Source of the DNA: Pseudarthrobacter sp. NIBRBAC000502770
Lineage (GTDB): Bacteria > Actinomycetota > Actinomycetes > Actinomycetales > Micrococcaceae
Length of the DNA stretch: 64,000 bases
Assembly (NCBI RefSeq): GCF_006517815.1
Contig: NZ_CP041198.1
Span: forward strand, 2,976,001 to 3,040,000
Direction of reading: 5' to 3'
A program made the position numbers and the translations under genes. The notes under the pieces are model-generated. The model did no database searches, had not been told where the DNA came from, and saw nothing but the letters and a program-made list of their open reading frames with translations. Positions 1-64,000 of this stretch are shown here, in pieces (position 1 is the stretch's first letter; each line of letters starts with the position of its first letter).

Positions 1-2049
1 GCCCGCACCAGCCACCGCTGGCACCAATCCGGATGGTCCGGTATAGGCCAGTCCGCCGCTGCCGGCATCCCCGCTTCCGCCCGTGTTGGCAAGTCCGGCG
101 GGAGGTGCGCTGGTGGCCGGGCCGGCTGCCGGCGGAGGTACGACGGCGGGAGTTTCAGCGGGCGGCATGGGTGACGGATCTGCGGGGGCAGGGACAGCCG
201 GAGCAGGCACGGTCGCGGTGGAAGCGGGCGGAGCGGGCGTAGCTGGCGCGGGTGATGACGGGGCCGGTGTTGCTGGCGGCGCGGTCGGTGCCGGGCTGGC
301 CGGAGGAACCGGCGGCGAAGCGGACGCGAATTCGAAGCTGTTCGCACCGGACCTGCTGTACCCGTTGACCGTTTCCGCGGTGAACCGCAGCGTGCCCGCA
401 TCCTGCGGAGCTGTGAAGGTCCACGTCCCGGCGTCCACGGGCACCTCAAACGGATCCTTTCCCTGGAACGTGATACGGACCGAGGATCCTGCCGCGACCG
501 CAGATGCTGGAGCCGCCGGAACCTGGCCGCTGATCTGTTGGCCAGGCTGGTAGGCCATCCCGGAAGCGGGTGCCGTGACGGCAGGCTTGTTGAGGAACAA
601 TTCCAGTTGGTAGCCGGGCAGCACCGCAAGGGCGTCCTGCAGGGTAGCTGCGATGGCCCGGGTCTGGACGCCGTTCTCGCTCTCGGCACCGGTGTGGGTC
701 CCAACGGCAAAGTTGCCGCTGATCCACGGGCCGCCGGAGTCCCCTCCGGCCGACTTGACCGTCGATGAATCAAAGGCGCGGACCGGCCGGAGATCGTTGT
801 CGTAGTTGGGCGGAAGACTCTTTTCGCCCGGCATCATCCAGATGCCCACGGCATCGACCGTGCCGCATTTCCAGCCCGACGTGCGGCCGGACCTGCAGAC
901 GTCCTGGCCTTGGAAGGGCGCCATGGTTCCGATGATTTTGACTGGGTCCGGTGCCGCCGGAGACGCCCAGGTGGTGGTTGCCGGCAGGGGGGTCACCGAC
1001 GGTGCGATGTTTTGGATGACGGCGATATCAGTTCCGGCCACGGATCCGTCCGCCGCTGCGGCCGAGTTGCCGGGGCCGCCGAACTGGCTGAACCCAAAGG
1101 TGCCCAAGGGTGCCAGCGGAGGCAGCGGTTGGGGCGTGGCGGCACCGGGGCCGCTGGCGGGCGCCCACGAGGGGGGCTCCACGGCCGCCTGCCGTGCCAG
1201 TCCGTCAGCAGTGCAGTGGCCGGCAGTCAGGACCAAGGGCAGCCCCGCCGGGCTGAACGCGCTGAAACCGGCCGAGCAGATCGCGGTGTTGTCGGCGTAG
1301 TACCCCTGTCCGCCCAGGAGATCCCCCTCGGTTTTGACCGCGGCGCCCTTCTCCAGTTTTACGTTGGTGTACAGGGCAACAAACTGCGCCGGCGTCATCT
1401 TGCCGGTGCCGGTTGGCCCGCTGGTGGCCGGGGTGGCCTCCGGCTGGTTTGTCTGGGTTCCGGACTCAGGAGTATTGACGGACCCTGTGCGGATGACGAA
1501 ATGGCCGCCGGTGTAGGCGATTGCCTGGAGGCCCTGGGGTCCGACGTCGCGGAGGTAGGCCCTGTACAGCTGGTCGATGTCGCCCGCGACGAGCACGGGT
1601 GCCGGCGGAGATGCCTGCGGCGTGTCCTGCAGGGCGGCGGCGGACGGGGCAGCCGGTGTTGGCGCGGGCGTGGCCATGGGTGGAACCAGCACAAAGTCCG
1701 GGTGGCCTGAGCGGTTCAGTTCATCCACTTTGGCCCGAAGCTCCGGCCCGACACCCTGCACCTTGATCGTGCCGGCGTCCAGGCTGATGCCCACGAAGCC
1801 AGGCAGGGTCCGTAAGCCGGGCGCTGCCTCAGCGGCCCGGCGGCCGAGCTCGCCGGCAGCATTGAATTGGGCCATGCTGATGCCGAGATCACGGCGAAGC
1901 GCCTCAGCCAGACCGGCGCTGGAGGGCCCCGTGGTGTCCACGGGAATATCCGGGGTGGCCTGCACGGGCTGGGCCATTGCGGGTCCGGCAGCCAACCCGA
2001 ATGACAGCATCACGCCGGCCATGGTTCCTGCGGCAAAGATCTTCTTCAT
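1..2049 (-). CDS. Secreted trypsin-like (S1) serine protease with C-terminal LAxTG motifs, 3' end outside window
   Basis: Partial gene running off the left edge, in frame for 683 codons. The N-terminus MKKIFAAGTMAG followed by a hydrophobic stretch ending AMA-QP is a signal peptide. The chymotrypsin-fold triad is visible: His278 in TAGHC, Asp341 in GTDIAVI and Ser438 in GGDSGGPW. A linker of about 200 residues follows; it contains an Ig-like segment and then a Pro/Ala/Thr-rich stretch. Two sortase-like motifs, LANTG and LAYTG, lie 14 residues apart near the edge. This suggests an exported peptidase attached to the cell wall by a class E-type sortase (inference). An in-frame ATG at 2070 would add seven residues; no strong ribosome site decides between the two. 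The protease fold is clear; the substrate is unknown. Confidence 0.85.
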   Translation of the reverse strand, partial: MKKIFAAGTMAGVMLSFGLAAGPAMAQPVQATPDIPVDTTGPSSAGLAEALRRDLGISMAQFNAAGELGRRAAEAAPGLRTLPGFVGISLDAGTIKVQGVGPELRAKVDELNRSGHPDFVLVPPMATPAPTPAAPSAAALQDTPQASPPAPVLVAGDIDQLYRAYLRDVGPQGLQAIAYTGGHFVIRTGSVNTPESGTQTNQPEATPATSGPTGTGKMTPAQFVALYTNVKLEKGAAVKTEGDLLGGQGYYADNTAICSAGFSAFSPAGLPLVLTAGHCTADGLARQAAVEPPSWAPASGPGAATPQPLPPLAPLGTFGFSQFGGPGNSAAAADGSVAGTDIAVIQNIAPSVTPLPATTTWASPAAPDPVKIIGTMAPFQGQDVCRSGRTSGWKCGTVDAVGIWMMPGEKSLPPNYDNDLRPVRAFDSSTVKSAGGDSGGPWISGNFAVGTHTGAESENGVQTRAIAATLQDALAVLPGYQLELFLNKPAVTAPASGMAYQPGQQISGQVPAAPASAVAAGSSVRITFQGKDPFEVPVDAGTWTFTAPQDAGTLRFTAETVNGYSRSGANSFEFASASPPVPPASPAPTAPPATPAPSSPAPATPAPPASTATVPAPAVPAPADPSPMPPAETPAVVPPPAAGPATSAPPAGLANTGGSGDAGSGGLAYTGPSGLVPAVAGAG

Positions 2050-2144
2050 GGGGCTCGCCGTTCCGCTCATCCACGCCCGCGTCGAGGCGCTCTGTGACTT
2101 CAACTGCCTCAAACAAATATCAGCAGCCACTTCAGTAACTTAAG

Positions 2145-2864
2145 TCACAAGGTTATCTTCCGGAACGCGAGGTCGGAAACAGAATCAAGCTCCGCTTCCA
2201 GCAGTCCATGGGCCAGGAGGTAGCCGCGGGTGTCCAAATTGCGGACGAATTCCACCACGGCCAGCCCGCGCTGCTCCAGCAGGGGCTTAAGTTCCCCCTC
2301 TGTCAGGTATCGCTCCCGGCTGTGTGGCGGCCCATGCGTGCGGTAGCGCCCGTTGATGCCGCGGGCGGCCCGCCGGTAACCATCGGCGATTTCCTCATCG
2401 GAGTCACCCGCCAGGTCCTGGATCATGGCCGCCACCAGTCCGCTGCGGTCGCGCCCGGCGGCGCAGTGCAGCACGACGTCTCCCCTGTGTGCAGCAAGGG
2501 CCAGCGCCCGGAAGACGCCCACCAGTTTCTCCGGGAAGAGCCTGGCATTCTCGGGATAGTGGGCTGGATCGTTCAGGTAGGGTCCGGTGACGGATGCGAA
2601 CCGCGGATCGCCCGACTCCTCTGTGGGCGCCTGGACCACGTCGAAGGCCGCCCAGGCACTGGCCGGAACCACGGGATCCGAGTCCCGGCGCCGCCCCTCC
2701 GAGGGGTTCCGGAGATCCACCACGGTGCGGACGCCGTCGTCGAACGCCTGTTTCCAGCCTTTTTCGGTCAGCCACTCCCGCCGCCCCATCCGGTAGATTC
2801 CACCGGATATCCGCCACGCGTTGACGGCGCCATCCCAGCCCACCGGCCTGCCCTGTTCGCCCAC
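2145..2864 (-). CDS. Tyrosine-protein phosphatase (DSP/PtpB-like)
   Basis: Cys-based phosphatase of about 239 residues. The P-loop signature HCAAGRDRSG is present, with nucleophile Cys134 and Arg140. The N-terminal part (WDGAVNAWRISGGIYR, then VRTVVDLRNPSE) is typical of the Y_phosphatase3 group that acts on phosphotyrosine or phosphoinositides. The start is set at the GTG that lies 6 nt after a TTAGCT -10-like box, which matches the leaderless pattern of other genes here. The open frame continues upstream to 2957, where the extra residues look non-homologous. The gene is transcribed away from the SGNH esterase gene. Its in vivo substrate cannot be read from the sequence. Confidence 0.8.
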   Translation of the reverse strand: MGEQGRPVGWDGAVNAWRISGGIYRMGRREWLTEKGWKQAFDDGVRTVVDLRNPSEGRRRDSDPVVPASAWAAFDVVQAPTEESGDPRFASVTGPYLNDPAHYPENARLFPEKLVGVFRALALAAHRGDVVLHCAAGRDRSGLVAAMIQDLAGDSDEEIADGYRRAARGINGRYRTHGPPHSRERYLTEGELKPLLEQRGLAVVEFVRNLDTRGYLLAHGLLEAELDSVSDLAFRKITL

Positions 2865-2870
2865 CAGCAC

Positions 2871-2876
2871 AGCTAA
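2871..2876 (-). promoter_or_regulatory. -10-like box of the phosphatase gene (leaderless)
   Basis: The minus strand reads TTAGCT, then six bases, then GTG. The match to TANNNT is weaker than for the other leaderless starts in the window. Confidence 0.35.
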
Positions 2877-3011
2877 CCACACACGCCTGGATGACGCCCC
2901 CAAAAGTCCTCTGCAGGAAGGGTAGAAAGCCCCCATGACGGCCCGTGGCTGGGGCAATACCCTGTCAACTACGCAGCTACGCCAGAAGATCCACGTTCAA
3001 AGGGGAATCAG

Positions 3012-3929
3012 ATGAAGAGGTCAGCAGCACGACGGCGATATAAGGCTTTTGCATCCGGCCTCGCCAGCATGGCCATAGCGCTGGGCCTTGCGGCCATTCC
3101 GGCCCAGGCAGCCACGCCGCAGCGCGACGTTGACTACGTTGCCCTTGGTGATTCGTATACGGCGGGCACGGGGGCCGATACCAGCGGACTATTTGTTCCC
3201 ACCCCGCCCTGCACTCAAACCGCTGGTGGTTACGTCGACATTGTCGATGGAGCTGACTTGGTCAATCGTGTGGCCAATGCGGCGTGCCACGGATCCCTGC
3301 TGACGCGGCCCACCTGGGACGGCGTGACCAGCGTGGCAGACCAACTCACCCAGTTGACCACATCAGGGGACTTGTCCAAAGACACTGAGCTGGTCAGCAT
3401 GACTGCCGGCGCCAACGATGTGGGCGTCAACACCGTCCTCTTCGTCTGCGCCACCTCAATAACGGCTACGTGCGGACAGGCCGTTGACGCTGCGGCAGCC
3501 ACCATGCCCTCCGTTGGCGCAGATCTGGTCAAAGTGCTCTCTGCAATCCACAAACAGGCGCCACGCGCGCGGATTGTGGTGCTCGGCTACCCCCGCCTGT
3601 TCAACCCCGCGGGGGTTCCGATTATCCCCGTTGACAATCAGGCTCTCGTCAACCGCGGAACGGCGTTGCTGAACACCACCATCGCCGCGTCCGTTGCAAC
3701 AGCCAATATCCTGTACGGCGCCAATTCGAAGTACGTCGACGTCACCGCCGGATTTGCTGGCCATGAGGTGAACACTGCAGTCCCCTGGATTTTCCTGGCC
3801 TCGTCCGTGGACGCCAGCGGGGTTCCGCAATTCGACCCCCGAAGCTTCCATCCAACCAAGGAAGGGCATGCGGCATACGCTGCAGCACTCTTGTCGTCCG
3901 TCAAGCTCACGCAGCTCGCCCGCCCCTAG
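3012..3929 (+). CDS. Secreted SGNH/GDSL-family hydrolase (lipase/esterase)
   Basis: 305 residues. An Arg-rich N-terminus (MKRSAARRRYK) and a hydrophobic core ending in AQA before residue 34 form a signal peptide. Block I reads ALGDSYTAG with nucleophile Ser48. Block III is GANDVG, and the catalytic His280 lies in the C-terminal SFHPT motif. Several Cys residues (for example in PPCTQ, NAACHGS, FVCATS and ATCGQ) suggest disulfides, as in Streptomyces-type secreted lipases of this superfamily. A GGGGA ribosome site lies just upstream of the ATG. It converges on the GNAT gene 7 bp downstream. The ester substrate is unknown. Confidence 0.85.
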   Translation: MKRSAARRRYKAFASGLASMAIALGLAAIPAQAATPQRDVDYVALGDSYTAGTGADTSGLFVPTPPCTQTAGGYVDIVDGADLVNRVANAACHGSLLTRPTWDGVTSVADQLTQLTTSGDLSKDTELVSMTAGANDVGVNTVLFVCATSITATCGQAVDAAAATMPSVGADLVKVLSAIHKQAPRARIVVLGYPRLFNPAGVPIIPVDNQALVNRGTALLNTTIAASVATANILYGANSKYVDVTAGFAGHEVNTAVPWIFLASSVDASGVPQFDPRSFHPTKEGHAAYAAALLSSVKLTQLARP

Positions 3930-3936
3930 CCACCCA

Positions 3937-4545
3937 CTAACCCCGGCGGGCCAGCCGGTGCTCAAGCCCGGTGCGGACCGCCGGCCATTCATGCTCCAGG
4001 ATGGAGAACACCACGGTGTTGCGCAGGTTGCCGTCGCTGGTCCGTGAATGGCTTCGGAGCACGCCGTCCTGCTTGGCGCCCAGCCGTGCGATCGCGTCCC
4101 GCGACTGGTGGTTGAGCCAGTGCGTGCGGAACTCCACGGCCGGGCAGCCCAGCACTTCGAAGGCATGCCGGAGCAGCAGCAGCTTTGAGTCGGGATTGGT
4201 CCCTGTCCCCTGCACGGACGCCGCGTTCCAGGTGGAGCCGATCTCCACCCGGGGCGTGGCCGGGTCGATGTTCATATAGGTGGTCATGCCGATAATGCGG
4301 CCCGGCCCGCCCGTGCCCGGATCAATGAGCCGGGTTGTGAAGGGCAGCATGGATCCCAGCTCCTGCAGGGCGAGCCTGCGCCGGATTTCCGCGGCCATGG
4401 CCTCCGGTTCCGGAACCGAGGTGTACCAGAGCTTCCAAAGCTCGCCGTCCTTGGCCGCTTCCAGCAGTCCGTCGTGGTGTTCCATCGCCAGCGGCTCCAG
4501 GATTACATGCCGGCCGGTCAGGGTAAGGGGTTCAAGGAAAGTCAC
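3937..4545 (-). CDS. GNAT-family N-acetyltransferase (RimJ/RimL-like)
   Basis: 202 residues. The N-terminal TGRHVILEPLAMEHHDGL and the C-terminal NHQSRDAIARLGAKQDGVLR are typical of the Acetyltransf_3 group related to the ribosomal-protein N-acetyltransferases RimJ/RimL. The acetyl-CoA-binding region is around SKLLLLRHAFEVLG. The start is a GTG placed 6 nt after a TAGGCT -10 box, so the message is probably leaderless. It is convergent with the SGNH esterase. Its target (protein, small amine or antibiotic) cannot be told. Confidence 0.8.
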   Translation of the reverse strand: MTFLEPLTLTGRHVILEPLAMEHHDGLLEAAKDGELWKLWYTSVPEPEAMAAEIRRRLALQELGSMLPFTTRLIDPGTGGPGRIIGMTTYMNIDPATPRVEIGSTWNAASVQGTGTNPDSKLLLLRHAFEVLGCPAVEFRTHWLNHQSRDAIARLGAKQDGVLRSHSRTSDGNLRNTVVFSILEHEWPAVRTGLEHRLARRG

Positions 4546-4551
4546 TGCACC

Positions 4552-4557
4552 AGCCTA
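4552..4557 (-). promoter_or_regulatory. -10 box of the GNAT gene (leaderless)
   Basis: TAGGCT on the minus strand, six bases before the GTG start at 4545. Confidence 0.5.
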
Positions 4558-4617
4558 GGACCAATCACCGGGGCCGGTTACGCTGGGAAAACCCAGACCG
4601 CGAGCAAGGGAGTTAAC

Positions 4618-4851
4618 GTGTCAGGAACCAATCCGGACCCGGAAGACGACAAGATCACCGGCCTGGAGCCCGGCGGTGGAGTGCCGCCGGGAGAAACCCC
4701 GCCGGGCGAAGGTTCCGTGGCGGGCACGCAGGAGCCCCACCAGCCGGGCTCCGGCCGGGGTCAGCAGATCTTCTGGCTGGCGGCCATCGGAGCGGGCGTG
4801 CTGCTGTTCCTGCTGTACTTCATCGGCTACATCGTGGGCTTTTTTGACTAG
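4618..4851 (+). CDS. Small single-pass membrane protein, DUF6480-like
   Basis: 77 residues. The conserved-looking N-terminal segment NPDPEDDKITGLEPGGGVPPGETPP is followed by one hydrophobic helix (about residues 51-74, FWLAAIGAGVLLFLLYFIGYIVG). This layout matches what I recall of the actinobacterial DUF6480 family. The start is the GTG behind an AAGGGAG ribosome site. The open frame extends upstream but lacks a site there. It lies directly upstream of the IS481 insertion, which does not interrupt it. Function unknown. Confidence 0.7.
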   Translation: MSGTNPDPEDDKITGLEPGGGVPPGETPPGEGSVAGTQEPHQPGSGRGQQIFWLAAIGAGVLLFLLYFIGYIVGFFD

Positions 4852-4874
4852 GCCTTGCTCCGGCCGGCGGCCAG

Positions 4875-4880
4875 CCTAGC
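4875..4880. repeat. Target site duplication, left copy
   Basis: CCTAGC, identical to the right copy at 5955-5960. It contains the CTAG core favoured by IS481. Confidence 0.9.
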
Positions 4881-5954
4881 TGTATTGACCACAGACGTTA
4901 GTGACGCCCGGCGTGGTTTGGTGACATGAAGAAGACCTCCGGGTGGAGTGGGGCTTGTCTAGAGTCCTTTTTCCACACACGGAGGTCTTCGTGTCCCACC
5001 CTAATGCTTTCCTCACTCCTCGTGGCCGGTTACAGCTCGCGCAGTGTGTTGTTGATCAGTGCTGGAGCCTGCGCCGTGCCGCGGAGCGGTTTCAGGTTTC
5101 GGTCCCGACTGCTGAACGTTGGGCGAAGCGCTACCGCGAGGAGGGACCCGAAGGAATGGTGGACCGTTCGAGTCGGCCACATTCCTCGCCCCGCAGGACT
5201 GCTACGCGTACCGAACGGAGGATCATCGCCGTGCGTGTGAACCGCCGGTGGGGCCCTGCCAGGATCGGCTATCTGCTGGGTCTGCACCCCTCGACCGTCC
5301 ACCGGGTACTGTCCCGCTACCGGCTGGCGAAACTAACCTGGCTCGATCGCGGCACAGGACGAGTGATCCGCCGTTATGAACACGACAGGCCGGGGGATTT
5401 GGTCCACGTGGACATCAAGAAGCTGGGCCGGATCCCCGATGGCGGCGGACATCGAGTCGTGGGCAGGACCGCTGGCTGGAAGAACAAGACCGGCATCAAG
5501 GCCAACCGCCGGCCCGGCTACCACTACCTCCACAATGCCGTGGATGACCACTCACGACTGGCTTACACCGAGATCCTCACTGACGAACCCAAGGAAACGG
5601 CAGCAGGCTTCTGGGTGCGGGCAAACGCCTGGTTCAAAGAACACGGAGTTACCGTCCAACGTGTTCTGACTGACAACGGGAACTGCTACCGGTCCCATGC
5701 TTTCGCCGAAGCGCTGGGTCCGAATATCAAACACAAACGCACCCGCCCCTACAGACCACAAACCAACGGCAAAGTCGAACGGTTCAACCGCACCATGCTT
5801 GAGGAATGGGCCTACATCCGCCCCTACCGCTCAGAAGCCGAGCGAGTTGCTGCTTTCCCCGACTGGCTCCATGCTTACAATCACCATCGAGCCCACACTG
5901 CACTCAAAGGTCAGACACCAGCCAGCCGCGTCATCAACCTCTCAGGTCAATACA
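4881..5954 (+). mobile_element. Complete IS481-family insertion sequence
   Basis: A 1074-bp element bounded by the inverted ends TGTATTGACC (4881-4890) and GGTCAATACA (5945-5954). It is flanked on both sides by the perfect 6-bp duplication CCTAGC (4875-4880 and 5955-5960). IS481 is known to insert at NCTAGN targets, and this site fits. One transposase gene fills the element and has no stop or frameshift, so it looks recent and intact. The insertion lies between the DUF6480 gene and the hydroxyacyl-CoA dehydrogenase gene and preserves the latter's stop codon. Confidence 0.93.
4931..4990 (+). promoter_or_regulatory. Inverted repeat that can mask the transposase ribosome site
   Basis: GAAGACCTCCG (4931-4941) is an exact 11-bp complement of CGGAGGTCTTC (4980-4990), with a 38-base loop. 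The right arm contains the GGAGGT ribosome site of the transposase, whose GTG start follows immediately. A transcript entering from outside the element would fold and hide the site. One that starts inside the loop would lack the left arm. Confidence 0.6.
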
Positions 5955-5959
5955 CCTAG
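4991..5959 (+). CDS. IS481-family transposase
   Basis: 322 residues from the GTG behind GGAGGT. The N-terminus holds a winged/HTH region (LAQCVVDQCWSLRRAAERFQVSVPTAERWAKRY). The rve/DDE integrase core follows: VHVDIKKL (first Asp), VDDHSRLAY, VLTDNGNCY (second Asp) and NGKVERFNRTMLEEW (Glu). This domain order and the PYRPQTNGKVERF block are typical of IS481. The stop codon is not inside the element: the last in-element base is the first base of the final Thr codon, and TAG comes from the target duplication. Confidence 0.93.
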   Translation: MSHPNAFLTPRGRLQLAQCVVDQCWSLRRAAERFQVSVPTAERWAKRYREEGPEGMVDRSSRPHSSPRRTATRTERRIIAVRVNRRWGPARIGYLLGLHPSTVHRVLSRYRLAKLTWLDRGTGRVIRRYEHDRPGDLVHVDIKKLGRIPDGGGHRVVGRTAGWKNKTGIKANRRPGYHYLHNAVDDHSRLAYTEILTDEPKETAAGFWVRANAWFKEHGVTVQRVLTDNGNCYRSHAFAEALGPNIKHKRTRPYRPQTNGKVERFNRTMLEEWAYIRPYRSEAERVAAFPDWLHAYNHHRAHTALKGQTPASRVINLSGQYT

Positions 5960-5960
5960 C
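5955..5960. repeat. Target site duplication, right copy
   Basis: CCTAGC. Its CTAG supplies the TAG stop of the transposase on the plus strand and the TAG stop of the dehydrogenase gene on the minus strand. Confidence 0.9.
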
Positions 5961-6828
5961 TGGGCCAGTCAAAGAACCCCTTGCCGGTTTTGCGGCCGAG
6001 TTCACCGCGCGCCACCTTGTCGCGCAGGATCTGCGGCGGCGCGAACCGCTCCCCCAGCGTCGAGTGCAGGTATTCGGCGATGCCCAGGCGGACGTCCAGG
6101 CCCACAATGTCAGTGGTTTTCAGCGGCCCGGTGGGGTGTTTGTAGCCCAGCACCATGGCGGCATCGATGTCTTCCGCCGATGCCACGCCCTCCTCCACCA
6201 TCCGCATCGCTTCCAACGCAATGGCCACGCCAAGGCGGGAGGAGGCAAACCCCGGAGCATCGTTGACGACGACGGCGGTCTTGCCCAGTGCCTCAACCCA
6301 GGTTTTGGCCGTGGCAGCAAGTTCGGGAGACGTACGTTCGCCCAGCACCACCTCGATAAGCGTGGATGCCGGTACCGGGTTGAAGAAATGCAGGCCAAGG
6401 AAGTTCGCAGGCCGCTTCAGTTCACGGGCCAATCCGTTGACGGACAGCGAAGAGGTGTTCGACGCGATGTAGCTGTCCTGCCCCAGCCGTTCCTCAATTC
6501 CCCTCAATGCCGTGACTTTGAGGTCCCAGTCTTCGGGGACGGCTTCGACCACCAGCTGGCGGTCTTTGAAAGCGTCATAGTCGGTGCTGACCGTCAGCCG
6601 GGTCACAAGCTCTTCGAAGTTGGCATCCACTGCACCCCGTTCGATGCTCTTCAACGCTGCGGACTGCACGCGTTCCTGCGCGGCCTCGGCGGAAACGTCG
6701 TCGCGCTCCACCACCAGCACGTTGGCGCCCTTGATCAGGAAGGCGTGCGCGATGCCCGCGCCCATGCGGCCGCCACCCAGGACGCCGACGAAGGGGGGAA
6801 GGCCGGGGGCTACTGATGAATTACTCAT
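5956..6828 (-). CDS. 3-hydroxyacyl-CoA dehydrogenase (PaaH/Hbd-like)
   Basis: 290 residues. It oxidises (S)-3-hydroxyacyl-CoA to 3-oxoacyl-CoA with NAD. The Rossmann motif GVLGGGRMGAG is at about residues 15-25, and the catalytic His lies in HFFNPVP. The C-terminal dimerisation domain contains VNDAPGFASSRLG and ends in GRKTGKGFFDWP. It is the last gene of a three-gene operon, starting 3 bp after the hydratase stop. The IS481 element sits directly at its stop codon without changing the protein. Together with the thiolase and hydratase it forms a beta-oxidation set; phenylacetate lower-pathway use is suggested by the thiolase type and the operator but not proven. Confidence 0.88.
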   Translation of the reverse strand: MSNSSVAPGLPPFVGVLGGGRMGAGIAHAFLIKGANVLVVERDDVSAEAAQERVQSAALKSIERGAVDANFEELVTRLTVSTDYDAFKDRQLVVEAVPEDWDLKVTALRGIEERLGQDSYIASNTSSLSVNGLARELKRPANFLGLHFFNPVPASTLIEVVLGERTSPELAATAKTWVEALGKTAVVVNDAPGFASSRLGVAIALEAMRMVEEGVASAEDIDAAMVLGYKHPTGPLKTTDIVGLDVRLGIAEYLHSTLGERFAPPQILRDKVARGELGRKTGKGFFDWPS

Positions 6829-6831
6829 GGT

Positions 6832-7638
6832 CTACTTTCCGTCGGCGGGGTTGGCGGAGGCGGCTGCCTTCTTCGCTGCATTGCGGTCCAGGAACGCCTG
6901 CATCCGGTCGAATTTGGCCTGGGACTCGAAGAGGATGCCCTGGGCCAGCTGGTCGATGAGCGGATGCGCTTCTGCGGGTGCGTGGAACACGGATTTGGTG
7001 ATGCGGACGGCCAGCGGATCCTGCCGCCCGATCCTGTTGGCCAGGCTGTGCGCCGCGTCCAGGAGATCGGCGGGGTCGTGGATTTCCGTGATGAGGTTGG
7101 CGGCCTTGGCTTCGTCGGCGCCAAGGACCAGCCCCGCCAGCAGGATCTGCTTGGCCAGTGGCTCGCCCACGAGTTCCCGGAGCCGCCAGCTGGCGCCGGC
7201 GGCGGCCAGGATCCCCAGCCCCGTTTCCGGATTGCCGATGCGGACGTTGGGGGTGCCGATGCGGAAGTCTGCGGCGTAGGCAAGTTCCGCGCCGCCGCCC
7301 AGGCAGTAGCCGTCCAGTGCGGCGATGACCGGCATGGGCAACTTGGCGATCCGGACGAAGATGGTGGAGTTGATGCCCTGCAGGGCGTCGTCCCGCCGGC
7401 GTTCGCGCAGCTGGGCAATATCGGCACCGGAGGCGAAGACCCCGTCCACGCCGGCGATGATCAGCACCTTGGGGTTTTGTTCCAGGGCTGCGCAGACGGT
7501 GTGGAGTTCGTCCACCATCTGCTGGTCGATCGCGTTCTTGACCTGGGGCCTGTTGAGCAGCACCACCACCCGGTCCTCGCGCTCCTCAACGAGGAGCGCG
7601 GAGAAGTTCCCGGCCGCGAGGTCCACCGGTGCCGCCAT
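6832..7638 (-). CDS. Enoyl-CoA hydratase/isomerase (PaaF/PaaG-like crotonase)
   Basis: 268 residues from the ATG that overlaps the thiolase stop by one base (TGATG). The crotonase oxyanion-hole segments are visible: GVFASGADIAQL and ALDGYCLGGGAELAYAADF. The NPETGLGILAAAG stretch follows. In crotonase hydratases two Glu residues activate water; here Glu appears in GGGAELAY and in NPETGL. The C-terminus is Ala/Lys rich. Coupled translation with the thiolase and dehydrogenase points to one catabolic pathway. Exact acyl substrate unknown. Confidence 0.85.
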   Translation of the reverse strand: MAAPVDLAAGNFSALLVEEREDRVVVLLNRPQVKNAIDQQMVDELHTVCAALEQNPKVLIIAGVDGVFASGADIAQLRERRRDDALQGINSTIFVRIAKLPMPVIAALDGYCLGGGAELAYAADFRIGTPNVRIGNPETGLGILAAAGASWRLRELVGEPLAKQILLAGLVLGADEAKAANLITEIHDPADLLDAAHSLANRIGRQDPLAVRITKSVFHAPAEAHPLIDQLAQGILFESQAKFDRMQAFLDRNAAKKAAASANPADGK

Positions 7639-8864
7639 CAGATTTTCTCCAGCAGCATCGCAGTGCCCTGTCCCACGCCGACGCACATGGTGGCCAGCCC
7701 GAACTTCGCGTCCTCGCGTTCCATCCGCCCCAGCAGGGTGATGGCAATCCGCGACCCGCTGGAGCCGAGGGGGTGCCCCAGGGCGATCGCGCCGCCGTCC
7801 CGGTTCACGATCTCCGGTTCCAGCCCAAGCCGGCGGATGCAGGCCAGGGACTGCGTGGCAAAAGCTTCATTAAGCTCGACGGCGGACAGGTCGCCGACGC
7901 TCAGGCCGCTTCGCTTGAGCACCTTTTGGGTGGCGGGCACGGGGCCGATCCCCATGATTTCGGGCTCACAGCCGGCAGAGGCGCCGTCGACGATGCGGGC
8001 GCGCGGAATGAGGCCAAGCCGCTCAATGGCTGCTTCCGAGGCGATGATGATGGCGGAGGCGCCGTCGTTCAGGGACGAGGAGTTCCCGGCCGTCACCACG
8101 GAACCGCCGTGCGCCACGGGCTTAAGCTTCGCGAGAACGTCCATGCTGGTACCGGCGCGCGGGCCCTCGTCGGTGTCCACCACGGTTTCCGACTTGCGGG
8201 TCTTGACTGTGACGGGCACGATTTCGTCCTTGAACCGGCCCCCCTCGATGGCGTCCAGAGCGAGCTGGTGGGAACGGACGGCGAATGCGTCAGCGTCCGC
8301 ACGGGAGATGCCGTCCACCCGGGCTACTTCCTCCGCCGTTTCCGGCATGGAGTAGGTCATCTTGCCGTCCCGGGACAGGCCGCCGTGCTGGAAGTGGGGA
8401 TTGGTGAAACGCCAGCCGATGGAGGTGTCGAAGATCTGGCCCGGCTTGGCGAAAGCGCTGGTGGGCTTTTCCTGGACCCAGGGGGCGCGGCTCATGGACT
8501 CCACCCCGCCGGCGATCACAATGTCAGCTGCGCCGGCCTTGATCATGTGGCTGGCCTGGATGATGGCACTGAGGCCGGAAGCGCAGAGCCGGTTCACCGT
8601 GATTCCCGGAATATGCAGGGGCAGTCCGGCCAGCAGGGTGGCCATCCGGGCCACGTTGCGGTTCTCCTCGCCGGCGCCGTTGGCGTTGCCAAGGATGACT
8701 TCGTCAATGCTTTCCGGGTCCAGGCCGGCGCGTGCCACGGCTTCGCGGACCACGAGGGCAGCGAGGTCATCCGGCCGCACGGCGGACAACGCCCCTCCGT
8801 ACCTGCCCACGGGCGTTCGGACGCCGCCAACAAGGAAAGCCTGCGGACTTGCGGTTGCAGCCAT
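7638..8864 (-). CDS. Acetyl-CoA acyltransferase, PcaF/PaaJ-type thiolase
   Basis: 408 residues from an ATG behind an AAGGGTG ribosome site. Thiolase catalytic residues are Cys94 (NRLCASGL), His364 (ALGHPLGSSG) and Cys394 (MCVGVGQG). The segments GRYGGALSAVRPDDLAA, ENRNVARMATLLAGLP and DTSIGWRFTNP closely resemble E. coli PaaJ and PcaF (3-oxoadipyl-CoA thiolases), so the family member is probably an aromatic-pathway thiolase rather than PhaA. It heads the operon with the crotonase and dehydrogenase. A PaaR-like operator lies 62 bp upstream. Confidence 0.88.
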   Translation of the reverse strand: MAATASPQAFLVGGVRTPVGRYGGALSAVRPDDLAALVVREAVARAGLDPESIDEVILGNANGAGEENRNVARMATLLAGLPLHIPGITVNRLCASGLSAIIQASHMIKAGAADIVIAGGVESMSRAPWVQEKPTSAFAKPGQIFDTSIGWRFTNPHFQHGGLSRDGKMTYSMPETAEEVARVDGISRADADAFAVRSHQLALDAIEGGRFKDEIVPVTVKTRKSETVVDTDEGPRAGTSMDVLAKLKPVAHGGSVVTAGNSSSLNDGASAIIIASEAAIERLGLIPRARIVDGASAGCEPEIMGIGPVPATQKVLKRSGLSVGDLSAVELNEAFATQSLACIRRLGLEPEIVNRDGGAIALGHPLGSSGSRIAITLLGRMEREDAKFGLATMCVGVGQGTAMLLEKI

Positions 8865-8925
8865 GGAAACACCCTTCACGCGATAAACAGCACTGTCATC
8901 GGCGGCCGGCACCGCAGAATGCTCC

Positions 8926-8947
8926 ACTTACCGACCGTTCGTTCTGT
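8926..8947. promoter_or_regulatory. PaaR/TetR-like operator
   Basis: This stretch matches the published C. glutamicum PaaR consensus ACTNACCGNNCGNNCGGTNAGT (recalled) with two mismatches: ACTTACCGACCGTTCG followed by TTCTGT. It lies upstream of the thiolase operon, where a TetR-type repressor sensitive to acyl-CoA could act. Confidence 0.5.
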
Positions 8948-8982
8948 AAATGGTACACGGCAGGGTCATGCTGCGCATCCGG

Positions 8983-9657
8983 TTACAGGACGGTCACCCC
9001 CAGGTGCGCCGCGATCAGGGGCGCCAGAAGGCCCAACTGGTACTCGTCGATGACCAGCCCGGACAGGCTGCCCAGGCCGCTGATCTTACGGAATTCCGTG
9101 CCCCTGAGGTCGAAATCCTTCAATGTGGCTCCGGCCAGGTCCAGCGATCCAATGGTGCAGTCCTCCAGCTTCACCCTTGTAGCCGTGGCAGCCCCCAGGT
9201 CCAACTCGTTGATGATGCAGCCGCTGATCAGCACGTCGGTGAGCTTGGCCCCGCGGAGGTTGAGGAAGTCCACCTTGCCGCCGTCGATCCGGACGGACTG
9301 CCAGCCACTCTCATAGAGTTCGGCGGAGCCCAGGCGCGGATTGCGGAACTCAACCTCGCGCCAGGTGCTGCGGGCACCGCGGAACACGGGTGCATACAAC
9401 TCCCCCAGGATGCTGTCGCGGAACGAGGCACCCCGAAGCTGTGCCTCGTTGAAGGAAGCACCCTCAAAAAGGCATTCGGAAAAGACCGTTCCGCCAAGCT
9501 CCAACCCATCCCCGTCGATACGGCTGAACCGCACGTTGTCATGCCTGCCGGCATGCTGGATAGCGACTACCGGCGAGTCCTCGAGGCCCGGCAACTCCAC
9601 GGGGGAGAGCCTGGGTGCCGCAACTGCTGCCGGGCGCTTGCCACGCACTTTGTCCAT
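8983..9657 (-). CDS. Pentapeptide-repeat protein
   Basis: 224 residues. It carries imperfect pentapeptide repeats of the A(D/N)LXX type, for example LEGASFNEAQLRGASF-like blocks, FLNLRGAKLTDVLIS, ELDLGAATATRVKLEDCTI and SLDLAGATLKDFDLRGTEF, which predict a right-handed quadrilateral beta-helix. The start is an ATG 7 nt after a TAGGCT box (9665-9670), so it is probably leaderless. Pentapeptide proteins include gyrase-protecting factors, but nothing here identifies a target. It diverges from the csbD gene. Confidence 0.75.
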   Translation of the reverse strand: MDKVRGKRPAAVAAPRLSPVELPGLEDSPVVAIQHAGRHDNVRFSRIDGDGLELGGTVFSECLFEGASFNEAQLRGASFRDSILGELYAPVFRGARSTWREVEFRNPRLGSAELYESGWQSVRIDGGKVDFLNLRGAKLTDVLISGCIINELDLGAATATRVKLEDCTIGSLDLAGATLKDFDLRGTEFRKISGLGSLSGLVIDEYQLGLLAPLIAAHLGVTVL

Positions 9658-9664
9658 ATCCCCG

Positions 9665-9670
9665 AGCCTA
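9665..9670 (-). promoter_or_regulatory. -10 box of the pentapeptide gene (leaderless)
   Basis: TAGGCT on the minus strand, seven bases before the ATG at 9657. Confidence 0.5.
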
Positions 9671-9716
9671 GCCCCGGCCCCCGACAAGGAACACCGCGCG
9701 GGAGGGCTTGAAATAG

Positions 9717-9733
9717 TAAGCAGGCTTTGCTTA
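9717..9733. promoter_or_regulatory. Palindrome upstream of csbD
   Basis: TAAGCA, a 5-base spacer GGCTT, then TGCTTA: a perfect 6-bp dyad 49 bp before the csbD start. It is placed like an operator or promoter element for this stress gene. The regulator is not identifiable. Confidence 0.35.
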
Positions 9734-9781
9734 TCGTGAAGGGGCACGGTTGATCGACGGAAACGAAAGGAGGCCGGAACC

Positions 9782-9958
9782 ATGGGCCTCGGAGACAAGA
9801 TCAGTAACGCGGCAGAGGACCTTGGCGGCAAGGCCAAGGAAGCTGCAGGCAACGCGACCGACAACGACCGCCTGAAGGCAGAAGGCCAGGCCGACCAGGT
9901 CAAGGCAGACGCCAAAAAGGTGGGCGAGAGCGTGAAGGACGAATTCAAGCGCGACTAG
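9782..9958 (+). CDS. CsbD-family stress protein
   Basis: 58 residues, highly charged and with no hydrophobic segment. It begins MGLGDKISNAAEDLGGKAKEA and continues with a repeated Lys/Ala/Asp/Glu pattern (GNATDNDRLKAEGQADQ), the hallmark of CsbD-like general stress proteins of unknown biochemical role. A strong AAAGGAGG ribosome site precedes the ATG. It has its own palindromic upstream site and is followed by a hairpin terminator. Confidence 0.88.
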   Translation: MGLGDKISNAAEDLGGKAKEAAGNATDNDRLKAEGQADQVKADAKKVGESVKDEFKRD

Positions 9959-10003
9959 TCCTTGCTGGGGCAGCCGCAGTGAACGGCGTGCTGCCACAGC
10001 CCA

Positions 10004-10038
10004 AAACGGCGGCGGATCCACTGGATCTGCCGCCGTTT
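10004..10038. terminator. Hairpin terminator between csbD and dinB
   Basis: AAACGGCGGC pairs with GCCGCCGTTT around a short loop. It lies between two convergent genes and can act on both strands. Confidence 0.7.
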
Positions 10039-10065
10039 CGCTGTCACCGAACCATCGACTGCCGG

Positions 10066-10102
10066 GTACCTGTCGTTTTGAGGCACTGAAAACGACAGGT
10101 AC
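10066..10102. repeat. Perfect 14-bp inverted repeat, possible dispersed element
   Basis: GTACCTGTCGTTTT (10066-10079) and its exact complement AAAACGACAGGTAC (10089-10102) flank a 9-base loop. It lies just after the csbD terminator and 17 bp beyond the dinB stop. It may add to termination or be a REP-like intergenic repeat. Confidence 0.65.
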
Positions 10103-10118
10103 GGAGCAATGGATGGGG

Positions 10119-11189
10119 TTACCAGCCGCTGCGGGTGGGTGTGTGCCCCTGCCGCGAGTCGTCCGGCATCGTCATCTCTGCCCGCAGCCCGAGGAGCCGG
10201 ACAGGACGCCCCGGCTCGATCTTCGCCGCCAGCTCAAGGGCCTTGGCCAACACCTCTGTGGCATCGGTGGTCTCCGGGATTTTCCGGCCATACGTCTTGG
10301 TGGTGAACGGGGCGTAGCGCACCTTCAACGTCAGCCCCACCACGGGTCGCCCCTCGGCAGCGACATCCTCCATGACGTGCGCGGCCAGCTCGCGGACGGC
10401 GTCGTCGAGCTGCCGTGGCTCCGTGAGGTCCCGCTGGAAGGTGGTTTCACGGCTGTGCCCCCGGGCCACCCAAGGGGTGTCATCGACGGTCCGGGAACCG
10501 TCGCCCCGGCCAAGCTGTGCATACCAGGGCCCCATTTTTGGACCGAATTCGGAAACCAGGTCAGCGGTGTTGGCCGCTGCCAGTCCAGAAACGGTCTTGA
10601 TGCCCAAGGTGGCGAGGCGGCGGGATACCGCCTTTCCCACACCCCACAGCTCAATCGTGGGCCGCTCCCCCATGACCTCAAGCCAGTTGTCCTCCGTGAG
10701 CCGGAAAACACCGGCGGGTTTACCGAATGTGGTGGCAACCTTGGCACGGACCAGGGTGTCGCCGATGCCGACGCTGCAGTGCAGCCGGGTTTCAGCCAGG
10801 ACAGCCTGCTGGAGTTGGCGGGCGAAGGCCTCCGGATCAGACGTTTCAAGGCCTACGAACGCCTCGTCCCAGCCAAGCACCTGGACCGTGGTTCCCGGCT
10901 GTGAACGGAGCACCGCCATGACCTTCCCGGACGCTTCAAGATAGGCGTCATGGTCCACGGGCAGGATCACCGCGTCCGGCACTTTTCGCGCCGCGATCCG
11001 CAGCGGCATGCCCGATCCCACGCCGTAGGCACGTGCTTCGTAGGACGCTGTGGACACCACAGCACGCTCGGCAGGATCGCCACGGCCGCCTACGATAACC
11101 GGCCGGCCCGCCAGCTCGGGGCGGCGCAGCACCTCGACGGCCGCGATGAACTGGTCCAGGTCCACATGCAGCACCCACGGTTCGCTCAC
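10119..11189 (-). CDS. Y-family DNA polymerase IV, DinB2-like
   Basis: 356 residues from a GTG 7 nt after CAGACT. The palm motif HVDLDQFIAAVE holds the metal ligands Asp10 and Asp12. The canonical S-I-D-E motif is replaced by G-W-D-E in VLGWDEAFVGLE. A helix-hairpin-helix thumb region (IELWGVGKAVSRRLATLGI) and a little-finger domain follow. At the steric-gate position, Phe13 in E. coli DinB, this protein has Ile15; mycobacterial DinB2 has Leu there and accepts ribonucleotides (known for that enzyme). I see no QxxLF-type clamp motif at the C-terminus. The gene stands alone and converges on csbD. Confidence 0.88.
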   Translation of the reverse strand: MSEPWVLHVDLDQFIAAVEVLRRPELAGRPVIVGGRGDPAERAVVSTASYEARAYGVGSGMPLRIAARKVPDAVILPVDHDAYLEASGKVMAVLRSQPGTTVQVLGWDEAFVGLETSDPEAFARQLQQAVLAETRLHCSVGIGDTLVRAKVATTFGKPAGVFRLTEDNWLEVMGERPTIELWGVGKAVSRRLATLGIKTVSGLAAANTADLVSEFGPKMGPWYAQLGRGDGSRTVDDTPWVARGHSRETTFQRDLTEPRQLDDAVRELAAHVMEDVAAEGRPVVGLTLKVRYAPFTTKTYGRKIPETTDATEVLAKALELAAKIEPGRPVRLLGLRAEMTMPDDSRQGHTPTRSGW

Positions 11190-11196
11190 AGGCCCC

Positions 11197-11202
11197 AGTC
11201 TG
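11197..11202 (-). promoter_or_regulatory. -10 box of the dinB2-like gene (leaderless)
   Basis: CAGACT on the minus strand, seven bases before the GTG at 11189. No LexA box is visible nearby. Confidence 0.4.
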
Positions 11203-11288
11203 CCCCGGCGGACCGCCCGGCACCACCCCGGCCACCCGCCGTAGCAATTCCCGGGCGCAACCGGCGAGACATCCCCGGACCGGCCGGT

Positions 11289-11294
11289 TAGCCT
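11289..11294 (+). promoter_or_regulatory. -10 box of the dienelactone hydrolase gene (leaderless)
   Basis: TAGCCT, six bases before the ATG at 11301. Confidence 0.45.
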
Positions 11295-11300
11295 TGGCCC

Positions 11301-12038
11301 ATGACGAACGTAGACCTGAGTGCGGAGAGCGCCGCTGCCGGCGGCTCGCCCTCCCTGAACGGCTACCTCGCCGTACCTGCTGGACAGGGTCCTTTTCCCG
11401 GCGTCGTGATGATCCATGAAGCGTTCGGCCTGGATGGCCAGACCCGGCGGCACGCGGACCGGCTGGCAAAGGCCGGATACCTTACCCTGGCCTTGGACCT
11501 GTACAGTGACGGCGGCCCGCGGCGGTGCCTGGTGGGAACCATGCGGGCCATGGCGGCCCGCGCCGGCAGGCCTTTCACCGACATCGCCACAGCCCGGACC
11601 TGGCTGGCGCAGTCCGAGCTGGGCAATGGCAGGACCGGGGTAATCGGATTCTGCATGGGCGGCGGCTTTGCCCTGCTCACCGCGCGCGACGGGTTCGATG
11701 CCGCCTCCGTCAACTACGGCCGGCTCCCGGGCAAGGAACAGCAGGACCTGGTGGAGGCACTGCGTGGCTCCTGCCCCATCGTGGCCAACTACGGCGGAGC
11801 GGACAGGTCCCTGAAGGGGGCCGCGGCGCGCCTCGAATCAGCCCTGGACCAGTGGGGCATCGAGCACAGCGTGAAGGAGTTTCCCGGCGCAGGCCACGCT
11901 TTCCTCAATGACGAAGAAATCGGACCGGTACTCCTCCGCCCGCTGATGCGGGTCATGGGCGTGGGGCCGGACCCGGCATCCGCCCCCGAGGCCTGGCGGC
12001 GCATCGAGGACCACTTCGCCAAGTACCTGAAGGACTGA
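11301..12038 (+). CDS. Dienelactone hydrolase family protein
   Basis: 245 residues, alpha/beta-hydrolase fold. The nucleophile is Cys118 in GFCMGGG, as in bacterial dienelactone hydrolases, with Asp168 (GGADRS) and His199 (GAGHAF) completing the triad. The conserved HEAFG segment (Glu40) of DLH enzymes is present. In pathways for chlorinated or simple catechols such enzymes open dienelactones, but no catechol genes are nearby, so the substrate is open. Probably leaderless. It converges on the amino-acid permease with a shared terminator. Confidence 0.85.
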   Translation: MTNVDLSAESAAAGGSPSLNGYLAVPAGQGPFPGVVMIHEAFGLDGQTRRHADRLAKAGYLTLALDLYSDGGPRRCLVGTMRAMAARAGRPFTDIATARTWLAQSELGNGRTGVIGFCMGGGFALLTARDGFDAASVNYGRLPGKEQQDLVEALRGSCPIVANYGGADRSLKGAAARLESALDQWGIEHSVKEFPGAGHAFLNDEEIGPVLLRPLMRVMGVGPDPASAPEAWRRIEDHFAKYLKD

Positions 12039-12082
12039 GGCAGCCAGCAGGCTGGACCCATCCCGGCACCCTGTGGAAACGC

Positions 12083-12122
12083 CGACGGCGCGCCGCCCCT
12101 CCAAGGGGTCGGCCCGCCGTCG
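12083..12122. terminator. Bidirectional hairpin terminator
   Basis: CGACGGCG (12083-12090) pairs with CGCCGTCG (12115-12122). An inner CCCCT/AGGGG stem extends the hairpin. It lies between the convergent dienelactone hydrolase and permease genes. Confidence 0.65.
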
Positions 12123-12140
12123 AACGCAGTCCGGAAAAAC

Positions 12141-13601
12141 CTAGCTGAAGAGCTCGCTCTTGGGCTGGTTGTCCTTGACCTTCTGCCAGCCCAGCCAAAG
12201 GACCACGGCGAAGAACGGAATGGTGGCCAGCGTCCAGAGGCCCAGGTAGAAGACCTCGCCGTCCTTGCTGGTCATGGTGTCGAAGCCGATGAGCACGGTG
12301 ATGACGAGCAGGGCGACGAGTCCGGCCCAGCTGGTCCAGGGCGAGCCCGGCATGGGCAGGCTGGAGACGTTGCCCTTTTTCTTCCGCAGCGCGATCTGGC
12401 TGGCGAAAATGGAACCCCAGGTGAAGATCACGCCGATGGAGGCGGTGTTCAGGGCGAGGTCGAATGCGTGGGAACCGCCCAGCCAGATGTTGAGGAGGAT
12501 GCCCACCAGGTAGACGCCGCCGATGGCCAGGATCGCCGCGTAGGGCACGTGGCGGGTGGACATGCGGGTCAGCCACTGCGGGGCGTGGCCGTTGTTGGCC
12601 ATGGTCCGGAAGATCCGGCCGATCGAGTACAGGCCTGAGTTGCACGAGGACAGTGCAGCGGTGATGACGATCATGTTCATGACATCGCCCATCCAGCCCA
12701 AGCCCATCTGGCCGAAGACGGTGACGAACGGGGAGGTGCCGGCATGGTACTGGTCCGAGGGAAGCAGCATGGCAAGCAAGGTCACGGAGCCGACGTAGAA
12801 CACGACAATGCGGAGGACGACGGCGCGGATCGCCTTGGGAACTTCGCGTTCCGGGTTCTGCATCTCGCCCGCGGTGATGCCCACCAGCTCGATGGCGTTG
12901 TAGGCAAAGATCACGGCGTTCAGGACCAGGATCATCACCAGGGCGCCCTTGGGGAACATGCCGCCGTCGGCCGCGAAGAGGTTGTTCACTGATGCGTGGC
13001 CCCCGCCCACCTTGGCGTTGGTGACCACCATGAAGGTGCCCACGGCCAGGAAGATGACGATGGCGGCGACCTTCAGGACGGAAGCCCAGAATTCGAATTC
13101 ACCGAAAGCCTTCACGCTGAACAGGTTCACGGCCACCAGCAGCACCAGCGCTGCGATGGCGGACAGTTCAACGGGGACGTTGGGGAAGAAGAACTGGAAG
13201 TACAGGCCGATCGCGATGAGCTCGGCGATGCCGGTCATGGCCCAGTTGATGAAGTACATCCACCCGGAGAGGAAGGCGCCCTTCTTGCCGAACATCTCGC
13301 CGGCGTAGCTGACGAACGAGCCGGAGGTCTGGCGGTACATGATGAGCTCGCCCAGGGCCCGCATGAGCAGGTAGGCGATGACGCCGGCGATGGCGTAGGA
13401 GAAGATCAGGGCGGGGCCGGTGGAGGCGAGGCGTCCGCCGGCGCCCATGAAGAGGCCGACGCCGATTGCGCCGCCCATGGCGATCATGGTGACGTGGCGT
13501 CGGCCAAGCGTCTTTTTGTATCCCTCGGCGCTGAGGGAGGGGTCGACGGCGGAGGATGGCGCCGCGCTGTTCTTTAGTTCTGTGGGGGTACTTTGAGGCA
13601 C
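12141..13601 (-). CDS. APC-superfamily amino-acid permease (AnsP/CycA/GabP group)
   Basis: 486 residues from a GTG behind an AAGGAA ribosome site. Twelve hydrophobic segments are expected. The first helix region, GRRHVTMIAMGGAIGVGLFMGAGG, is the amino-acid/proton symporter signature of the AAT family. The conserved ALGELIMY and FAYNAIELVGITAGEMQNPEREVPKAI stretches are present. This group carries asparagine, D-alanine/D-serine/glycine, GABA or aromatic amino acids; the sequence alone does not choose among them, though the overall pattern reminds me of AnsP. It is monocistronic. Confidence 0.85.
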   Translation of the reverse strand: MPQSTPTELKNSAAPSSAVDPSLSAEGYKKTLGRRHVTMIAMGGAIGVGLFMGAGGRLASTGPALIFSYAIAGVIAYLLMRALGELIMYRQTSGSFVSYAGEMFGKKGAFLSGWMYFINWAMTGIAELIAIGLYFQFFFPNVPVELSAIAALVLLVAVNLFSVKAFGEFEFWASVLKVAAIVIFLAVGTFMVVTNAKVGGGHASVNNLFAADGGMFPKGALVMILVLNAVIFAYNAIELVGITAGEMQNPEREVPKAIRAVVLRIVVFYVGSVTLLAMLLPSDQYHAGTSPFVTVFGQMGLGWMGDVMNMIVITAALSSCNSGLYSIGRIFRTMANNGHAPQWLTRMSTRHVPYAAILAIGGVYLVGILLNIWLGGSHAFDLALNTASIGVIFTWGSIFASQIALRKKKGNVSSLPMPGSPWTSWAGLVALLVITVLIGFDTMTSKDGEVFYLGLWTLATIPFFAVVLWLGWQKVKDNQPKSELFS

Positions 13602-13797
13602 AACTGTTCCTTGTGGGTTGGGGGTTGGCCGCATCCGGTCTTCGTATGATCAAGCTCACAAAATTCGGCCTTTAGGCCTGCGGACCAGCAGATGTGAGGG
13701 TGAATCGGCCGAACTGCCGAAGCTTCACGCGGCCTGACCATCTTACAAGACGGTGTGGGGTGGTACGTGACGCGCACTACACGGCCGCCCCCGGCGA

Positions 13798-13803
13798 TAG
13801 GCT
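13798..13803 (+). promoter_or_regulatory. -10 box of the CPBP protease gene (leaderless)
   Basis: TAGGCT, seven bases before the ATG at 13811. The intervening TGGAGGC also resembles a ribosome site, so the start may be read either way. Confidence 0.4.
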
Positions 13804-13810
13804 TGGAGGC

Positions 13811-14572
13811 ATGGCCACAGCCCACCGCTTACCGCCCTCCCCGCAGCCGCAGCTGTACCGATTTTCCCCGCTGGACCTGGCCACGCTGTGCCTCTACGTT
13901 GCCATCGCCGGCTTCTTCGCGGTGGCCGGCAACGTGCTCGCGCCCTTGCTTCGGCAGATCGCCCCATCCCCGGCAGCGGCGTCCTACGCCGTGAACCTGC
14001 TGTTTTATGCCTCGGTGGGAATACTGGCGCTCCTGGCGGCCCGCAGAGTGGTGGTCAGGGACCTCAAGGTCCTGGCAACCCGGCCATGGTTCACGCTGCT
14101 GATGGTGCCGGCAGCCGTCATCGCCATGATGATCCTCACCGCCGTGGTGGTGGCAGCCAACGGGCAGGTTGAAACCTCGGCCAACCAGGCAGGGCTGCAG
14201 GCACTGATGCAGCAGGTCCCGGCATGGCTCATGGTTCCACTGCTGGTGGTGGTGGGCCCGTTCGTCGAGGAGTACATTTTCCGCCACCTCCTCATTGGGA
14301 AGATGTCCCGCCGCGTGAACATCTGGATCTGCTGTGCGCTTTCCGTGGCGCTTTTCGCGGCCCTCCATATCGTGGGCCAGGAGGCGGTGACCCTGACTGC
14401 GCTGCTCCCCTACCTGGCGATGGGCGCCACGCTGGTGTTCGTCTACATGTGGACCGGGAAGAACGTGATGTTCTCCTACTTCGTCCATGCCGCCAAGAAC
14501 CTGCTGGCCGTGGTCCTGGTGTACGCCATCCCGCCGGAGCTGATCAACCAGATGCAGAACGTCCAGGCCTGA
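13811..14572 (+). CDS. CPBP-family intramembrane metalloprotease (CAAX/Abi type)
   Basis: 253 residues with about eight transmembrane segments. The three CPBP motifs are present: EEYIFR (Glu153, Glu154, Arg158), FAALH (His186) and HAAKN near residue 235. These ligands hold the catalytic metal in Rce1-like proteases. Bacterial members process prenylated or bacteriocin-type peptides or have immunity roles; the substrate here is unknown. It lies just upstream of the VOC gene and the men operon on the same strand. Confidence 0.88.
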   Translation: MATAHRLPPSPQPQLYRFSPLDLATLCLYVAIAGFFAVAGNVLAPLLRQIAPSPAAASYAVNLLFYASVGILALLAARRVVVRDLKVLATRPWFTLLMVPAAVIAMMILTAVVVAANGQVETSANQAGLQALMQQVPAWLMVPLLVVVGPFVEEYIFRHLLIGKMSRRVNIWICCALSVALFAALHIVGQEAVTLTALLPYLAMGATLVFVYMWTGKNVMFSYFVHAAKNLLAVVLVYAIPPELINQMQNVQA

Positions 14573-14611
14573 GCACCCGCACGGGACCTTCCCCAACGAG
14601 CCGGCCGCCCG

Positions 14612-14617
14612 TACCGT
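14612..14617 (+). promoter_or_regulatory. -10-like box of the VOC gene (leaderless)
   Basis: TACCGT, six bases before the ATG at 14624. Confidence 0.35.
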
Positions 14618-14623
14618 GGACGG

Positions 14624-15064
14624 ATGGGACTGAACATCCAGATCGTCGTCGATTCCGCCAGCCCGCACGAACTGGCCGACTGGTGGGCCGAAACCCTGCA
14701 GTGGGCGGTGGAACCGCAGGACGCAGCCTTCATCCGCACAATGATCGAGCAGGGCTACGCCACCGAAAACCAGACTATGACGCACCGCGGGAACCTGGTG
14801 TGGAAGGACGGCGCCGCCATCCGGCCACCGGAAGAGATTGAGGCCAAGGATCCGCAGCGGCGCATCCTGTTCCAGACCGCACCCGAGGGAAAAACGGTGA
14901 AGAACCGGGTGCACTGGGACGTCCGGCTGGACGGCAGGGACAAGGACGACGTACGGCGCGAACTCGAGGCCCGCGGCGCCTCCTTCCTCTGGTCGGCGCG
15001 GCAGGGCCCTCACTCCTGGCACACCATGGCGGACCCTGAGGGCAACGAGTTCTGCATCAGCTAA
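14624..15064 (+). CDS. VOC (glyoxalase-like) family protein
   Basis: 146 residues. The pattern IQIVVDSASPHELADWWAETLQW at the start and RVHWDVRL followed by HTMADPEGNEFCIS at the end is the Glyoxalase_6 type of vicinal-oxygen-chelate fold, with His96-region and Glu near the C-terminus as likely metal ligands. Such proteins range from glyoxalases to antibiotic-binding proteins; the substrate is not evident. It lies 22 bp upstream of menB but menB has its own -10 box. Confidence 0.75.
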   Translation: MGLNIQIVVDSASPHELADWWAETLQWAVEPQDAAFIRTMIEQGYATENQTMTHRGNLVWKDGAAIRPPEEIEAKDPQRRILFQTAPEGKTVKNRVHWDVRLDGRDKDDVRRELEARGASFLWSARQGPHSWHTMADPEGNEFCIS

Positions 15065-15074
15065 GCACGATTAC

Positions 15075-15080
15075 TAGACT
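15075..15080 (+). promoter_or_regulatory. -10 box of menB (leaderless)
   Basis: TAGACT, six bases before the GTG at 15087. It overlaps the end of the VOC intergenic gap, so the men operon can start independently. Confidence 0.55.
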
Positions 15081-15086
15081 TGGACG

Positions 15087-16040
15087 GTGAGCAACCAGAT
15101 CCCCGCCCCGGTGTCCGACGTCTTCGATCCCACGCGCTGGCGGGTGGTCTCCGGCTTCGAGGACTTCCAGGACATGACCTACCACCGGCAGGTGGAGCGG
15201 GATTCCGCCGGCGGCTGGGTACGTGACCTGCCAACGGTCCGGATAGCATTCAACCGGCCCGAGGTCCGCAACGCGTTCCGGCCGGGGACCGTTGACGAGC
15301 TCTACCGAGCCATGGACCACGCCCGGATGACCCCCGACGTGGCCACCGTGCTCCTCACCGGCAACGGCCCCTCCCCCAAGGACGGCGGCCACTCCTTCTG
15401 CTCCGGCGGCGACCAGCGGATCCGGGGCCGGGACGGCTACCGGTACGCCGACGGCGAGACCCAGGAAACCATCGACCCCGCCCGTGCCGGCAGGCTCCAC
15501 ATCCTTGAGGTCCAGCGGCTGATGCGCACCATGCCCAAGGTGGTCATCGCCGTCGTCAACGGCTGGGCGGCCGGCGGTGGCCACTCACTGCATGTCGTGT
15601 CGGACCTGACCATCGCGTCCCGGCAGCACGGCAAGTTCAAACAGACCGACGCCACGGTGGGAAGCTTTGACGCCGGCTACGGCTCAGCGCTCCTGGCCCG
15701 GCAGGTGGGCCAGAAGACGGCCCGCGAGATTTTCTTCCTGGCCCGCGAATATTCCGCGGAAGACATGGTCCGCATGGGCGCGGTCAATGAGGCCGTTGAC
15801 CACGAACGCCTGGAGGAGGTGGCACTGGAGTACGCCGCGGACATCGCACGGCAGTCCCCGCAGGCCATCCGCATGCTGAAGTTCGCGTTCAACCTGGCCG
15901 ACGACGGACTGGCGGGCCAGCAGGTGTTCGCCGGCGAAGCCACCCGGCTGGCCTACATGACGGACGAAGCCGTGGAGGGCAAGGAGGCCTTCCTGCAAAA
16001 ACGCGACCCCGACTGGTCACGCTTCCCGCACTACTTCTAA
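15087..16040 (+). CDS. menB: 1,4-dihydroxy-2-naphthoyl-CoA synthase
   Basis: 317 residues; crotonase-fold enzyme that closes the second ring in menaquinone synthesis. Motifs include TVRIAFNRPEVRNAFRPGTVDELY, the oxyanion-hole CSGGDQRIRG segment, VVNGWAAGGGHSLHVV, and the C-terminal GKEAFLQKRDPDWSRFPHYF, which is diagnostic of MenB. The length agrees with the longer actinobacterial form. It starts with GTG and no leader. It is followed 12 bp later by menE, then menA, a normal actinobacterial order. Confidence 0.95.
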   Translation: MSNQIPAPVSDVFDPTRWRVVSGFEDFQDMTYHRQVERDSAGGWVRDLPTVRIAFNRPEVRNAFRPGTVDELYRAMDHARMTPDVATVLLTGNGPSPKDGGHSFCSGGDQRIRGRDGYRYADGETQETIDPARAGRLHILEVQRLMRTMPKVVIAVVNGWAAGGGHSLHVVSDLTIASRQHGKFKQTDATVGSFDAGYGSALLARQVGQKTAREIFFLAREYSAEDMVRMGAVNEAVDHERLEEVALEYAADIARQSPQAIRMLKFAFNLADDGLAGQQVFAGEATRLAYMTDEAVEGKEAFLQKRDPDWSRFPHYF

Positions 16041-16052
16041 GGCAGGACGGCA

Positions 16053-17264
16053 ATGAACAGCGAAGCCTCACCCAGGACGGGCCACGGCGGTCCGCTCAAC
16101 ATCGAACCGGCCCTGAAGGCCCTAGCGGCCGCGCTCCATGGCGAGGGCCCCGCCGTCGAACTGTCCGTGGACCCGGACGGCGGCCTCATCGTTGGGCACG
16201 TCGAGACCCCCGGCTGTGACGACGCCGTGGCCGTGGTCCGCACGTCCGGGTCCACCGGGGCACCCAAGGCAACCCTGCTGACCGTGGAGTGCCTGGCGGC
16301 CTCCTCGATGGCCACCGCGCTGCGGCTCAAGGGCGAGGGCCAGTGGCTGCTGGCCCTGCCCGTCCAGTTCGTTGCTGGCATCCAGGTGCTGGTGCGGTCC
16401 CTCTTTGCCGGCACCCGGCCCTGGGTCATGGACATGTCCGGCGGCTTCACCCCGGAGGCCTTCACCGCGGCCGCGCTGGAACTGACGGACAAGATCCGGT
16501 TCACGTCCCTGGTCCCCACGCAGCTCCAGCGCCTCCTGGACCAGCCCTCCCCTGAGACGCTCGCCGTGCTGCGGCGCTTCAACGCGGTCCTGCTGGGTGG
16601 CGCGCCTGCGTCCCCGGCCCTGCTGGCCGCCGCCCGCGATGCCGGAGTCCGGGTGGTCACCACGTACGGATCCGCGGAAACGTCCGGCGGCTGCGTGTAC
16701 GACGGCTACCCCTTGGAAGGCGTCTCCGTCCGGGTGGCGGAAGACGGCCGCATCCTGCTGGGCGGGGACACCGTGGCCGCAGGGTACATCGAAGCCCCTG
16801 ATGAAGAGACCGGGACGTTCTTCGAAGAGGACGGCGTGCGCTGGTATCGCACCAGCGACCTTGGCTCGATCGACGACGACGGCCGCCTCACCGTGCTGGG
16901 CCGGGCCGACGACGTCATCATCACCGGCGGCGTCAAGGTTTCCGCCGGTCACGTGCAGGAGCGGCTGGAACAGGACGACGCCGTCGCGGCGGCTTTCGTG
17001 GCAGGGGTCCCCTCCGCCGAATGGGGCCAGGCGGTGGCGGCCTACGTGGCGCTGGCACCCGACGGGGGAGCCGCCGCTGAAGCCGGACCCGGGCAGGAAG
17101 CAGGGGATCCCGCCGTCGCCCTTAAACAGCGCTGGCAGCAGGAGCTGGGGGTGCTGGCGCCCAAAACGGTCCGCACCGCGCCGGCGCTGCGGATGTTGCC
17201 GAACGGAAAGCCGGACCGGCTCGCCATGACCGCCGAACTCAGCACGCAGCACGGAGGAAAGTAG
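16053..17264 (+). CDS. menE: o-succinylbenzoate--CoA ligase
   Basis: 403 residues; an ANL-superfamily adenylating enzyme supplying the CoA thioester used by MenB. The phosphate-binding motif RTSGSTGAPKAT is at about residues 64-75. The YGSAETSGG motif and the RTSDLGSIDDDGRLTVLGRADDVIITGG hinge are present, with a C-terminal catalytic Lys in LPNGKPDR. It is shorter than acyl-CoA synthetases in general, as expected for MenE. It is translated 12 bp after menB. A Gly/Ala-rich insert near residue 340 is unremarkable. Confidence 0.92.
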   Translation: MNSEASPRTGHGGPLNIEPALKALAAALHGEGPAVELSVDPDGGLIVGHVETPGCDDAVAVVRTSGSTGAPKATLLTVECLAASSMATALRLKGEGQWLLALPVQFVAGIQVLVRSLFAGTRPWVMDMSGGFTPEAFTAAALELTDKIRFTSLVPTQLQRLLDQPSPETLAVLRRFNAVLLGGAPASPALLAAARDAGVRVVTTYGSAETSGGCVYDGYPLEGVSVRVAEDGRILLGGDTVAAGYIEAPDEETGTFFEEDGVRWYRTSDLGSIDDDGRLTVLGRADDVIITGGVKVSAGHVQERLEQDDAVAAAFVAGVPSAEWGQAVAAYVALAPDGGAAAEAGPGQEAGDPAVALKQRWQQELGVLAPKTVRTAPALRMLPNGKPDRLAMTAELSTQHGGK

Positions 17265-17339
17265 AGTGGACCTGCACCACCGCGGCGGGTGCGCACGTTC
17301 CATCCAGCCGTCTTACCGAAACAACACGAGGTACTAACC

Positions 17340-18221
17340 GTGGCAACAGCCGCCCAATGGATCCAAGGCGCCCGACTCCGGACGCTGCCGGCAGCGATCG
17401 CGCCGGTGCTGATCGGCACTGCCGCAGCCTATGAGATGGGCTCGTTCCTCCTGCCCAACGCCATCCTTGCTGCGCTGGTGGCGCTCCTGCTGCAGGTGGG
17501 CGTGAACTTCGCCAACGACTACTCGGACGGCATCCGCGGTACCGATGACGACCGGGTAGGCCCCCTGCGGCTGGTGGGCTCCGGCGCCGCCAAGCCGGAA
17601 CACGTCAAGTGGGCGGCGTTCGGAACGTTCGCGCTGGCCATGGTGTTCGGCCTGGTCCTGGTAGTCCTCACCCAGGCCTGGTGGCTGATCCTGGTGGGCC
17701 TGGGCTGCGTCATGGCGGCGTGGGGCTACACGGGCGGCAAGAACCCTTACGGCTACATGGGACTCGGCGACCTGTTCGTGTTCGTCTTCTTCGGCCTGGT
17801 GGCCACCCTGGGCACCACCTACACCCAGGCCGGGCACATCAGCCTTTCCGCGGTCATCGGGGCCATCGGTACCGGGCTGATCGCCACTGCACTGCTGATG
17901 GCCAACAACGTACGGGACATTCCCACGGACATGCAGGCAGGCAAAAAGACCCTGGCCGTGCGCCTTGGCGACAAGCACGCGCGCGAAAGCTACGTCCTGA
18001 TGCTCGCCGTCGCGATCCTGCTGGTGGTCATCCTGGCACCGGGCCGGCCGTGGATCCTGATTGTGCTGCTGCTCATTCCGGCCTGCCTGATGCCGGCGTG
18101 GCTGATGATTAACGGCCGCAAGCGCAAGAGCCTGATCCCGGTGCTGAAGCAGACCGGCCTGATCAACCTCGGCTACAGCGTGCTGTTCTCACTGGGATTG
18201 ATCCTCAGCCACGGGTTCTAG
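17340..18221 (+). CDS. menA: 1,4-dihydroxy-2-naphthoate polyprenyltransferase
   Basis: 293 residues from a GTG behind an ACGAGGT ribosome site. It is a UbiA-superfamily membrane prenyltransferase that attaches the polyprenyl tail to make demethylmenaquinone. The two Asp-rich motifs are visible: NFANDYSDG (Asp60, Asp63) and NNVRDIPTDMQAGKKTLAVRLG. Eight or nine hydrophobic helices follow the usual pattern. Its TAG stop shares the palindrome CTAG with the TAG stop of the convergent DUF4229 gene. Confidence 0.94.
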   Translation: MATAAQWIQGARLRTLPAAIAPVLIGTAAAYEMGSFLLPNAILAALVALLLQVGVNFANDYSDGIRGTDDDRVGPLRLVGSGAAKPEHVKWAAFGTFALAMVFGLVLVVLTQAWWLILVGLGCVMAAWGYTGGKNPYGYMGLGDLFVFVFFGLVATLGTTYTQAGHISLSAVIGAIGTGLIATALLMANNVRDIPTDMQAGKKTLAVRLGDKHARESYVLMLAVAILLVVILAPGRPWILIVLLLIPACLMPAWLMINGRKRKSLIPVLKQTGLINLGYSVLFSLGLILSHGF

Positions 18222-18529
18222 TTCTTCTTGCTGCTGCCCTTGGCGTTGTTGATGGTGATGTCCGGGTTGGCGTCCAGCAGGGCGTCCTCGGCGTTGGCGT
18301 CCTGGACCTCTCCGGCGGAGCGCAGCGGCTTGGCCTTCCCCGAGAACCGGTGCTGCAGGGCTGCGGAGGCGGCGTCGCGCTGCTTCTGGAAGAAGAGGTA
18401 GCTGATGGCGAAGGCAATGAGCGCGGCGCAGATGACGGCCATCAGCGCCCCGACCTGCAGGAGCATGAACAGGACGAACAGGGGCAGGAAGATCGCCAGG
18501 CGGATCAGGGAATATTTCAAAAAGGCCAC
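18218..18529 (-). CDS. DUF4229 membrane protein
   Basis: 103 residues. Two transmembrane helices fill residues 5-47, followed by a basic-acidic cytoplasmic tail ending in GSSKKN. This matches the DUF4229 family often found beside menaquinone genes in actinobacteria. The start is a GTG placed 6 nt after TAAACT. Its stop overlaps the menA stop by four bases. Function unknown. Confidence 0.8.
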   Translation of the reverse strand: MAFLKYSLIRLAIFLPLFVLFMLLQVGALMAVICAALIAFAISYLFFQKQRDAASAALQHRFSGKAKPLRSAGEVQDANAEDALLDANPDITINNAKGSSKKN

Positions 18530-18535
18530 TATTCA

Positions 18536-18541
18536 AGTTTA
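18536..18541 (-). promoter_or_regulatory. -10 box of the DUF4229 gene (leaderless)
   Basis: TAAACT on the minus strand, six bases before the GTG at 18529. Confidence 0.5.
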
Positions 18542-18577
18542 GCCGCCCCGGCCCGCGGCCCCTGCGCGTCCTGACGA

Positions 18578-18583
18578 TAGACT
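18578..18583 (+). promoter_or_regulatory. -10 box of the PLDc_N gene (leaderless)
   Basis: TAGACT, seven bases before the ATG at 18591. It is divergent from the DUF4229 promoter 37 bp away. Confidence 0.55.
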
Positions 18584-18590
18584 TGATGGC

Positions 18591-18980
18591 ATGCTCTTCC
18601 GTGTGGCTTTGGCCGTCGCAGTCCTCGTCATCTTTGTGTATGGCCTGGTGGACGTGATCCGCACTGAAGGCCGCCTGACCCGCGGGATTTCGAAACCCGC
18701 GTGGATCATCGTCCAAATTGTCCTGCCCGTCCTTGGTGCTCTCCTGTGGCTGCTGATCGGCCGGCCACGGGGCTCTGCGCAGCCGCGGCCCAGCTACCCG
18801 CACCCCACCGCTCCGGATGATGACCCGGAATTCCTCCGCAACCTTGAGGCACGCCGCCGCAGCCAGGCTGAGGCCGAACGCCTCAGGAAACTCCGCGACG
18901 ACCTCGAATCAAAGGCCAAGGAGGACGGCGGGAAGCAACAGCACGGCACCGACGAACACGATGCCGACGGACTGAAATAG
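18591..18980 (+). CDS. PLD nuclease N-terminal (PLDc_N) domain membrane protein
   Basis: 129 residues. Two transmembrane helices bracket VYGLVDVIRTEGRLTRGISKPAWIIVQIVLPVLGALLWLLIGRPRG, the PLDc_N signature also found at the N-terminus of cardiolipin synthases. The C-terminal half is a charged, probably coiled segment (LEARRRSQAEAERLRKLRDDLESKAKEDG). It has no phospholipase HKD domain. It begins a two-gene unit with the next membrane protein, 5 bp downstream. Function unknown. Confidence 0.8.
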   Translation: MLFRVALAVAVLVIFVYGLVDVIRTEGRLTRGISKPAWIIVQIVLPVLGALLWLLIGRPRGSAQPRPSYPHPTAPDDDPEFLRNLEARRRSQAEAERLRKLRDDLESKAKEDGGKQQHGTDEHDADGLK

Positions 18981-18985
18981 CACTG

Positions 18986-19555
18986 ATGGCGTCCCCAGCC
19001 GGCGGCGAAGAACGGCGCCTGTCCGCTCCCCCACCAAGGCCCGGCCTGTCCCACTCCGCCCCACCGCCCATCCCGGCCAGCCCCGCGGTGCCGCGGACCG
19101 TCCGTGCCGCCCGCTCGCTCTGGCTCTTCAGCTTCGCCGCCGGGCTGGCCGTCCTGCTGGGGTCCTTGGCAGCCCGGGACTCGAACCTGCGGCGGCTTCG
19201 CGGGGTGGTGGCGGACATGGCCGCAGGCCGCGACGCCGATTCGGTTGGAACCGCGGCGGACATAGTGTTCTGGGGCAGCATCGTTGCCCTGCTCCTGGTG
19301 ACGGTGCTTGAGGCTGGTGTCCTGGCAGCGGTGCTGGGCCGCAGGACATGGGCCCGCTGGACTTTGATTCCGCTGCTGGCCAGCCATCTCCTTGTCCTTT
19401 TTCTGGCGTCCGCCTTCCTGGTCCCCGCCGGTGCCGCCGGCAGCTACGTCGTGATGCTGTGGGGCGCCGGAGTGGTCCTGGCCCTGGCAGGGCTGGTGCT
19501 CCTGTTCCTCCCCCCTGCCGGAACCTGGCTCAAGGGCGGGCGCGGCCGGGCCTGA
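18986..19555 (+). CDS. Four-helix membrane protein, unknown function
   Basis: 189 residues. A Pro-rich cytoplasmic N-terminus of about 40 residues is followed by four hydrophobic helices (near residues 48-68, 89-113, 120-142 and 152-175). No recognised motif. It follows the PLDc_N gene by 5 bp, so the two are likely cotranscribed, and it converges on the dynamin-like gene. I do not recognise a family. Confidence 0.6.
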   Translation: MASPAGGEERRLSAPPPRPGLSHSAPPPIPASPAVPRTVRAARSLWLFSFAAGLAVLLGSLAARDSNLRRLRGVVADMAAGRDADSVGTAADIVFWGSIVALLLVTVLEAGVLAAVLGRRTWARWTLIPLLASHLLVLFLASAFLVPAGAAGSYVVMLWGAGVVLALAGLVLLFLPPAGTWLKGGRGRA

Positions 19556-19565
19556 GCGCGGGCCC

Positions 19566-21071
19566 CTAGGCTGACTGCGGCTGCCGGGCCGTGCCGGTTT
19601 CGCTGCCGGTGCAATCCGCCAGGACGCCCTCGCAGCTGCGGATCACCACCCTGCAGGCTTCCACGGCCGACCGCGCAGTCAAGGGATTTTCGGACACCCT
19701 GCGCCAGCGGGCCAGCACGCCGCGCGCCTCGGCGGCAAGCGCCTCCGGACCCGTGCCGGACGCCACGCCCAGCCGCTGGGATGCTTCGGCGCCCAGGCCC
19801 CCGATAAGCCGTTCGGCTTCCGCCGCAAGCTCCGGGGCCAATTCCACTCCCGACGTCCGCAGCGCGGCCAGCAACCGCAGCTCGCGGAATTCGTGCGCGT
19901 TGGCCTGCAGCCGCTCCAGGGACTCCGCCAGGCGTTCGGTCCCCTCCCGGGGCCGGCCGGCCAGCAGGCTTTCCACCGCTGCCAGCGCCGTCCTGGCCTT
20001 CAGTGCCTCTGCCCTCGCCAGGAACTGACGGTCCAGCAGCTCCAGCAACGGGTCCAGCCCGCTGCGCCTGGCCAGTTCGTGGGCCAGCGGGGTCGGGTCG
20101 CCAAACCCGTTGCGGACCAGGACCACAGCCAGCCGGATGCCAAAGAGTCCGTAGCGTTCCAGCAGTGACGCACGGGCCTCTTCCGTCAGTTCCCGCGGTT
20201 CCGCCGAGCGGCGGAACCTGTCGGCCGAAAGCATCATCCTCTCGCGGGCAGTTCGATCAACGGTGGCAAGGAGCCGGAGGGCCTCGAAGTCCGCCTGGCG
20301 CAGGGTGCGGGCGCTTTGGGCCAGGAGCCCCGCTACGGGGACGACGCCGAGCGCGAGCTTGCGGAGGTTGGGGTCCCGGCTGTACCGTTCCGCGATGGCA
20401 CCGGCGGACAGCAGCGAGTCGATTCGTCCGGCTCCCACTTCGTCCGCCCGCGACAAAACTGCAATCGCATTAACGGTGCCAGAGCGGCCGGCGGCTGTGT
20501 CGCGGAAGGACTCCAGGAACCGGATGTCGGATGCGTGCAGGTGCCGCAGGAGGTAGACCACGGCATCAGCTTCCGACGCCGAATCCTCCGGAGTGAGGAA
20601 CCTGACCGACCGTGCGGACACCTCCTGGGAGAGGGAGGCGATCCCGGGGGTGTCGATCAGGGTCATGGCCTGCAGTGCCGGCGAGGGCCATTCGACGTCG
20701 AGGCGCTCCACCTCGTCCGCCCGCGCACCGTCGAGGACGAAGACCAGGCGGCCGTCTGCGCGCTTCAGGGGAAGGTTACGGGGCTCGCCCACAACAGGGT
20801 GCAAGGTGATGCGCGGTGTGTGGCCATACCGGTACCAGGTGACAATCCGGGTACATTCGCCGGTGTCGGTTGGCGCGATTTCCTCGCCGATGATGGCGTT
20901 CAGCAGGGTGGATTTTCCTGCCTTCACCATTCCCGCAATGGCAATCCTCAACGGCTCGGCCAACCGCTGCGCATGGCCCTGCAGCGCCTGGATGGCGGGC
21001 GGGTCATCCGCATACACCTCGAGTGCCTCGCGGATCAGCCCTGCGGCTCCGGCCGTGGTGGACGCCGTCAT
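19566..21071 (-). CDS. Dynamin-like GTPase, IniC-like
   Basis: 501 residues. The P-loop GMVKAGKST is at 47-55, switch I Thr lies in DTGECTRIVT, and DTPG at 140-143 is G3. An NAIAVLSRADEVGAG segment fits G4. The rest is helical and Arg/Ala rich with no clear membrane helix. Length and pairing agree with mycobacterial IniC (about 490 residues), partner of IniA in cell-wall-stress-induced membrane remodelling. Its start overlaps the stop of the IniA-like gene by four bases, so the two are coupled. The assignment to Ini rests on gene order, size and the IniB-like neighbour. Confidence 0.8.
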   Translation of the reverse strand: MTASTTAGAAGLIREALEVYADDPPAIQALQGHAQRLAEPLRIAIAGMVKAGKSTLLNAIIGEEIAPTDTGECTRIVTWYRYGHTPRITLHPVVGEPRNLPLKRADGRLVFVLDGARADEVERLDVEWPSPALQAMTLIDTPGIASLSQEVSARSVRFLTPEDSASEADAVVYLLRHLHASDIRFLESFRDTAAGRSGTVNAIAVLSRADEVGAGRIDSLLSAGAIAERYSRDPNLRKLALGVVPVAGLLAQSARTLRQADFEALRLLATVDRTARERMMLSADRFRRSAEPRELTEEARASLLERYGLFGIRLAVVLVRNGFGDPTPLAHELARRSGLDPLLELLDRQFLARAEALKARTALAAVESLLAGRPREGTERLAESLERLQANAHEFRELRLLAALRTSGVELAPELAAEAERLIGGLGAEASQRLGVASGTGPEALAAEARGVLARWRRVSENPLTARSAVEACRVVIRSCEGVLADCTGSETGTARQPQSA

Positions 21072-22972
21072 CCGACCCCCGCCGCAGAACGGGCACCGGC
21101 AGCGGAAACTTCGGCAGACACCGCTTCCGCGGCGCGGTGCAGGGCATCCACCTTTTTGAGTTCAGCCTTGATGTCCTGAATGCGGCCCTCCCTTTCCTGG
21201 GCGTAGGAATTGGCTGCCTTCTGGGCTGCTGCCACCGAATCCGACAGGGACCGGTGGTATTCGTCGGCGATCTCGGTGAAGTGGTCCCGGATGGTGCGCT
21301 GCACCAGGCGCAGCCTGTCCTTCAACTGCTTTCCCACCTGGAACGTCACATCGTCCAGCTGCCGCCTGACCAGCGCCTTGGCCTCCCCCTGCCGCCGCTT
21401 CAGCCGCGTTTCCTTGTCCTCCCGGTAGGCCTTGCGTCCCAGCAGCAGCCCGGCGCCCACCGAGAGCGGATTGATCAGGGCCATCCCGAAAATGCCGGTC
21501 AGCAGCCCAAACATCAGGACGCCTCCGTAGGACCCGCGCATACCGATGAGGACCTTCTGGATGGGGTTCACGCGGCCAGGGTCCAGCGCCGGCATCTGGT
21601 CCACCGGGTCCAGCGCGTCTCCGGACTCCGCAACATGCAGGACGGGCAGGGCCACCTCGTCGGCGGCAAAGTGTTCGGCCACCTGTGCCGCCAGCCATTG
21701 CGACCGCTCGCTGGTCCAGACGAACGTGTCCGAAACCGCTGCGGCAACGCATTCCTCCAGCCATTGGGAGAATTGCGTCCAGACCGGCCCTGGGTCGCCC
21801 TGGTCGATGGCCGTCTCGGCTTCCCTCTGGATCCGGCGCAGGCGGTCGCGGAGGTCGTATTCCATGTCGGCGATGAGGTCGTTGATGCCATCGCTGAGCG
21901 TCAGCTGCCACCTTGCCGAGCGCTTCCGCAGTTCGTCCGCCTCCGCCTTGGCCTGTTCCAGGGCGGCGAGCATCTGCGGGGTGCCGCGGGGGTTCTCCAG
22001 CGCCTCAAGCTCGGACTGCAGGGACAGGCGGAGGTTCTCGGTGACGGAGAGCAGGTCCTGGCTGACGGAGCGGCGCTGGATGCGCTGGGCCTTTCCCACG
22101 ATCTCATTGCGCAGGTGGGCCACCAGGTCCGGGAAACCGGATTCACTGTTGAGCTCGGCGTCCTGCAGCCGTGAGGCCTCCAGGCGGAGGTCGGCCGACA
22201 ACGGGAACAGCGGGATGTCAGGTGCCACCTGCTCCAGGTGGGCCCTGTCCAGCTCTTCGACGCGCCGCCAGTCCGGGTAGAGGTCTGTCTTGGACAGGAC
22301 CGCGGCCACGCTGGGGGTAATCCGCATGGCCTGGCGAAGGAACCGCAGCTCCGGTTCCGTGTACTCCTGGGATGCGTCCGAGACCAGCAGCATGGCGTCC
22401 GCGGTGGGCAGGGCGGTGAGGGTGGTCAGGGTGTGGGCCGAGCCCATGCCGCCAACGCCCGGGGAGTCGATGATGGTGAGGCCGCCGGTCAGGATGCGGC
22501 GGGGCAGGCAGACTTCGGCTGCCGTGAGGTTGCGGCTGTTTCCCGGGTTGCCCTGCTCGGAGACAAGGGCCGGCAGGTCGGAAAGTTCGACGGGACGGCG
22601 CTCCACGCCGTCCTCTGCGGGCAGGCCGTGCGCGTCCCCGGCAGGGGTGTCCGTCGCGGGGATCAGGACGGCGGCCGAAGCCGGTTCGCCGTAGCGGACG
22701 ATGGTGGGCAGGGAAGTGGCGATGTCGTCGTCCACCGGGCAGACCGGAGCGTTGACCAGGGCGTTGATGAGCTTGCTCTTGCCCTGTTTGAACTCCCCCA
22801 CCACAATGACCCTGATGCTGGGGTCCTGCAGCCGGGCCATTGCCTGCTCCAGCCGTCGGCGGAGGTCAGCGCGGTCCCCGTCGCCCACCAGCTGGAGCCC
22901 CTGTTCCAGGAGCTTCACCAGCTGTCCGGCTGTCATGGGCCCCGGTGGCCTTGCCGGTCCTGCCTCTGCCAC
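21068..22972 (-). CDS. Dynamin-like GTPase, IniA-like
   Basis: 634 residues. The P-loop GEFKQGKS is at 59-66 and the G3 motif DSPG at 169-172; switch I Thr is in DDDIATSLPT. A hydrophobic pair of segments near residue 470-500 (GGVLMFGLLTGIFGMALINPLSVGAGLLLG) probably acts as membrane paddle or anchor, as in bacterial dynamin-like proteins. The C-terminal third is coiled helical (VAAAQKAANSYAQEREGRIQDIKAELKKVDAL). Mycobacterial IniA is about 640 residues, a close match. The start is a GTG; an internal ATG at 22936 is an alternative. It lies 59 bp after the IniB-like gene on the same strand. Confidence 0.82.
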   Translation of the reverse strand: MAEAGPARPPGPMTAGQLVKLLEQGLQLVGDGDRADLRRRLEQAMARLQDPSIRVIVVGEFKQGKSKLINALVNAPVCPVDDDIATSLPTIVRYGEPASAAVLIPATDTPAGDAHGLPAEDGVERRPVELSDLPALVSEQGNPGNSRNLTAAEVCLPRRILTGGLTIIDSPGVGGMGSAHTLTTLTALPTADAMLLVSDASQEYTEPELRFLRQAMRITPSVAAVLSKTDLYPDWRRVEELDRAHLEQVAPDIPLFPLSADLRLEASRLQDAELNSESGFPDLVAHLRNEIVGKAQRIQRRSVSQDLLSVTENLRLSLQSELEALENPRGTPQMLAALEQAKAEADELRKRSARWQLTLSDGINDLIADMEYDLRDRLRRIQREAETAIDQGDPGPVWTQFSQWLEECVAAAVSDTFVWTSERSQWLAAQVAEHFAADEVALPVLHVAESGDALDPVDQMPALDPGRVNPIQKVLIGMRGSYGGVLMFGLLTGIFGMALINPLSVGAGLLLGRKAYREDKETRLKRRQGEAKALVRRQLDDVTFQVGKQLKDRLRLVQRTIRDHFTEIADEYHRSLSDSVAAAQKAANSYAQEREGRIQDIKAELKKVDALHRAAEAVSAEVSAAGARSAAGVG

Positions 22973-23031
22973 AGCGTGTCCCCCTGCCCAGTGCCCGCCC
23001 GCGCGGCGGTTCGCCTTACGGAACTAGCGTG

Positions 23032-24075
23032 TTACAGCGCGGTGGAGTCGTCAACCACTGCATCATCGATGGCCGCATGGTTGTCCGGGTCCACATCAGT
23101 GTGCGTGGAGCTGTCCTCAGTGAAATCGAGTTGGTTGTCGGCGCCCCCCAGGCTGTCCTCCGCGAGGCTCGTGGCCGGGTTGTCCTGGAAGACGTCGTCC
23201 ACGTGGACTTCCGCTCCTGTGGTGGTGGAACTGTCCTGGTTGAAGGAATCGTCCACATCCACGGAACTGTTCGTGGAATTGTCGTTGAACGAGTCCCTGG
23301 CGTCGAGGTCCATGTCGGTATCGACGGAATGGTCCGAATAGTCCGGGTGGTAGGAATTCTCCGAACTGTCGTTGAAGGAATCGTCCACGTCCAGGCCGAG
23401 GTCCGTGTTGAAGGAGCCGGAGATGTCCGTCTCCCCGGTGCCGATGCTGACGTCGCCGCCGGCATGGACAGAGTTGTCCGTGGAGTTATCGGTCGAATGG
23501 TCGGTGGTGTAGGAATCCCGGACGTTGTGGGAGTCCCGGACGGCGGCGTCGTCACCGGCGGCGACGGCACGGTCGCCGGAAGCCACCGCGGCATGGTTGT
23601 CGAACCATTGCTCCACGTCCCCATGCGCCCAGATGTTCTGGCTGACTGACTGGTCCGTGATGGTATCCCGGTCGTCCAGCATGGTGGTCTGGGTGGTGTA
23701 GGAGAAGTGGTTCACCACGTTTTGGAGCTGCTGTACCGCGTGGGCATGGTCAGCCTGGTCGTAAGTGGCGCCGCCGTAACCTGCAGCCATCCCGCCGGCG
23801 TGGATGGCCGGGGCGTTTCCGGCGTGTGTGGCGGAAACAGCGGACCCGGGCCACATGCTGCCGGCGTTTCCCCGGACGAAGGACAAGGCATTGAGGGTGA
23901 TGGGCGCGTAGTCGAGGACGACTGGCATCGCGGCGTCAACGTCGGCCGAGCACACGTTGGCCAGCCCGTGTTCCTGGAGCGCCTTTTCAGGGTCGTCCAG
24001 GAACTCCTGGATCGCTTCCCGGTTCCCAAAAAGTTGCATGAGGAACTGGACGAGGTCATTTGCGAGTGTTGGCAT
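23032..24075 (-). CDS. IniB-like N-terminal domain protein with acidic repetitive tail
   Basis: 347 residues from an ATG preceded by GTGAGGACC. The first 80 residues (LANDLVQFLMQLFGNREAIQEFLDDPEKALQEHGL...) match the IniB N-terminal domain as I know it from actinobacterial proteins. The middle is Gly/Ala/His rich. From about residue 170 the protein is a low-complexity Asp/Ser/Asn/Thr tail with recurrent units such as DDSFND, RDSFNDNST, DDSFNQDSS and STDNS. No signal peptide, no membrane helix. It is the first gene of the inferred iniB-iniA-iniC-like operon, with a promoter in the 163-bp gap upstream. Confidence 0.78.
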   Translation of the reverse strand: MPTLANDLVQFLMQLFGNREAIQEFLDDPEKALQEHGLANVCSADVDAAMPVVLDYAPITLNALSFVRGNAGSMWPGSAVSATHAGNAPAIHAGGMAAGYGGATYDQADHAHAVQQLQNVVNHFSYTTQTTMLDDRDTITDQSVSQNIWAHGDVEQWFDNHAAVASGDRAVAAGDDAAVRDSHNVRDSYTTDHSTDNSTDNSVHAGGDVSIGTGETDISGSFNTDLGLDVDDSFNDSSENSYHPDYSDHSVDTDMDLDARDSFNDNSTNSSVDVDDSFNQDSSTTTGAEVHVDDVFQDNPATSLAEDSLGGADNQLDFTEDSSTHTDVDPDNHAAIDDAVVDDSTAL

Positions 24076-24238
24076 ATGCGTGGTCCTCACATCTTCATTG
24101 AGTTGTGGATCATCCGGCGAACGTATCCAAGTGGTTCAAACCTAGATTCGCCGCCGGGGACAGGGCATCGGGCGCATCCCCCCTACCCGTGAATGCCGTT
24201 CCGGGGCACCAACACCTCCGCGCCTAGGGGTATTAGGG
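24076..24238 (-). promoter_or_regulatory. Promoter region of the IniB-like operon
   Basis: A 163-bp gap between the LuxR gene end and the IniB-like start, read on the minus strand. It holds two close CCCTA-type units near its upstream end (CCCTAATACCCCTAGG), a plausible direct-repeat binding site for the adjacent LuxR-type regulator. No clear -35/-10 pair can be fixed. Confidence 0.3.
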
Positions 24239-26326
24239 TTATTCCTGCTGCGGATTCAGCTGCTGGGGATGTTCCACGCCGAGGGACAGGCGCAGGCGGG
24301 CCAGCAGGTCGGACCGGTTCTCCGCTCCCAGGCGGCGCCGGATCCTGGCGATGTGGTGCTCCGCCGTCCTGGGCGAGATGTAGATCGCCTCGCCGATCTC
24401 CCGGTAGGTCTTGCCCTCGAGGACCAGCCTGGCCACTTCCTTTTCACGTTCGCTCAAACCGGATGCGTCCGGCTGGGCCCCTTTGGCCCCCTTGTCGGCA
24501 CCGTTGCCTGCCTGCACTTCCGCTGCCCCCGACGCTCCGCCGGCGGGGCTCCCCTGCGGATGAAGATCCCGGGCGCACGAGAGCAGGCGCATCATGTCGC
24601 GCCGCTCCTCGGCACGGGCTGCGGCGTGGCCGGCGAGCCGGGCACCCTCCCATGGCATTCCCACCGCCCCGAGCAGCCTTGCCGCACCCTCCACCTCCGC
24701 GGTCCGGAAGCGGCCGGCCAGCACGGAGACCCAGGCCTTGCCTGCCGTCGCGAGGACTGCGGCGAGCTGGCTGTGGGCAGACGCCCGTGCCAAGGCGGTT
24801 GCATGCGGGGCGAGATCGGCCGGGCTTTCGCTCAGCAGCGCAGCCTGCACGGCGGACCAGTGCAGGGGAACGGCCCACAGAGCGGGGCCGCCCAGGCGTC
24901 CCAGCAGCTTCCAGGCGTCCTCCAGGTACTGTGCCACACGGCGCGTCTCGCGCAGCCTGGCCGCGGCGATCAGCAGTTCCCCCCACGGCAGGAGGTTGTA
25001 CAGGTCCACTGATGTGTGGAGCATGGCTTCGCGCGCCCGTTCCCATGCCTTGATCAGCTCGGGAACGTCGCCGTTCCTGCGGGCAAGCCCCACTTCCAGG
25101 GCGGCGCTCATGAACTCATCGCGCGGGACCAGCGGCCAATGGTTTGCTTTGGCCGCTTCCGTGGCCGCCAGCCGGGCGTCCTCCAGTTTGTCCTGCATCA
25201 TGGCTGCCCAGGCCTGGAGCAGCAGGAGCCGGGGCTGGGCAGTATGGCCGCCCTGCCCGGCTGCCGCGGCTGCCCGGCAGACGGTTTCGGCCAGGTGTGG
25301 TTCCCCGCTGTGCAGGGCCAGCAGGGCCGCCAGCGCGGCGGGCGTTTCGGGCAGCGGAAGGGCCGTGCCTGCAGAGTTCAGCATGTCCGAGGCATGGATC
25401 AGGATGGGGATGCCCTGGTGCGGTTTGTCTCCCAAGGATGCGAGGATTCCCTGGCCGGTCTGCACGAGGGCGGCCGCGAGGAGCGTTGGCGAGGCCGCGG
25501 GAGCTTCAGGCTGGAAGAAGGCCTCCGCCGCTGCCCGGTCGCCGGCGCCGATCATGGCGACGGCAGCGAGTGGCGCGGAGGGTCCCACCCGTCCCGGGCC
25601 CAGCCAGCTGTACACGTCCGCGCCCCGGGCCAGCATGCCGCGCTGAGCCCACACGGCAGCAGCGACGTCGGCGCCGCGGCGCACGTCCGGCGGAGCCGGG
25701 CTGACCAGGAGGGCATCGATGATGCGGGCCGCTGCGTCCAGTTCCCCGTCACCAGCGGCGGCTTGGGCGCGCCGGGCTGCCAAGGCAAGCGGATCAGAGC
25801 CGGCCAGGAGTGCTTCCTCATAGAGTTGCGATGCAAGACGGGGGTCGGTTTCCAGCAGGGCGTCCGCCGCCTGCTCCAGTTCCGCAGCCACTCGGGGATC
25901 CGCCAGGCCGCCCCTGGCCAACTCGCGGGCCAGGTTGCCAAGTGGTTGGCCTGCGGACGCGAAAACAGTCACCAGCTCGCGCTGGAGCGCGTGGACTTTG
26001 GCGGTGGGCGCGGCGCTCAGCAGCGCGTGCTGGGCGGTCCCTACCACTGTGCCGTCCGGCGTCAGCAGTCCGGCGGCTTCGGCGCGGTCCACCAGGGAAT
26101 CGAGGTCCTCCACGGTGCCGCTCATGAACTTGTGCTGGAGGTCCGCGGGCAGCGGGCCGGGCAGGGCGAAGCCAACCGAAAGCGCCAGCAGCAGCTCCCG
26201 CAGGGCAGCGTTCGCGCCTTTCAGCTGTTTGGCCATCAGCTCCGCCACATGGGGTGGGTGCCCCTGGTGGTCCGGTGCGGTGTGCAGGGGTACGGGCCGC
26301 TCTGCCCGCTGCAGGTTTCCATCCAT
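24239..26326 (-). CDS. Large LuxR-family (LAL-like) transcriptional regulator
   Basis: 695 residues. The last 70 hold a LuxR/NarL HTH: LSEREKEVARLVLEGKTYREIGEAIYISPRTAEHHIARIRRRLGAENRSDLLARL. The rest is alpha-helical, Ala/Leu rich and TPR-like (about residues 150-600), with an AAA-independent N-terminus: no Walker A is visible, unlike typical LAL regulators. The ATG lies one base after the Hsp70 stop, so the pair is coupled. Mycobacterium tuberculosis has a large LuxR-type regulator, IniR, controlling iniBAC; by position this is a candidate analogue (inference). Confidence 0.8.
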   Translation of the reverse strand: MDGNLQRAERPVPLHTAPDHQGHPPHVAELMAKQLKGANAALRELLLALSVGFALPGPLPADLQHKFMSGTVEDLDSLVDRAEAAGLLTPDGTVVGTAQHALLSAAPTAKVHALQRELVTVFASAGQPLGNLARELARGGLADPRVAAELEQAADALLETDPRLASQLYEEALLAGSDPLALAARRAQAAAGDGELDAAARIIDALLVSPAPPDVRRGADVAAAVWAQRGMLARGADVYSWLGPGRVGPSAPLAAVAMIGAGDRAAAEAFFQPEAPAASPTLLAAALVQTGQGILASLGDKPHQGIPILIHASDMLNSAGTALPLPETPAALAALLALHSGEPHLAETVCRAAAAAGQGGHTAQPRLLLLQAWAAMMQDKLEDARLAATEAAKANHWPLVPRDEFMSAALEVGLARRNGDVPELIKAWERAREAMLHTSVDLYNLLPWGELLIAAARLRETRRVAQYLEDAWKLLGRLGGPALWAVPLHWSAVQAALLSESPADLAPHATALARASAHSQLAAVLATAGKAWVSVLAGRFRTAEVEGAARLLGAVGMPWEGARLAGHAAARAEERRDMMRLLSCARDLHPQGSPAGGASGAAEVQAGNGADKGAKGAQPDASGLSEREKEVARLVLEGKTYREIGEAIYISPRTAEHHIARIRRRLGAENRSDLLARLRLSLGVEHPQQLNPQQE

Positions 26327-26327
26327 G

Positions 26328-28466
26328 TCAGGCCCCCGGTGAGGTGGTCGAGGCCGTTGCGACGGCAGTTTCAATGGGACTGGCGGTGGCGTCCTCCGGA
26401 GTGGGTGACGGTGCAACGGCCGGGGTGGGCGTCAGGTCAGCCGTAGGGGAAACGACGGGATCACCTGTCGGGTCCGGGGCCGCCATGGTGGTGGGCACTA
26501 CGGTCGGCGTTGGTTCCCCGGTGCCGGGGGACGACGTGCCGGGATCAGGGGTAGGGGTGCCGGAACCCGACGGATCGCCGGTGCCGCTGGGCGACGGCGT
26601 GCCCGGGTCCGTCGTTGTTGGCTGGGTGGTGTCCGTGGGTGTGGGCGTCGCAGGGTCCGGCGACGCCGTGTCAACGGGCGCGGGACCTGTTGGGGCGGCC
26701 TCGGCGGTGCCCGGCGGCATTGCCGGACCCACGGTGGCTGAATCAGGAATGATACCCGTCCCTGTTGCACCCGCGTCGGCTCCGGGAGGAGGATTCCCGC
26801 CGGCGGCTGCCGGGCCGCCCGGGTTTGCTCCGCCCACGGCCGCTTCTCCGCCGGACGCCTGCCGCGTGGTGGGTGAGGCGGATACGTCAAGTCCGGGTAC
26901 CTGCCCGATTGGCTTCCGGACACTCGCTTCGATGCCTGCCAGTGGCTGGGGCGCATCCACCGTTGGTGTTGCCCCTCCACCCGGAGCTGCCTGGCCGGTG
27001 GAGCCGCCCTCCGTGCTCGCGCCGGCCTGCGGCACAAACATGGCGGTCAGGCTTCCAAAGCCGTCGGGACTTTGCGCGGCAGTTGCCGTGAGGACCGTCA
27101 GGAGCGCAGCCGCCGCGGCGACGGCAGTGATGCGGACGGTGGGTTTCGGTGCATGGGCTCCCCTTCCACCGTGCCACTCACGCCGGCCGGCGCCCTGCCC
27201 AGGCCCGGCTCCCGCCGTCGCATATTTGCGGGACCAGCTGGGCATCGCCGGTCCGGTCGGGGCGGGTGGCACGGCCGGGGGTACGACGACGGCCGGCGCC
27301 CCTTCGCTGCGCGCATCAGTCCCTGCCGCAAGGGTTTCCTTGGCTTCAGTTCCCGCCGGTGCCGCCGCTTCCAGGGCTGCTGCGGTATGGGCCAGTAGCG
27401 CCGCCACGGCCGCCCCCAGGCAGATGGAGGACTTGGGGTCCGCGTCCACTGCAATGGGCCGGTCCAGCTCCTCTGAGACCACCTGGGCCACCAGCGGGAT
27501 CCGCGACGAACCGCCGATCAGCAGCACCGTCGACAGGTCCGCCGGCGCAAGGTGGAGCTGGGCCAGGGAGTGTTCCAGCGCGTCCACCGTTTCCCGCACG
27601 GGCTCTTCGATCAGGGCCTCAAACTCTGAACGGACCAGGCGGACCTGCTGCTGCACGCCCGGCAGGAGCACCGGAATGCTTGCCTCGCTGTCCGCAGACA
27701 GGGCTTCCTTGGCTTCCACGCATTCGCGCCGGAGCCGGGCCAGGGCGCCGAGGACCGCGGGATCGGTGGCATCAAGGTCCGCCAGGGCATTGCCGGTATG
27801 GGCGGCGACGTAGCTGAATACCGCAGCGTCGAAATCGGCGCCGCCGAGGTCTTCAATGCCCTCGGGGCGGCCCAGCAGTTCGAAGCGGCTGGTGCCGGCC
27901 TTCCTGAGGACGGCGGTGTCGAAGGTGCCCCCGCCGAGGTCGTACACGGCAATGGTGCTGCCTTCCTCCACGCGCACCTGGGATGCGTAGTGCAGTGCTG
28001 CGGCCTCGGGTTCGGGGAGGAGGGTCACGTTCTGCACGCCGTGGGCGGTGAGGGCCTCGCGGATCGCGGACAGCCGGTGGCTGCCCCAGGCGGCCGGGTG
28101 GGTCAGGTAGACGGCCGACGCCGGACCGCCCTCGCGTTCTGCGGCCCGGTCTGCAACCCAACGGGCGACGGTGGCGAAGACGTCCTCCGGCTGCAGTGAC
28201 AGGGTGCCAAGGATGATGGGGACGTCATCGCCGATGCGGCGTTTGAACTCACGGGCAACGCGTTCCGGCGAGTCCAGTCCGCGGCGTTCCGCAGCCTCGC
28301 CCACCAGGACGGTGCCTTCCTCCGGGAAGTAGACCACGGAGGGGATGGAAGCTCCACGCGCGCCCAGGGGCAGGCACTCGGGCACAGCGGAAGGACCTTG
28401 GTGAAAGCGAACCACGGCGGCTGCCGTGAAACTGGTCCCGACGTCTACGGCGAGTGCGTAGCTCAT
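26328..28466 (-). CDS. Membrane-spanning Hsp70-type ATPase with Pro/Thr-rich tail
   Basis: 712 residues from an ATG behind CCGAGGT. An actin-like ATPase domain covers about 1-345: VDVGTSFTAAAV (phosphate 1), YDLGGGTFDTAVL (phosphate 2) and LLIGGSSRIPLV (adenosine site). No DnaK-type peptide-binding domain follows. A linker leads to one transmembrane helix at about 446-466, then about 245 residues rich in Pro, Thr, Ser and Gly (PTPTDTTQPTTTDPG-like), predicted outside the membrane and possibly glycosylated. This is an Hsp70-like sensor or scaffold rather than a chaperone. It is cotranscribed with the LuxR regulator. Confidence 0.82.
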   Translation of the reverse strand: MSYALAVDVGTSFTAAAVVRFHQGPSAVPECLPLGARGASIPSVVYFPEEGTVLVGEAAERRGLDSPERVAREFKRRIGDDVPIILGTLSLQPEDVFATVARWVADRAAEREGGPASAVYLTHPAAWGSHRLSAIREALTAHGVQNVTLLPEPEAAALHYASQVRVEEGSTIAVYDLGGGTFDTAVLRKAGTSRFELLGRPEGIEDLGGADFDAAVFSYVAAHTGNALADLDATDPAVLGALARLRRECVEAKEALSADSEASIPVLLPGVQQQVRLVRSEFEALIEEPVRETVDALEHSLAQLHLAPADLSTVLLIGGSSRIPLVAQVVSEELDRPIAVDADPKSSICLGAAVAALLAHTAAALEAAAPAGTEAKETLAAGTDARSEGAPAVVVPPAVPPAPTGPAMPSWSRKYATAGAGPGQGAGRREWHGGRGAHAPKPTVRITAVAAAAALLTVLTATAAQSPDGFGSLTAMFVPQAGASTEGGSTGQAAPGGGATPTVDAPQPLAGIEASVRKPIGQVPGLDVSASPTTRQASGGEAAVGGANPGGPAAAGGNPPPGADAGATGTGIIPDSATVGPAMPPGTAEAAPTGPAPVDTASPDPATPTPTDTTQPTTTDPGTPSPSGTGDPSGSGTPTPDPGTSSPGTGEPTPTVVPTTMAAPDPTGDPVVSPTADLTPTPAVAPSPTPEDATASPIETAVATASTTSPGA

Positions 28467-28638
28467 TGTTACCTCGGAAGGCTGGCCGTCCACATGCAAG
28501 CTTCATCACAGTGAACGTCACCAACGTAGCATTCCGAGGGACCCGGGGACAGCCCTGTTGCTACATCGAATGGTTATTTGGCGGGCCGGTGCCGCGTTGT
28601 GCGTGGTTTCCCGGTCGCTGCCGGCCGGGAAGGCCCTC
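28467..28638. other. Intergenic region upstream of the Hsp70 gene
   Basis: 172 bp between the Hsp70 start and the ccsB stop. It should hold the Hsp70-LuxR promoter on the minus strand. No confident -10/-35 pair, repeat or RNA structure was recognised. Confidence 0.4.
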
Positions 28639-29727
28639 CTAGAGGCCGGAGTAGGAGTGGAGCCCGTTGAACAAGGTGTTCACAATGGTGAAGTTGAAGA
28701 CCACGCAGAAGTAGCCCACGATCGAGAGCCAGGCGGCGCGGGTACCGGTCCAGCCGCGCGTGGCACGCGCGTGAAGGTATCCGGCGTAGACAACCCAGAT
28801 CACGAACGTCCACACCTCTTTGGTGTCCCAGCCCCAGAACCGGCCCCAGGCCTTTTCGGCCCAGATGGCTCCGAACATGAGGGTGAAGGTCCAGCCAATG
28901 AAGGCGATGGCGTTGATCCGGTAGGACAGGTTCTCAAGGCTCAGTGCGGAGGGCACCAGGCGCATGAAACCAAGTTTGTCGGTCCCGCCGGCGGCAACGG
29001 TCTTCTGCCGGTGGGACTGGACCAGCTGCAGTGCCGACATCGCGAACGTCAGGGTGAAAAGCGCGGAGGAGAGCACGGCGATGGAAACGTGGATGACCAG
29101 CCAGTAGCTCTGCAGGGCGGGAACGAGGTGGCCGACGGGGGTCCAGAAAGCCACCGAGGCGGCCACCATCATGATGATCACCAGGCCCACCACGAAGGTG
29201 CCCAGGAAGCGCAGGTCGCGGCGGATGAGCGAGAGCAGGAATACGGCCGCCACCAGGAAGGCGCCGGTGGTGAGGAATTCGTACATGTTGCCCCATGGCA
29301 CGCGCCCGGCTCCCAGCGCCCTGGTGACCACGCCGGCGGCATGGATCAGGACTGCGAGGGTGGTCAGGGCCACGGCGACCCGCGCCGGAACGCGGCGTTC
29401 CGCGGCATACTTCATGTCGCCGCCCGCCGTCACGATGCCATCCGTTCCTGCGCCGCCGGCCTTGGCAGTGGACGACGACGGGCGCTCGGCACGGTCGGCC
29501 GGCCCGCTCAGGCGGCCCCCGGCAGATCCCGTGGCAACGCCGGCTCCCACGGGAACCCTGGCGGCGGTCCCGGCCTGGGCTGCCTTGAGGTCCACGGCGC
29601 GCAGGGCCTTGCTGCTCTTGGCCAGGTCCCAGGCGAAGGCGATGAAGGCCACCGTATAGGTGCCCGCCGCCAGCAGCATGAAGAGTTCGCTGTACTGGCC
29701 CATGGTTTCGTTGATTCCAAATGGCAT
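28639..29727 (-). CDS. ccsB: Cytochrome c biogenesis protein CcsB (CcsA/ResC family)
   Basis: 362 residues with eight predicted transmembrane helices. The haem-handling WWD-type motif WGRFWGWDTKEVW is near the C-terminus, and conserved His residues flank it. An insert of about 80 residues between the first two helices is Gly/Ala/Pro rich (GVATGSAGGRLSGPADR...). With ResB it forms the system II haem lyase that attaches haem to apocytochrome c outside the membrane. The ATG shares its A with the TAA stop of resB (TAATG), after AAAAGGA, so translation is coupled. Confidence 0.93.
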   Translation of the reverse strand: MPFGINETMGQYSELFMLLAAGTYTVAFIAFAWDLAKSSKALRAVDLKAAQAGTAARVPVGAGVATGSAGGRLSGPADRAERPSSSTAKAGGAGTDGIVTAGGDMKYAAERRVPARVAVALTTLAVLIHAAGVVTRALGAGRVPWGNMYEFLTTGAFLVAAVFLLSLIRRDLRFLGTFVVGLVIIMMVAASVAFWTPVGHLVPALQSYWLVIHVSIAVLSSALFTLTFAMSALQLVQSHRQKTVAAGGTDKLGFMRLVPSALSLENLSYRINAIAFIGWTFTLMFGAIWAEKAWGRFWGWDTKEVWTFVIWVVYAGYLHARATRGWTGTRAAWLSIVGYFCVVFNFTIVNTLFNGLHSYSGL

Positions 29728-31484
29728 TACTGGTCCTTTTTGGGCCCGGTGGGGCCTGCTGGGGTGCTGACGGAGCCTGCGATATTATCGCCTGCCCGGC
29801 TGGGAGTTTGCTGGGACGGGGCGGCGCCTGCGGAAGCGGTATCCCCAGGGGCCGCCTCGTCAGGCAATTGCCACTCTGCGCTGAAGAGTTTCCGCAGCGC
29901 TGCTGCCTCGCCGGCCAGGCGGTGGTCCTCACCGCGGGCCAGGAGCCCGTATTCCACCATGGTGCGGCCGTCGACGGCGGTGCCGGTGCGTACCCAGACG
30001 CGCCGGCGGTTGACGTAGAGCGAGAGGATCAGGCCTGCCACGGCCAGCAGCGCGAAGACAAGGGCGGACAGCTGCCCGGGATTGTGGTGGATGTCCACGC
30101 CGATGTACCGCTTGACGCCGTCGAAGCTGATGCTGCCCTTGCCGTCGGGCAGCGTGTAGGTGGAGCCCGGTGCCAGCGTAATGCCGCCGGCAGCCAGGTT
30201 CCGGGCGTTAAGCGGGGTCAGGTTCTTGACATCCAGTTCGAAGACGTTCTGCGGGGCACCCTTGTTCAGGCCCAGGTCGCCGTAGTACGAGTTCAGGGTC
30301 AGCTGCGGGTTGAACAGCTCGGGGTCGGCGCTGAAGGAGACATTCTTGTCCGTGACGAACGCGGTGGGGAGGAAGAAGCCCACGAAGCCCAGCTGGTCCG
30401 GCTGGGCGTCAGGGACCTTGATCACCACGGAGGAGTAGTAGTTCTCGCCCTGCAGCTTTGCGACCACCGGGCCCTGCATGGCCACGTTGCCCGCTCCGTC
30501 CCGGATGGTCACCACCGGGGCGTAACCGTTGCCGGTGAGGTAGATGCTGGTGCCTCCCAGGCTCACGGGGTCGTTGACCTTCAGCGTCTCCTGCTTGGGC
30601 GGAGCGTCCGGGTTTTCCTTGGTGGTTACCGTGGCGGCAAAGTCGATGGGCTGGCCGAACTTGCCCTTGGATTCACGGTCGAACGTGATGTTGAACTTGT
30701 CCAGCTGCAGCGAGTAGGGCTGGAGCTGGCTGGGCTGGAAGTTGGTGCCCGGGTTGAACTGGTCGTAGCCCACCAGGGTGTTCACGAACGTGTCGCCTTC
30801 GACCAGGATGCGCTGGCCGCTGTACCCGAACAGGCCGCCGGCTGCCACGGACACCAGCACGCCGATGAGCGAGGTGTGGAAGACCAGGTTGCCCACTTCC
30901 TTCATGAAGCCGCGTTCGGCACCCAGGGACGGAAGGGCGCCGTCCGCATCCCTGACCTCCACCCGGTAGCCGCGTTTCCGCAGCACCCGGGCCGCGCCGT
31001 TGATGGCGTCCGACGACGGGATGGCCGCGCCGGAGGGGATCACCAGGGTGCCGTATTCGGGCAGCCGGGAGAGGCGCTGCGGGGTCCGCGGCGGCTGGGA
31101 GCGCATGGCCTTGTAGTGGGCGATGGCGCGGGGTACCACACAGCCGATCAGGGAGATGAACAGCAGCAGGTAGATCGCCGAGAACCAGGCCGAGGAGTAG
31201 ACGTCGTAGAGCTGCAGGGAGTCCAGCAGCTTGCCGTAGTCAGGGTGGTCCTTGATGTACTGGGTTACCACCGCCGGGTTTGCCGGGCGTTGCGGGAACA
31301 GTGATCCCGGGACCGCGGCGACGGCCAGGAGCAGCAGCAGGAACAGTGCGGTGCGCATGCTGGTCAGCTGGGTCCAGGCCCACCGCAGCATGCCCTTGGG
31401 TCCCAGGGCCGGAAGGGCGGCCTGGGCTTTCGCCTCTGCTACAGGGGCGGATTGCTTCTTCTTTACGTTCACACGCTCGCTCAT
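29727..31484 (-). CDS. resB: ResB-family cytochrome c biogenesis protein
   Basis: 585 residues. A Lys-rich cytoplasmic N-terminus is followed by a helix LFLLLLLAVAAVPGSLFPQ, a second helix near YLLLFISLIGCVVPRA, a large outside domain, and a last helix close to LVFALLAVAGLILSLYVNRRRVWV. The LPEYG and FVNTLVGYDQFNPG segments are ResB-like. It escorts haem together with CcsB. The C-terminal 50 residues are Pro/Ala/Gly rich and lack conservation. It begins one base inside the ccdA stop. Confidence 0.93.
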   Translation of the reverse strand: MSERVNVKKKQSAPVAEAKAQAALPALGPKGMLRWAWTQLTSMRTALFLLLLLAVAAVPGSLFPQRPANPAVVTQYIKDHPDYGKLLDSLQLYDVYSSAWFSAIYLLLFISLIGCVVPRAIAHYKAMRSQPPRTPQRLSRLPEYGTLVIPSGAAIPSSDAINGAARVLRKRGYRVEVRDADGALPSLGAERGFMKEVGNLVFHTSLIGVLVSVAAGGLFGYSGQRILVEGDTFVNTLVGYDQFNPGTNFQPSQLQPYSLQLDKFNITFDRESKGKFGQPIDFAATVTTKENPDAPPKQETLKVNDPVSLGGTSIYLTGNGYAPVVTIRDGAGNVAMQGPVVAKLQGENYYSSVVIKVPDAQPDQLGFVGFFLPTAFVTDKNVSFSADPELFNPQLTLNSYYGDLGLNKGAPQNVFELDVKNLTPLNARNLAAGGITLAPGSTYTLPDGKGSISFDGVKRYIGVDIHHNPGQLSALVFALLAVAGLILSLYVNRRRVWVRTGTAVDGRTMVEYGLLARGEDHRLAGEAAALRKLFSAEWQLPDEAAPGDTASAGAAPSQQTPSRAGDNIAGSVSTPAGPTGPKKDQ

Positions 31485-32239
31485 CAGATCGGCAACTTCA
31501 CGTCGGTTTGGAACCAGTACTGCAGCCCGGTCACCCAGGCACCCCACACCCCGGTGGCCATCAAAATCCCGAGCACCACCAGAATCCCGCCGCCGGTCCG
31601 CTGGATGGCCACGCGGTGCTTCCGGAAGAACGCCATGACGCCCATCCCCCGGCGCAGGGCCAGGGCGATCAGCAGGAACGGGATGCCAAGTCCCAGGCTG
31701 TAGACAAAGGCCAGGAAAGCACCCTTGGCCGCAGAGGATCCGCCGGAGAGGCTGAGCAGCTGCACGGCGGAGTAGGTGGGGCCGATGCACGGGGCCCAGC
31801 CCAGGCCGAAGGTCAGGCCCAGCAGTGGCGCTCCCCAGAGCCCGGCGGGCGGCTTGGCGTGGATCTTCGCGTCACGCTGCAGCCAGCTGAAACCGCCCAT
31901 GAAGACGATCCCCATGATGATGACCAGGACGCCCAGGAGCTGGGTGATCCAGGCATTTTGGCTGCCCGTAATCAGCGTGCCCAGCTGGCCGAATGCACCG
32001 CCCAGCAGGACGAAGATCACGGAGAAGCCCAGGACGAACAATCCAATGCCCGCAAGCATCCGCCCGCGTTTCTGCTTCTGCAGGTCCACGCCGCTCAGGC
32101 CGGTCACGTAGCCCAGGTATCCGGGAACCAGGGGAAGGACGCACGGCGAAAGGAAGGACACCAGTCCTGCCAGCAGGGCCACCGGAATGGCGAGCAGGAG
32201 GGAGCCGCTGAGGATGGCTTCGGCGAAGGGGCTGTTCAC
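31484..32239 (-). CDS. ccdA: CcdA-type thiol:disulfide transporter
   Basis: 251 residues, six transmembrane helices. The two redox cysteines are Cys33 (SPCVLPLVPGY) and Cys151 (GWAPCIGP). CcdA passes electrons from cytoplasmic thioredoxin to outside thioredoxin-like proteins, here the TlpA/ResA-like protein encoded immediately upstream, keeping apocytochrome c cysteines reduced. The order hisPase-tlpA-ccdA-resB-ccsB is standard in actinobacteria. Confidence 0.94.
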   Translation of the reverse strand: MNSPFAEAILSGSLLLAIPVALLAGLVSFLSPCVLPLVPGYLGYVTGLSGVDLQKQKRGRMLAGIGLFVLGFSVIFVLLGGAFGQLGTLITGSQNAWITQLLGVLVIIMGIVFMGGFSWLQRDAKIHAKPPAGLWGAPLLGLTFGLGWAPCIGPTYSAVQLLSLSGGSSAAKGAFLAFVYSLGLGIPFLLIALALRRGMGVMAFFRKHRVAIQRTGGGILVVLGILMATGVWGAWVTGLQYWFQTDVKLPI

Positions 32240-32254
32240 GGTCCCGGCCCGTCC

Positions 32255-32866
32255 CTATTCCGCCACGGCGGCGGTGATGAGGGCTTTCAGGGTGCCCTTC
32301 TCGATTTCCCCGAGGACGCGGGAGGCCACGCGGCCCTGCTTGTCCAGCACCAGCGTGGTGGGTACGGCGCCGGGCGGGACCAGGCCCGACACGGAGAGCA
32401 GGACGCTGCCGTCCTTGTCGTCAAAGCTGGGGTAGGTCAGGTTGAAGGTCTTCTCGAACGCTTCGGCCGTGGGCTTCTCGTCCCGGAGGTTGACGCCGAA
32501 GAACTGCACGCCCTGGTCCTTGAACTCCTGGTGCAGCTCCTCCAGGAGCGGCGCCTCCACGCGGCACGGCGCGCAGGCGGCGAACCAGAAGTTCAGGACG
32601 CTGACCTTGCCCTGGAAGTCTGCGGGGGTCACGGCGGCGCCGCTGAAAAGCGCTCCCTGGATCTGCACGGCTTCCTTGCGGTCCCCGGCGGCGAACTCGG
32701 TTACGGAGCCGTCGCCGGCAACATAGTTCTTGTTGTCACCGGCCTTGGCCTGCTTGGCCAGGGCATCCTCCTGGGCGCAGCCGGACAGGCCAAGGGTCAG
32801 CGCGGTCAGGGCCATGCCGCCTGCCGAGAGCAGGCTCCGGCGCGAGGGAAGGTTGTTGTTGCTCAC
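32255..32866 (-). CDS. TlpA/ResA-like thiol-disulfide lipoprotein
   Basis: 203 residues from GTG. The N-terminus PSRRSLLSAGG plus LGLSGC makes a lipoprotein signal (Cys30) with a twin-Arg pair. The AhpC/TSA-Redoxin fold contains NFWFAACAPCR (redox Cys98 and Cys101) and the cis-Pro segment VPTTLVLD. It would reduce the haem-binding cysteines of apocytochrome c using electrons from CcdA, encoded next. Its start lies 2 bp after the phosphatase stop. Confidence 0.92.
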   Translation of the reverse strand: MSNNNLPSRRSLLSAGGMALTALTLGLSGCAQEDALAKQAKAGDNKNYVAGDGSVTEFAAGDRKEAVQIQGALFSGAAVTPADFQGKVSVLNFWFAACAPCRVEAPLLEELHQEFKDQGVQFFGVNLRDEKPTAEAFEKTFNLTYPSFDDKDGSVLLSVSGLVPPGAVPTTLVLDKQGRVASRVLGEIEKGTLKALITAAVAE

Positions 32867-32868
32867 TG

Positions 32869-33549
32869 CTAGGCTCCAGGGGTGCTGGCGGCACCGGGAA
32901 GAAGGGACGCCGCAGGCTCGCTGTACTCGACCCGCAAAAGCGAGCCGTCGTCGTCGAAAACCAGGGACGTAAGGGATGTCAGGGTGCACTCGCGCTTGCG
33001 CGGGTCGTGCCACAGCGGCCGGCCCTCCGCACTCAGCCGTGCCGCCCAGATTGGAAGCTGGTGGCTGACGAGGATGGCCTCGGGGCCAGCGGCACCAAAG
33101 TCGCCGCCGGCCAGTTCGATGGCGCGCAGCCGTGCGTCCTGCACCGCAGCCGCCACTCTTGCCGCCTGCTCCTTGTACGGTTCGCCCCACGACGGGCGCA
33201 ACGGGTTGACCAGGCGAGGCCAGTGCTTTGGCCGGCGGAGTTCAGCCTTGGTGACCTTCATGCCCTCAAAGTAGTTTTCCGCTTCTATGATGCGCTGGTC
33301 GGTGTGGATCTGCAGGCGCAGCGCTTCCGACGTCGGCCGCGCGGTTTCCTGCGCACGGTCAAGCGGTGAGGCGGCCAGGTAGGTAATCCGGGCGCCGCGC
33401 TCGGCGCGCTGCCGGAAGTGCTCGGCCAGGGTCCGGGCCATCTCCTGCCCCAGCTCGGAGAGGTGGAATTCCGGGAGCCGTCCATAGAGAACGCCGTCGG
33501 GATTGTGGACCTCGCCGTGGCGGAGCAGATGGACAGTGGCTTGGGGCAT
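32869..33549 (-). CDS. Histidine phosphatase family protein (phosphoglycerate-mutase-like)
   Basis: 226 residues. The phospho-acceptor motif LLRHGEVHNPDGVLYGRLPEFHLSELG contains the RHG signature at residues 10-12. A second catalytic His is in LVSHQLPIWA. The family includes phosphoglycerate mutases and broad phosphatases; the location at the head of the cytochrome c maturation operon is conserved in actinobacteria but does not tell the substrate. Promoter in the gap shared with yceI. Confidence 0.87.
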   Translation of the reverse strand: MPQATVHLLRHGEVHNPDGVLYGRLPEFHLSELGQEMARTLAEHFRQRAERGARITYLAASPLDRAQETARPTSEALRLQIHTDQRIIEAENYFEGMKVTKAELRRPKHWPRLVNPLRPSWGEPYKEQAARVAAAVQDARLRAIELAGGDFGAAGPEAILVSHQLPIWAARLSAEGRPLWHDPRKRECTLTSLTSLVFDDDGSLLRVEYSEPAASLLPGAASTPGA

Positions 33550-33655
33550 GTTTACCAGTTTCTCAAAGATGGCGTGCGATCCGAAATCTCCGGGACGCGC
33601 TTTCTACAAAGAGTAGAACTTAAGTTTCTGAAGAAATGTTCCGAAAGCGGGAACA

Positions 33656-33675
33656 AAACATGCAAACGCATGTTT
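33656..33675. promoter_or_regulatory. Palindromic operator upstream of yceI
   Basis: AAACATGC, spacer AAAC, then GCATGTTT: a perfect 8-bp dyad. It overlaps the upstream edge of a TATACT -10-like box (33675-33680), so a bound repressor would block that promoter. A MarR-type regulator would fit the size. Confidence 0.5.
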
Positions 33676-33764
33676 ATACTGGATGCAGCAAGATAGTTGA
33701 GGCTTCAACCGATGAAGATTCAACCGCAGGACCACAGCAGGCATTCACACCAAGGAGCAACATC

Positions 33765-34313
33765 ATGGCACTTCCCGCAGACGTCACCACCGGCACCTGG
33801 ACCCTGGACAACTCCCACAGCGAGATCGGCTTCACCGTCCGGCACGCCGGCATCAGCAAGGTCCGCGGCCAGTTCAAGGAAGCCGAGGCCACCCTGAGCC
33901 TCGCCGAGAACGTGGCCGACTCCAAGGTCAACGCCACCATCAAGACCGCCAGCTTCGACTCCGGCGACGCCAACCGCGACGGCCACGTCCGCGGCGAAGA
34001 CTTCTTCGACGTCGAGAAGTTTCCGGAGATCTCCTTCGTTTCCAACGCGATCGTCCCCAAGGGCGACGCCTACGAGCTCCAGGGCGACCTCACCATCAAG
34101 GGTGTCACCCGCCCCGTGGCCCTCGAGACCGAGCTCCACGGCGTGGCCGTCGATCCGTTCGGCAACACCCGCGCCGGCCTGACCGCCGAGACCACCATCA
34201 GCCGCAAGGACTTCGGCCTGACCTGGAACGCCGTCCTCGAAGCCGGCGGCGTCCTGGTCAGCGACAAGGTTGCCATCAACCTGGAACTTGCCTTCATCGC
34301 CCCCGCAGCATAA
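33765..34313 (+). CDS. YceI-family protein
   Basis: 182 residues from an ATG behind AAGGAGC. The lipocalin-like YceI pattern is clear: GTWTLDNSHSEIGFTVRHAGISKVRGQF, then GHVRGEDFFDVEKFPEISFVS and GDLTIKGVTRPVALETE. There is no signal peptide, so this is a cytoplasmic version that may bind isoprenoid lipids. It is followed by a hairpin terminator, so it is monocistronic under the palindrome-controlled promoter. Confidence 0.9.
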   Translation: MALPADVTTGTWTLDNSHSEIGFTVRHAGISKVRGQFKEAEATLSLAENVADSKVNATIKTASFDSGDANRDGHVRGEDFFDVEKFPEISFVSNAIVPKGDAYELQGDLTIKGVTRPVALETELHGVAVDPFGNTRAGLTAETTISRKDFGLTWNAVLEAGGVLVSDKVAINLELAFIAPAA

Positions 34314-34325
34314 CTTCCCCATCCG

Positions 34326-34371
34326 GCGCACCCCGGCACCAGGCCTTTCCCGGCCCGGCGCCGGGGTGCGC
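34326..34371 (+). terminator. Terminator after the YceI gene
   Basis: GCGCACCCCGG (34326-34336) pairs with CCGGGGTGCGC (34361-34371), followed by TGTTT. Confidence 0.65.
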
Positions 34372-34535
34372 TGTTTAAAGGCGCCGTTCCAGGTCACAGT
34401 TCTGTGCGTGAATACCGCCCGCATCACCCACATCTCCGCCGCCGGGGGTACGGTGGAGCTAAGCCATGCTGGGGGGAAGGCTGAGGACCGAATCCCGGCA
34501 GCCCACCTGGATCCCGACCTGCAGAAGGAACGCCC

Positions 34536-35318
34536 ATGAGTACTCCTCCCGTCCCGCCTCCCGCGCCCCAAGACCCCTATTCCGGCAATGACCAGTCCGG
34601 CAGCCAGCAGCCCGGACCCGAGCAGCCGCGCTACGGCCAAAACGCGCCCCAGTACGGCCAGAACGCACCGCAGTACGGCCAGAACCAGCCCCAATACGGC
34701 TCGCAGCCCCCGGCAGCACCGCAGTACGGCCAGAATGCGCCGCAGTACGGTTCCCCATATGGCCAGAATGCTCCCCAGTACGGGCAGTCGCCCTATGGCC
34801 AGTCCCCGTACGGCCAATACCCCTCGGAGCAGCCCCAGCCGGCGGGAAGCAACGGCATCCCGCAACTGGTGAACATCTCGTTCTGGCTGCTGATCGCGTC
34901 CGCGGTGATCTTTGTCGTTTCCGTGCTCGCCGGCCTCACCCAGCTCGATGACCCACAGTTCCGTCAGGCTTTTGAGCAGCAGGTGAAAGCCAGCGGAGCG
35001 GCCGTTACGTATGACGACATCAAGAGCGTCATCGCCGGCACGCTGGTGGTCTTCGCGATCATCGGCGTCGCGCTCTACCTGCTGGTGGCATTCTTTGTCC
35101 GCAAGGGCAAAAACTGGGCACGCATCCTCGGAACCGTGTTTGCAGCGCTCTCCGTTTTGGGCCTGTTCGGGGTCCCCACCTTCGGAACGCTCGGGACGGT
35201 CCTGGGCATCGCCGCCATTGTCCTGCTCTACCTCCCGGCCGCTGCCCCGTACTTCCGGAAACAGCAGCCGTTCGCCAACCCCTATTCCGGCGGCTTCGGC
35301 AACCCTTACGGGCGGTAA
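34536..35318 (+). CDS. Membrane protein with N-terminal YGQNAPQ repeats
   Basis: 260 residues. The first 110 are Gln/Tyr/Pro/Gly rich with about ten tandem imperfect units of the type YGQNAPQ. The rest carries four hydrophobic helices (near 112-132, 175-196, 207-226 and 228-245) and an extracellular-type linker between the first two. It ends in a short Gly/Tyr/Asn-rich tail (PYSGGFGNPYGR). A repeat-rich cytoplasmic N-terminus attached to a small membrane domain is common in actinobacterial envelope proteins, but I assign no function. Ribosome site AAGGA. Confidence 0.7.
   Translation: MSTPPVPPPAPQDPYSGNDQSGSQQPGPEQPRYGQNAPQYGQNAPQYGQNQPQYGSQPPAAPQYGQNAPQYGSPYGQNAPQYGQSPYGQSPYGQYPSEQPQPAGSNGIPQLVNISFWLLIASAVIFVVSVLAGLTQLDDPQFRQAFEQQVKASGAAVTYDDIKSVIAGTLVVFAIIGVALYLLVAFFVRKGKNWARILGTVFAALSVLGLFGVPTFGTLGTVLGIAAIVLLYLPAAAPYFRKQQPFANPYSGGFGNPYGR
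34615..34830 (+). repeat. Coding tandem repeat (YGQNAPQ units)
   Basis: Repeats of about 21 bp, each with a core like TACGGCCAGAA, encode the N-terminal Tyr-Gly-Gln units of the gene they lie in. Confidence 0.7.
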
Positions 35319-35335
35319 CGCCTACGGCAGAACGC

Positions 35336-35377
35336 AGCGGTGGCCCGGGATGTCCAGCATCCCGGGCCACCGCTTTT
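35336..35377 (+). terminator. Strong terminator after the YGQ-repeat gene
   Basis: A 17-bp stem beginning AGCGGTGGCCCGGGATG and its complement flank a 5-base loop, followed by TTT. It separates the convergent YGQ-repeat and rex genes. Confidence 0.85.
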
Positions 35378-35387
35378 AAACCTGGGC

Positions 35388-36092
35388 TCAGGCCGGCTGT
35401 CCCGGCGCCTGCGCCCGTTGGGCGTGATAGGCCAGGATCTGGAGCTCGGTGGCCATGTCCACTTTGCGGAGGTTCACTCCTTCAGGGACCTGCAGCATGA
35501 CGGGAGCGAAGCTGAGCACGCTGTGCACACCGGCCGCCACCACCCGGTCGCAGATGCCCTGGGCCACCGCGGCGGGAAGTGCCAGCACCACCATGTTGGC
35601 CCCGGTGCGGTGGAGGACGGTCTCGAGGTCTGCCACGTCGCTGACCCGCAGCCATCCCACCTCGTTGCCCACCACCATCTGGTCCGCGTCGAAAATGGCC
35701 ACCACGTCGAAGCCCCGCGATTCGAAGCCGCCGTAGCGCGCCAGTGCTTTGCCCAGGTTTCCGGCTCCGACGATGGCCACTTTCCAGTCATGGGTCAGCC
35801 CCAGGGCCGCAGCGATGTGGCGGCTCAGGTACTGCACCTCATAGCCCACTCCCCTGGTCCCGTAGGACCCCACATGGGACAGGTCCTTGCGCAGCGTGGA
35901 GGAACTGACGCCGGAGGCTTCCGCGAGCGATTCCGACGAAACACGCTCAACCCCCTCGGCCAGCAGCGTATTCAGGGCACGCAGGTATAGCGTCAACCGG
36001 GCCACGGCGGCGGGAGGAATCTGCTTGGCCGGTGAGCCCGCGACATCCGGCACGTCCGGCACAGGCTGGGGGGTTGAATCCAAGGACGTCAT
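35388..36092 (-). CDS. rex: Redox-sensing transcriptional repressor Rex
   Basis: 234 residues. A winged helix (ARLTLYLRALNTLLAEGVERVSSESLAEASGVSSSTLRKDLSHVGSYGTRGVGY) precedes a Rossmann domain with GAGNLG at 109-114. Rex senses the NADH/NAD ratio and represses respiratory genes. It is cotranscribed with the glutaredoxin-like gene, 10 bp upstream. An alternative ATG two codons earlier (36098) exists, but the GGGGG ribosome site is better spaced for 36092. Confidence 0.93.
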   Translation of the reverse strand: MTSLDSTPQPVPDVPDVAGSPAKQIPPAAVARLTLYLRALNTLLAEGVERVSSESLAEASGVSSSTLRKDLSHVGSYGTRGVGYEVQYLSRHIAAALGLTHDWKVAIVGAGNLGKALARYGGFESRGFDVVAIFDADQMVVGNEVGWLRVSDVADLETVLHRTGANMVVLALPAAVAQGICDRVVAAGVHSVLSFAPVMLQVPEGVNLRKVDMATELQILAYHAQRAQAPGQPA

Positions 36093-36102
36093 TCGCATCC
36101 CC

Positions 36103-36357
36103 CTACTTGGCCATGGCGCGCCGCAGGACGCGTTCCAGCCGGGCTTCGTCGATTTTCCAAAAGTCGCGCTGCACCCCGTCCACCAGGACCACGGGAATCT
36201 CTTCTGCGTAGCGCTCGCGCAGTTCGGGCTGGTTGTCCACCAGCTCTTCGCGCCATTCAAGGCCCAACGCGGAAGTGACCCGGCCGACGGCGTCGCGCGC
36301 CTCTTCGCAGAGGTGGCACTCAGCTTTGGTGACCAGGACGACGCGGGGGGTAGCCAT
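36103..36357 (-). CDS. Glutaredoxin-like protein (DUF836 type)
   Basis: 84 residues, thioredoxin fold. The redox pair is CHLC in VTKAECHLCEEARDAV at residues 14-17. IPVVLVDG is the cis-Pro region. Such small proteins often precede rex and haem genes in actinobacteria. It may link thiol redox to the same operon. It is divergent from the HAD phosphatase gene. Confidence 0.88.
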   Translation of the reverse strand: MATPRVVLVTKAECHLCEEARDAVGRVTSALGLEWREELVDNQPELRERYAEEIPVVLVDGVQRDFWKIDEARLERVLRRAMAK

Positions 36358-36422
36358 GGCTTAACGGTATCGCCGTTCGCGCCGTGCAGTTGACGCCGAC
36401 CGCGCCGGCCATGTGGATTGAC

Positions 36423-36428
36423 TAGACT
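36423..36428 (+). promoter_or_regulatory. -10 box of the HAD phosphatase gene (leaderless)
   Basis: TAGACT, seven bases before the ATG at 36436. Confidence 0.55.
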
Positions 36429-36435
36429 CAAGTCC

Positions 36436-37254
36436 ATGCCCGAGGAGAAATACGTTGCCGTCGTTACACGGCCGGTTGCTGCCCCGCAGCCCGGTGAGGC
36501 GGCGTTTTTCGACGTGGACAATACCTTGATGCGCGGTGCCAGCCTCTTCCATGTGGCCCGCAAGATGCACCAGCGGGGGGCGTTTACGCTCACTGAGGCT
36601 GCCGGGTTCGCGTGGAAGCAGTTCAAGTTCGTGGCGCGCGGGGAAAACATCGACGACGTCCATGCGGTCCGCGATTCGGCCCTGACACTCGCTGCCGGCA
36701 TCACGGTTGACGACATCAAGGCGCTGGGCGAAGAGGTCTACGACGAGATGATCGCGTCGCGGATCTGGCCAGGTGCCAAGGCGTTGGCTGAACAGCACCT
36801 CCGGGTGGGCCGCCGCGTCTGGCTCGTAACGGCCACGCCCATCGAAGTGGCCACGGTGATCTCCACCCGGCTGGGGCTGACGGGGGCCTTGGGCACGGTG
36901 GGGGAAGTGTCGGACGGTATGTACACCGGACGCCTGGTGGGAGACATCCTCCACGGTTCGGCCAAGGCGGTAGCCGTGCAGGCCATCGCGGACCAGGAGG
37001 ACCTGGACCTCAAGCGCTGCTGGGCGTACAGCGATTCCTACAACGACGTTCCGCTGCTTTCGCTGGTAGGCCACCCGGTTGCCATCAACCCGGACGCGAA
37101 GCTCCGCCGCCACGCCCGCGACCGGAACTGGCCGGTCTACGATTTCCGCGCCGGCCGCCGCGCCGCCACCCTTGGCCTCAAGGCAGCAACCTTCGGCGGC
37201 GCCATCTACGGCCTCTGGAAAGGCTTCGCCCGCATCCGCGGCCCCCGGGCGTAG
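36436..37254 (+). CDS. HAD-IB family phosphatase (SerB-like)
   Basis: 272 residues. Motif I is FFDVDNTLMRG with nucleophile Asp and general acid Asp. Motif II is VTATP, and motif III/IV is YSDSYNDVPLL. The HAD-IB/C1-cap layout resembles phosphoserine phosphatase; in actinobacteria related proteins act on membrane lipid or sugar phosphates, so the substrate is open. The C-terminus is basic with a hydrophobic stretch (LKAATFGGAIYGLWKGFARI). It is divergent from the glutaredoxin-rex unit. Confidence 0.87.
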   Translation: MPEEKYVAVVTRPVAAPQPGEAAFFDVDNTLMRGASLFHVARKMHQRGAFTLTEAAGFAWKQFKFVARGENIDDVHAVRDSALTLAAGITVDDIKALGEEVYDEMIASRIWPGAKALAEQHLRVGRRVWLVTATPIEVATVISTRLGLTGALGTVGEVSDGMYTGRLVGDILHGSAKAVAVQAIADQEDLDLKRCWAYSDSYNDVPLLSLVGHPVAINPDAKLRRHARDRNWPVYDFRAGRRAATLGLKAATFGGAIYGLWKGFARIRGPRA

Positions 37255-37256
37255 CC

Positions 37257-37292
37257 AAAAAAATGCCCGCCGCCTTGGAGGGCGACGGGCAT
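37257..37292 (-). terminator. Rho-independent terminator of bS22
   Basis: On the minus strand a GC-rich 12-bp stem (one mismatch) starting ATGCCCGTCGCC closes on CGGGCAT and is followed by a run of seven T. It lies directly beyond the bS22 stop. Confidence 0.85.
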
Positions 37293-37314
37293 CTTCACGC
37301 TGTTCGAAGTATTG

Positions 37315-37413
37315 CTACTTCTTGTTGCGGCGCTGGTGACGAGTCTTGCGAAGCAGCTTGCGGTGCTTCTTCTTGGCCATACGCTTGCGACGCTTCTTGA
37401 TAACTGAACCCAC
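37315..37413 (-). CDS. Actinobacterial small ribosomal protein bS22
   Basis: 32 residues starting GSVIKKRRKRMAKKKHRK and ending HQRRNKK after the initiator: almost all Lys and Arg. This is the AURKAIP1/COX24-type peptide recognised as ribosomal protein bS22 in mycobacterial ribosomes. Start GTG, behind AAGGAAC. It is very short but is strongly conserved in the phylum and has its own terminator. Confidence 0.93.
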   Translation of the reverse strand: MGSVIKKRRKRMAKKKHRKLLRKTRHQRRNKK

Positions 37414-37564
37414 GAAAGTTCCTTACAAACTAGATGCAGTACCTGCCTGATGGGAAATGTCCGTGGACAAAGCTACGAACTGAACAACTGACAGATTCTT
37501 ACAATGACGTAAAACGTTCCTTAACAGGGTACCGCTTATCGGGAGCGGCTCAGGACAGGCCGCC

Positions 37565-37777
37565 TCAGGCGGTCTCGCTGTGGCCGTCCACAACAGCGCC
37601 CTTAAGGTACTGTTCGACGGCGTTTTCGGGGACCCGGTAGGAGCGGCCGAAGCGCACCGCGGGCATTTCGCCGGAGTGGACCAGGCGGTAAACAGTCATT
37701 TTGGAGACGCGCATGACCTCGGCCACTTCAGCCACGGTCAGGAACTTCGCGTTGGAGAAGTTCTGTTCTGCCGACAT
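37565..37777 (-). CDS. bldC: BldC-like MerR-type DNA-binding protein
   Basis: 70 residues. The helix-turn-helix FLTVAEVAEVMRVSKMTVYRLVHSGEMPAVRFGRSYRVPENAVEQYL is the BldC/excisionase-type winged helix. There is no effector domain. In Streptomyces BldC binds direct repeats cooperatively to control development. The start ATG follows TAGGGAA. Open frame extends 30 codons upstream without a site. Confidence 0.88.
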   Translation of the reverse strand: MSAEQNFSNAKFLTVAEVAEVMRVSKMTVYRLVHSGEMPAVRFGRSYRVPENAVEQYLKGAVVDGHSETA

Positions 37778-37932
37778 TTCCCTATTTTCCTTTGCTGACG
37801 GATGGACAACAGTGACCCCAGGTACGTGCCAATGCGGTGTTCCGATGCTGAGCCATCCACCAACCACCTAAGAAGATACTCTAGATGTTCATGTGGCAGA
37901 TGTGAAAGTAGTGGCCTCCCCTATTTCGCCCC

Positions 37933-39054
37933 CTAATTCTGCTGCCGCCGCTTCCGCGCCGACGCTGCCAGCTGCTCCAGGACCGAAGCCGAGACATCCC
38001 AGTCCATGCAGGCGTCCGTCACGCTCTGGCCGTAGACCAGCGTGGAGCGCCCCGCCGCGTGCTCTGCAACGTCCAGGTTCTGGGCTCCGCCCACCAGGAA
38101 GCTTTCCAGCATGACGCCGGCAACGGCCCGGGCTGCCACTCCCCCCTCTTCAAGCTGGGCACCGATCTCCAGCGCGACCTCCGCCTGCCGGTGGTGGCTC
38201 TTGCCGCTGTTGGCGTGGCTGGCGTCAACGATCAGGCGGGGATTGAGCCCCTTGCCTGCCAATTCGGTGGAGGCCCGTTCCACGTCGGCCGCGGAGTAGT
38301 TGGGCCCCTTCCGGCCGCCGCGGAGGATGACGTGGGTGTCGGGGTTTCCTGCCGTTGCCACCAGCGCTGCCCGGCCCTCGCCGTCGATCCCCAGGAACGC
38401 CTGCGCCGCCGCGGCGGCACCGCAGGCATCGATGGCAACCTGCAGGCCGCCGTCGGTCCCGTTCTTGAACCCGATGGGCATGGAAAGCCCGGACGCCAGC
38501 TGCCGGTGGATCTGGCTCTCCGTGGTACGCGCACCGATGGCGCCCCACGAGATCAGGTCAGCCATGTACTGGGGGCTGATCGGTTCCAGGAATTCAGTGG
38601 CGGTGGGCAGGCCCAGCGCGGTGACCTGCTGAAGGAACTGCCGGGCCGTGCGGAGGCCGGTGACCATGTCGTGGCTGCCGTCCAGCCGGGGATCGTTGAT
38701 CAGGCCCTTCCAGCCCACCGTGGTACGCGGCTTCTCGAAGTAGGTCCGCATGACAATCAGCAGGTCTTCCTTGTGCTTCTCGGCCTGGCTGACCAGCCGC
38801 CGCGCGTACTCGAGGCCGGCCTTGGGGTCGTGGATGGAGCAGGGGCCTACGATGACCAGCAGGCGGTCGTCCACACCGTCCATGATGGCGCGCACCTCAT
38901 CGCGGCCGCGTTCGACGACGGCAGCGGCCCGGGCGTCCAGTGGCAGTTTGGTGAGGAGTGCCGACGGGGTGGGCAGCGGGGTGAATTCGCTGACGCGCAG
39001 GTTCGAGGTGGACTTGGTGTCGCTGGCCGGGGCTGCTGCTGTTGCGGTGCTCAT
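37933..39054 (-). CDS. aroG: 3-deoxy-7-phosphoheptulonate synthase (type I DAHP synthase)
   Basis: 373 residues. It condenses phosphoenolpyruvate and erythrose 4-phosphate, the first step of aromatic amino-acid synthesis. Type I features include LLVIVGPCSIHDP, MRTYFEKPRTTVGWKGLINDP, NPDTHVILRGG and VDASHANSGK. ATG behind AGGA. It is preceded by a leader peptide gene and hairpins, so it is probably controlled by attenuation in response to aromatic amino acids. Confidence 0.94.
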   Translation of the reverse strand: MSTATAAAPASDTKSTSNLRVSEFTPLPTPSALLTKLPLDARAAAVVERGRDEVRAIMDGVDDRLLVIVGPCSIHDPKAGLEYARRLVSQAEKHKEDLLIVMRTYFEKPRTTVGWKGLINDPRLDGSHDMVTGLRTARQFLQQVTALGLPTATEFLEPISPQYMADLISWGAIGARTTESQIHRQLASGLSMPIGFKNGTDGGLQVAIDACGAAAAAQAFLGIDGEGRAALVATAGNPDTHVILRGGRKGPNYSAADVERASTELAGKGLNPRLIVDASHANSGKSHHRQAEVALEIGAQLEEGGVAARAVAGVMLESFLVGGAQNLDVAEHAAGRSTLVYGQSVTDACMDWDVSASVLEQLAASARKRRQQN

Positions 39055-39119
39055 GTTCGGGGTCCTGTTCCAGATGGGAAGCGGGCCCGGATTTCAGAAC
39101 CCGCCGGAGAAACGGCGAA

Positions 39120-39152
39120 GGGCAGAGAATGATCTCTGCCCTGTTGGCTCTG
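39120..39152 (-). promoter_or_regulatory. Attenuator hairpins before aroG
   Basis: On the minus strand CAGAGCCAAC (39152-39143) can pair with GTTGGCTCTG inside the leader gene (39201-39192). The next hairpin, GGGCAGAGA-TCAT-TCTCTGCCC (39141-39120), is a terminator-like stem followed by TTCGCCGTTT, about 65 bp before the aroG start. Confidence 0.65.
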
Positions 39153-39170
39153 AAGGAAGTTGGATGCGTG

Positions 39171-39230
39171 TCAGTTAGACGCGGGCTCCTCCAGAGCCAA
39201 CGAAAAATACGCATACCAACGGTTAGTCAT
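39171..39230 (-). CDS. Leader peptide of the aroG attenuator
   Basis: Nineteen residues: MTNRWYAYFSLALEEPASN. Codons 5-9 are Trp-Tyr-Ala-Tyr-Phe, so translation would stall when any aromatic amino acid is short. It ends with TGA. The stop is 19 bases before the first partner of the hairpin. C. glutamicum has a known leader (AroR) with Phe codons upstream of its DAHP synthase; this one is different in composition. A TATGGT box lies 7 nt before the ATG, so the leader itself may be leaderless. Confidence 0.8.
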   Translation of the reverse strand: MTNRWYAYFSLALEEPASN

Positions 39231-39237
39231 GGGAAAG

Positions 39238-39243
39238 ACCATA
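39238..39243 (-). promoter_or_regulatory. -10 box of the aroG leader transcript
   Basis: TATGGT on the minus strand, seven bases before the leader peptide ATG. Confidence 0.45.
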
Positions 39244-39295
39244 AGCCCGGCCGCCCGCCGCCGCAAAATCCGTGTCCGTCACATTCCCGCGCCGC

Positions 39296-40309
39296 CTACC
39301 CCAGCAGCTTGCGCAGGAACTGCAGCTGCCGGATCCAGTGGTGTTCCTGGCCGCCTTCGTGGTTGTTGAACCGGTACACCTCCATCTCCTTACCGGGATT
39401 GCCGCCCGATGCTGCCGCTGATCCATAGGCGTTGAAGCTGGCGAAAACCGTCGACGGCGGGCAGATGTCGTCCATCTGGGCAGCGGAGTACAGCGCCGGA
39501 ACGGAGGCCCAGGCGGCCAAATTGACGCCGTCGAAATAGTTGAGGACCTCCATGGCGGCGTCGTACCGGTCCCGGTGCCGGGCGAGGAACTGGGCTATCT
39601 CCGGGTACGGGCCGCGCGGGGTTATGTCGATGGCGCGGGGGAAGTCCTGGAGGAAGGGGACGTCGGGCAGCGCGGCGATGACGCCGTCGAGCCGTCCCGC
39701 GGTGAGCCCCGCCGTGGCCACCACCAGGCCGCCGCCCTGGCTGACACCGGCCAGCACCACTTTGGCAGGATCGACGGCGGGGTGGGCCTGGGCGGCCTCC
39801 ACCGCGCGGAAGGCGTCCACGTAGACACGGCGGTAGTAGTAATCCTCCCGGCTCGAGATGCCCCTCGTCATCAGGCCAGCATGCGCCACGTCGCCCGCGG
39901 ACGGATGCGGATCAGCCGTGTCACCCACCAGGCCGCCGTACCCCTGGCCGCGGGTGTCCATAATGAAGTGCGCGTACCCGGCCTGCGCCCAGCGCGTGTC
40001 CTGGTTGGCCAGGCCACGGCCGCCGGAATAGCCAATGTAGGTCACTACCACCGGCAGCCGGGCGCCTGCCTCCCGGTTGGCCGGCAGGTGCAGCCAACCT
40101 TTGATGGGCGCGCCGCCAAAGCCGGAGAACGTGGCGTCGAAGGTGTCGATCACGGTCAGGTAGTTCTCCACCGGTTCGAAAGTGGCGTCCAGTGGATACG
40201 CCCGCGCTTCCCCCACCGTGGCATCCCAAAACGCCTGGAGGTCCCCCGGTGGCGTGACCCCGGAGGTATAGCTGCGCAGCTGGGCGAGGGGGAGGTCGAA
40301 AAGGGGCAT
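39296..40309 (-). CDS. Acetylxylan-esterase (AXE1) family deacetylase
   Basis: 337 residues, alpha/beta-hydrolase. GVSQGGG holds the nucleophile Ser, MDDICPP the Asp, and NNHEGGQ the His. The N-terminal PLFDLPLAQLRSYTSGVTPPGDLQAFW segment is typical of AXE1/cephalosporin-C deacetylases. In this locus it may remove acetyl groups from rhamnose- or pectin-derived sugars inside the cell. An upstream ATG at 40324 adds five residues and would overlap rhaB. It is the last gene of the rhamnose operon. Confidence 0.87.
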   Translation of the reverse strand: MPLFDLPLAQLRSYTSGVTPPGDLQAFWDATVGEARAYPLDATFEPVENYLTVIDTFDATFSGFGGAPIKGWLHLPANREAGARLPVVVTYIGYSGGRGLANQDTRWAQAGYAHFIMDTRGQGYGGLVGDTADPHPSAGDVAHAGLMTRGISSREDYYYRRVYVDAFRAVEAAQAHPAVDPAKVVLAGVSQGGGLVVATAGLTAGRLDGVIAALPDVPFLQDFPRAIDITPRGPYPEIAQFLARHRDRYDAAMEVLNYFDGVNLAAWASVPALYSAAQMDDICPPSTVFASFNAYGSAAASGGNPGKEMEVYRFNNHEGGQEHHWIRQLQFLRKLLG

Positions 40310-40311
40310 TC

Positions 40312-41781
40312 CTAATTCACGCATCCCTGGCGCGCAGCGACAAGTGGTTGGTACCGGTCCAGGCTGGTCCCGGTGGCGACGATCCGGCGGAGCTCGGCCA
40401 GTCCGCCGGCAACGGCCCCGGCGGCCCGGGCCTGGACCAGCACGTTGCCCAGGGCGGTGGCTTCGACCGGCCCGGCGACGACGGGACGTCCGGTGGCGTT
40501 GGCCGTGAGCTGGCAAAGCAGGGCGTTCTGGGAGCCGCCGCCCACCACGTGCACCACGTCCACGGAACGGCCGGCGAGGCGTTCCGCAGCAGTGATGGTC
40601 CTGGCGTAGCCGGCCGCAAGGCTGTCCATGATGCAGCGGGTGATGGCTGCCGGATCGCTGGACAGGACATCGCCGGTGCGCCGGACTGCCGCACGGATGC
40701 GCTCCGGCATGTTGTCCGGGGCGATGAAGTACGGATCGTCGGCGTTGATCCGGGGGCCGCCGGCGGGCAAAGCGGCGGCCGCGGCCAGCAGGGCCGTGAG
40801 GTCGGGTTTGAACCCTTCCGATGCCCAGGTGCGCTGGCATTCGCTCAGCAGCCACAGTCCGCCCACATTCCGCAGGTAGCGGGTGGTGCCGTCCACGCCG
40901 CGTTCATTGGTGAAGTTCGCTTCCCGGCTGGCCTCGGTCAGGACCGGATGTTTCAGTTCCAGCCCCACCAGCGACCACGTGCCTGAGGAGATGTAGGCAA
41001 AGTTTTCGCCCTGCGCGGGGACTGCGGCGACGGCGGACGCGGTGTCGTGGGAGCCGACGGCCACAACTTTCGTGTCCTGCAGGAGCCCCACCTGAGCGGC
41101 GATCTCCGGCAGCAGGGTGCCGACAGTTTCACCGGGCTGGATCAGCGGCGGGAACAGGTCCTTCCGCAAGCCCAGCGCCGTGAAGAATTCGGTGGCCCAC
41201 TCCCCTGCCACGGCGTCGAACAGCCCGGTGGTGGAGGCGTTGGTGGCCTCGGTCCGCCGCACGCCGGTGAGCCGGAAGGCGATCAGGTCCGGGATGAGGA
41301 GTGCCTGCAGCCCGTCCAGGCCGCGTTCGGTGGCCAGCTGGTAGATGGTGTTGAACTGCAGGAACTGCAGGCCTGAGGTCTGGTACAGCCGGCTCGGGTC
41401 CAGCTTGGCATGCACGGGCGCGACGGCGGCCCGGCTGCGGTCGTCCCGGTAGCTGAAGGGCTGGGCCACGAGCTCGCCGGCCTTGTTGACCAGTCCGTAG
41501 TCCACTGCCCAGGTGTCGATGCCAATACTGGCAATCGCTTCGCCCTGCGTCGAGGCCACGGTGGCCGCGGCCCGAAGGCCGGCAAGGACTTCCGTGAACA
41601 GGGCGTCGAAGTCCCAGCGGAGGCCGCCGTCGTGCTCCACCACGCCGTTGGGAAAGCGGTGGACGGTCTGCAGCGATACTCCGCTCCCGCTGGCGCGGCC
41701 AAGGATCACGCGGCCGGAGGAGGCGCCGATGTCGACGGCGGCGAACACGCCGCCGTCGACACCGTTCGAAGACGTGCTCAC
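40312..41781 (-). CDS. rhaB: Rhamnulokinase
   Basis: 489 residues, FGGY kinase family. N-terminal VFAAVDIGASSGRVILG is the ATP-binding phosphate motif; the FGGY-like VVGGGSQNALLCQLTANATGRPVVAGPVEATALGN segment is at the C-terminal end. It phosphorylates L-rhamnulose to rhamnulose 1-phosphate, the substrate of the next enzyme. Start GTG overlaps the preceding stop by four bases (GTGA), so it is coupled to the aldolase gene. Confidence 0.92.
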   Translation of the reverse strand: MSTSSNGVDGGVFAAVDIGASSGRVILGRASGSGVSLQTVHRFPNGVVEHDGGLRWDFDALFTEVLAGLRAAATVASTQGEAIASIGIDTWAVDYGLVNKAGELVAQPFSYRDDRSRAAVAPVHAKLDPSRLYQTSGLQFLQFNTIYQLATERGLDGLQALLIPDLIAFRLTGVRRTEATNASTTGLFDAVAGEWATEFFTALGLRKDLFPPLIQPGETVGTLLPEIAAQVGLLQDTKVVAVGSHDTASAVAAVPAQGENFAYISSGTWSLVGLELKHPVLTEASREANFTNERGVDGTTRYLRNVGGLWLLSECQRTWASEGFKPDLTALLAAAAALPAGGPRINADDPYFIAPDNMPERIRAAVRRTGDVLSSDPAAITRCIMDSLAAGYARTITAAERLAGRSVDVVHVVGGGSQNALLCQLTANATGRPVVAGPVEATALGNVLVQARAAGAVAGGLAELRRIVATGTSLDRYQPLVAARQGCVN

Positions 41782-43814
41782 CGGAGGAAGGCCGCCGCCA
41801 CCCCGGCGTCCACGGGGATGTGCAGGCCGGTGGTGTGGGACAGTTCGTTGCTGGTGAGCACGGCGGCGGCGTTGGCCACGTGCTCGGGCAGGACCTCGCG
41901 CTTGAGAAGGGTGCGCTGGGCGTAGTATTCGCCCAGTTTCTCCTCGTCCACGCCGTAGACCGCGGCGCGTTTGGCGCCCCAGCCGCCGGCGAAGATCCCG
42001 GAGCCGCGGACCACGCCGTCGGGGTTGATGCCGTTGACGCGGATGCCGTGCTCGCCCAGTTCAGCCGCGAGGAGCCGCACCTGGTGGGCCTGGTCTGCCT
42101 TTGTGGCGGAGTAAGCGATGTTGTTGGGGCCGGCGAACACGGAGTTCTTGGAGGAGATGTAGATGATGTCCCCGCCCATGCCCTGGGCGATCATGACCTT
42201 CGCGGCTGCCTTGGCCACCAGGAACGAGCCCTTGGCCATGACGTTGTGCTGCAGGTCCCAGTCCTTTTCGGTGGTTTCCAGCAGTGGCTTGGAAATGGAC
42301 AGGCCGGCGTTGTTGACCACCAGGTCCACGCCGCCGAACGCCAGGACGGCGGCGTCGATCGCGGCGGCGACCTGTGCTTCGTCGGTAACGTCCGCCTGGA
42401 CACCGATGGCGACGTCGGCACCGCCCAGTTCCTCGGCGACCTTCTGTGCATTTTCAAGGTTCAGGTCGGCAATGACGACGCACGCGCCGTCGGACGCCAA
42501 CCGCGTGGCGATGGCCTTGCCGATGCCGGATGCCGCGCCGGTCACCAGCGCGATGCGGGTGGCGTGCGACTTGGGCTTGGGCATGCGGGCCAGCTTGGCT
42601 TCCTCCAGTGCCCAGTACTCGATCCGGAACTTCTCGGATTCCTCGATGGGTGCGTAGGTGGAGATGGCCTCGGCGCCGCGCATGACGTTGATGGCGTTGA
42701 TGTAGAACTCGCCGGCAACCCGGGCGGTCTGCTTGTTCGCCCCGAAGGAGAACATGCCCACGCCGGGGACCAGCACGATCGCAGGGTCCGCGCCGCGCAG
42801 GGCAGGGCTGCCAGCATCTGCGTGGCGGTCGTAGTAGGCCTGGTAGTCCTCCCGATAGTCCGCATGCAGCTCGTGCAGCCGGGCGATCGAGTCCTCCACA
42901 CTGGCGTCCGCGGGCAGGTCCAGGATCAGTGGCTTGACCTTGGTGCGCAGGAAGTGGTCCGGGCAGGAGGTGCCCAGGGCGCCCAGGCGCGGGTGTTCGG
43001 CGGCTTCGAGGAAGTCCAGGACGACGGCGTCATCGCTGAAGTGCCCCAGCTGCGGCTTGTCCGTGGAGGCCAGGCCGCGGATCACCGGTGCCAGGGCGGC
43101 GGCTTTGGCGCGGCGCTCGGCCTCGGGAAGGGCTGCGTACCCGGGCAGCTTGGGGCCGAAGGGGTCCGCCTTGCCGTTCTCCGCGATGTACTTTTCGGCC
43201 TGGTCGATGATCCACAGGGAGTGGGCTTCGGCTTCTTCGCTGGTGGCTCCCCAGGCGGTGATGCCGTGGCCGCCCAGGATGGTGCCGATGGCCTGCGGGT
43301 TGGCGTCCTTGATCGCGGCGATGTCCAGGCCCAGCTGGAACCCCGGACGGCGCCACGGCACCCACACCACCTTGTCACCGAAAATCTTGGTGGTGAGCGC
43401 TTCACCGTCCACCGCCGTCGCGATGGCGATGCCGGAGTCCGGGTGCAGGTGGTCAACGTGCGCGGCCTCCACCAAACCATGCATCGCCGTATCGATCGAA
43501 GGCGCTGCGCCGCCCTTGCCGTGCAGGCAGTAATCGAACGCAGCCACCATCTCATCCTCGTGCTCGACGCCGGGGTAGACCTTCTTCAGCGCGGTCAGCC
43601 GGTCCAGGCGCAGCACCGCAAGGTTCTGCTCCTTCAGCGTGCCCAGGTCGCCACCGGACCCCTTCACCCACAGCAGCTGGACGTCCTCACCCGTGACGGG
43701 GTCCGTTGCGGTGCCCTTGGCCGAGGTGTTGCCGCCGGCGAAGTTGGTGTTCCGCTTGTCCGCGCCGAGGCGGTTGGAGCGGGAAATCAGCTCTTGAACA
43801 GTCTTGTTCGTCAT
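41778..43814 (-). CDS. Bifunctional rhamnulose-1-phosphate aldolase / lactaldehyde dehydrogenase
   Basis: 678 residues. The N-terminal 430 or so form a class II aldolase/adducin domain (TNFAGGNTSAKGTA near the start, HVDHLHPDSGIAI metal His region). The C-terminal 250 form a short-chain dehydrogenase with TGAASGIGKA (cofactor) and YSATKADQ (active Tyr-x-x-x-Lys). Such RhaEW-type fusions split rhamnulose 1-phosphate and oxidise the lactaldehyde to lactate. Start ATG at 43814; a GTG one codon earlier is possible. It sits between rhaI and rhaB. Confidence 0.92.
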   Translation of the reverse strand: MTNKTVQELISRSNRLGADKRNTNFAGGNTSAKGTATDPVTGEDVQLLWVKGSGGDLGTLKEQNLAVLRLDRLTALKKVYPGVEHEDEMVAAFDYCLHGKGGAAPSIDTAMHGLVEAAHVDHLHPDSGIAIATAVDGEALTTKIFGDKVVWVPWRRPGFQLGLDIAAIKDANPQAIGTILGGHGITAWGATSEEAEAHSLWIIDQAEKYIAENGKADPFGPKLPGYAALPEAERRAKAAALAPVIRGLASTDKPQLGHFSDDAVVLDFLEAAEHPRLGALGTSCPDHFLRTKVKPLILDLPADASVEDSIARLHELHADYREDYQAYYDRHADAGSPALRGADPAIVLVPGVGMFSFGANKQTARVAGEFYINAINVMRGAEAISTYAPIEESEKFRIEYWALEEAKLARMPKPKSHATRIALVTGAASGIGKAIATRLASDGACVVIADLNLENAQKVAEELGGADVAIGVQADVTDEAQVAAAIDAAVLAFGGVDLVVNNAGLSISKPLLETTEKDWDLQHNVMAKGSFLVAKAAAKVMIAQGMGGDIIYISSKNSVFAGPNNIAYSATKADQAHQVRLLAAELGEHGIRVNGINPDGVVRGSGIFAGGWGAKRAAVYGVDEEKLGEYYAQRTLLKREVLPEHVANAAAVLTSNELSHTTGLHIPVDAGVAAAFLR

Positions 43815-43820
43815 CACGTT

Positions 43821-44987
43821 TCAGGCGCCCCATCCGGCTTGCTGGCCGCGTGCGCGGTCCTCGTTGATCTGTTTCTGGTAGCCGCTGGCCTTGTAGGCAG
43901 CCATCGGGTCCGCGGGCAGCCCGCGGGATTCGCGCCATTCGGCCAGGATGGGCCGGACGTCGGTGTAGAAGGCGTCGTTGAAAATGCCGTTCGCGGCCAG
44001 GACATCACCCGCACGCTGCGCTTCACCCAGCGCTGCGGTATCCACCAGCAGCGCCCGCAACGTCATCTCCTGGACGTTGAGGACCGAGCGGATCTGGCCC
44101 GGGATTTTTTCCTCCAGGTTGTGGCACTGGTCCAGCATGAGGGCCACACCGGAATCCTTGCCGAACCCGCCGCCGCGGATCACCTCGTGCATGATCCGGA
44201 AGAGCTGGAACGGATCGGCGGCACCCACGATCAGGTCGTCGTCGGCATAGAAGCGCGAGTTGAAGTCGAAGGATCCCAGCTTGCCCAGGCGGAGCAGCTG
44301 CATCACGATGAACTCGATGTTGGTGCCGGGGGCATGATGCCCGGTGTCCAGGCAGACAAACGCCTTCTCCCCCAGGGCCAGGGTCTGCGCGTAGGAGGTG
44401 CCCCAGTCCGGGACATCAGTGTGGTAGAAAGCCGGCTCAAAGAACTTGTACTCCAGCACCAGCCGCTGCTCCTCCCCCAGGGCCGCATAGATCTCCTGCA
44501 GGGACTCGGCCAGCCGGTCCTGCCGGCCGCGGATATCGTCCTGGCCCGGGTAGTTGGTGCCGTCCGCCAGCCAGACCTTCAAGTCCTTCGAACCCGTGGC
44601 GTGCATGATCTGGATGCAGTCCAGGTGGTGGTCGATGGCCCGGCGGCGGACCGACTCGTTGGAGGAGGTCAGTGAACCGAATTTGTACTCGTCATCCTGG
44701 AACGTGTTGGAGTTGATGGTTCCCAGGCCTACGCCCAGTCCCGCCGCGTACTCCTTCAAAGCGGCGTAATCGTCCACCTTGTCCCAGGGGATGTGGAGGG
44801 CCACGGTGGGGGCCAGGCCGGTCAGTTCGTGGACCTTGGCGGCATCGGCCAGCTTTTCCTGGACCGTGCGCGGCGTGCCGGGCGTACCGAACACCTTGAA
44901 CCGCGTGCCTGAATTTCCATACGCCCACGAGGGGACCTCGATGGCAAGCTCCCCGAGCCTGCCCAGCGCCGTTGCTACGTCATTCAT
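43821..44987 (-). CDS. rhaI: L-rhamnose isomerase (Pseudomonas stutzeri type)
   Basis: 388 residues, TIM barrel. The pattern ELAIEVPSWAYGNSGTRFKVFGTPGTPRT, DTGHHAPGTNIEFIV, LDQCHNLEEKIPGQIRSV and the metal ligands (Glu in LEYKFFEP, His in DTGHH, Asp in LDQCH) match RhaI. It interconverts L-rhamnose and L-rhamnulose. The ATG follows CCGGAGAG. It is the first of three coupled catabolic genes and is separated from rhaM by 105 bp. Confidence 0.92.
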   Translation of the reverse strand: MNDVATALGRLGELAIEVPSWAYGNSGTRFKVFGTPGTPRTVQEKLADAAKVHELTGLAPTVALHIPWDKVDDYAALKEYAAGLGVGLGTINSNTFQDDEYKFGSLTSSNESVRRRAIDHHLDCIQIMHATGSKDLKVWLADGTNYPGQDDIRGRQDRLAESLQEIYAALGEEQRLVLEYKFFEPAFYHTDVPDWGTSYAQTLALGEKAFVCLDTGHHAPGTNIEFIVMQLLRLGKLGSFDFNSRFYADDDLIVGAADPFQLFRIMHEVIRGGGFGKDSGVALMLDQCHNLEEKIPGQIRSVLNVQEMTLRALLVDTAALGEAQRAGDVLAANGIFNDAFYTDVRPILAEWRESRGLPADPMAAYKASGYQKQINEDRARGQQAGWGA

Positions 44988-45092
44988 GTTGATTCTCTCC
45001 GGTGGTGAGCGTCCGTCTGCTGCATTTGGTTGATGCCCCGCTGCTGGAGCGTGCCTGTTGTCTTGGGTGGCCGGATCCCGGCCTCGGGCCGG

Positions 45093-45437
45093 TCAGCCTG
45101 CGGAGGGTGGGGCCGCGAGTTGGCTGTCCAGGTTGAAGACTTCCGCCAGCACCTGGAACCCCTCGTCGGGCGCCTGGCCGGAATCCTCGAAGAGGGTTGC
45201 CATCTCTGCCTGCCAACGGGCGTTGACGTCCGTCAGCGCCATGCGGGCACGGGCCGCATCAAAGTCGTCGCACTCCACGTATCCCACCAGGAGCCCGTCC
45301 TCTCCGAGGAACAGGGAGTAGTTGTGCCAGCCCGCTTCCTTGAGTGCGTGCAGCATCTCCGGCCACACCGCGGCGTGCCGGCGCCGGTATTCATCGATCA
45401 GCTGCGGCTGGACCGAAGAACGGAAACACACCCTCAT
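45093..45437 (-). CDS. rhaM: L-rhamnose mutarotase
   Basis: 114 residues from an ATG behind AAAGGGGC. RhaM/YiiL fold: MRVCFRSSVQPQLIDEYRRRHAAVWPEMLHALKEAGWHNYSLFL. The active His is in RRRHAAVWPEM. It speeds interconversion of rhamnose anomers before isomerisation. It is first in the minus-strand rhamnose unit and is preceded by LacI-type operators. The C-terminal 25 residues are acidic/Pro rich. Confidence 0.9.
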   Translation of the reverse strand: MRVCFRSSVQPQLIDEYRRRHAAVWPEMLHALKEAGWHNYSLFLGEDGLLVGYVECDDFDAARARMALTDVNARWQAEMATLFEDSGQAPDEGFQVLAEVFNLDSQLAAPPSAG

Positions 45438-45466
45438 CGGTGCCCCTTTCAAAACGCCAATAAATT

Positions 45467-45495
45467 TTTGAATCGTTTCATTGGTACGATTCAAA
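45467..45495. promoter_or_regulatory. LacI-type operator between rhaM and lacI
   Basis: A perfect 10-bp inverted repeat: TTTGAATCGT (45467-45476) and ACGATTCAAA (45486-45495). The left half also forms the CG-centred TGAATCGTTTCA (45469-45480). It lies in the divergent gap and could repress both genes. Confidence 0.7.
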
Positions 45496-45589
45496 GTACT
45501 CTTGGATTTGAGCAGGTGTCAAGCAATGGCAGAAATCATGATTTGCCGCAGGGATCTTCCCGGCGGGGGCATGTCAGCACGGAGAACCG

Positions 45590-46606
45590 ATGAACCGCAC
45601 AGCCAGTATCAAGGACGTGGCCACCCACGCGGGCGTGGCCGTTGGCACCGTGTCCAATGTCCTCAACTATCCCGACCGGGTGTCGGACAGGACCAGGGAG
45701 CGGGTCCTGTCCGCCATCGACGAACTTGGGTTTGTCCGCAATGACGCCGCGCGCCAGCTTCGCGTGGGGCACAGCCGCACCATCGGACTTATCGTCCTGG
45801 ACGTAGGCAACCCGTTCTTTACCTCCGTTGTCCGCGCTGCGGAAGACGCCGCAGCGCTGCAGGGCAGTGCCGTCCTGCTGGGTGACAGCGGCCACGACGC
45901 AGGCCGGGAAGCGAACTACATCGACCTCTTCCAGGAGCAGCGTGTGCAGGGGCTGCTGATTTCGCCCGTGGGCGATGTGACGGACAGGCTGGATCTCCTC
46001 CGCGAGCGCGGCGTCCCCACGGTGCTGGTGGACCGGCTGGCCGACGAGTCCAAGTTCAGCTCAGTTGCCGTGGACGATGACGCCGGCGGATACCTGGCCG
46101 CCAGGCACCTCCTGGACACGGGCCGCCGTCGGCTCGCCTTTGTTGGCGGCTCCACCTCCATCCGCCAGGTGGCCGACCGCCTGCAGGGGGCCCGCCGGGC
46201 CGTCAAGGAGGAACCGGACGCCACGCTGGAAGTCCTGGACGCGGAGGGGCAGACCGTCCTGGCCGGCCGCAGCGTGGGAGACATGCTGGTGGCGCGGGGC
46301 CGGGCGGAGCTGCCGGACGGGATCTTCTGCGCCAACGACCTCCTGGCCCTGGGCGTCATGCAGTCGCTCACCATGACGCATACGTTCCGCATTCCCGGGG
46401 ACGTGGCGCTGATCGGCTATGACGACATCGACTTTGCGGCCTCTGCCGTGGTTCCCCTGTCCTCCATCCGCCAGCCCACCCAGCTGCTGGGCAGGACGGC
46501 CATCGAACTGCTGTCCGAAGAGGTGGAGTCCCAGAATCCAGTCCACCGTTCCGTGGTGTTCACGCCGGAACTCGTGGTCCGGCAGAGTACAGCCCCCGCT
46601 GGCTAA
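45590..46606 (+). CDS. LacI-family transcriptional regulator of the rhamnose locus
   Basis: 338 residues. N-terminal HTH (SIKDVATHAGVAVGTVSNVLNYPDRVSDRTRERVLSAIDELGFVRNDAAR) is followed by a periplasmic-binding-type effector domain ending AIELLSEE. It is divergent from rhaM, and operators lie between them, so autoregulation and repression of rhaMI... are likely. The likely inducer is rhamnose or a breakdown product (inference). ACGGAG ribosome site. Confidence 0.92.
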   Translation: MNRTASIKDVATHAGVAVGTVSNVLNYPDRVSDRTRERVLSAIDELGFVRNDAARQLRVGHSRTIGLIVLDVGNPFFTSVVRAAEDAAALQGSAVLLGDSGHDAGREANYIDLFQEQRVQGLLISPVGDVTDRLDLLRERGVPTVLVDRLADESKFSSVAVDDDAGGYLAARHLLDTGRRRLAFVGGSTSIRQVADRLQGARRAVKEEPDATLEVLDAEGQTVLAGRSVGDMLVARGRAELPDGIFCANDLLALGVMQSLTMTHTFRIPGDVALIGYDDIDFAASAVVPLSSIRQPTQLLGRTAIELLSEEVESQNPVHRSVVFTPELVVRQSTAPAG

Positions 46607-46980
46607 TTCGCTGCAGGCTGCAGCCATTTCAGGGACTCGCTCCGCGACGTGAAGAAGCGGGTGGGGCAGGGCGGCACGTGAACGCCCAGGAAGAAATTCG
46701 CGATGATCCGGTCCACCGGACTTGCCCCCAGCAGGGCGATCCTGTTGGCCGCGCACGGGATGGAGAATACTGAGCGGGCCTGGATGCTCACATTCTCGGT
46801 GGTGGCCATGTCCACGAGCATCGGGTAGTTTGCGTCCCCCGCTATCCGGTTCACCGCGGCCATCGCCGCCTGCGCATCCTCGACTTCAATGCGGACCTTG
46901 GGCTCCCAGATGAGGTGGATGACCCCGTCAGCACGCAGCTCCACTGTGCCTTTGCCGCCGTCGACCACTACGGGCTCCAT
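46603..46980 (-). CDS. STAS/SpoIIAA-like small protein
   Basis: 125 residues from an ATG behind a strong GGAGGGAGG site. The pattern of short beta-strands (GVIHLIWEPKVRIEVEDAQAAMAAVNRIAG) followed by NYPMLVDMATTENVSIQARSVFS resembles SpoIIAA-like or DUF7793 proteins of the STAS superfamily. No kinase-target Ser motif is certain. It converges on the LacI gene with a 4-base overlap and lies apart from the sugar genes in function. Family assignment is tentative. Confidence 0.55.
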   Translation of the reverse strand: MEPVVVDGGKGTVELRADGVIHLIWEPKVRIEVEDAQAAMAAVNRIAGDANYPMLVDMATTENVSIQARSVFSIPCAANRIALLGASPVDRIIANFFLGVHVPPCPTRFFTSRSESLKWLQPAAN

Positions 46981-47099
46981 ACCCGCCTCCCTCCAGTAGG
47001 CAGTTCCTGAACCCCTCCATCTTGCCCCACACGGAAGGTGGGAGCCCACCGCCCCACCGGCAAGGCCAATGTCACTGGAACCGCCAACCGGACGGTCGC

Positions 47100-47770
47100 C
47101 TAGAGCCCCTCCACCACCAGGTTCCGGTAAGCGGCCCGGAGCGGAGCCATTTGACGGAAACCGATACGGCCGCCGCCAAGCACTTCGTCCGACCGGTCAC
47201 GCCACTCAAAGAGCAGCAGGCCGTTGATGGAAAACTCCACCAGCGGCCCGTCCTTCACCACTTCCAGCCGGTAGAAGCCGGCCGCGTCCTCCGTGGGCGG
47301 CAATGGGTCCGCGCCCTGCGCCACGAGCTCGAAGCCCGCGCTCTTGCGGAGGTTGCAGGTACGGAAGGCACGCTCCGATGGGTACTTGTGCCGGAAGTAG
47401 GAGACGTGCAGGGCGTCGATGTCCCCGAGTGGTACTGGGGGTAGTAGCCCGTCCGGGGCGCGAGTGCGGGACTGAACAAGTCCAGCCCGCCCTGGCCGGC
47501 GGCCGCGAAGAACAGCATGGCCAGGCCGGGCTCCGCTAGCGGCAGGAACTCCCAGCTGATGCGGATCCGGTCCGGGAATTCTTCCGGGCACCAGAACGTC
47601 CAGTGCGCGTGGTCGCCGAACTCGCCGTCATCCAGCGTGCCGGACAGCTCCAGGGCACCGTTGTGGCTGCCCAGGCCAAGCGGCCCTTCGGCCACCCAAC
47701 CGGCCACGTCATCCGGTCCTGCCAGCGGGTTGCGGTAGGGGATGCCCGTCTCCAAGCCCGTCGTGCCCAC
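47100..47770 (-). pseudogene. DUF1961-type protein gene with a frameshift
   Basis: Two overlapping frames together encode one protein of about 223 residues. The first runs to ...YYPQYHSG and the second resumes DIDALHVSYFRHKYPS. One base is missing in the CCCC run at 47423-47426 (a G run in the gene). Read through, the protein has the beta-sandwich pattern of DUF1961, with AHWTFWCPEEFPDRIRISWEF and FYRLEVVKDGPLVEFSINGLLLFEW, and these are found with pectin-degrading genes. The GTG start lies directly after the SGNH stop. It is a real inactivation or a sequencing error. Confidence 0.75.
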
Positions 47771-48463
47771 CTAGCCGCGTCCCGCCGTCGCACTTAACAC
47801 TTTGGTGCCGGCCACGCCGTAGCCCATGCCCGCCAGCTGGCGCGCCACCTCCGCCGCCACCAGTGCGGCACCCTGCTGCGAGAAATGCGTGTCGTCGGCC
47901 AGCCCCGCGGGCCAGGACGCGTGCTCCCCCGGCGCGAAGTGGCAGAAGAGCTCCCGGCTCCCCTCCCGTCCCAGCCGACCATAGAGGCGCCGGGTCCAGG
48001 CGTTCAGGTCAATCACCGGAACCCCAAGCTCCGGGCCCAGTTCGCGGACCACCTCCGGATAGTCCTCAAGGCTCTCCTCAAGAACGTCCGACGACGGCGC
48101 GTCCAAAAAGTGCCGGCGCTCCACTGATGTGCAGAGCACCGGCGCCGCACCCACGCCATGCACCTCCCCCACCATGGTGCGCAGGTTCGCCGCGTAGCCC
48201 GTACGGGCGGCAAGATGCAGCTTTTTCTGGTCGTTGTGGCCGAACTGGATGAGCACGGCGTCCCCTGGGCCCGCCAAGGCGAGCAGGTCCGCCCAGCGTC
48301 CCTCGTCGCGGAAGGATTCCGTGCTTGCCCCGCCTTTGGCGAAGTTATGCACCGATCCCCACCGGTAGGTATGCGGGGGAAGCTGCGCTCCCCAACCGCT
48401 CATGGGGAACTCTTGGGTGGGGCAGTCGGCCACGGTGGAATCTCCGGCCAGCAGGATTTTCAT
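47771..48463 (-). CDS. Rhamnogalacturonan acetylesterase (SGNH family)
   Basis: 230 residues without a signal peptide. Block I is LAGDSTVAD (Ser), then SGWGAQLP and FAKGGASTESF; FGHNDQKK is block III, and the C-terminal Asp-His pair lies in DDTHFSQQG. This set of four blocks matches the RhgT/YesT-like rhamnogalacturonan acetylesterases, CE12. It removes acetyl groups from pectin-derived oligosaccharides. It lies 3 bp after the permease gene and before the DUF1961 gene in the same operon. Confidence 0.88.
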   Translation of the reverse strand: MKILLAGDSTVADCPTQEFPMSGWGAQLPPHTYRWGSVHNFAKGGASTESFRDEGRWADLLALAGPGDAVLIQFGHNDQKKLHLAARTGYAANLRTMVGEVHGVGAAPVLCTSVERRHFLDAPSSDVLEESLEDYPEVVRELGPELGVPVIDLNAWTRRLYGRLGREGSRELFCHFAPGEHASWPAGLADDTHFSQQGAALVAAEVARQLAGMGYGVAGTKVLSATAGRG

Positions 48464-48466
48464 GGG

Positions 48467-49339
48467 TCACCCTTTCACGGATCCGATGAGCATGCCCTTG
48501 GCGAAGTGCTTTTGCAGGAATGGGTAGAAGATGAGGATGGGCAGCGTGGCCACCACGATCACGGCGAACTTGATGCCCTGTTCCGGCGGGATGTAGTTGG
48601 GATCAACGTTGCCAGTGCCCAGCAGGTCCGAGGCCGCCGTGACCTGCCGCAGGTACATCTGCAGGGTCCATTTGGAGTTGTCGCTCAGGTACAGCAGGGG
48701 CGACATGAAGTCGTTCCAGATGCCCACCGCATAGAACAGCGCGAACGTGGCCAGGACCGGTTTGGACAGCGGCAGGAGGATCCGCCACAGGATTCCGATC
48801 TCGGTGGCGCCGTCCATCTTGGCGGACTCTTCAAGTTCGGCCGGCAGTTCCTGGAAGAAGTTCTTGATAATGATCAGGCTGAACGGACTGATGGCCGCCG
48901 GCAGGATCAGGGCCCAATAGGAGTTGAGCAAGCCCAGGTCCTTGACCAGCAGGAAGGTGGGGATCATGCCGCCGGAGAAGACCATGGCGAAAACCACCAG
49001 GGACAGGATCACGTTCCTGCCCCGCAGGCTCTTCTTGGCCAATGGGTAGGCCATGGTCACGGTGAAGGCCAGCTGGACCAGGGTGCCCACCGCGGTGACC
49101 AGGATGGTGGTGACCAGTGCCCGGACGAACGCCGGGGTGGCGAAGATGTACTCGTAGGAGCCCAGGGTGAACTGTTCCGGCCAGACGAAGAATGCCCGGC
49201 GGGTGATCTCCGCTTCGGTGGCGAACGAGCCCGCGAAGACGTAGACGAACGGCAGCAGCGTGATGATGCCGATCAGGGACAGGAAGAGGTAGTTGGCGGC
49301 GTCAAAGATCCGGCCGCCGCGGGTGTTGTGGATCTTCAT
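48467..49339 (-). CDS. ABC sugar-importer permease (LplC/YtcP-like)
   Basis: 290 residues with six transmembrane helices, starting after a short cytoplasmic segment (MKIHNTRGGRIFDAANYLFLS). The EAA loop is ELEESAKMDGATEIGILWRILLPLSKP. It pairs with the upstream permease, whose stop overlaps this start by one base. The LplB/LplC group carries oligosaccharides such as unsaturated rhamnogalacturonan fragments; the neighbouring genes support that. No ATPase gene is next to it. Confidence 0.9.
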   Translation of the reverse strand: MKIHNTRGGRIFDAANYLFLSLIGIITLLPFVYVFAGSFATEAEITRRAFFVWPEQFTLGSYEYIFATPAFVRALVTTILVTAVGTLVQLAFTVTMAYPLAKKSLRGRNVILSLVVFAMVFSGGMIPTFLLVKDLGLLNSYWALILPAAISPFSLIIIKNFFQELPAELEESAKMDGATEIGILWRILLPLSKPVLATFALFYAVGIWNDFMSPLLYLSDNSKWTLQMYLRQVTAASDLLGTGNVDPNYIPPEQGIKFAVIVVATLPILIFYPFLQKHFAKGMLIGSVKG

Positions 49340-50313
49340 TAGAACAGTCCGCTCTGGTTGAAACGCTTGGCCAGCCAGTTGGTGCCGAAGATCAGCACGA
49401 TGCCCACCACGGATTTGAAGAGCCCCACGGCAGTGGAATAGCTATACGCGCCCTGGGTGATGCCCACGAAGTAGACGTAGGTGTCAAAGACGTCCGCCAC
49501 CTCGCGGTTCAGGGCGTTGGTCATCAGGTAGATCTGTTCGAAGCCGGTGTTGAGCATCTGCCCGATGGCTAGGATCAGCATCACGATGATCGTGGAGCGG
49601 ATCGCCGGCAGGGTGATGTGCCAGACCCGGCGGAACCGGCCGGCACCGTCGATGATCGCGGCCTCGTACTGGTCCTGGTCCACGGTGGAAAGGGCGGCCA
49701 GGAAGATGATGGTGCCCCAGCCGGTGTTCTTCCAGATCTCCTGGAGCACGATCAGGGGGCGGAACCAGGCCGGGTCACTCAGGAAATCGATACGCGTGCC
49801 CATGGTGTTGTTCAGGAACTGGAACAACGGGCCGATGTCCAGGGCGAACAGCAGGAAGCTCAGCGAGGCCACGATGGTCCAGGACAGGAAGTGCGGGATG
49901 TACACCAGGGTCTGGACCGTGCGCTTGAGGACGGACAGGCGTACCTCATTGAGCAGCAAGGCCAGGACGATGGTCAGCGGGAACGCGATGCCCAGGTTAA
50001 GGAAAGCCAGAATCAGGGTGTTGCCCAACAGCCGCGGGAAGTCCGGGTTGGCAAAGAAATCCGTGAAGTTCTGCACTCCCACCCAGGGGCTGCCGTTCAC
50101 CCCCAGGAACGGGACGTAATCCTTGAACGCGATGGATACGCCATACATGGGGGCGTACCGGAACACCGCGAAGTACACCACGCCGGGCACCAGCAGCAGG
50201 TAGAGCCACTTGTAGTGGGCGAAGTGGACGGAGAACCTGCCCCCTTTCCGGGGAGCGGGCGGGGTCTTGCCCGCCCGCTCCCCGGCGAGGGTGTCAATGA
50301 CAGGGGCTGCCAT
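49339..50313 (-). CDS. ABC sugar-importer permease (LplB/YteP-like)
   Basis: 324 residues. A charged cytoplasmic N-terminus precedes six helices. The EAA loop is YEAAIIDGAGRFRRVWHITLPAIRS. The ALLLNEVR and LSDPAWFRP segments are of the YteP type. It forms the heterodimer with the following permease. The start directly follows the solute-binding-protein stop, so the three genes are one unit. Confidence 0.9.
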   Translation of the reverse strand: MAAPVIDTLAGERAGKTPPAPRKGGRFSVHFAHYKWLYLLLVPGVVYFAVFRYAPMYGVSIAFKDYVPFLGVNGSPWVGVQNFTDFFANPDFPRLLGNTLILAFLNLGIAFPLTIVLALLLNEVRLSVLKRTVQTLVYIPHFLSWTIVASLSFLLFALDIGPLFQFLNNTMGTRIDFLSDPAWFRPLIVLQEIWKNTGWGTIIFLAALSTVDQDQYEAAIIDGAGRFRRVWHITLPAIRSTIIVMLILAIGQMLNTGFEQIYLMTNALNREVADVFDTYVYFVGITQGAYSYSTAVGLFKSVVGIVLIFGTNWLAKRFNQSGLF

Positions 50314-51843
50314 TTACTTGTTGTCCTGCCAGAGCTTGTTGATTTCTTCCTTGACCTTGTCGCCGCCGCTAGTGTCCCAGAGCTTGATGGCGTCCTTCAG
50401 GCCCTGCTCATCGATCTGCCCGGCAAGATACTTGATCCGGGCGTCGGCCACGATGTTGTCCAGTTGGGCGCCCTTGGCCACGTAGGTGGCGGAAACGTAG
50501 GGCGCCGCCGGGTTGTAGACGGCGCTCTTGAGGTCCTCAGCCATCACGTCCGTGCGCTTGTCGAAGACCTGCTGTTCATAGTCGCTGGGCTGCTTGACGG
50601 GGTAGAACTGGTTTCCGGCAACGTTCATGCCCAGCTGGGCGTAGCTCTTGATGTCGGTGCTGACGGCCTTTCCTTCCGGGGTTTCCGGTTTGACGGTGGC
50701 CGCCTTGCCGTCCTGCACCGTGAAGTTCACGTTCTCGATGCCGTTGTTGAGCAGCACAGCGACGTCCTTGCCGTTCATGGTGTTCAGGAACTCCAGGACC
50801 TTGTCCAGTTCGGCCTCGCTCCTCACGCTGGCCTTGGGGATTGCAAGGAAGCCTGAATAGCCGTCGGTGGGGTGGGCGTGCAGCTTCCCGTCGGGGCCGA
50901 CCAGGTTCCCGACAAAGCCCACTTTGTTCTGGAAGTTGTTGGGGTCTGCCTGCTTGAAGAGGTTGACCAGGACGCTCACGCGGGAATCGACGTCGACAAT
51001 CATGCCGCCCTTGCCGTTGAAGAACGGCTCGTTCCATTTGGTGGGGTCAAAGGTGGCGAAGTCAGGGTTGATGAGCTTTTCGTCCACCATCTTCTTGATG
51101 AACCGGTCTGCCTGGAGGAACTCGTCGGTTTCGAAGCTGGGAACCAGCTTCCCGTCCCGCTCGGTCCACCGGTTTCCGGCGCCGAACCATTCCTCGATCA
51201 CGTCGTAGGGGCTGTTGGTTCCCAGTGCACCCCATTTGGGAATGGTGATGCCCCAGGTGTCGTTGATGCCGTTGCCGTCCGGGTCCTGTTCGGTGAAGGC
51301 CTTTGCCACCTTGTACAGGTCCTCCACGGTCTTGGGCGCCTGCAGGCCCAGATTGCCCAGCCAGTCCTGCCGGAACATCACGGCGGTGCGCATGGGAGAG
51401 CGTTCACGGAACAGGCCGTAGACCTTTCCGTTGACGCTCGAGTTCTTCTGGATGTCCGGGAAGGTGGTTTTGAGGTTGGGGTATTTGTCGAGTTTGTCGG
51501 TGAGGTCCCAGAATGCACCTGCCTGGGCATTCTTGACGAACCCGGGGCTCTTGGTCTGGATCACCATGACCTGCGGGATATCGGACCCTGCAAGCGTGAT
51601 GTTGGTCTTGTCCTCGTAGGAAGCGTTGGGTGCCCAGTTGATCTTAACCTGCTTGCCGGTGAGCTCTTCCAGCTTCTTCTGGACCGCACCGTCTGACGCC
51701 GGCGGCTGGGCTTCCAGGAACGGGGCCATGATGGACACCGAGGTGAGGTCCGCGGCCGGGGCGTTCCCACTGCTGCACGCCGTGAGGGACAGTGCAGTGG
51801 CGGTGACGACGGCGGCGGCCAGGGTCAGTTTCCGATGGATCAT
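50314..51843 (-). CDS. Lipoprotein solute-binding protein of the oligosaccharide importer
   Basis: 509 residues. The signal TATALSLTACSSG has a lipobox with Cys23. The long size and the mid-protein FRERSPMRTAVMFRQDWLGNLGLQAPKTVEDLY are typical of LipO/YtcQ-type binding proteins that serve LplB/LplC permeases. It delivers a plant-polysaccharide oligosaccharide, probably rhamnogalacturonan-derived (inference from neighbours). A CG-centred LacI operator lies 51 bp upstream. Confidence 0.9.
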   Translation of the reverse strand: MIHRKLTLAAAVVTATALSLTACSSGNAPAADLTSVSIMAPFLEAQPPASDGAVQKKLEELTGKQVKINWAPNASYEDKTNITLAGSDIPQVMVIQTKSPGFVKNAQAGAFWDLTDKLDKYPNLKTTFPDIQKNSSVNGKVYGLFRERSPMRTAVMFRQDWLGNLGLQAPKTVEDLYKVAKAFTEQDPDGNGINDTWGITIPKWGALGTNSPYDVIEEWFGAGNRWTERDGKLVPSFETDEFLQADRFIKKMVDEKLINPDFATFDPTKWNEPFFNGKGGMIVDVDSRVSVLVNLFKQADPNNFQNKVGFVGNLVGPDGKLHAHPTDGYSGFLAIPKASVRSEAELDKVLEFLNTMNGKDVAVLLNNGIENVNFTVQDGKAATVKPETPEGKAVSTDIKSYAQLGMNVAGNQFYPVKQPSDYEQQVFDKRTDVMAEDLKSAVYNPAAPYVSATYVAKGAQLDNIVADARIKYLAGQIDEQGLKDAIKLWDTSGGDKVKEEINKLWQDNK

Positions 51844-51893
51844 GTTTCTTCCTTTTCCACTTCATTGGGGTTTGGGTTCGCTGGACCCGCGAT

Positions 51894-51905
51894 TGATACG
51901 TTTCA
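51894..51905. promoter_or_regulatory. LacI-type operator before the binding-protein gene
   Basis: TGATACGTTTCA is a CG-centred near-palindrome, close to the TGAATCGTTTCA site in the rhamnose gap. Confidence 0.6.
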
Positions 51906-51956
51906 TTTGTGCTCCGCGCACGGATACTCGGAGGCATTCGCCGGCCGGGCGGATTG

Positions 51957-52625
51957 TCAGGCGGTGGACGCCCCCGGGAGGGCCCCGCCCGCGGCAGTTC
52001 CACCAGCTATCGCTACGGACTGGTCATTGGCCGTGAAGAACCGGTCACACAACCAGCCCGTGAGGTAGAGCCAGGCTCCGATGCTGAAGAACGGAACCAG
52101 CCCCGGTATCCAGCTGCTGGCATAAACCACTGCTGCGGAGACAAAGAGCAGGATGACCGTTCCGGCCAGGTGCCGCACGGCGAACCGGGATGACATCAGC
52201 AGGTACTGCGGCAGCGGCAGCTCATACCGGGCATACATGGGGAACAGGTAGCAGACTGCGCCCGCCAGGAAGATTGCCGCGACAAGGACTGCCGCCGCCG
52301 TGGACTGGGCAAAGATTCCGCCACTTCCCGCAAAATAGTTCCAGTTCAGGAGAAGCGCCGCCGTGACGGCCATGACCGGAACCGACAGGAGGTTGGCCCT
52401 TGCGAAGTTCCGGAAGTAGGCGGACGTGAACCCGCGAAGCAAGGGGGCACCATCCCCTGCGACCCTCCTTCGAACCACAATCTGCGCGGCGGCGGTGGCC
52501 GGGCCGGCACCAAGGACACCGGCCCCCACCAGAGTGAAAGCGATCCACAGCAGGTTCAGGCCTGCCACCCACAAAAGCGTGTCGAAAAATGCGTAGGCAC
52601 GCGCACTGAAGGTTCCGGACAGCAT
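51957..52625 (-). CDS. YesL-family (DUF624) membrane protein
   Basis: 222 residues, five transmembrane helices. The N-terminal FDTLLWVAGLNLLWIAFTLVGAGVLGAGPATAA and the internal FRNFARANLL segment match DUF624, as in B. subtilis YesL, which lies in the rhamnogalacturonan operon. Its role is unknown but it accompanies these ABC importers. ATG behind AAGGGAG. It diverges from the second importer operon. Confidence 0.87.
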   Translation of the reverse strand: MLSGTFSARAYAFFDTLLWVAGLNLLWIAFTLVGAGVLGAGPATAAAQIVVRRRVAGDGAPLLRGFTSAYFRNFARANLLSVPVMAVTAALLLNWNYFAGSGGIFAQSTAAAVLVAAIFLAGAVCYLFPMYARYELPLPQYLLMSSRFAVRHLAGTVILLFVSAAVVYASSWIPGLVPFFSIGAWLYLTGWLCDRFFTANDQSVAIAGGTAAGGALPGASTA

Positions 52626-52648
52626 GGCACGGCTCCCTTCTGTTCTTC

Positions 52649-52687
52649 ATGGTTGCAGGGGCGGATCCCAATGGTTGCAGGGGCGGA
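52649..52687. repeat. Two direct 17-bp repeats before yesL
   Basis: ATGGTTGCAGGGGCGGA occurs at 52649-52665 and 52671-52687, 22 bp apart start to start (two helical turns), 24 bp upstream of the yesL start. It could be a small duplication or a regulatory pair. Confidence 0.5.
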
Positions 52688-52763
52688 ATTCCGCCCGTCC
52701 GCATCACCCCAGTAATCGGTTTCTCGAAAATCTAGACCCAGACTGCCTGCTGGTCAAGTGAAG

Positions 52764-52778
52764 TTTTGAATCGTTACA
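52764..52778. promoter_or_regulatory. LacI-type operator in the divergent gap
   Basis: TTTTGAATCGTTACA differs at one base from TTTTGAATCGTTTCA at 45466-45480, the rhamnose-gap operator. Confidence 0.6.
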
Positions 52779-52815
52779 TAGAGCGATCACCTACGTCCTG
52801 CCGCCTTGCGGCGAC

Positions 52816-52836
52816 AGGGGGAAAGCGCTTCCCCCT
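52816..52836. promoter_or_regulatory. GC-centred palindrome 1
   Basis: AGGGGGAA and TTCCCCCT flank AGCGC: a perfect 8-bp dyad with a GAAAGCGCTT core, of the MalR/CebR-like LacI-family operator type. Confidence 0.5.
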
Positions 52837-52935
52837 AATGTTCGCGCCCAGCTGCGGATGAAAATGATCCCCGGCCGCGCAGCCCGGATCAGGCGACCTT
52901 CTAAGTGGTTTGGGAAAGCCCTTGCCAAGTCCTTT

Positions 52936-52949
52936 GGAATGCGCTTTCC
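52936..52949. promoter_or_regulatory. GC-centred palindrome 2
   Basis: GGAATGCGCTTTCC, related to palindrome 1 through GGAAAGCGC on the other strand. It lies 95 bp before the binding-protein start. Confidence 0.5.
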
Positions 52950-53043
52950 TTGTAGGGAGAAAGAACGTGGCATGGAACACATGCATCCCTCGATTCCACA
53001 TCGGATGCGCTGTACAGCAACTCATGACCTCAAAGGAGAGACA

Positions 53044-54344
53044 ATGACAACGTTTACCCGACGATCGGCGCTGGCACTATTTGCCGGAACTGCCGCTGTG
53101 GGAGCCCTTTCCGCCTGTGGAACCGGTGGGGGTGCGAAGAACGCTGATGGCTCCGTAACCCTGCGTGTTTCCTGGTGGGGCAACGATGTGCGCAATAACC
53201 AGACCCAGCAGGTGATCGATGCCTTCCAGCAGGCCCATCCGAACATCAAGATCCAGGGAGAGCCCGGGGTGTGGTCGGGGTACTGGGACAAGCTGGCTAC
53301 CCAGACGGCCGCGAACGATGCACCCGACGTGATCCAGATGGATCTTGCGTACATCGCCGAGTACGGCGGGCGGGGCGCGCTCCTTGACCTCTCCAAGCAG
53401 AACCAGCTGGACCTGTCCGCCTTCGACCAGAACACCCTCAAAGCGGGCCAGTACAACGGCAAGCTGAACGGCATCAGCACGGGACAAAACGCCCTCGCCG
53501 TCTTCGCTAACGTCAACCTCTTCAAGAAGGCCGGCGTCGCGATCCCTGACGATACTCAATGGACGTGGGACGACTACCTGAAGACGGCCCAGGCCCTCGC
53601 GGCAGCCACCGGCACCTACGGAGCCTCGTATGGCTTGACGGACCAGAGCCTCAACATCTGGCTGCGCCAGCGGGGAGAGCAGCTGTACACCCAGGATGGC
53701 CAGACCGGGTTCACCGTCGACGGCGTGGCCTCCTACATGGCCTTCCAGAAGAAGCTGATGGATTCCAACGCAGCGCCCCCGCGAGCGTGGCACAGGAGGA
53801 CATCGGCGCCCCCGTCGAGCAGACGCTCGCTGCGACGAACAAGACCGGCATGTCTTTCTGGTGGACCAATCAGCTCGGCGCCATTGCGAAGGCCACAGGC
53901 AGCGACATCAAGCTGCTGCGCGTCCCGAGCCAGGACGGCAACCCCAAGGATGACGGGCTCTACTACAAGCCCTCGATGTACTGGTCCGCGTCGTCACGCT
54001 CCAAGCATGCGGCCGAGGCCGCGACGTTCATCGACTACCTGGTCAACAGCCCCGACGCTGCGAAGATCGTCACCACAGAGCGCGGTTTCTCGACGTCCCC
54101 GAAGATCCAGGACTCCATCAAGCCGTTGCTGACCCCCACCGACAAGACCGCCCTCGACTTCCTCACGGCGATCAAGCCGGAACTCGGCGAACCGCCCGCT
54201 GTTCCGCCCACCGGGTCGAGCAAGGCCGCCGATGCCCTCGGCCGCCACACCACCGACGTCCTGTTCGGGCGCGCCAGCGCCCAGGATGCAGCCGCTGCAT
54301 TCAAGTCCGAAGCGGACAACATGATCAAGAGCGCCAAGAAATGA
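53044..54344 (+). pseudogene. Sugar ABC binding-protein gene with a frameshift
   Basis: ATG behind AAAGGAGAG. The first frame encodes a lipoprotein signal (TRRSALALFAG...LSACG, Cys25) and the SBP_bac_1 fold through ...KKLMDSNAAPP. The second frame resumes ASVAQEDIGAPVEQTLAATNKTGMSFWW and continues to the natural end. One base is missing in the CCCCC run at 53776-53780. The total, about 433 residues, is the expected length for a CUT1 binding protein. The downstream permeases are intact, so either importer function is lost or the base is a sequence error. Confidence 0.85.
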
Positions 54345-55282
54345 GCGTCCTCACCGAACTGGGCAGCCTCGGCAAGAAATCGCCCCGGGGCGGGCCCAAG
54401 GTCAAGCGGACCTTCCGGGACAACCGGGCCGCGATGGTGTTCCTCGCCCCCTGGATCGTGGGCCTGGTCGCCATCACCATCGGACCGATGCTGATCTCCC
54501 TCTACCTCTCCTTCACGGACTACAACCTGATCCAGGACCCGAACTTCATCGGCGCCGACAATTTCACCCGCATGATGCAGGACGACCGGTTCTGGAATTC
54601 CCTGCGGGTCACCCTGACATACGTGATAGTCGGTGTCCCGCTGCAGCTCGGCCTGGCCCTGGCTGTGGCCCTGGCCCTGGACAAAGGCATCAAGGGCCTG
54701 CCGATCTACCGCTCGGTGTTCTACCTGCCTTCCCTCCTGGGCTCTTCGGTGGCGGTCGCGATCCTCTGGAAGCAGATGTTCGGCACCTCCGGCCTGGTCA
54801 ACCAACTCCTGGCCATGATCGGCATCACCGGCCCGGGCTGGATCTCAGACCCCAGCACCGCCCTTGGCAGCATCATCCTGCTGCACGTCTGGACCTTCGG
54901 ATCCCCCATGATCATCTTCCTGGCCGGGCTGCGGCAGATACCCGCCATGTACTACGAAGCCGCAGCCGTGGACGGCGCCGGCCGGGCCACCCGATTCCTA
55001 AAAATCACCCTGCCCCTGCTGAGCCCGATCATCTTCTTCAACCTCGTGCTGCAAATCATCGGCGCGTTCCAGTCCTTCACACAGGCGTTCATCGTCTCCG
55101 GCGGCACCGGCGGCCCGTCCGACTCGACCATGTTTTTCACCCTGTACCTCTACCAGCGCGGCTTCGGCCAGTTCGACATGGGCTACGCCTCCGCGATGGC
55201 CTGGGTCCTGCTGGTCATCGTCGGCGCCTTCACCGCCGTCAACTTCTACGCATCGAAATTCTGGGTGTTCTATGACGACTGA
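54341..55282 (+). CDS. CUT1 ABC sugar permease (MalF-like)
   Basis: 313 residues. Six helices after a Lys/Arg-rich N-terminus. The EAA loop is YEAAAVDGAGRATRFLKITLPLLSP. It overlaps the preceding binding-protein stop by four bases (ATGA), so translation is coupled. It partners with the next permease. The substrate is inferred to be a galactoside or rhamnoside oligosaccharide from the GH42 and GH78 genes downstream. Confidence 0.92.
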   Translation: MSVLTELGSLGKKSPRGGPKVKRTFRDNRAAMVFLAPWIVGLVAITIGPMLISLYLSFTDYNLIQDPNFIGADNFTRMMQDDRFWNSLRVTLTYVIVGVPLQLGLALAVALALDKGIKGLPIYRSVFYLPSLLGSSVAVAILWKQMFGTSGLVNQLLAMIGITGPGWISDPSTALGSIILLHVWTFGSPMIIFLAGLRQIPAMYYEAAAVDGAGRATRFLKITLPLLSPIIFFNLVLQIIGAFQSFTQAFIVSGGTGGPSDSTMFFTLYLYQRGFGQFDMGYASAMAWVLLVIVGAFTAVNFYASKFWVFYDD

Positions 55283-56210
55283 ATCAGCCCCGCGCGTCAC
55301 CACCGACGCCCCCCTGCCCACCCCCGGCCCCGCCAACGGCCGCCGGGAGCCCAACCCTCCGGCCAGCACCTCGCCCCGCCCCAGACACCGGACCAAGAGC
55401 ATCCTGAAACACGCGATCCTGATCGCCACCGCGATCATCATGATCTACCCGCTGCTATGGATGGTCGTCTCCTCCTTCCGGCCCAGCGCGGACGTCTTCC
55501 GCGCCCCCGGCCTCTGGCTCACCGAAATCCACACCGAGAACTACGCCACCGGCTGGAACGCCCTAACCTCACCCTTCGGGACCTACCTGCTGAACTCCGC
55601 CCTCGTGGTCCTGGGCGCCGTGATCGGCAACCTCGTCTCCTGCTCGATGGCCGCCTACGCCTTCGCCCGGCTGGACTTCCGCGGCAAGAAGTGGATGTTC
55701 GGCGCCATGCTCGTCATGATCATGCTCCCCATCCACGTCGTGATCGTCCCGCAGTACATCCTGTTCTCCCAGATCGGCTGGGTGAACACCTTCGCGCCCC
55801 TCATCGTCCCGAAGTTCCTCGCCACGGACGCGTTCTTCACATTCCTCATGGTCCAGTTCATCCGCGGCATTCCCCGCGAACTGGATGAGGCGGCAAGGAT
55901 CGACGGCGCAGGCCACCCCCGCATCTTCCTCCAAGTCATCCTTCCCCTGATGACCCCCGCCCTGGCCACCACCACCATCTTCACGTTCATCTGGACCTGG
56001 TCCGATTTCTTCAGCCAGCTCATCTACCTCACCTCCCCCGACGTGTTCACCGTCCCCGTCGCACTCCGCAGCTTCGTCGACGCCCAATCCAGCACCGACT
56101 GGGGATCCATGTTCGCCATGTCCATCGTCTCCCTACTGCCCGTCTTCATCGCCTTCCTCGTCGGCCAAAAATTCCTCGTCAAAGGCATCGCCACCACCGG
56201 CATCAAATAA
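55272..56210 (+). CDS. CUT1 ABC sugar permease (MalG-like)
   Basis: 312 residues. A Pro/Thr-rich cytoplasmic N-terminus of 45 residues, then six helices. The EAA loop is LDEAARIDGAGHPRIFLQVILPLMTP. It overlaps the previous gene by 11 bp. No ATPase gene follows. A gap of 144 bp separates it from the oxidoreductase gene. Confidence 0.92.
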   Translation: MTTESAPRVTTDAPLPTPGPANGRREPNPPASTSPRPRHRTKSILKHAILIATAIIMIYPLLWMVVSSFRPSADVFRAPGLWLTEIHTENYATGWNALTSPFGTYLLNSALVVLGAVIGNLVSCSMAAYAFARLDFRGKKWMFGAMLVMIMLPIHVVIVPQYILFSQIGWVNTFAPLIVPKFLATDAFFTFLMVQFIRGIPRELDEAARIDGAGHPRIFLQVILPLMTPALATTTIFTFIWTWSDFFSQLIYLTSPDVFTVPVALRSFVDAQSSTDWGSMFAMSIVSLLPVFIAFLVGQKFLVKGIATTGIK

Positions 56211-56354
56211 CCACCCGCCGGGGTGCGTGTCCCACCACGCACCACCGGCCTTTGCCTGCCCACTGCCCGTCCCGGCGGGCCACCCTTTGCATCCGCGCCA
56301 GCCGCAGCAGGCGGCGCCCCAATCTGATTGCCCTGCTGGGCCGAACGGAGAACC

Positions 56355-57614
56355 ATGGCAACGCCTGCCGGCGCGGCACTTCCGACAACACTCAACCGGG
56401 AACCTGCGGATCGCAATACCGGCCGGCCCCAACAGGGAAATGCGCCCGCGCGCGTGGCGCTGGTTGGGGTGCACGGCTTCGGTACCCAGCACCTGCTGAA
56501 CCTTGAACGGCTCACCACGGCAGGCGCCGTCGAACTCGTTGCCGCAGCAGATCCCACCCCGCCGGCACCGGGGTCCCTGCCGGCGTCGTCCATGGTCTTT
56601 CCGGGATTGCCCGAACTCCTGGCCCATACCGCGGAGCTGGATGCCATCATTGTGGCCACTCCCATCCAGACCCATGCACCGCTGGGCCTGGCAGCGCTGG
56701 CCACCCACGCAGACCTCTACCTGGAGAAGCCACCCGTAGCGTCCCTGGCTGACTTCACCCGCCTGGCAGAGGCGGCATCGACGTCGGGACGCAGCGTGCA
56801 GATCGGGTTCCAAAGCCTTGGTTCGCACGCCTTGGCAGCGATCGGGGACCTCCTCGCGGCAGGCACCATCGGCACGCTCCAGGGCATCTCCGCGACCGGC
56901 CGCTGGGTCCGGGACAAGGCCTATTACAAGCGGTCACGCTGGGCCGGGAAACGCACCCTCGACGGCGTGGATGTGGTGGACGGCGTGGCAACCAACCCGC
57001 TGGCGCACGCCGTCGCAACAGCCCTCCGGATCGCCGGGGCACGCACCACCTCCGATCTCGCCTCCGTGGAAACCGAGCTATACCGCGCCAACGGCATCGA
57101 ATCCGACGACACATCGGTCATCAGGATCCGCACCACCGCGGGCCTGCCCATCACCTGTGCCCTGACGCTCTGCGCCGCCACGTCTGTTGAGCCCTGCGTG
57201 ACCCTCCAGGGAACGTCAGGAACAGCGGTGTTCCATTACACCGAAGACCGCCTCACCGTTTCGACGGAAGCCGGCACCACGGAGGAGACATTCGGCCGGG
57301 ACGACCTCACTGAAAACCTCCTGGCCCACCGCAGGAACGGCACGCCGTTGATCAGTCCTCTTCTGGACAGCGGCGCCTTCATGCTGGTCCTGGAAGCCAT
57401 CCGTACCGCACCGGCGCCCGCGCCGATCGCCGCGGAACACGTCCGGTGGGAAGGCGAAGGCGACACCGCCCATGCAGTGGTACCGGGTATCGAGGCGGCC
57501 ATTGAACAGGCCGGCCGGCAGCACGCCACCTTCAGCGAACTCGGACTTCCCTGGGCGCACTCGGCTCCTGTGGCCTTCACGGTTCCCTCAAGCCCCATGA
57601 ACGCAGCCCCATGA
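56355..57614 (+). CDS. Gfo/Idh/MocA-family oxidoreductase
   Basis: 419 residues. The Rossmann motif ALVGVHGFGTQHL is at 35-47, and the EKPP motif (Glu124-Lys-Pro) is in DLYLEKPPVASLAD. The C-terminal domain follows the GFO_IDH_MocA_C pattern. These enzymes oxidise or epimerise sugars and sugar acids with NAD(P). It overlaps the rhamnosidase gene by four bases, so it probably acts on a product of the same oligosaccharide. Ribosome site CGGAG. Confidence 0.87.
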   Translation: MATPAGAALPTTLNREPADRNTGRPQQGNAPARVALVGVHGFGTQHLLNLERLTTAGAVELVAAADPTPPAPGSLPASSMVFPGLPELLAHTAELDAIIVATPIQTHAPLGLAALATHADLYLEKPPVASLADFTRLAEAASTSGRSVQIGFQSLGSHALAAIGDLLAAGTIGTLQGISATGRWVRDKAYYKRSRWAGKRTLDGVDVVDGVATNPLAHAVATALRIAGARTTSDLASVETELYRANGIESDDTSVIRIRTTAGLPITCALTLCAATSVEPCVTLQGTSGTAVFHYTEDRLTVSTEAGTTEETFGRDDLTENLLAHRRNGTPLISPLLDSGAFMLVLEAIRTAPAPAPIAAEHVRWEGEGDTAHAVVPGIEAAIEQAGRQHATFSELGLPWAHSAPVAFTVPSSPMNAAP

Positions 57615-60600
57615 ACCAGGAAACCACGCAGGACCGGCAGGCTGCCTCCATTCCACCCGGCACGGACGGGTCCAGTTCCGGGCAACTCCTGGCCGTCCAC
57701 CTCCTGACGGACGGCCTCGAAGAGTGCCTGACGGCCTCCGGCCGCCCTACCTTCGGCTGGGACTTGGCCCAGGCCGGGAACCACGACCCCGCACAGGCCT
57801 GGCAGACCGGCTATGAGATAACGCTGGAAGACGGCGCCGGAGCCCACGCCTGGAGCTCCGGCTGGGTTGCGGACAACAAGCACCGGCACATCCCCTACAC
57901 CGGCCCCGGGCTGGAAACCGATGCTGATTATGCCTGGCGCGTCCGGGTCCGCGACGCCACCGGAGCCGCCGGCGAATGGTCGGCTGCCAGGGAGTTCAGC
58001 ACAGGCCTGGATGACAGCTCCTGGCAGGCAGAATGGATACGCCGCACTCCCGGCGGTCGGGCACCACTCGGGATTCTGGACGGCGCGCTCCGCGTGGCGG
58101 GATCGCCGTTCCTGCCCCTCCCCTGCCCGCCGGTGCGCAGCTTCCGGCTGGAAGCCCGGCTGCGGCCCGTGATGGGCCGGGTGGGCATGATCCTCCGGAG
58201 TGGCGGACCTGGGACCGGCCTGCTCCTCGAACTGGACCAGGCAGGCAGCGTGGTGCTGCGGCGGGCCCCTGCGTGGGAGATTCCCGCGGCGGCCACGCCG
58301 CCCACCACGGTACTGGCAAGTGCGGATGCCAGCATCCCGCCCGCGCCGGACGCGGGCTGGCTGGAGCTGGCCGTGGCGGACGACGGAAACCGGATCACGG
58401 TGTCCCTGAATGGCGCCGAGCTGATGGCGGTCCAGGAGCCGGCCGGGCCAGTGGGGCGGCTGGCCCTGCACCAGGGCCCGCGCAGCCAGGCTGAGTACGC
58501 GTCGCTGCGGGTTGTCGCCGCGGGCTCGCCCCTGATGGATCAAAGGTTCGACGGCGGCACGGACGCCGGGAGCGGCATCCTGGCCGCCTGGACCCGGACC
58601 ACGGCCTTCCGCCAGCCCGACGAATGGACGTTGTTCCGCGCCGCGGTTGAGCTCACCGGCAAGGTCAGCCGGGCGCGCCTGTACGTGGCCGCCAACCACC
58701 ACGCACAAGTTTCCATCGCCGGGGTCCACAGCCTCAGCGTGACGTCGTTCGGCTACCCCGGGGAAGGCTACTACGATGCTGAGGACGTCACCGGCGTGCT
58801 GGCCGCACAACCGCAGGGGGAGCCGGTTCCGTTGACAGCCCTGCTGCACTGGTACGGCCCGGGCCAGGGCAGGGCCGCAGGAGTTCCGGGCCTCCTGGCC
58901 CGGCTCAGCGTGCAGTACACGGACGGGCGCCGCGAGGTGTTCGGTTCGGGTCCCGGCTGGTCGGCAGGGGAGGCGCCATACCGCCAGTCGGGCTACCGGA
59001 ACGACGAGGGCGACCCCGTTGAACACCTGGACGGAGAGGCCGCGGCGTCCCTTAGCCCTGCCGAAGACCTGCCCGCCGCCATCCTTTGCGGCCGCCACCC
59101 GTCGTCGGACTTTCCCCGCCTCCACCCGCGCCGCACCTCCCTGGCTGAAGAGTTCGTTGCCCCGCGCGAATTCCTGACGGCCGGCGATGGCACCCTGGTT
59201 GCAGACTTCGGCCAGGTCCTGCCCGGGCGGCCTGAGATCGATTTCCTGGACGGCGTCCCCGGGCGCACCGTGATGCTCCGGGCCGGCTACGTGCTCCGCC
59301 CGGACGGGCGGGTGGATGCCGGAAAGACGGCCAGCCAAAACACGGACATGTCCTTCCCCTATACCCAGGCGGCAGGGCCCCAGCAGTTCCGTGCCACCGT
59401 GCACCTGGGTTTCCGTTACCTGGAGCTACCCGGCGTTGATCCTGCTGAGGTGTCCAGGGTCGGTGCGGTGGTGGTCCGCGGACGCCACCCCGGCCAGGGC
59501 AGCTTCTCCAGCTCGGATCCCACCCTGGACGCCGTCTTCCGGCTGCTGCGGGATTCGGCGCTGTACGGGGTGCAGGAGCAGTTCGTGGACACCCCGACCC
59601 GGGAAAAAGGCCAGTTCCTGGCCGACGCCGCGAACATCTCCTATGCCACCATGGCCCTGTTCGGCGAGCACGCCTACACGGCGCAGGCGCTGCGGGAGTT
59701 CAGCTGGTCTGCGCTCCGTTATTGGACCGACGGGGAGGACAAGGGACGCTACAACGCCGTCTACCCCAACGGGGACGGCAAGCGCGACATTCCTGATTTC
59801 TCCCTGATGGTCCCCGAGTGGGCCGAGGAGTACCACCGCCGCACCGGAGACCTCACGCTCATCCGCGAGCTGCTGCCGCACCTGTGCGATACGGCGGACT
59901 ACGCGCTGCGGCACATTCCCGAGGAGGGCCCGACGGCGGGACTGGTCACCAGGCTGGGCGGCGGCTCCGGCCCGTACCTGCACGGCATCGTTGACTGGCC
60001 CGCGCCTGGCCGGTTTGGGTACGACATGGAGTGTGCGGCTAAAACCACCGTCAACGCCCAGGCGTACTCGGCGCTGATGTCAACGGCCCGGCTCTGCGGC
60101 ACCGTTGGTGACGAGGATGCAGCAGCCCGCTATGCGGCGTCGGCCCGGACCCTGGCCAGGGCCATCCGGTCACGCCTGCGGGTGGACGGGGTAATGATCG
60201 ACGGCCTCCACGGGGACGGAACCCCCAGCCCCCACGCGTCCCAGCACGCCACCTCCTTCCCGCTGTCCCTGGGCATCACCGACCCGGCCGACGCCCAGGA
60301 GGATGCCGTCCGGATCGCTGTCATGGGGATGCGGCAGGGACCCATGACCGTGCACCGCCTGGTCCGCGCCCTGCTTGGCCAAGGCATGACCGACGCGGTT
60401 CTGGACCTGCTCACCAACAGCGGCCAGCCCGGCTGGGCCCGGCTCCTGGAACGCGGCGCCACCTTCACCTGGGAGGCCTGGGACCTGGTGGACGGCACCG
60501 ACTACAGCCAGTCGCACGCCTGGTCCGCATCGATAGTCAAGGAGATCTTCGAACACCTGCTGGGCGTACAGAACGTGGTGCCCGGCGAACTCCTGATTGA

Positions 60601-60883
60601 GCCGCCGTTGTGCCGGCTGGACCACGCCCGCGGCCGCGTGCCCACGGGCAACGGCTGGGCGGACGTCAGCTGGCGGCGGCACGGTCCATTGGTGGAGGTT
60701 GAGTGCATCATTCCGCCGGGAGTGCTGGCAACAGTCAGGTTGCCGTCGGGCCTTTACGGGGTCAAAGGCCCGACGCCGGACGGTGCAGCCGCCAGGTCTT
60801 TTCCGGAAGATGCAGCAGGCCCCGCCGGGGCCACCAGGGATTTCCGGGTCCACACTGGAACGTGGACCTTCGCACCGGAGTGA
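57611..60883 (+). CDS. GH78 alpha-L-rhamnosidase
   Basis: 1090 residues, no signal peptide, so intracellular. N-terminal fibronectin-like region (residues 40-145, PTFGWDL...YAWRVRV) is followed by a concanavalin-like insert (170-310), then the Bac_rhamnosid_N region (EWTLFRAAVELTGKVSRARLYVAANHHAQVSI) and the catalytic (alpha/alpha)6 barrel. The acid region is QFVDTPTREKGQFLADA (660-666 is DTPTREK) and the TWEAWD region carries the second Glu. It releases terminal L-rhamnose that feeds rhaM/rhaI. Coupled to the preceding oxidoreductase by a 4-base overlap. Confidence 0.92.
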   Translation: MNQETTQDRQAASIPPGTDGSSSGQLLAVHLLTDGLEECLTASGRPTFGWDLAQAGNHDPAQAWQTGYEITLEDGAGAHAWSSGWVADNKHRHIPYTGPGLETDADYAWRVRVRDATGAAGEWSAAREFSTGLDDSSWQAEWIRRTPGGRAPLGILDGALRVAGSPFLPLPCPPVRSFRLEARLRPVMGRVGMILRSGGPGTGLLLELDQAGSVVLRRAPAWEIPAAATPPTTVLASADASIPPAPDAGWLELAVADDGNRITVSLNGAELMAVQEPAGPVGRLALHQGPRSQAEYASLRVVAAGSPLMDQRFDGGTDAGSGILAAWTRTTAFRQPDEWTLFRAAVELTGKVSRARLYVAANHHAQVSIAGVHSLSVTSFGYPGEGYYDAEDVTGVLAAQPQGEPVPLTALLHWYGPGQGRAAGVPGLLARLSVQYTDGRREVFGSGPGWSAGEAPYRQSGYRNDEGDPVEHLDGEAAASLSPAEDLPAAILCGRHPSSDFPRLHPRRTSLAEEFVAPREFLTAGDGTLVADFGQVLPGRPEIDFLDGVPGRTVMLRAGYVLRPDGRVDAGKTASQNTDMSFPYTQAAGPQQFRATVHLGFRYLELPGVDPAEVSRVGAVVVRGRHPGQGSFSSSDPTLDAVFRLLRDSALYGVQEQFVDTPTREKGQFLADAANISYATMALFGEHAYTAQALREFSWSALRYWTDGEDKGRYNAVYPNGDGKRDIPDFSLMVPEWAEEYHRRTGDLTLIRELLPHLCDTADYALRHIPEEGPTAGLVTRLGGGSGPYLHGIVDWPAPGRFGYDMECAAKTTVNAQAYSALMSTARLCGTVGDEDAAARYAASARTLARAIRSRLRVDGVMIDGLHGDGTPSPHASQHATSFPLSLGITDPADAQEDAVRIAVMGMRQGPMTVHRLVRALLGQGMTDAVLDLLTNSGQPGWARLLERGATFTWEAWDLVDGTDYSQSHAWSASIVKEIFEHLLGVQNVVPGELLIEPPLCRLDHARGRVPTGNGWADVSWRRHGPLVEVECIIPPGVLATVRLPSGLYGVKGPTPDGAAARSFPEDAAGPAGATRDFRVHTGTWTFAPE

Positions 60884-60916
60884 AGCAGGCAGATGAACAC
60901 AAGAGGAGCCCCAAGA

Positions 60917-62926
60917 ATGCAGGAACCCAGCGGTCCGTCCCCAGTCTGGAGCAAGGTGCAGGGCCTCGCCTTCGGCGGCGACTACAACCCGGAACAGTGG
61001 CCCCGCAGCGTGCGCGCGGAGGATCTGGAACTGATGCAGGAAGCGGGGGTGAATCTCCTCAGCGTCGGCATCTTTTCCTGGGCCCTGCTGGAACCGGCCG
61101 AGGGACAGTACGACTTTGGCTGGCTGGACGAGGTCATGGACAACCTCGCGGGCATCGGGGTGAAGGTGGCGCTGGCCACCGCCACCGCCGCTCCCCCGGC
61201 CTGGCTGGTCCGCAAGCATCCGGAAATCCTGCCGGTCACGGCTGACGGGACCGTGCTGGGGCCGGGCTCGCGGCGGCACTACACGCCGTCGTCGGCCGTG
61301 TACCGCCGCTATGCCACCGGAATTACCCGCGTGATCGCCGAACGATACCAGGACCACCCGGCCCTGGCCCTGTGGCACGTGGACAACGAACTCGGCTGCC
61401 ACATCTCCGAGTTCTACGGGGATGAGGACGCCACCGCTTTCCGCGCCTGGCTGGAGCGCCGGTACGGGACCGTTGATGCGCTCAACGCCTCCTGGGGCAC
61501 GGCGTTCTGGTCCCAGAACTACGGTTCCTTTGACGAAATCCTGCCGCCGTCCGTCGCCCCGTCCACGCTCAACCCGGGGCAGCAACTGGACTTTCAGCGG
61601 TTCAACTCCTGGTCCCTGGTGGACTACTACCGGCAGCTCGTGGCGGTACTGCGCGAAGTGACGCCGGACGTCCCCTGCACCACCAACCTGATGGCCTCAA
61701 GCGCCACCAAGTCCATGGACTATTTCGACTGGGCCAAGGAACTGGATGTCATCGCCAACGACCACTACCTGGTGGCCGCCGACCCCGAACGGCAGGTGGA
61801 ACTCGCGTTCAGCGCGGACCTTACCCGCGGCATTGCGGGCGGTGACCCATGGATCCTGATGGAACATTCGACGTCGGCCGTGAACTGGCAGCCGCGCAAC
61901 CAGCCCAAGATGCCCGGCGAGATGCTGCGGAATTCCCTGGCGCACGTGGCGCGCGGGGCGGACGCCGTGATGTTCTTCCAGTGGCGCCAGAGCTTTGCCG
62001 GCTCGGAAAAGTTCCATTCCGCGATGGTGCCGCACGGAGGGCGGGACACGCGGGTGTGGCGCGAGGTGGTGGAACTGGGCGCAGCGCTGAAACGCCTGGA
62101 ACCTGTGCGTGGTTCGCGGGTTCAATCCCGGGCCGCCATCGTCTTTGACTACGAGTCCTGGTGGGCCAGCGAGATTGATTCCAAGCCCAGTATCGATGTG
62201 AAGTATTTGGACCTGTTGCGGGCGTTCCACCGCGCCCTGTTCCTCCGCGGAATTACCGTGGACCTGGTGCACCCGTCCGCGTCGCTGGAGGGGTATGGCC
62301 TGGTGCTCGTGTGCACGCTGTACGCCGTGTCCGATGACTCCGCCGCCAACATCGCCGCGGCCGCCTCTGCCGGGGCCACGGTGTTGGTGAGTTACTTCAG
62401 CGGAATTGTGGACATGCAGGACCACGTGCGGCTGGGAGGCTATCCGGGCGCGTTCCGCGGTCTCCTGGGCGTGCGCGTGGAGGAATTCCACCCGCTGCTG
62501 GCCGGGTCCCAGCTGAAACTCAGCGACGGGACCGTCTCGTCGGTGTGGAGCGAGCATGTGCATCTGGCCGGCGCGGAGGCGATACAGGCCTTTACCGGGT
62601 ATCCGCTGGACGGCGTTCCCGCCGTCACCCGGCGGCCCGTGGGTTTCGGGGCGGCCTGGTACCTGGCTACCTTCCCCGATCCCGATGGCATTGATGCCCT
62701 CCTGGACAAACTGCTCGCCGAATCCGGGGTTTCCCCTGTTGCCGACGCCGATCCTGGAGTGGAGCTTGTCCGCCGGGTTTCCGAGGACGGGCGGAGCTTC
62801 CTGTTTGCCATCAACCACACGCGCTCGGCTGCTTCGGTTTCTGCCACCGGCACCGACCTGCTGACGGGTGAGTCTTTTGGCGGCACGGTTCCGGCCGGGG
62901 GTGTCGTAGTGGTGGCCGAGGGTTAG
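60917..62926 (+). CDS. GH42 beta-galactosidase
   Basis: 669 residues from the ATG behind AGAGGAG. An upstream ATG at 60893 lacks such a site. GH42 catalytic residues are Glu158 (acid/base, WHVDNELGCH) and Glu316 (nucleophile, ILMEHSTSAVNW). The LAFGGDYNPEQWP N-terminus is typical. No signal peptide, so it is intracellular and hydrolyses galactosides imported by the ABC system; galactose side chains of rhamnogalacturonan I are a likely source. It follows the GH78 gene by 33 bp. Confidence 0.92.
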   Translation: MQEPSGPSPVWSKVQGLAFGGDYNPEQWPRSVRAEDLELMQEAGVNLLSVGIFSWALLEPAEGQYDFGWLDEVMDNLAGIGVKVALATATAAPPAWLVRKHPEILPVTADGTVLGPGSRRHYTPSSAVYRRYATGITRVIAERYQDHPALALWHVDNELGCHISEFYGDEDATAFRAWLERRYGTVDALNASWGTAFWSQNYGSFDEILPPSVAPSTLNPGQQLDFQRFNSWSLVDYYRQLVAVLREVTPDVPCTTNLMASSATKSMDYFDWAKELDVIANDHYLVAADPERQVELAFSADLTRGIAGGDPWILMEHSTSAVNWQPRNQPKMPGEMLRNSLAHVARGADAVMFFQWRQSFAGSEKFHSAMVPHGGRDTRVWREVVELGAALKRLEPVRGSRVQSRAAIVFDYESWWASEIDSKPSIDVKYLDLLRAFHRALFLRGITVDLVHPSASLEGYGLVLVCTLYAVSDDSAANIAAAASAGATVLVSYFSGIVDMQDHVRLGGYPGAFRGLLGVRVEEFHPLLAGSQLKLSDGTVSSVWSEHVHLAGAEAIQAFTGYPLDGVPAVTRRPVGFGAAWYLATFPDPDGIDALLDKLLAESGVSPVADADPGVELVRRVSEDGRSFLFAINHTRSAASVSATGTDLLTGESFGGTVPAGGVVVVAEG

Positions 62927-63001
62927 ATAGGCGGTTGCCATACGGGAAGCGTCAAAACCTCCTGAGGTGACCCAGGAGCCCCGGGGACGACGGCCCAGAG
63001 C

Positions 63002-63007
63002 TAGACT
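63002..63007 (+). promoter_or_regulatory. -10 box of the DUF4190-type gene
   Basis: TAGACT 28 bp before the ATG, with a GGGGG ribosome site between them, so this transcript has a leader. Confidence 0.4.
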
Positions 63008-63035
63008 CACTCTCACAACTAGGTTGGGGGACCAA

Positions 63036-63332
63036 ATGAGTAGACCTGCATACGCGACTCACACGGCAACGCATCGACTGAACAAACTGGCTGTTGCATC
63101 GATTGTGTTTGCTGTCGTAGCTGCATCAGGTTTCTGGGTTTTTGGAGTCGCGGTTCTTGCTGTCTTTGCAGTGGGCGCCGGGCACGTCGCCCTCAATCAG
63201 ATCCAACTCAAAGATGAGCGGGGAAAAGGGCTGGCAATCGCTGCTCTCGCCGTTGGGTACTGCATTGCCACTCTGGCATTGATCAGCATTTTGGGCTTCA
63301 TACCGAGCGTCGTCCATCAGCTATGGCAGTAA
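63036..63332 (+). CDS. DUF4190-type small membrane protein
   Basis: 98 residues from an ATG behind GGGGG. Two transmembrane helices flank a short loop: LAVASIVFAVVAASGFWVFGVAVLAVFAVGAGHVALNQIQLKDERGKGLAIAALAVGYCIATLALISILGF. The GHVALNQI..., GKGLAIAAL pattern is DUF4190. Base composition is lower in GC than its neighbours, which hints at a different origin. Function unknown. Confidence 0.75.
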   Translation: MSRPAYATHTATHRLNKLAVASIVFAVVAASGFWVFGVAVLAVFAVGAGHVALNQIQLKDERGKGLAIAALAVGYCIATLALISILGFIPSVVHQLWQ

Positions 63333-63791
63333 TCGCGTGTCCCAAGGCATATTCTGTGGGCCTGCTTGGGGACCGGGGTGGGGCGTATAGCCGGAAAAAT
63401 GGGGATCTCATCACTGACCCTCACGCTATTGGCAGTCCTGTGTGCGTGCGGAGGGCCAGCAACGCCGCTACCAACAGTTATTGAACTCGCTGCCACGGGG
63501 TATCGCTTTGCTCAAAGGGTCCTGCACTAGTGCAGATACGAGTTGCCGGGCGCCCGCCACCACTGTGGAGTCGAAGTCCATTTCCGTCGCCATGACCCAG
63601 CCTCTGCCCGCCGGCCACAGGATGTTCGATGACTGCGGGAATAGTGGGGAATGGTACCGGGGGCACATGAATCACCTATCCGCGGTCGCGGTAGCACTGC
63701 GGCGCGGAGCTGCAGGGGGTGAGAAGCCGCCTTTTCCACATAGGACGTAGAGGCCGTCGGAATTGTCAGAGGGTGCTGGAAGACTCTGCTT
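63333..63791. other. Intergenic region
   Basis: About 460 bp with a mixed composition. No convincing gene, RNA or repeat is seen; a 102-codon frame at 63442-63750 has no protein-like pattern. A TTGTCA near 63762 may belong to a promoter for the next gene. Confidence 0.4.
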
Positions 63792-64000
63792 ATGGAGGCG
63801 GTTGAAGTGGGAGCAAAAGCACTGGAGGCCAAGCCTCAAGTGCCTTCCATCGCTGATGTGCTTAACCTGTTGGCCCGTGTTCCCCTGGCTGCTGATGGTG
63901 CGGGCTTGGTTGACCAGATTCGCGGGCTGGAGGAGTTGAAGTGCTTTGCCGGTGCCCGGCAGGCTGAGGCCGCTGTGGCTTTTGATCTGTCCCAGCGGCG
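63792..64000 (+). CDS. DUF222/13E12-type HNH endonuclease-family protein, 3' end outside window
   Basis: First 69 codons of a gene cut by the right edge: MEAVEVGAKALEAKPQ at the start, then GLVDQIRGLEELKCFAGARQAEAAVAFDLSQRR. The segment LEELKCFAGARQAEAAVAFDLSQRR is the start of the DUF222 (13E12 repeat) domain, which usually carries a C-terminal HNH nuclease motif. This multi-copy family is abundant in Arthrobacter and mycobacteria. The HNH part lies beyond the window. Confidence 0.7.
   Translation, partial: MEAVEVGAKALEAKPQVPSIADVLNLLARVPLAADGAGLVDQIRGLEELKCFAGARQAEAAVAFDLSQR

Follow-up and report, generated by a model that had tools for sequence, protein, structure and literature searches.

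Upstream of the DAHP synthase gene aroG lies a short reading frame rich in aromatic codons, followed by a stretch that can fold into several RNA helices. The question raised by this locus is whether these parts regulate the gene and, if they do, at which step. In what follows, the window denotes the whole stretch of 64,000 nucleotides that was analysed. The frame and its associated RNA almost certainly make up a leader-peptide regulatory element. The reading that we favor, with a probability of roughly 0.6, is that the element is a ribosome-mediated attenuator of DAHP synthase that works via a leaderless leader, and that its output in the window's genus is most likely the translation of aroG.

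Leader frame and its start

The leader and its target occupy the following positions.

39238..39243, minus strand: −10 box TATGGT, separated from the ATG by a 7 nt spacer and placed for a transcription start at or near the leader AUG
39171..39230, minus strand: leader frame MTNRWYAYFSLALEEPASN plus stop, 19 codons, ATG at 39230 and TGA ending at 39171
39204..39218, minus strand: sensor codons Trp5-Tyr6-Ala7-Tyr8-Phe9, whose aromatic residues persist in diverged leaders
37933..39054, minus strand: aroG, class I DAHP synthase, start at 39054 (PF00793, 285.8 bits; TIGR00034, 477.3 bits against a cut-off of 173.2)

An earlier sequence-only reading had described a 19-codon minus-strand frame with Trp-Tyr-Ala-Tyr-Phe at codons 5−9 and a TATGGT box 7 nt 5′ of its ATG, and both are confirmed (ATG 39230 to TGA 39171, box at 39243−39238). 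That the DAHP synthase gene is preceded by an aromatic leader peptide, as it described, is also borne out. AroG is present in 61/61 same-genus genomes, the window's own included, and the element lies 5′ of aroG in all 61 (upstream DNA from 30 loci and 31 regions). RWYAYF is in frame in every one of these copies and the leader end is normal in 60. In the remaining copy (L060), the final codons are out of frame owing to a 1-base deletion; that genome is 79% complete and its AroG is split too. AroG is in pieces in both L060 and L061 (genomes G053 and G030), which are low-quality genomes possibly carrying sequencing errors. In an ungapped comparison, which lowers the upstream figure, identity averages 37.7% over the stretch from −60 to −16 and 97.6% over the leader. 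Third positions of leader codons 4−17 are 99.3% identical, compared with 72.4% for 150 aroG codons (30 loci), which argues for a constraint on the RNA as well as on the peptide.

The sequence-only reading had also held that the leader is translated without a ribosome site, and the genus copies support this as probable. In 61/61 of them, 6 or 7 nt separate the end of a TAnnnT hexamer from the leader start, and AGGA or GAGG occurs at the SD position of the leader in 0/61; because a promoter box thus stands at the start codon and no SD is found, leaderless translation is well supported, and the RNA would begin at the leader AUG. Among the 112 diverged copies, AGGA or GAGG is found at that position in 4, and TAnnnT ends 6−8 nt 5′ of the most upstream possible start in 83. 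It ends 5−9 nt 5′ of some possible start in 111/112 against an average of 0.9 at shifted positions, where the figure of 111 allows any candidate start and the 0.9 background uses one. The leader peptides across copies take the forms RWYAYF, RWYWRF, RWFTY, RRYPYF, AYWRF, AYFWF, and RFYF. Trp, Tyr, and Phe are all present in 93/112 diverged leaders when read from the most upstream start; frames entered the 112-copy set only if they held an aromatic residue, which makes a zero count of leaders lacking aromatics meaningless.

Distribution and downstream enzymes

A 21-base pattern taken from segment b of the RNA (listed below) matched at least 116 stretches among named records. An in-frame RWYA leader with TAnnnT 5−9 nt 5′ of it accompanies 115 of the 116 matches listed, L161 being the exception, and the 80 matches listed by title come mostly from Arthrobacter, Pseudarthrobacter, and Paenarthrobacter. 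One record titled Sporosarcina beigongshangi REN13 (L072, NZ_JADHDY010000003.1) has a full Micrococcaceae-type element before an ATG; its 8000-base stretch is 64.8% G+C and looks like contamination or a mislabelled record.

Searches with three models (R1, R2, and R3) ran with strict filters that lose weak matches. Model R1, in which helix e was entered one column off, served to find copies and to build alignment A2. It detected the element in 59/149 genomes of the family (14/32 genera) and in 38/297 genomes of the order (16/94 genera, one of them a partial match). With model R2 the class yielded 69/394 genomes and 27/137 genera, weak and partial matches counted. Model R3 matched 62/149 genomes of the family, three of them weakly and partially, and 146/201 genomes (25/31 genera) of family f22, the lowest-ranked of them weakly. 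Overall, diverged copies are spread over many families of the class. In a sample of 296 genomes from the phylum it matched eight, all within the class, and found the element in none outside it. In the family, the 59 genomes with a strong match coincide with the 59 of 149 in which AroG is present, and in 59/59 the element adjoins AroG on the same strand. A second copy elsewhere in the genome was considered and rejected, the next matches reaching at most 19.1 bits against 185.7 and being taken as noise; short reverse-strand matches were taken as palindromic hairpins.

Downstream of the diverged elements, AroG similarity is found at 35/44 loci. The other nine, whose leaders are of the same kind, are eight loci of family f35 (L293, L302, L304, L305, L309, L311, L313, and L315) and L320 of family f38. 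For three of the nine downstream proteins, a chorismate mutase domain scores above cut-off in 3/3 and a DAHP synthase domain in 2/3. Their best NCBIfam matches are DAHP synthases, below the curated cut-offs, and a search of solved structures with one of the three gave matches to DAHP synthases. Because these proteins join a divergent DAHP synthase-like domain to a chorismate mutase, the element appears to have remained tied to the function in genomes whose enzyme gene is a different one. In the window itself, the strand that carries aroG also encodes, immediately 3′ of it, a helix-turn-helix (HTH_17) protein of 100 aa (37565−37867, minus strand).

Alternative RNA helices

Folding of 140 nt of the region gives z = −7.6 against shuffles, and 96 nt give z = −7.0; with these values and its presence in 61/61 genus genomes, the element is not a product of chance. 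Its segments are as follows.

39209..39220, minus strand: segment a, GUUGGUAUGCGU, which can pair with a′ in the minimum-energy fold
39159..39169, minus strand: segment a′, ACGCAUCCAAC, 3′ of the stop codon
39186..39200, minus strand: segment b, UUGGCUCUGGAGGAG, codons 11−15, partner of b′
39144..39159, minus strand: segment b′, CUUCCUUCAGAGCCAA, which alternates between b and d2
39119..39142, minus strand: hairpin c, AGGGCAGAGA-TCAT-TCTCTGCCCT, the terminator-like hairpin of the sequence-only reading, without a U-run
39102..39117, minus strand: hairpin d, CGCCG-UUUCUC-CGGCG
39100..39105, minus strand: segment e, GGCGGG, 3′ arm of d, with bases common to d and d2; partner of e′
39093..39102, minus strand: segment d2, GGGUUCUGAA, past hairpins c and d, the second possible partner of b′
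39077..39088, minus strand: segment e′, GGGCCCGCUUCC, partner of e or of the SD region, imperfect in the window's genus
39060..39067, minus strand: aroG SD region, CAGGACCC, with AGGA at 39066−39063

These segments form two consistent sets of helices, b:b′ with e:e′ on one side and b′:d2 with d and e′:SD on the other. In the second set, which we call the OFF fold, a compact three-way junction is formed by b′:d2, c, and d. By its sequence, the locus has both a short, probably translated frame with pathway-product codons before a biosynthetic gene and two helices, b:b′ and b′:d2, that are very probably mutually exclusive, one of them sharing bases with the leader frame. The sequence-only reading had found no obvious second partner for the second segment in the terminator stem. 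This gap is largely closed, as b′ (39159−39144) pairs not with that stem but with d2 (39102−39093) beyond the hairpin.

Support for the two sets comes from 51 diverged copies that were hand-picked as non-redundant from 77 loci (70 searched and 7 more). Alignment A3 holds 45 of the 51 (L219, L225, L227, L229, L230, and L256 were left out), and alignment A1 holds 31 of 57 distinct genus elements. In A3, the set b:b′, c, and e:e′ has 92.6% of its cells paired and both-side changes in 14/24 pairs, and the set b′:d2, c, and d has 95.0% paired and both-side changes in 11/20. None of 500 shuffles matches the paired-cell or both-side values of either set, and slid versions drop to 37−59%. By helix, both-side changes occur in 3/9 pairs of b:b′, 7/9 of c, 4/6 of e:e′, 3/4 counted pairs of d, and 1/7 of b′:d2. 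That sole b′:d2 pair is a three-way change in seven sequences, with G for A in b′ and C for U in both b and d2; these sequences belong to two groups (g55 and f8) and may therefore reflect one or two events. An eighth sequence, L253, has the G in b′ with U on both sides. The comparison across relatives that accompanied the sequence-only reading as its proposed check therefore did not end in a lack of conservation, since leader codons are conserved and helices covary.

The segments were also tested with their own partners against permuted ones. For b:b′, e:e′, and a:a′, 0/600 permutations did as well; the fraction was 0.0017 for b′:d2 and 0.027 for e′:SD. Control pairings gave 0.50 (b:SD), 0.79 (b:d2), 0.44 (d2:SD), and 0.053 (e:SD). 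In the test that gave 0.027, the e′ and SD windows overlap in L251−L253, and with non-overlapping windows e′:SD reaches 0/900 by energy and 0.0056 by longest run. The SD tests used 47 of the 51 sequences (no start was called in L227, L230, L256, and L257) and the non-overlapping version used 46, also omitting L229, with downstream start codons set by a rule that requires an SD-like motif. Class-wide, pairing of b with the post-stop stretch and of b′ with the next 75 nt each gave 0/400 permutations. A fixed-window test of the window's genus found e′:SD weak (−8.9) and d2:SD strong (−13.6), opposite to what most other clades show. The idea of d2:SD as an OFF helix throughout the class was rejected, because this pairing did no better than permuted partners, although it is strong in this genus.

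Further support for b′:d2 comes from several f22 genera that are missing c and d. There, b′ and d2 abut as one hairpin, so b′:d2 is supported and c is dispensable in those genera. The copies in which c and d are apparently missing are L358−L368 and L370 (genera g144, g182, g239, g245, g251, g252, g255, g256, and g258); b′ and d2 are nearly adjacent, and at the SD several of these copies carry a small CCTG...CAGG hairpin. In another genus (g22; L225, L229, and L230), L225 and L229 have a longer stretch from d2 to aroG, with extra G+C-rich complementary stretches.

The effect of a ribosome was modelled by imposing its footprint, 15 nt past the first P-site nucleotide, on transcripts ending 5′ of the SD. 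In the window RNA, b:b′ and e:e′ form with A-site codons 2−7, the state is mixed at codon 8, and b′:d2 without e:e′ forms from codon 9 on. Among the 51 diverged sequences, a stall at the first aromatic codon gives b:b′ in 49 and a ribosome four codons past the last aromatic gives b′:d2 in 38. Both states are obtained in 36 and the required e:e′ switch as well in 30, such that 15/51 fail the two-state test and 21/51 the full one. A stall at the last aromatic codon leaves b:b′ with fewer than five pairs in 37/51, and the window RNA takes the OFF form when the ribosome stalls at Phe9. Because b:b′ is no longer held there, Trp5 and Tyr6 would be better placed signals than Phe9. The earlier suggestion that one leader senses all three aromatic amino acids thus stands as far as the conservation of Trp, Tyr, and Phe in the genus goes, but not for Phe9 in the fold model.

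Output step and relation to known systems

The aromatic leader peptide and the two mutually exclusive folds indicate that the gene is probably switched on at aromatic shortage, and there is a good chance that b:b′ is the ON form. When Trp- or Tyr-tRNA is short, the ribosome would stall at codons 5−6 and leave b free. Free b could then capture b′, d2 would stay unpaired, e would pair with e′, and the aroG SD would be open. When aromatic amino acids are plentiful, ribosomes would pass over b and b′ would pair with d2 around hairpins c and d; with e locked in hairpin d, e′ would be free to cover the aroG SD. If the leader is not translated, a:a′ may enclose b and favor the OFF form in some copies. 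Since the second partner of b′ lies downstream and begins a chain that reaches the aroG SD, translational control fits better than a switched terminator, and in the window's genus the modelled output is somewhat more likely to be mainly translational than anything else. The difference in the equilibrium cost of opening the SD between the two states averages 0.02 kcal over 47 sequences, with 13 above +1, 10 below −1, and −0.7 in the window. An attempt to read the ON/OFF direction from this cost failed, as it has no net direction, and the output step is therefore argued from the conserved e′:SD complementarity and from the order of folding.

The sequence-only reading had instead proposed transcription attenuation, in which hairpin c is a terminator and alternative helices decide its action. 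The hairpin and a 10-bp complementary pair before aroG (GTTGGCTCTG with CAGAGCCAAC) are both present, but only the stem of the hairpin resembles a terminator. The bases after this stem are TCGCCGTTT in the window, with no U-run, and a terminator scan of 38950−39350 finds 0 terminator-like sites. Some relatives do have a U-rich tail 3′ of c (5−7 T in 9 bases in 5 of the 23 copies listed), f35 has tails such as CTTTTTCG, and the Corynebacterium glutamicum-like copy has TTTTTT there, with an aroF response reported at the transcript level in PMC11802643. Few intrinsic terminators are predicted in Actinobacteria, according to PMC2965389, and a poor U-run therefore need not exclude termination. Against this, no conserved helix that competes with c was found, even the C. 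glutamicum-like RNA forms c wherever the ribosome is placed, and conservation runs on past c to the SD. The GC-rich stem with a U-run, exclusive with an antiterminator, that marks a trp-type transcription attenuator is not seen in the window. We consider termination at c an unlikely output overall, and as a terminator switched by an antiterminator the hairpin at 39142−39119 is unsupported in the window's genus and was rejected there.

Less probable still is a mixed or indirect output, in which a covered aroG SD uncouples translation, Rho ends the transcript, and both levels change. Rho-dependent polarity is the general basis of such an output. It would reconcile an SD switch with the transcript-level effects reported in C. 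glutamicum (PMC11802643), yet nothing in the sequence requires Rho. Direct sensing by the structured RNA, in the manner of a riboswitch or by binding a protein, with the peptide incidental, is very improbable: synonymous leader positions are conserved too and the OFF fold is a compact junction, but aromatic residues persist while codons and spacing vary (RWYAYF, RWYWRF, AYWRF, AYFWF, and RFYF), the −10 box is positioned for the leader start codon, the c and d part is absent in some genera, and no Rfam family matches. Rfam 15 returned only Mcr7 in the window (12.3 bits against a gathering score of 380) and no match up to E 0.5 in eight diverged loci.

For the attenuator reading that we favor, the closest described system is the aroR-aroF attenuator of C. 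glutamicum (Neshat et al. 2014, as related in passages of PMC4046766, PMC11802643, PMC7356990, and PMC3890552), the only described relative of the element found in the open-access literature. The sequence-only reading had cited a leader with Phe codons at this DAHP synthase gene. The codons reported in PMC4046766 are Phe-Tyr-Phe and not Phe alone. Phe limitation is reported to raise aroF transcription, and Tyr to be without effect (PMC11802643). An exact match to the 27-base stretch of a published aroF primer was found in 1/231 genomes (genus of G991), with the upstream primer stretch there too, and identified a C. glutamicum-like copy, L376; model R3 found two copies in g231 (E 2.9e-9 and 8.2e-4). 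L376 was compared with the window by eye and folding only. Its leader, MFAARFYFMSGSGASPRQLAISCAT, retains complementary b and b′, TTTTTT follows c, and no d2 was seen. In folding, b:b′ survives a stall at codon 6 or 7 but is gone by codon 9, as in the window, and c forms at all ribosome positions. A stall at the first codon of Phe-Tyr-Phe retains b:b′. The response of aroF to Phe limitation therefore fits b:b′ as the ON form but does not fit the equal placing of the Tyr codon. The two systems share an aromatic leader (RFYF in C. glutamicum) before a class I DAHP synthase gene, a −10-like box (TAAGGT in C. glutamicum), b/b′, and hairpin c. They differ in that C. glutamicum has TTTTTT after c, no d2 seen, and a leader without Trp, whereas the window has d2, e, and e′ leading to the SD. 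The window thus has the homologous leader and b/b′ of an aroR-type element, without a U-tract terminator after c.

The trp attenuators of Corynebacterium and Streptomyces (PMC1262725) resemble the window in having regulatory codons and three segments, the middle one with two partners; they have GC-rich terminators with poly-U, whereas the window has no terminator signature and its first switch segment is part of the leader frame. The LEU element 5′ of actinobacterial leuA (same source) also combines a leader peptide and conserved alternative structures with involvement of the target SD and no terminator. As described there, direct pairing joins its Leu codons to the leuA SD in a pseudoknot, whereas in the window the SD would be reached through two intermediate swaps; the two are set apart by description. 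Mycobacterial leaderless Cys-rich short ORFs 5′ of cysteine genes (PMC4633059) share the amino-acid-rich frame, the leaderless start, and an actinobacterial host, but concern cysteine, and the portion of PMC1262725 consulted reports no conserved hairpins for cys regions. The uORFC-13-1 motif 5′ of Acholeplasma aroF (PMC8632094) likewise places Phe codon(s) in a short frame ahead of a DAHP synthase gene; compared by description, it differs in having an RBS and an apparent intrinsic terminator, and only at least one Phe codon is noted in the excerpt. The passages of the 2005 Actinobacteria survey (PMC1262725) give no conserved structures beyond those for Trp, Cys, Leu, and T-boxes, and a partial account of leader peptides in S. 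lividans names Leu, Trp, Ala, Ile, Met, and Thr, with none aromatic before a DAHP synthase gene.

A wider proposal, which we put forward tentatively and which could well go either way, is that the element is an ancient leaderless switch of the class Actinomycetia. It would carry the aromatic signal via two strand swaps (b′ between b and d2, e′ between e and SD) to DAHP synthase translation, would have been kept with a non-orthologous DAHP synthase-chorismate mutase, and would have become a U-tract terminator in Corynebacterium. The alignments could seed a new RNA family, as Rfam 15 is without one, and the element makes a terminator-less leader-peptide attenuator available for dissection. If the proposal is true, there would be one testable rule for control of entry into the shikimate pathway across much of a bacterial class, amino-acid producers included, along with a possible evolutionary exchange of output between translation and termination.
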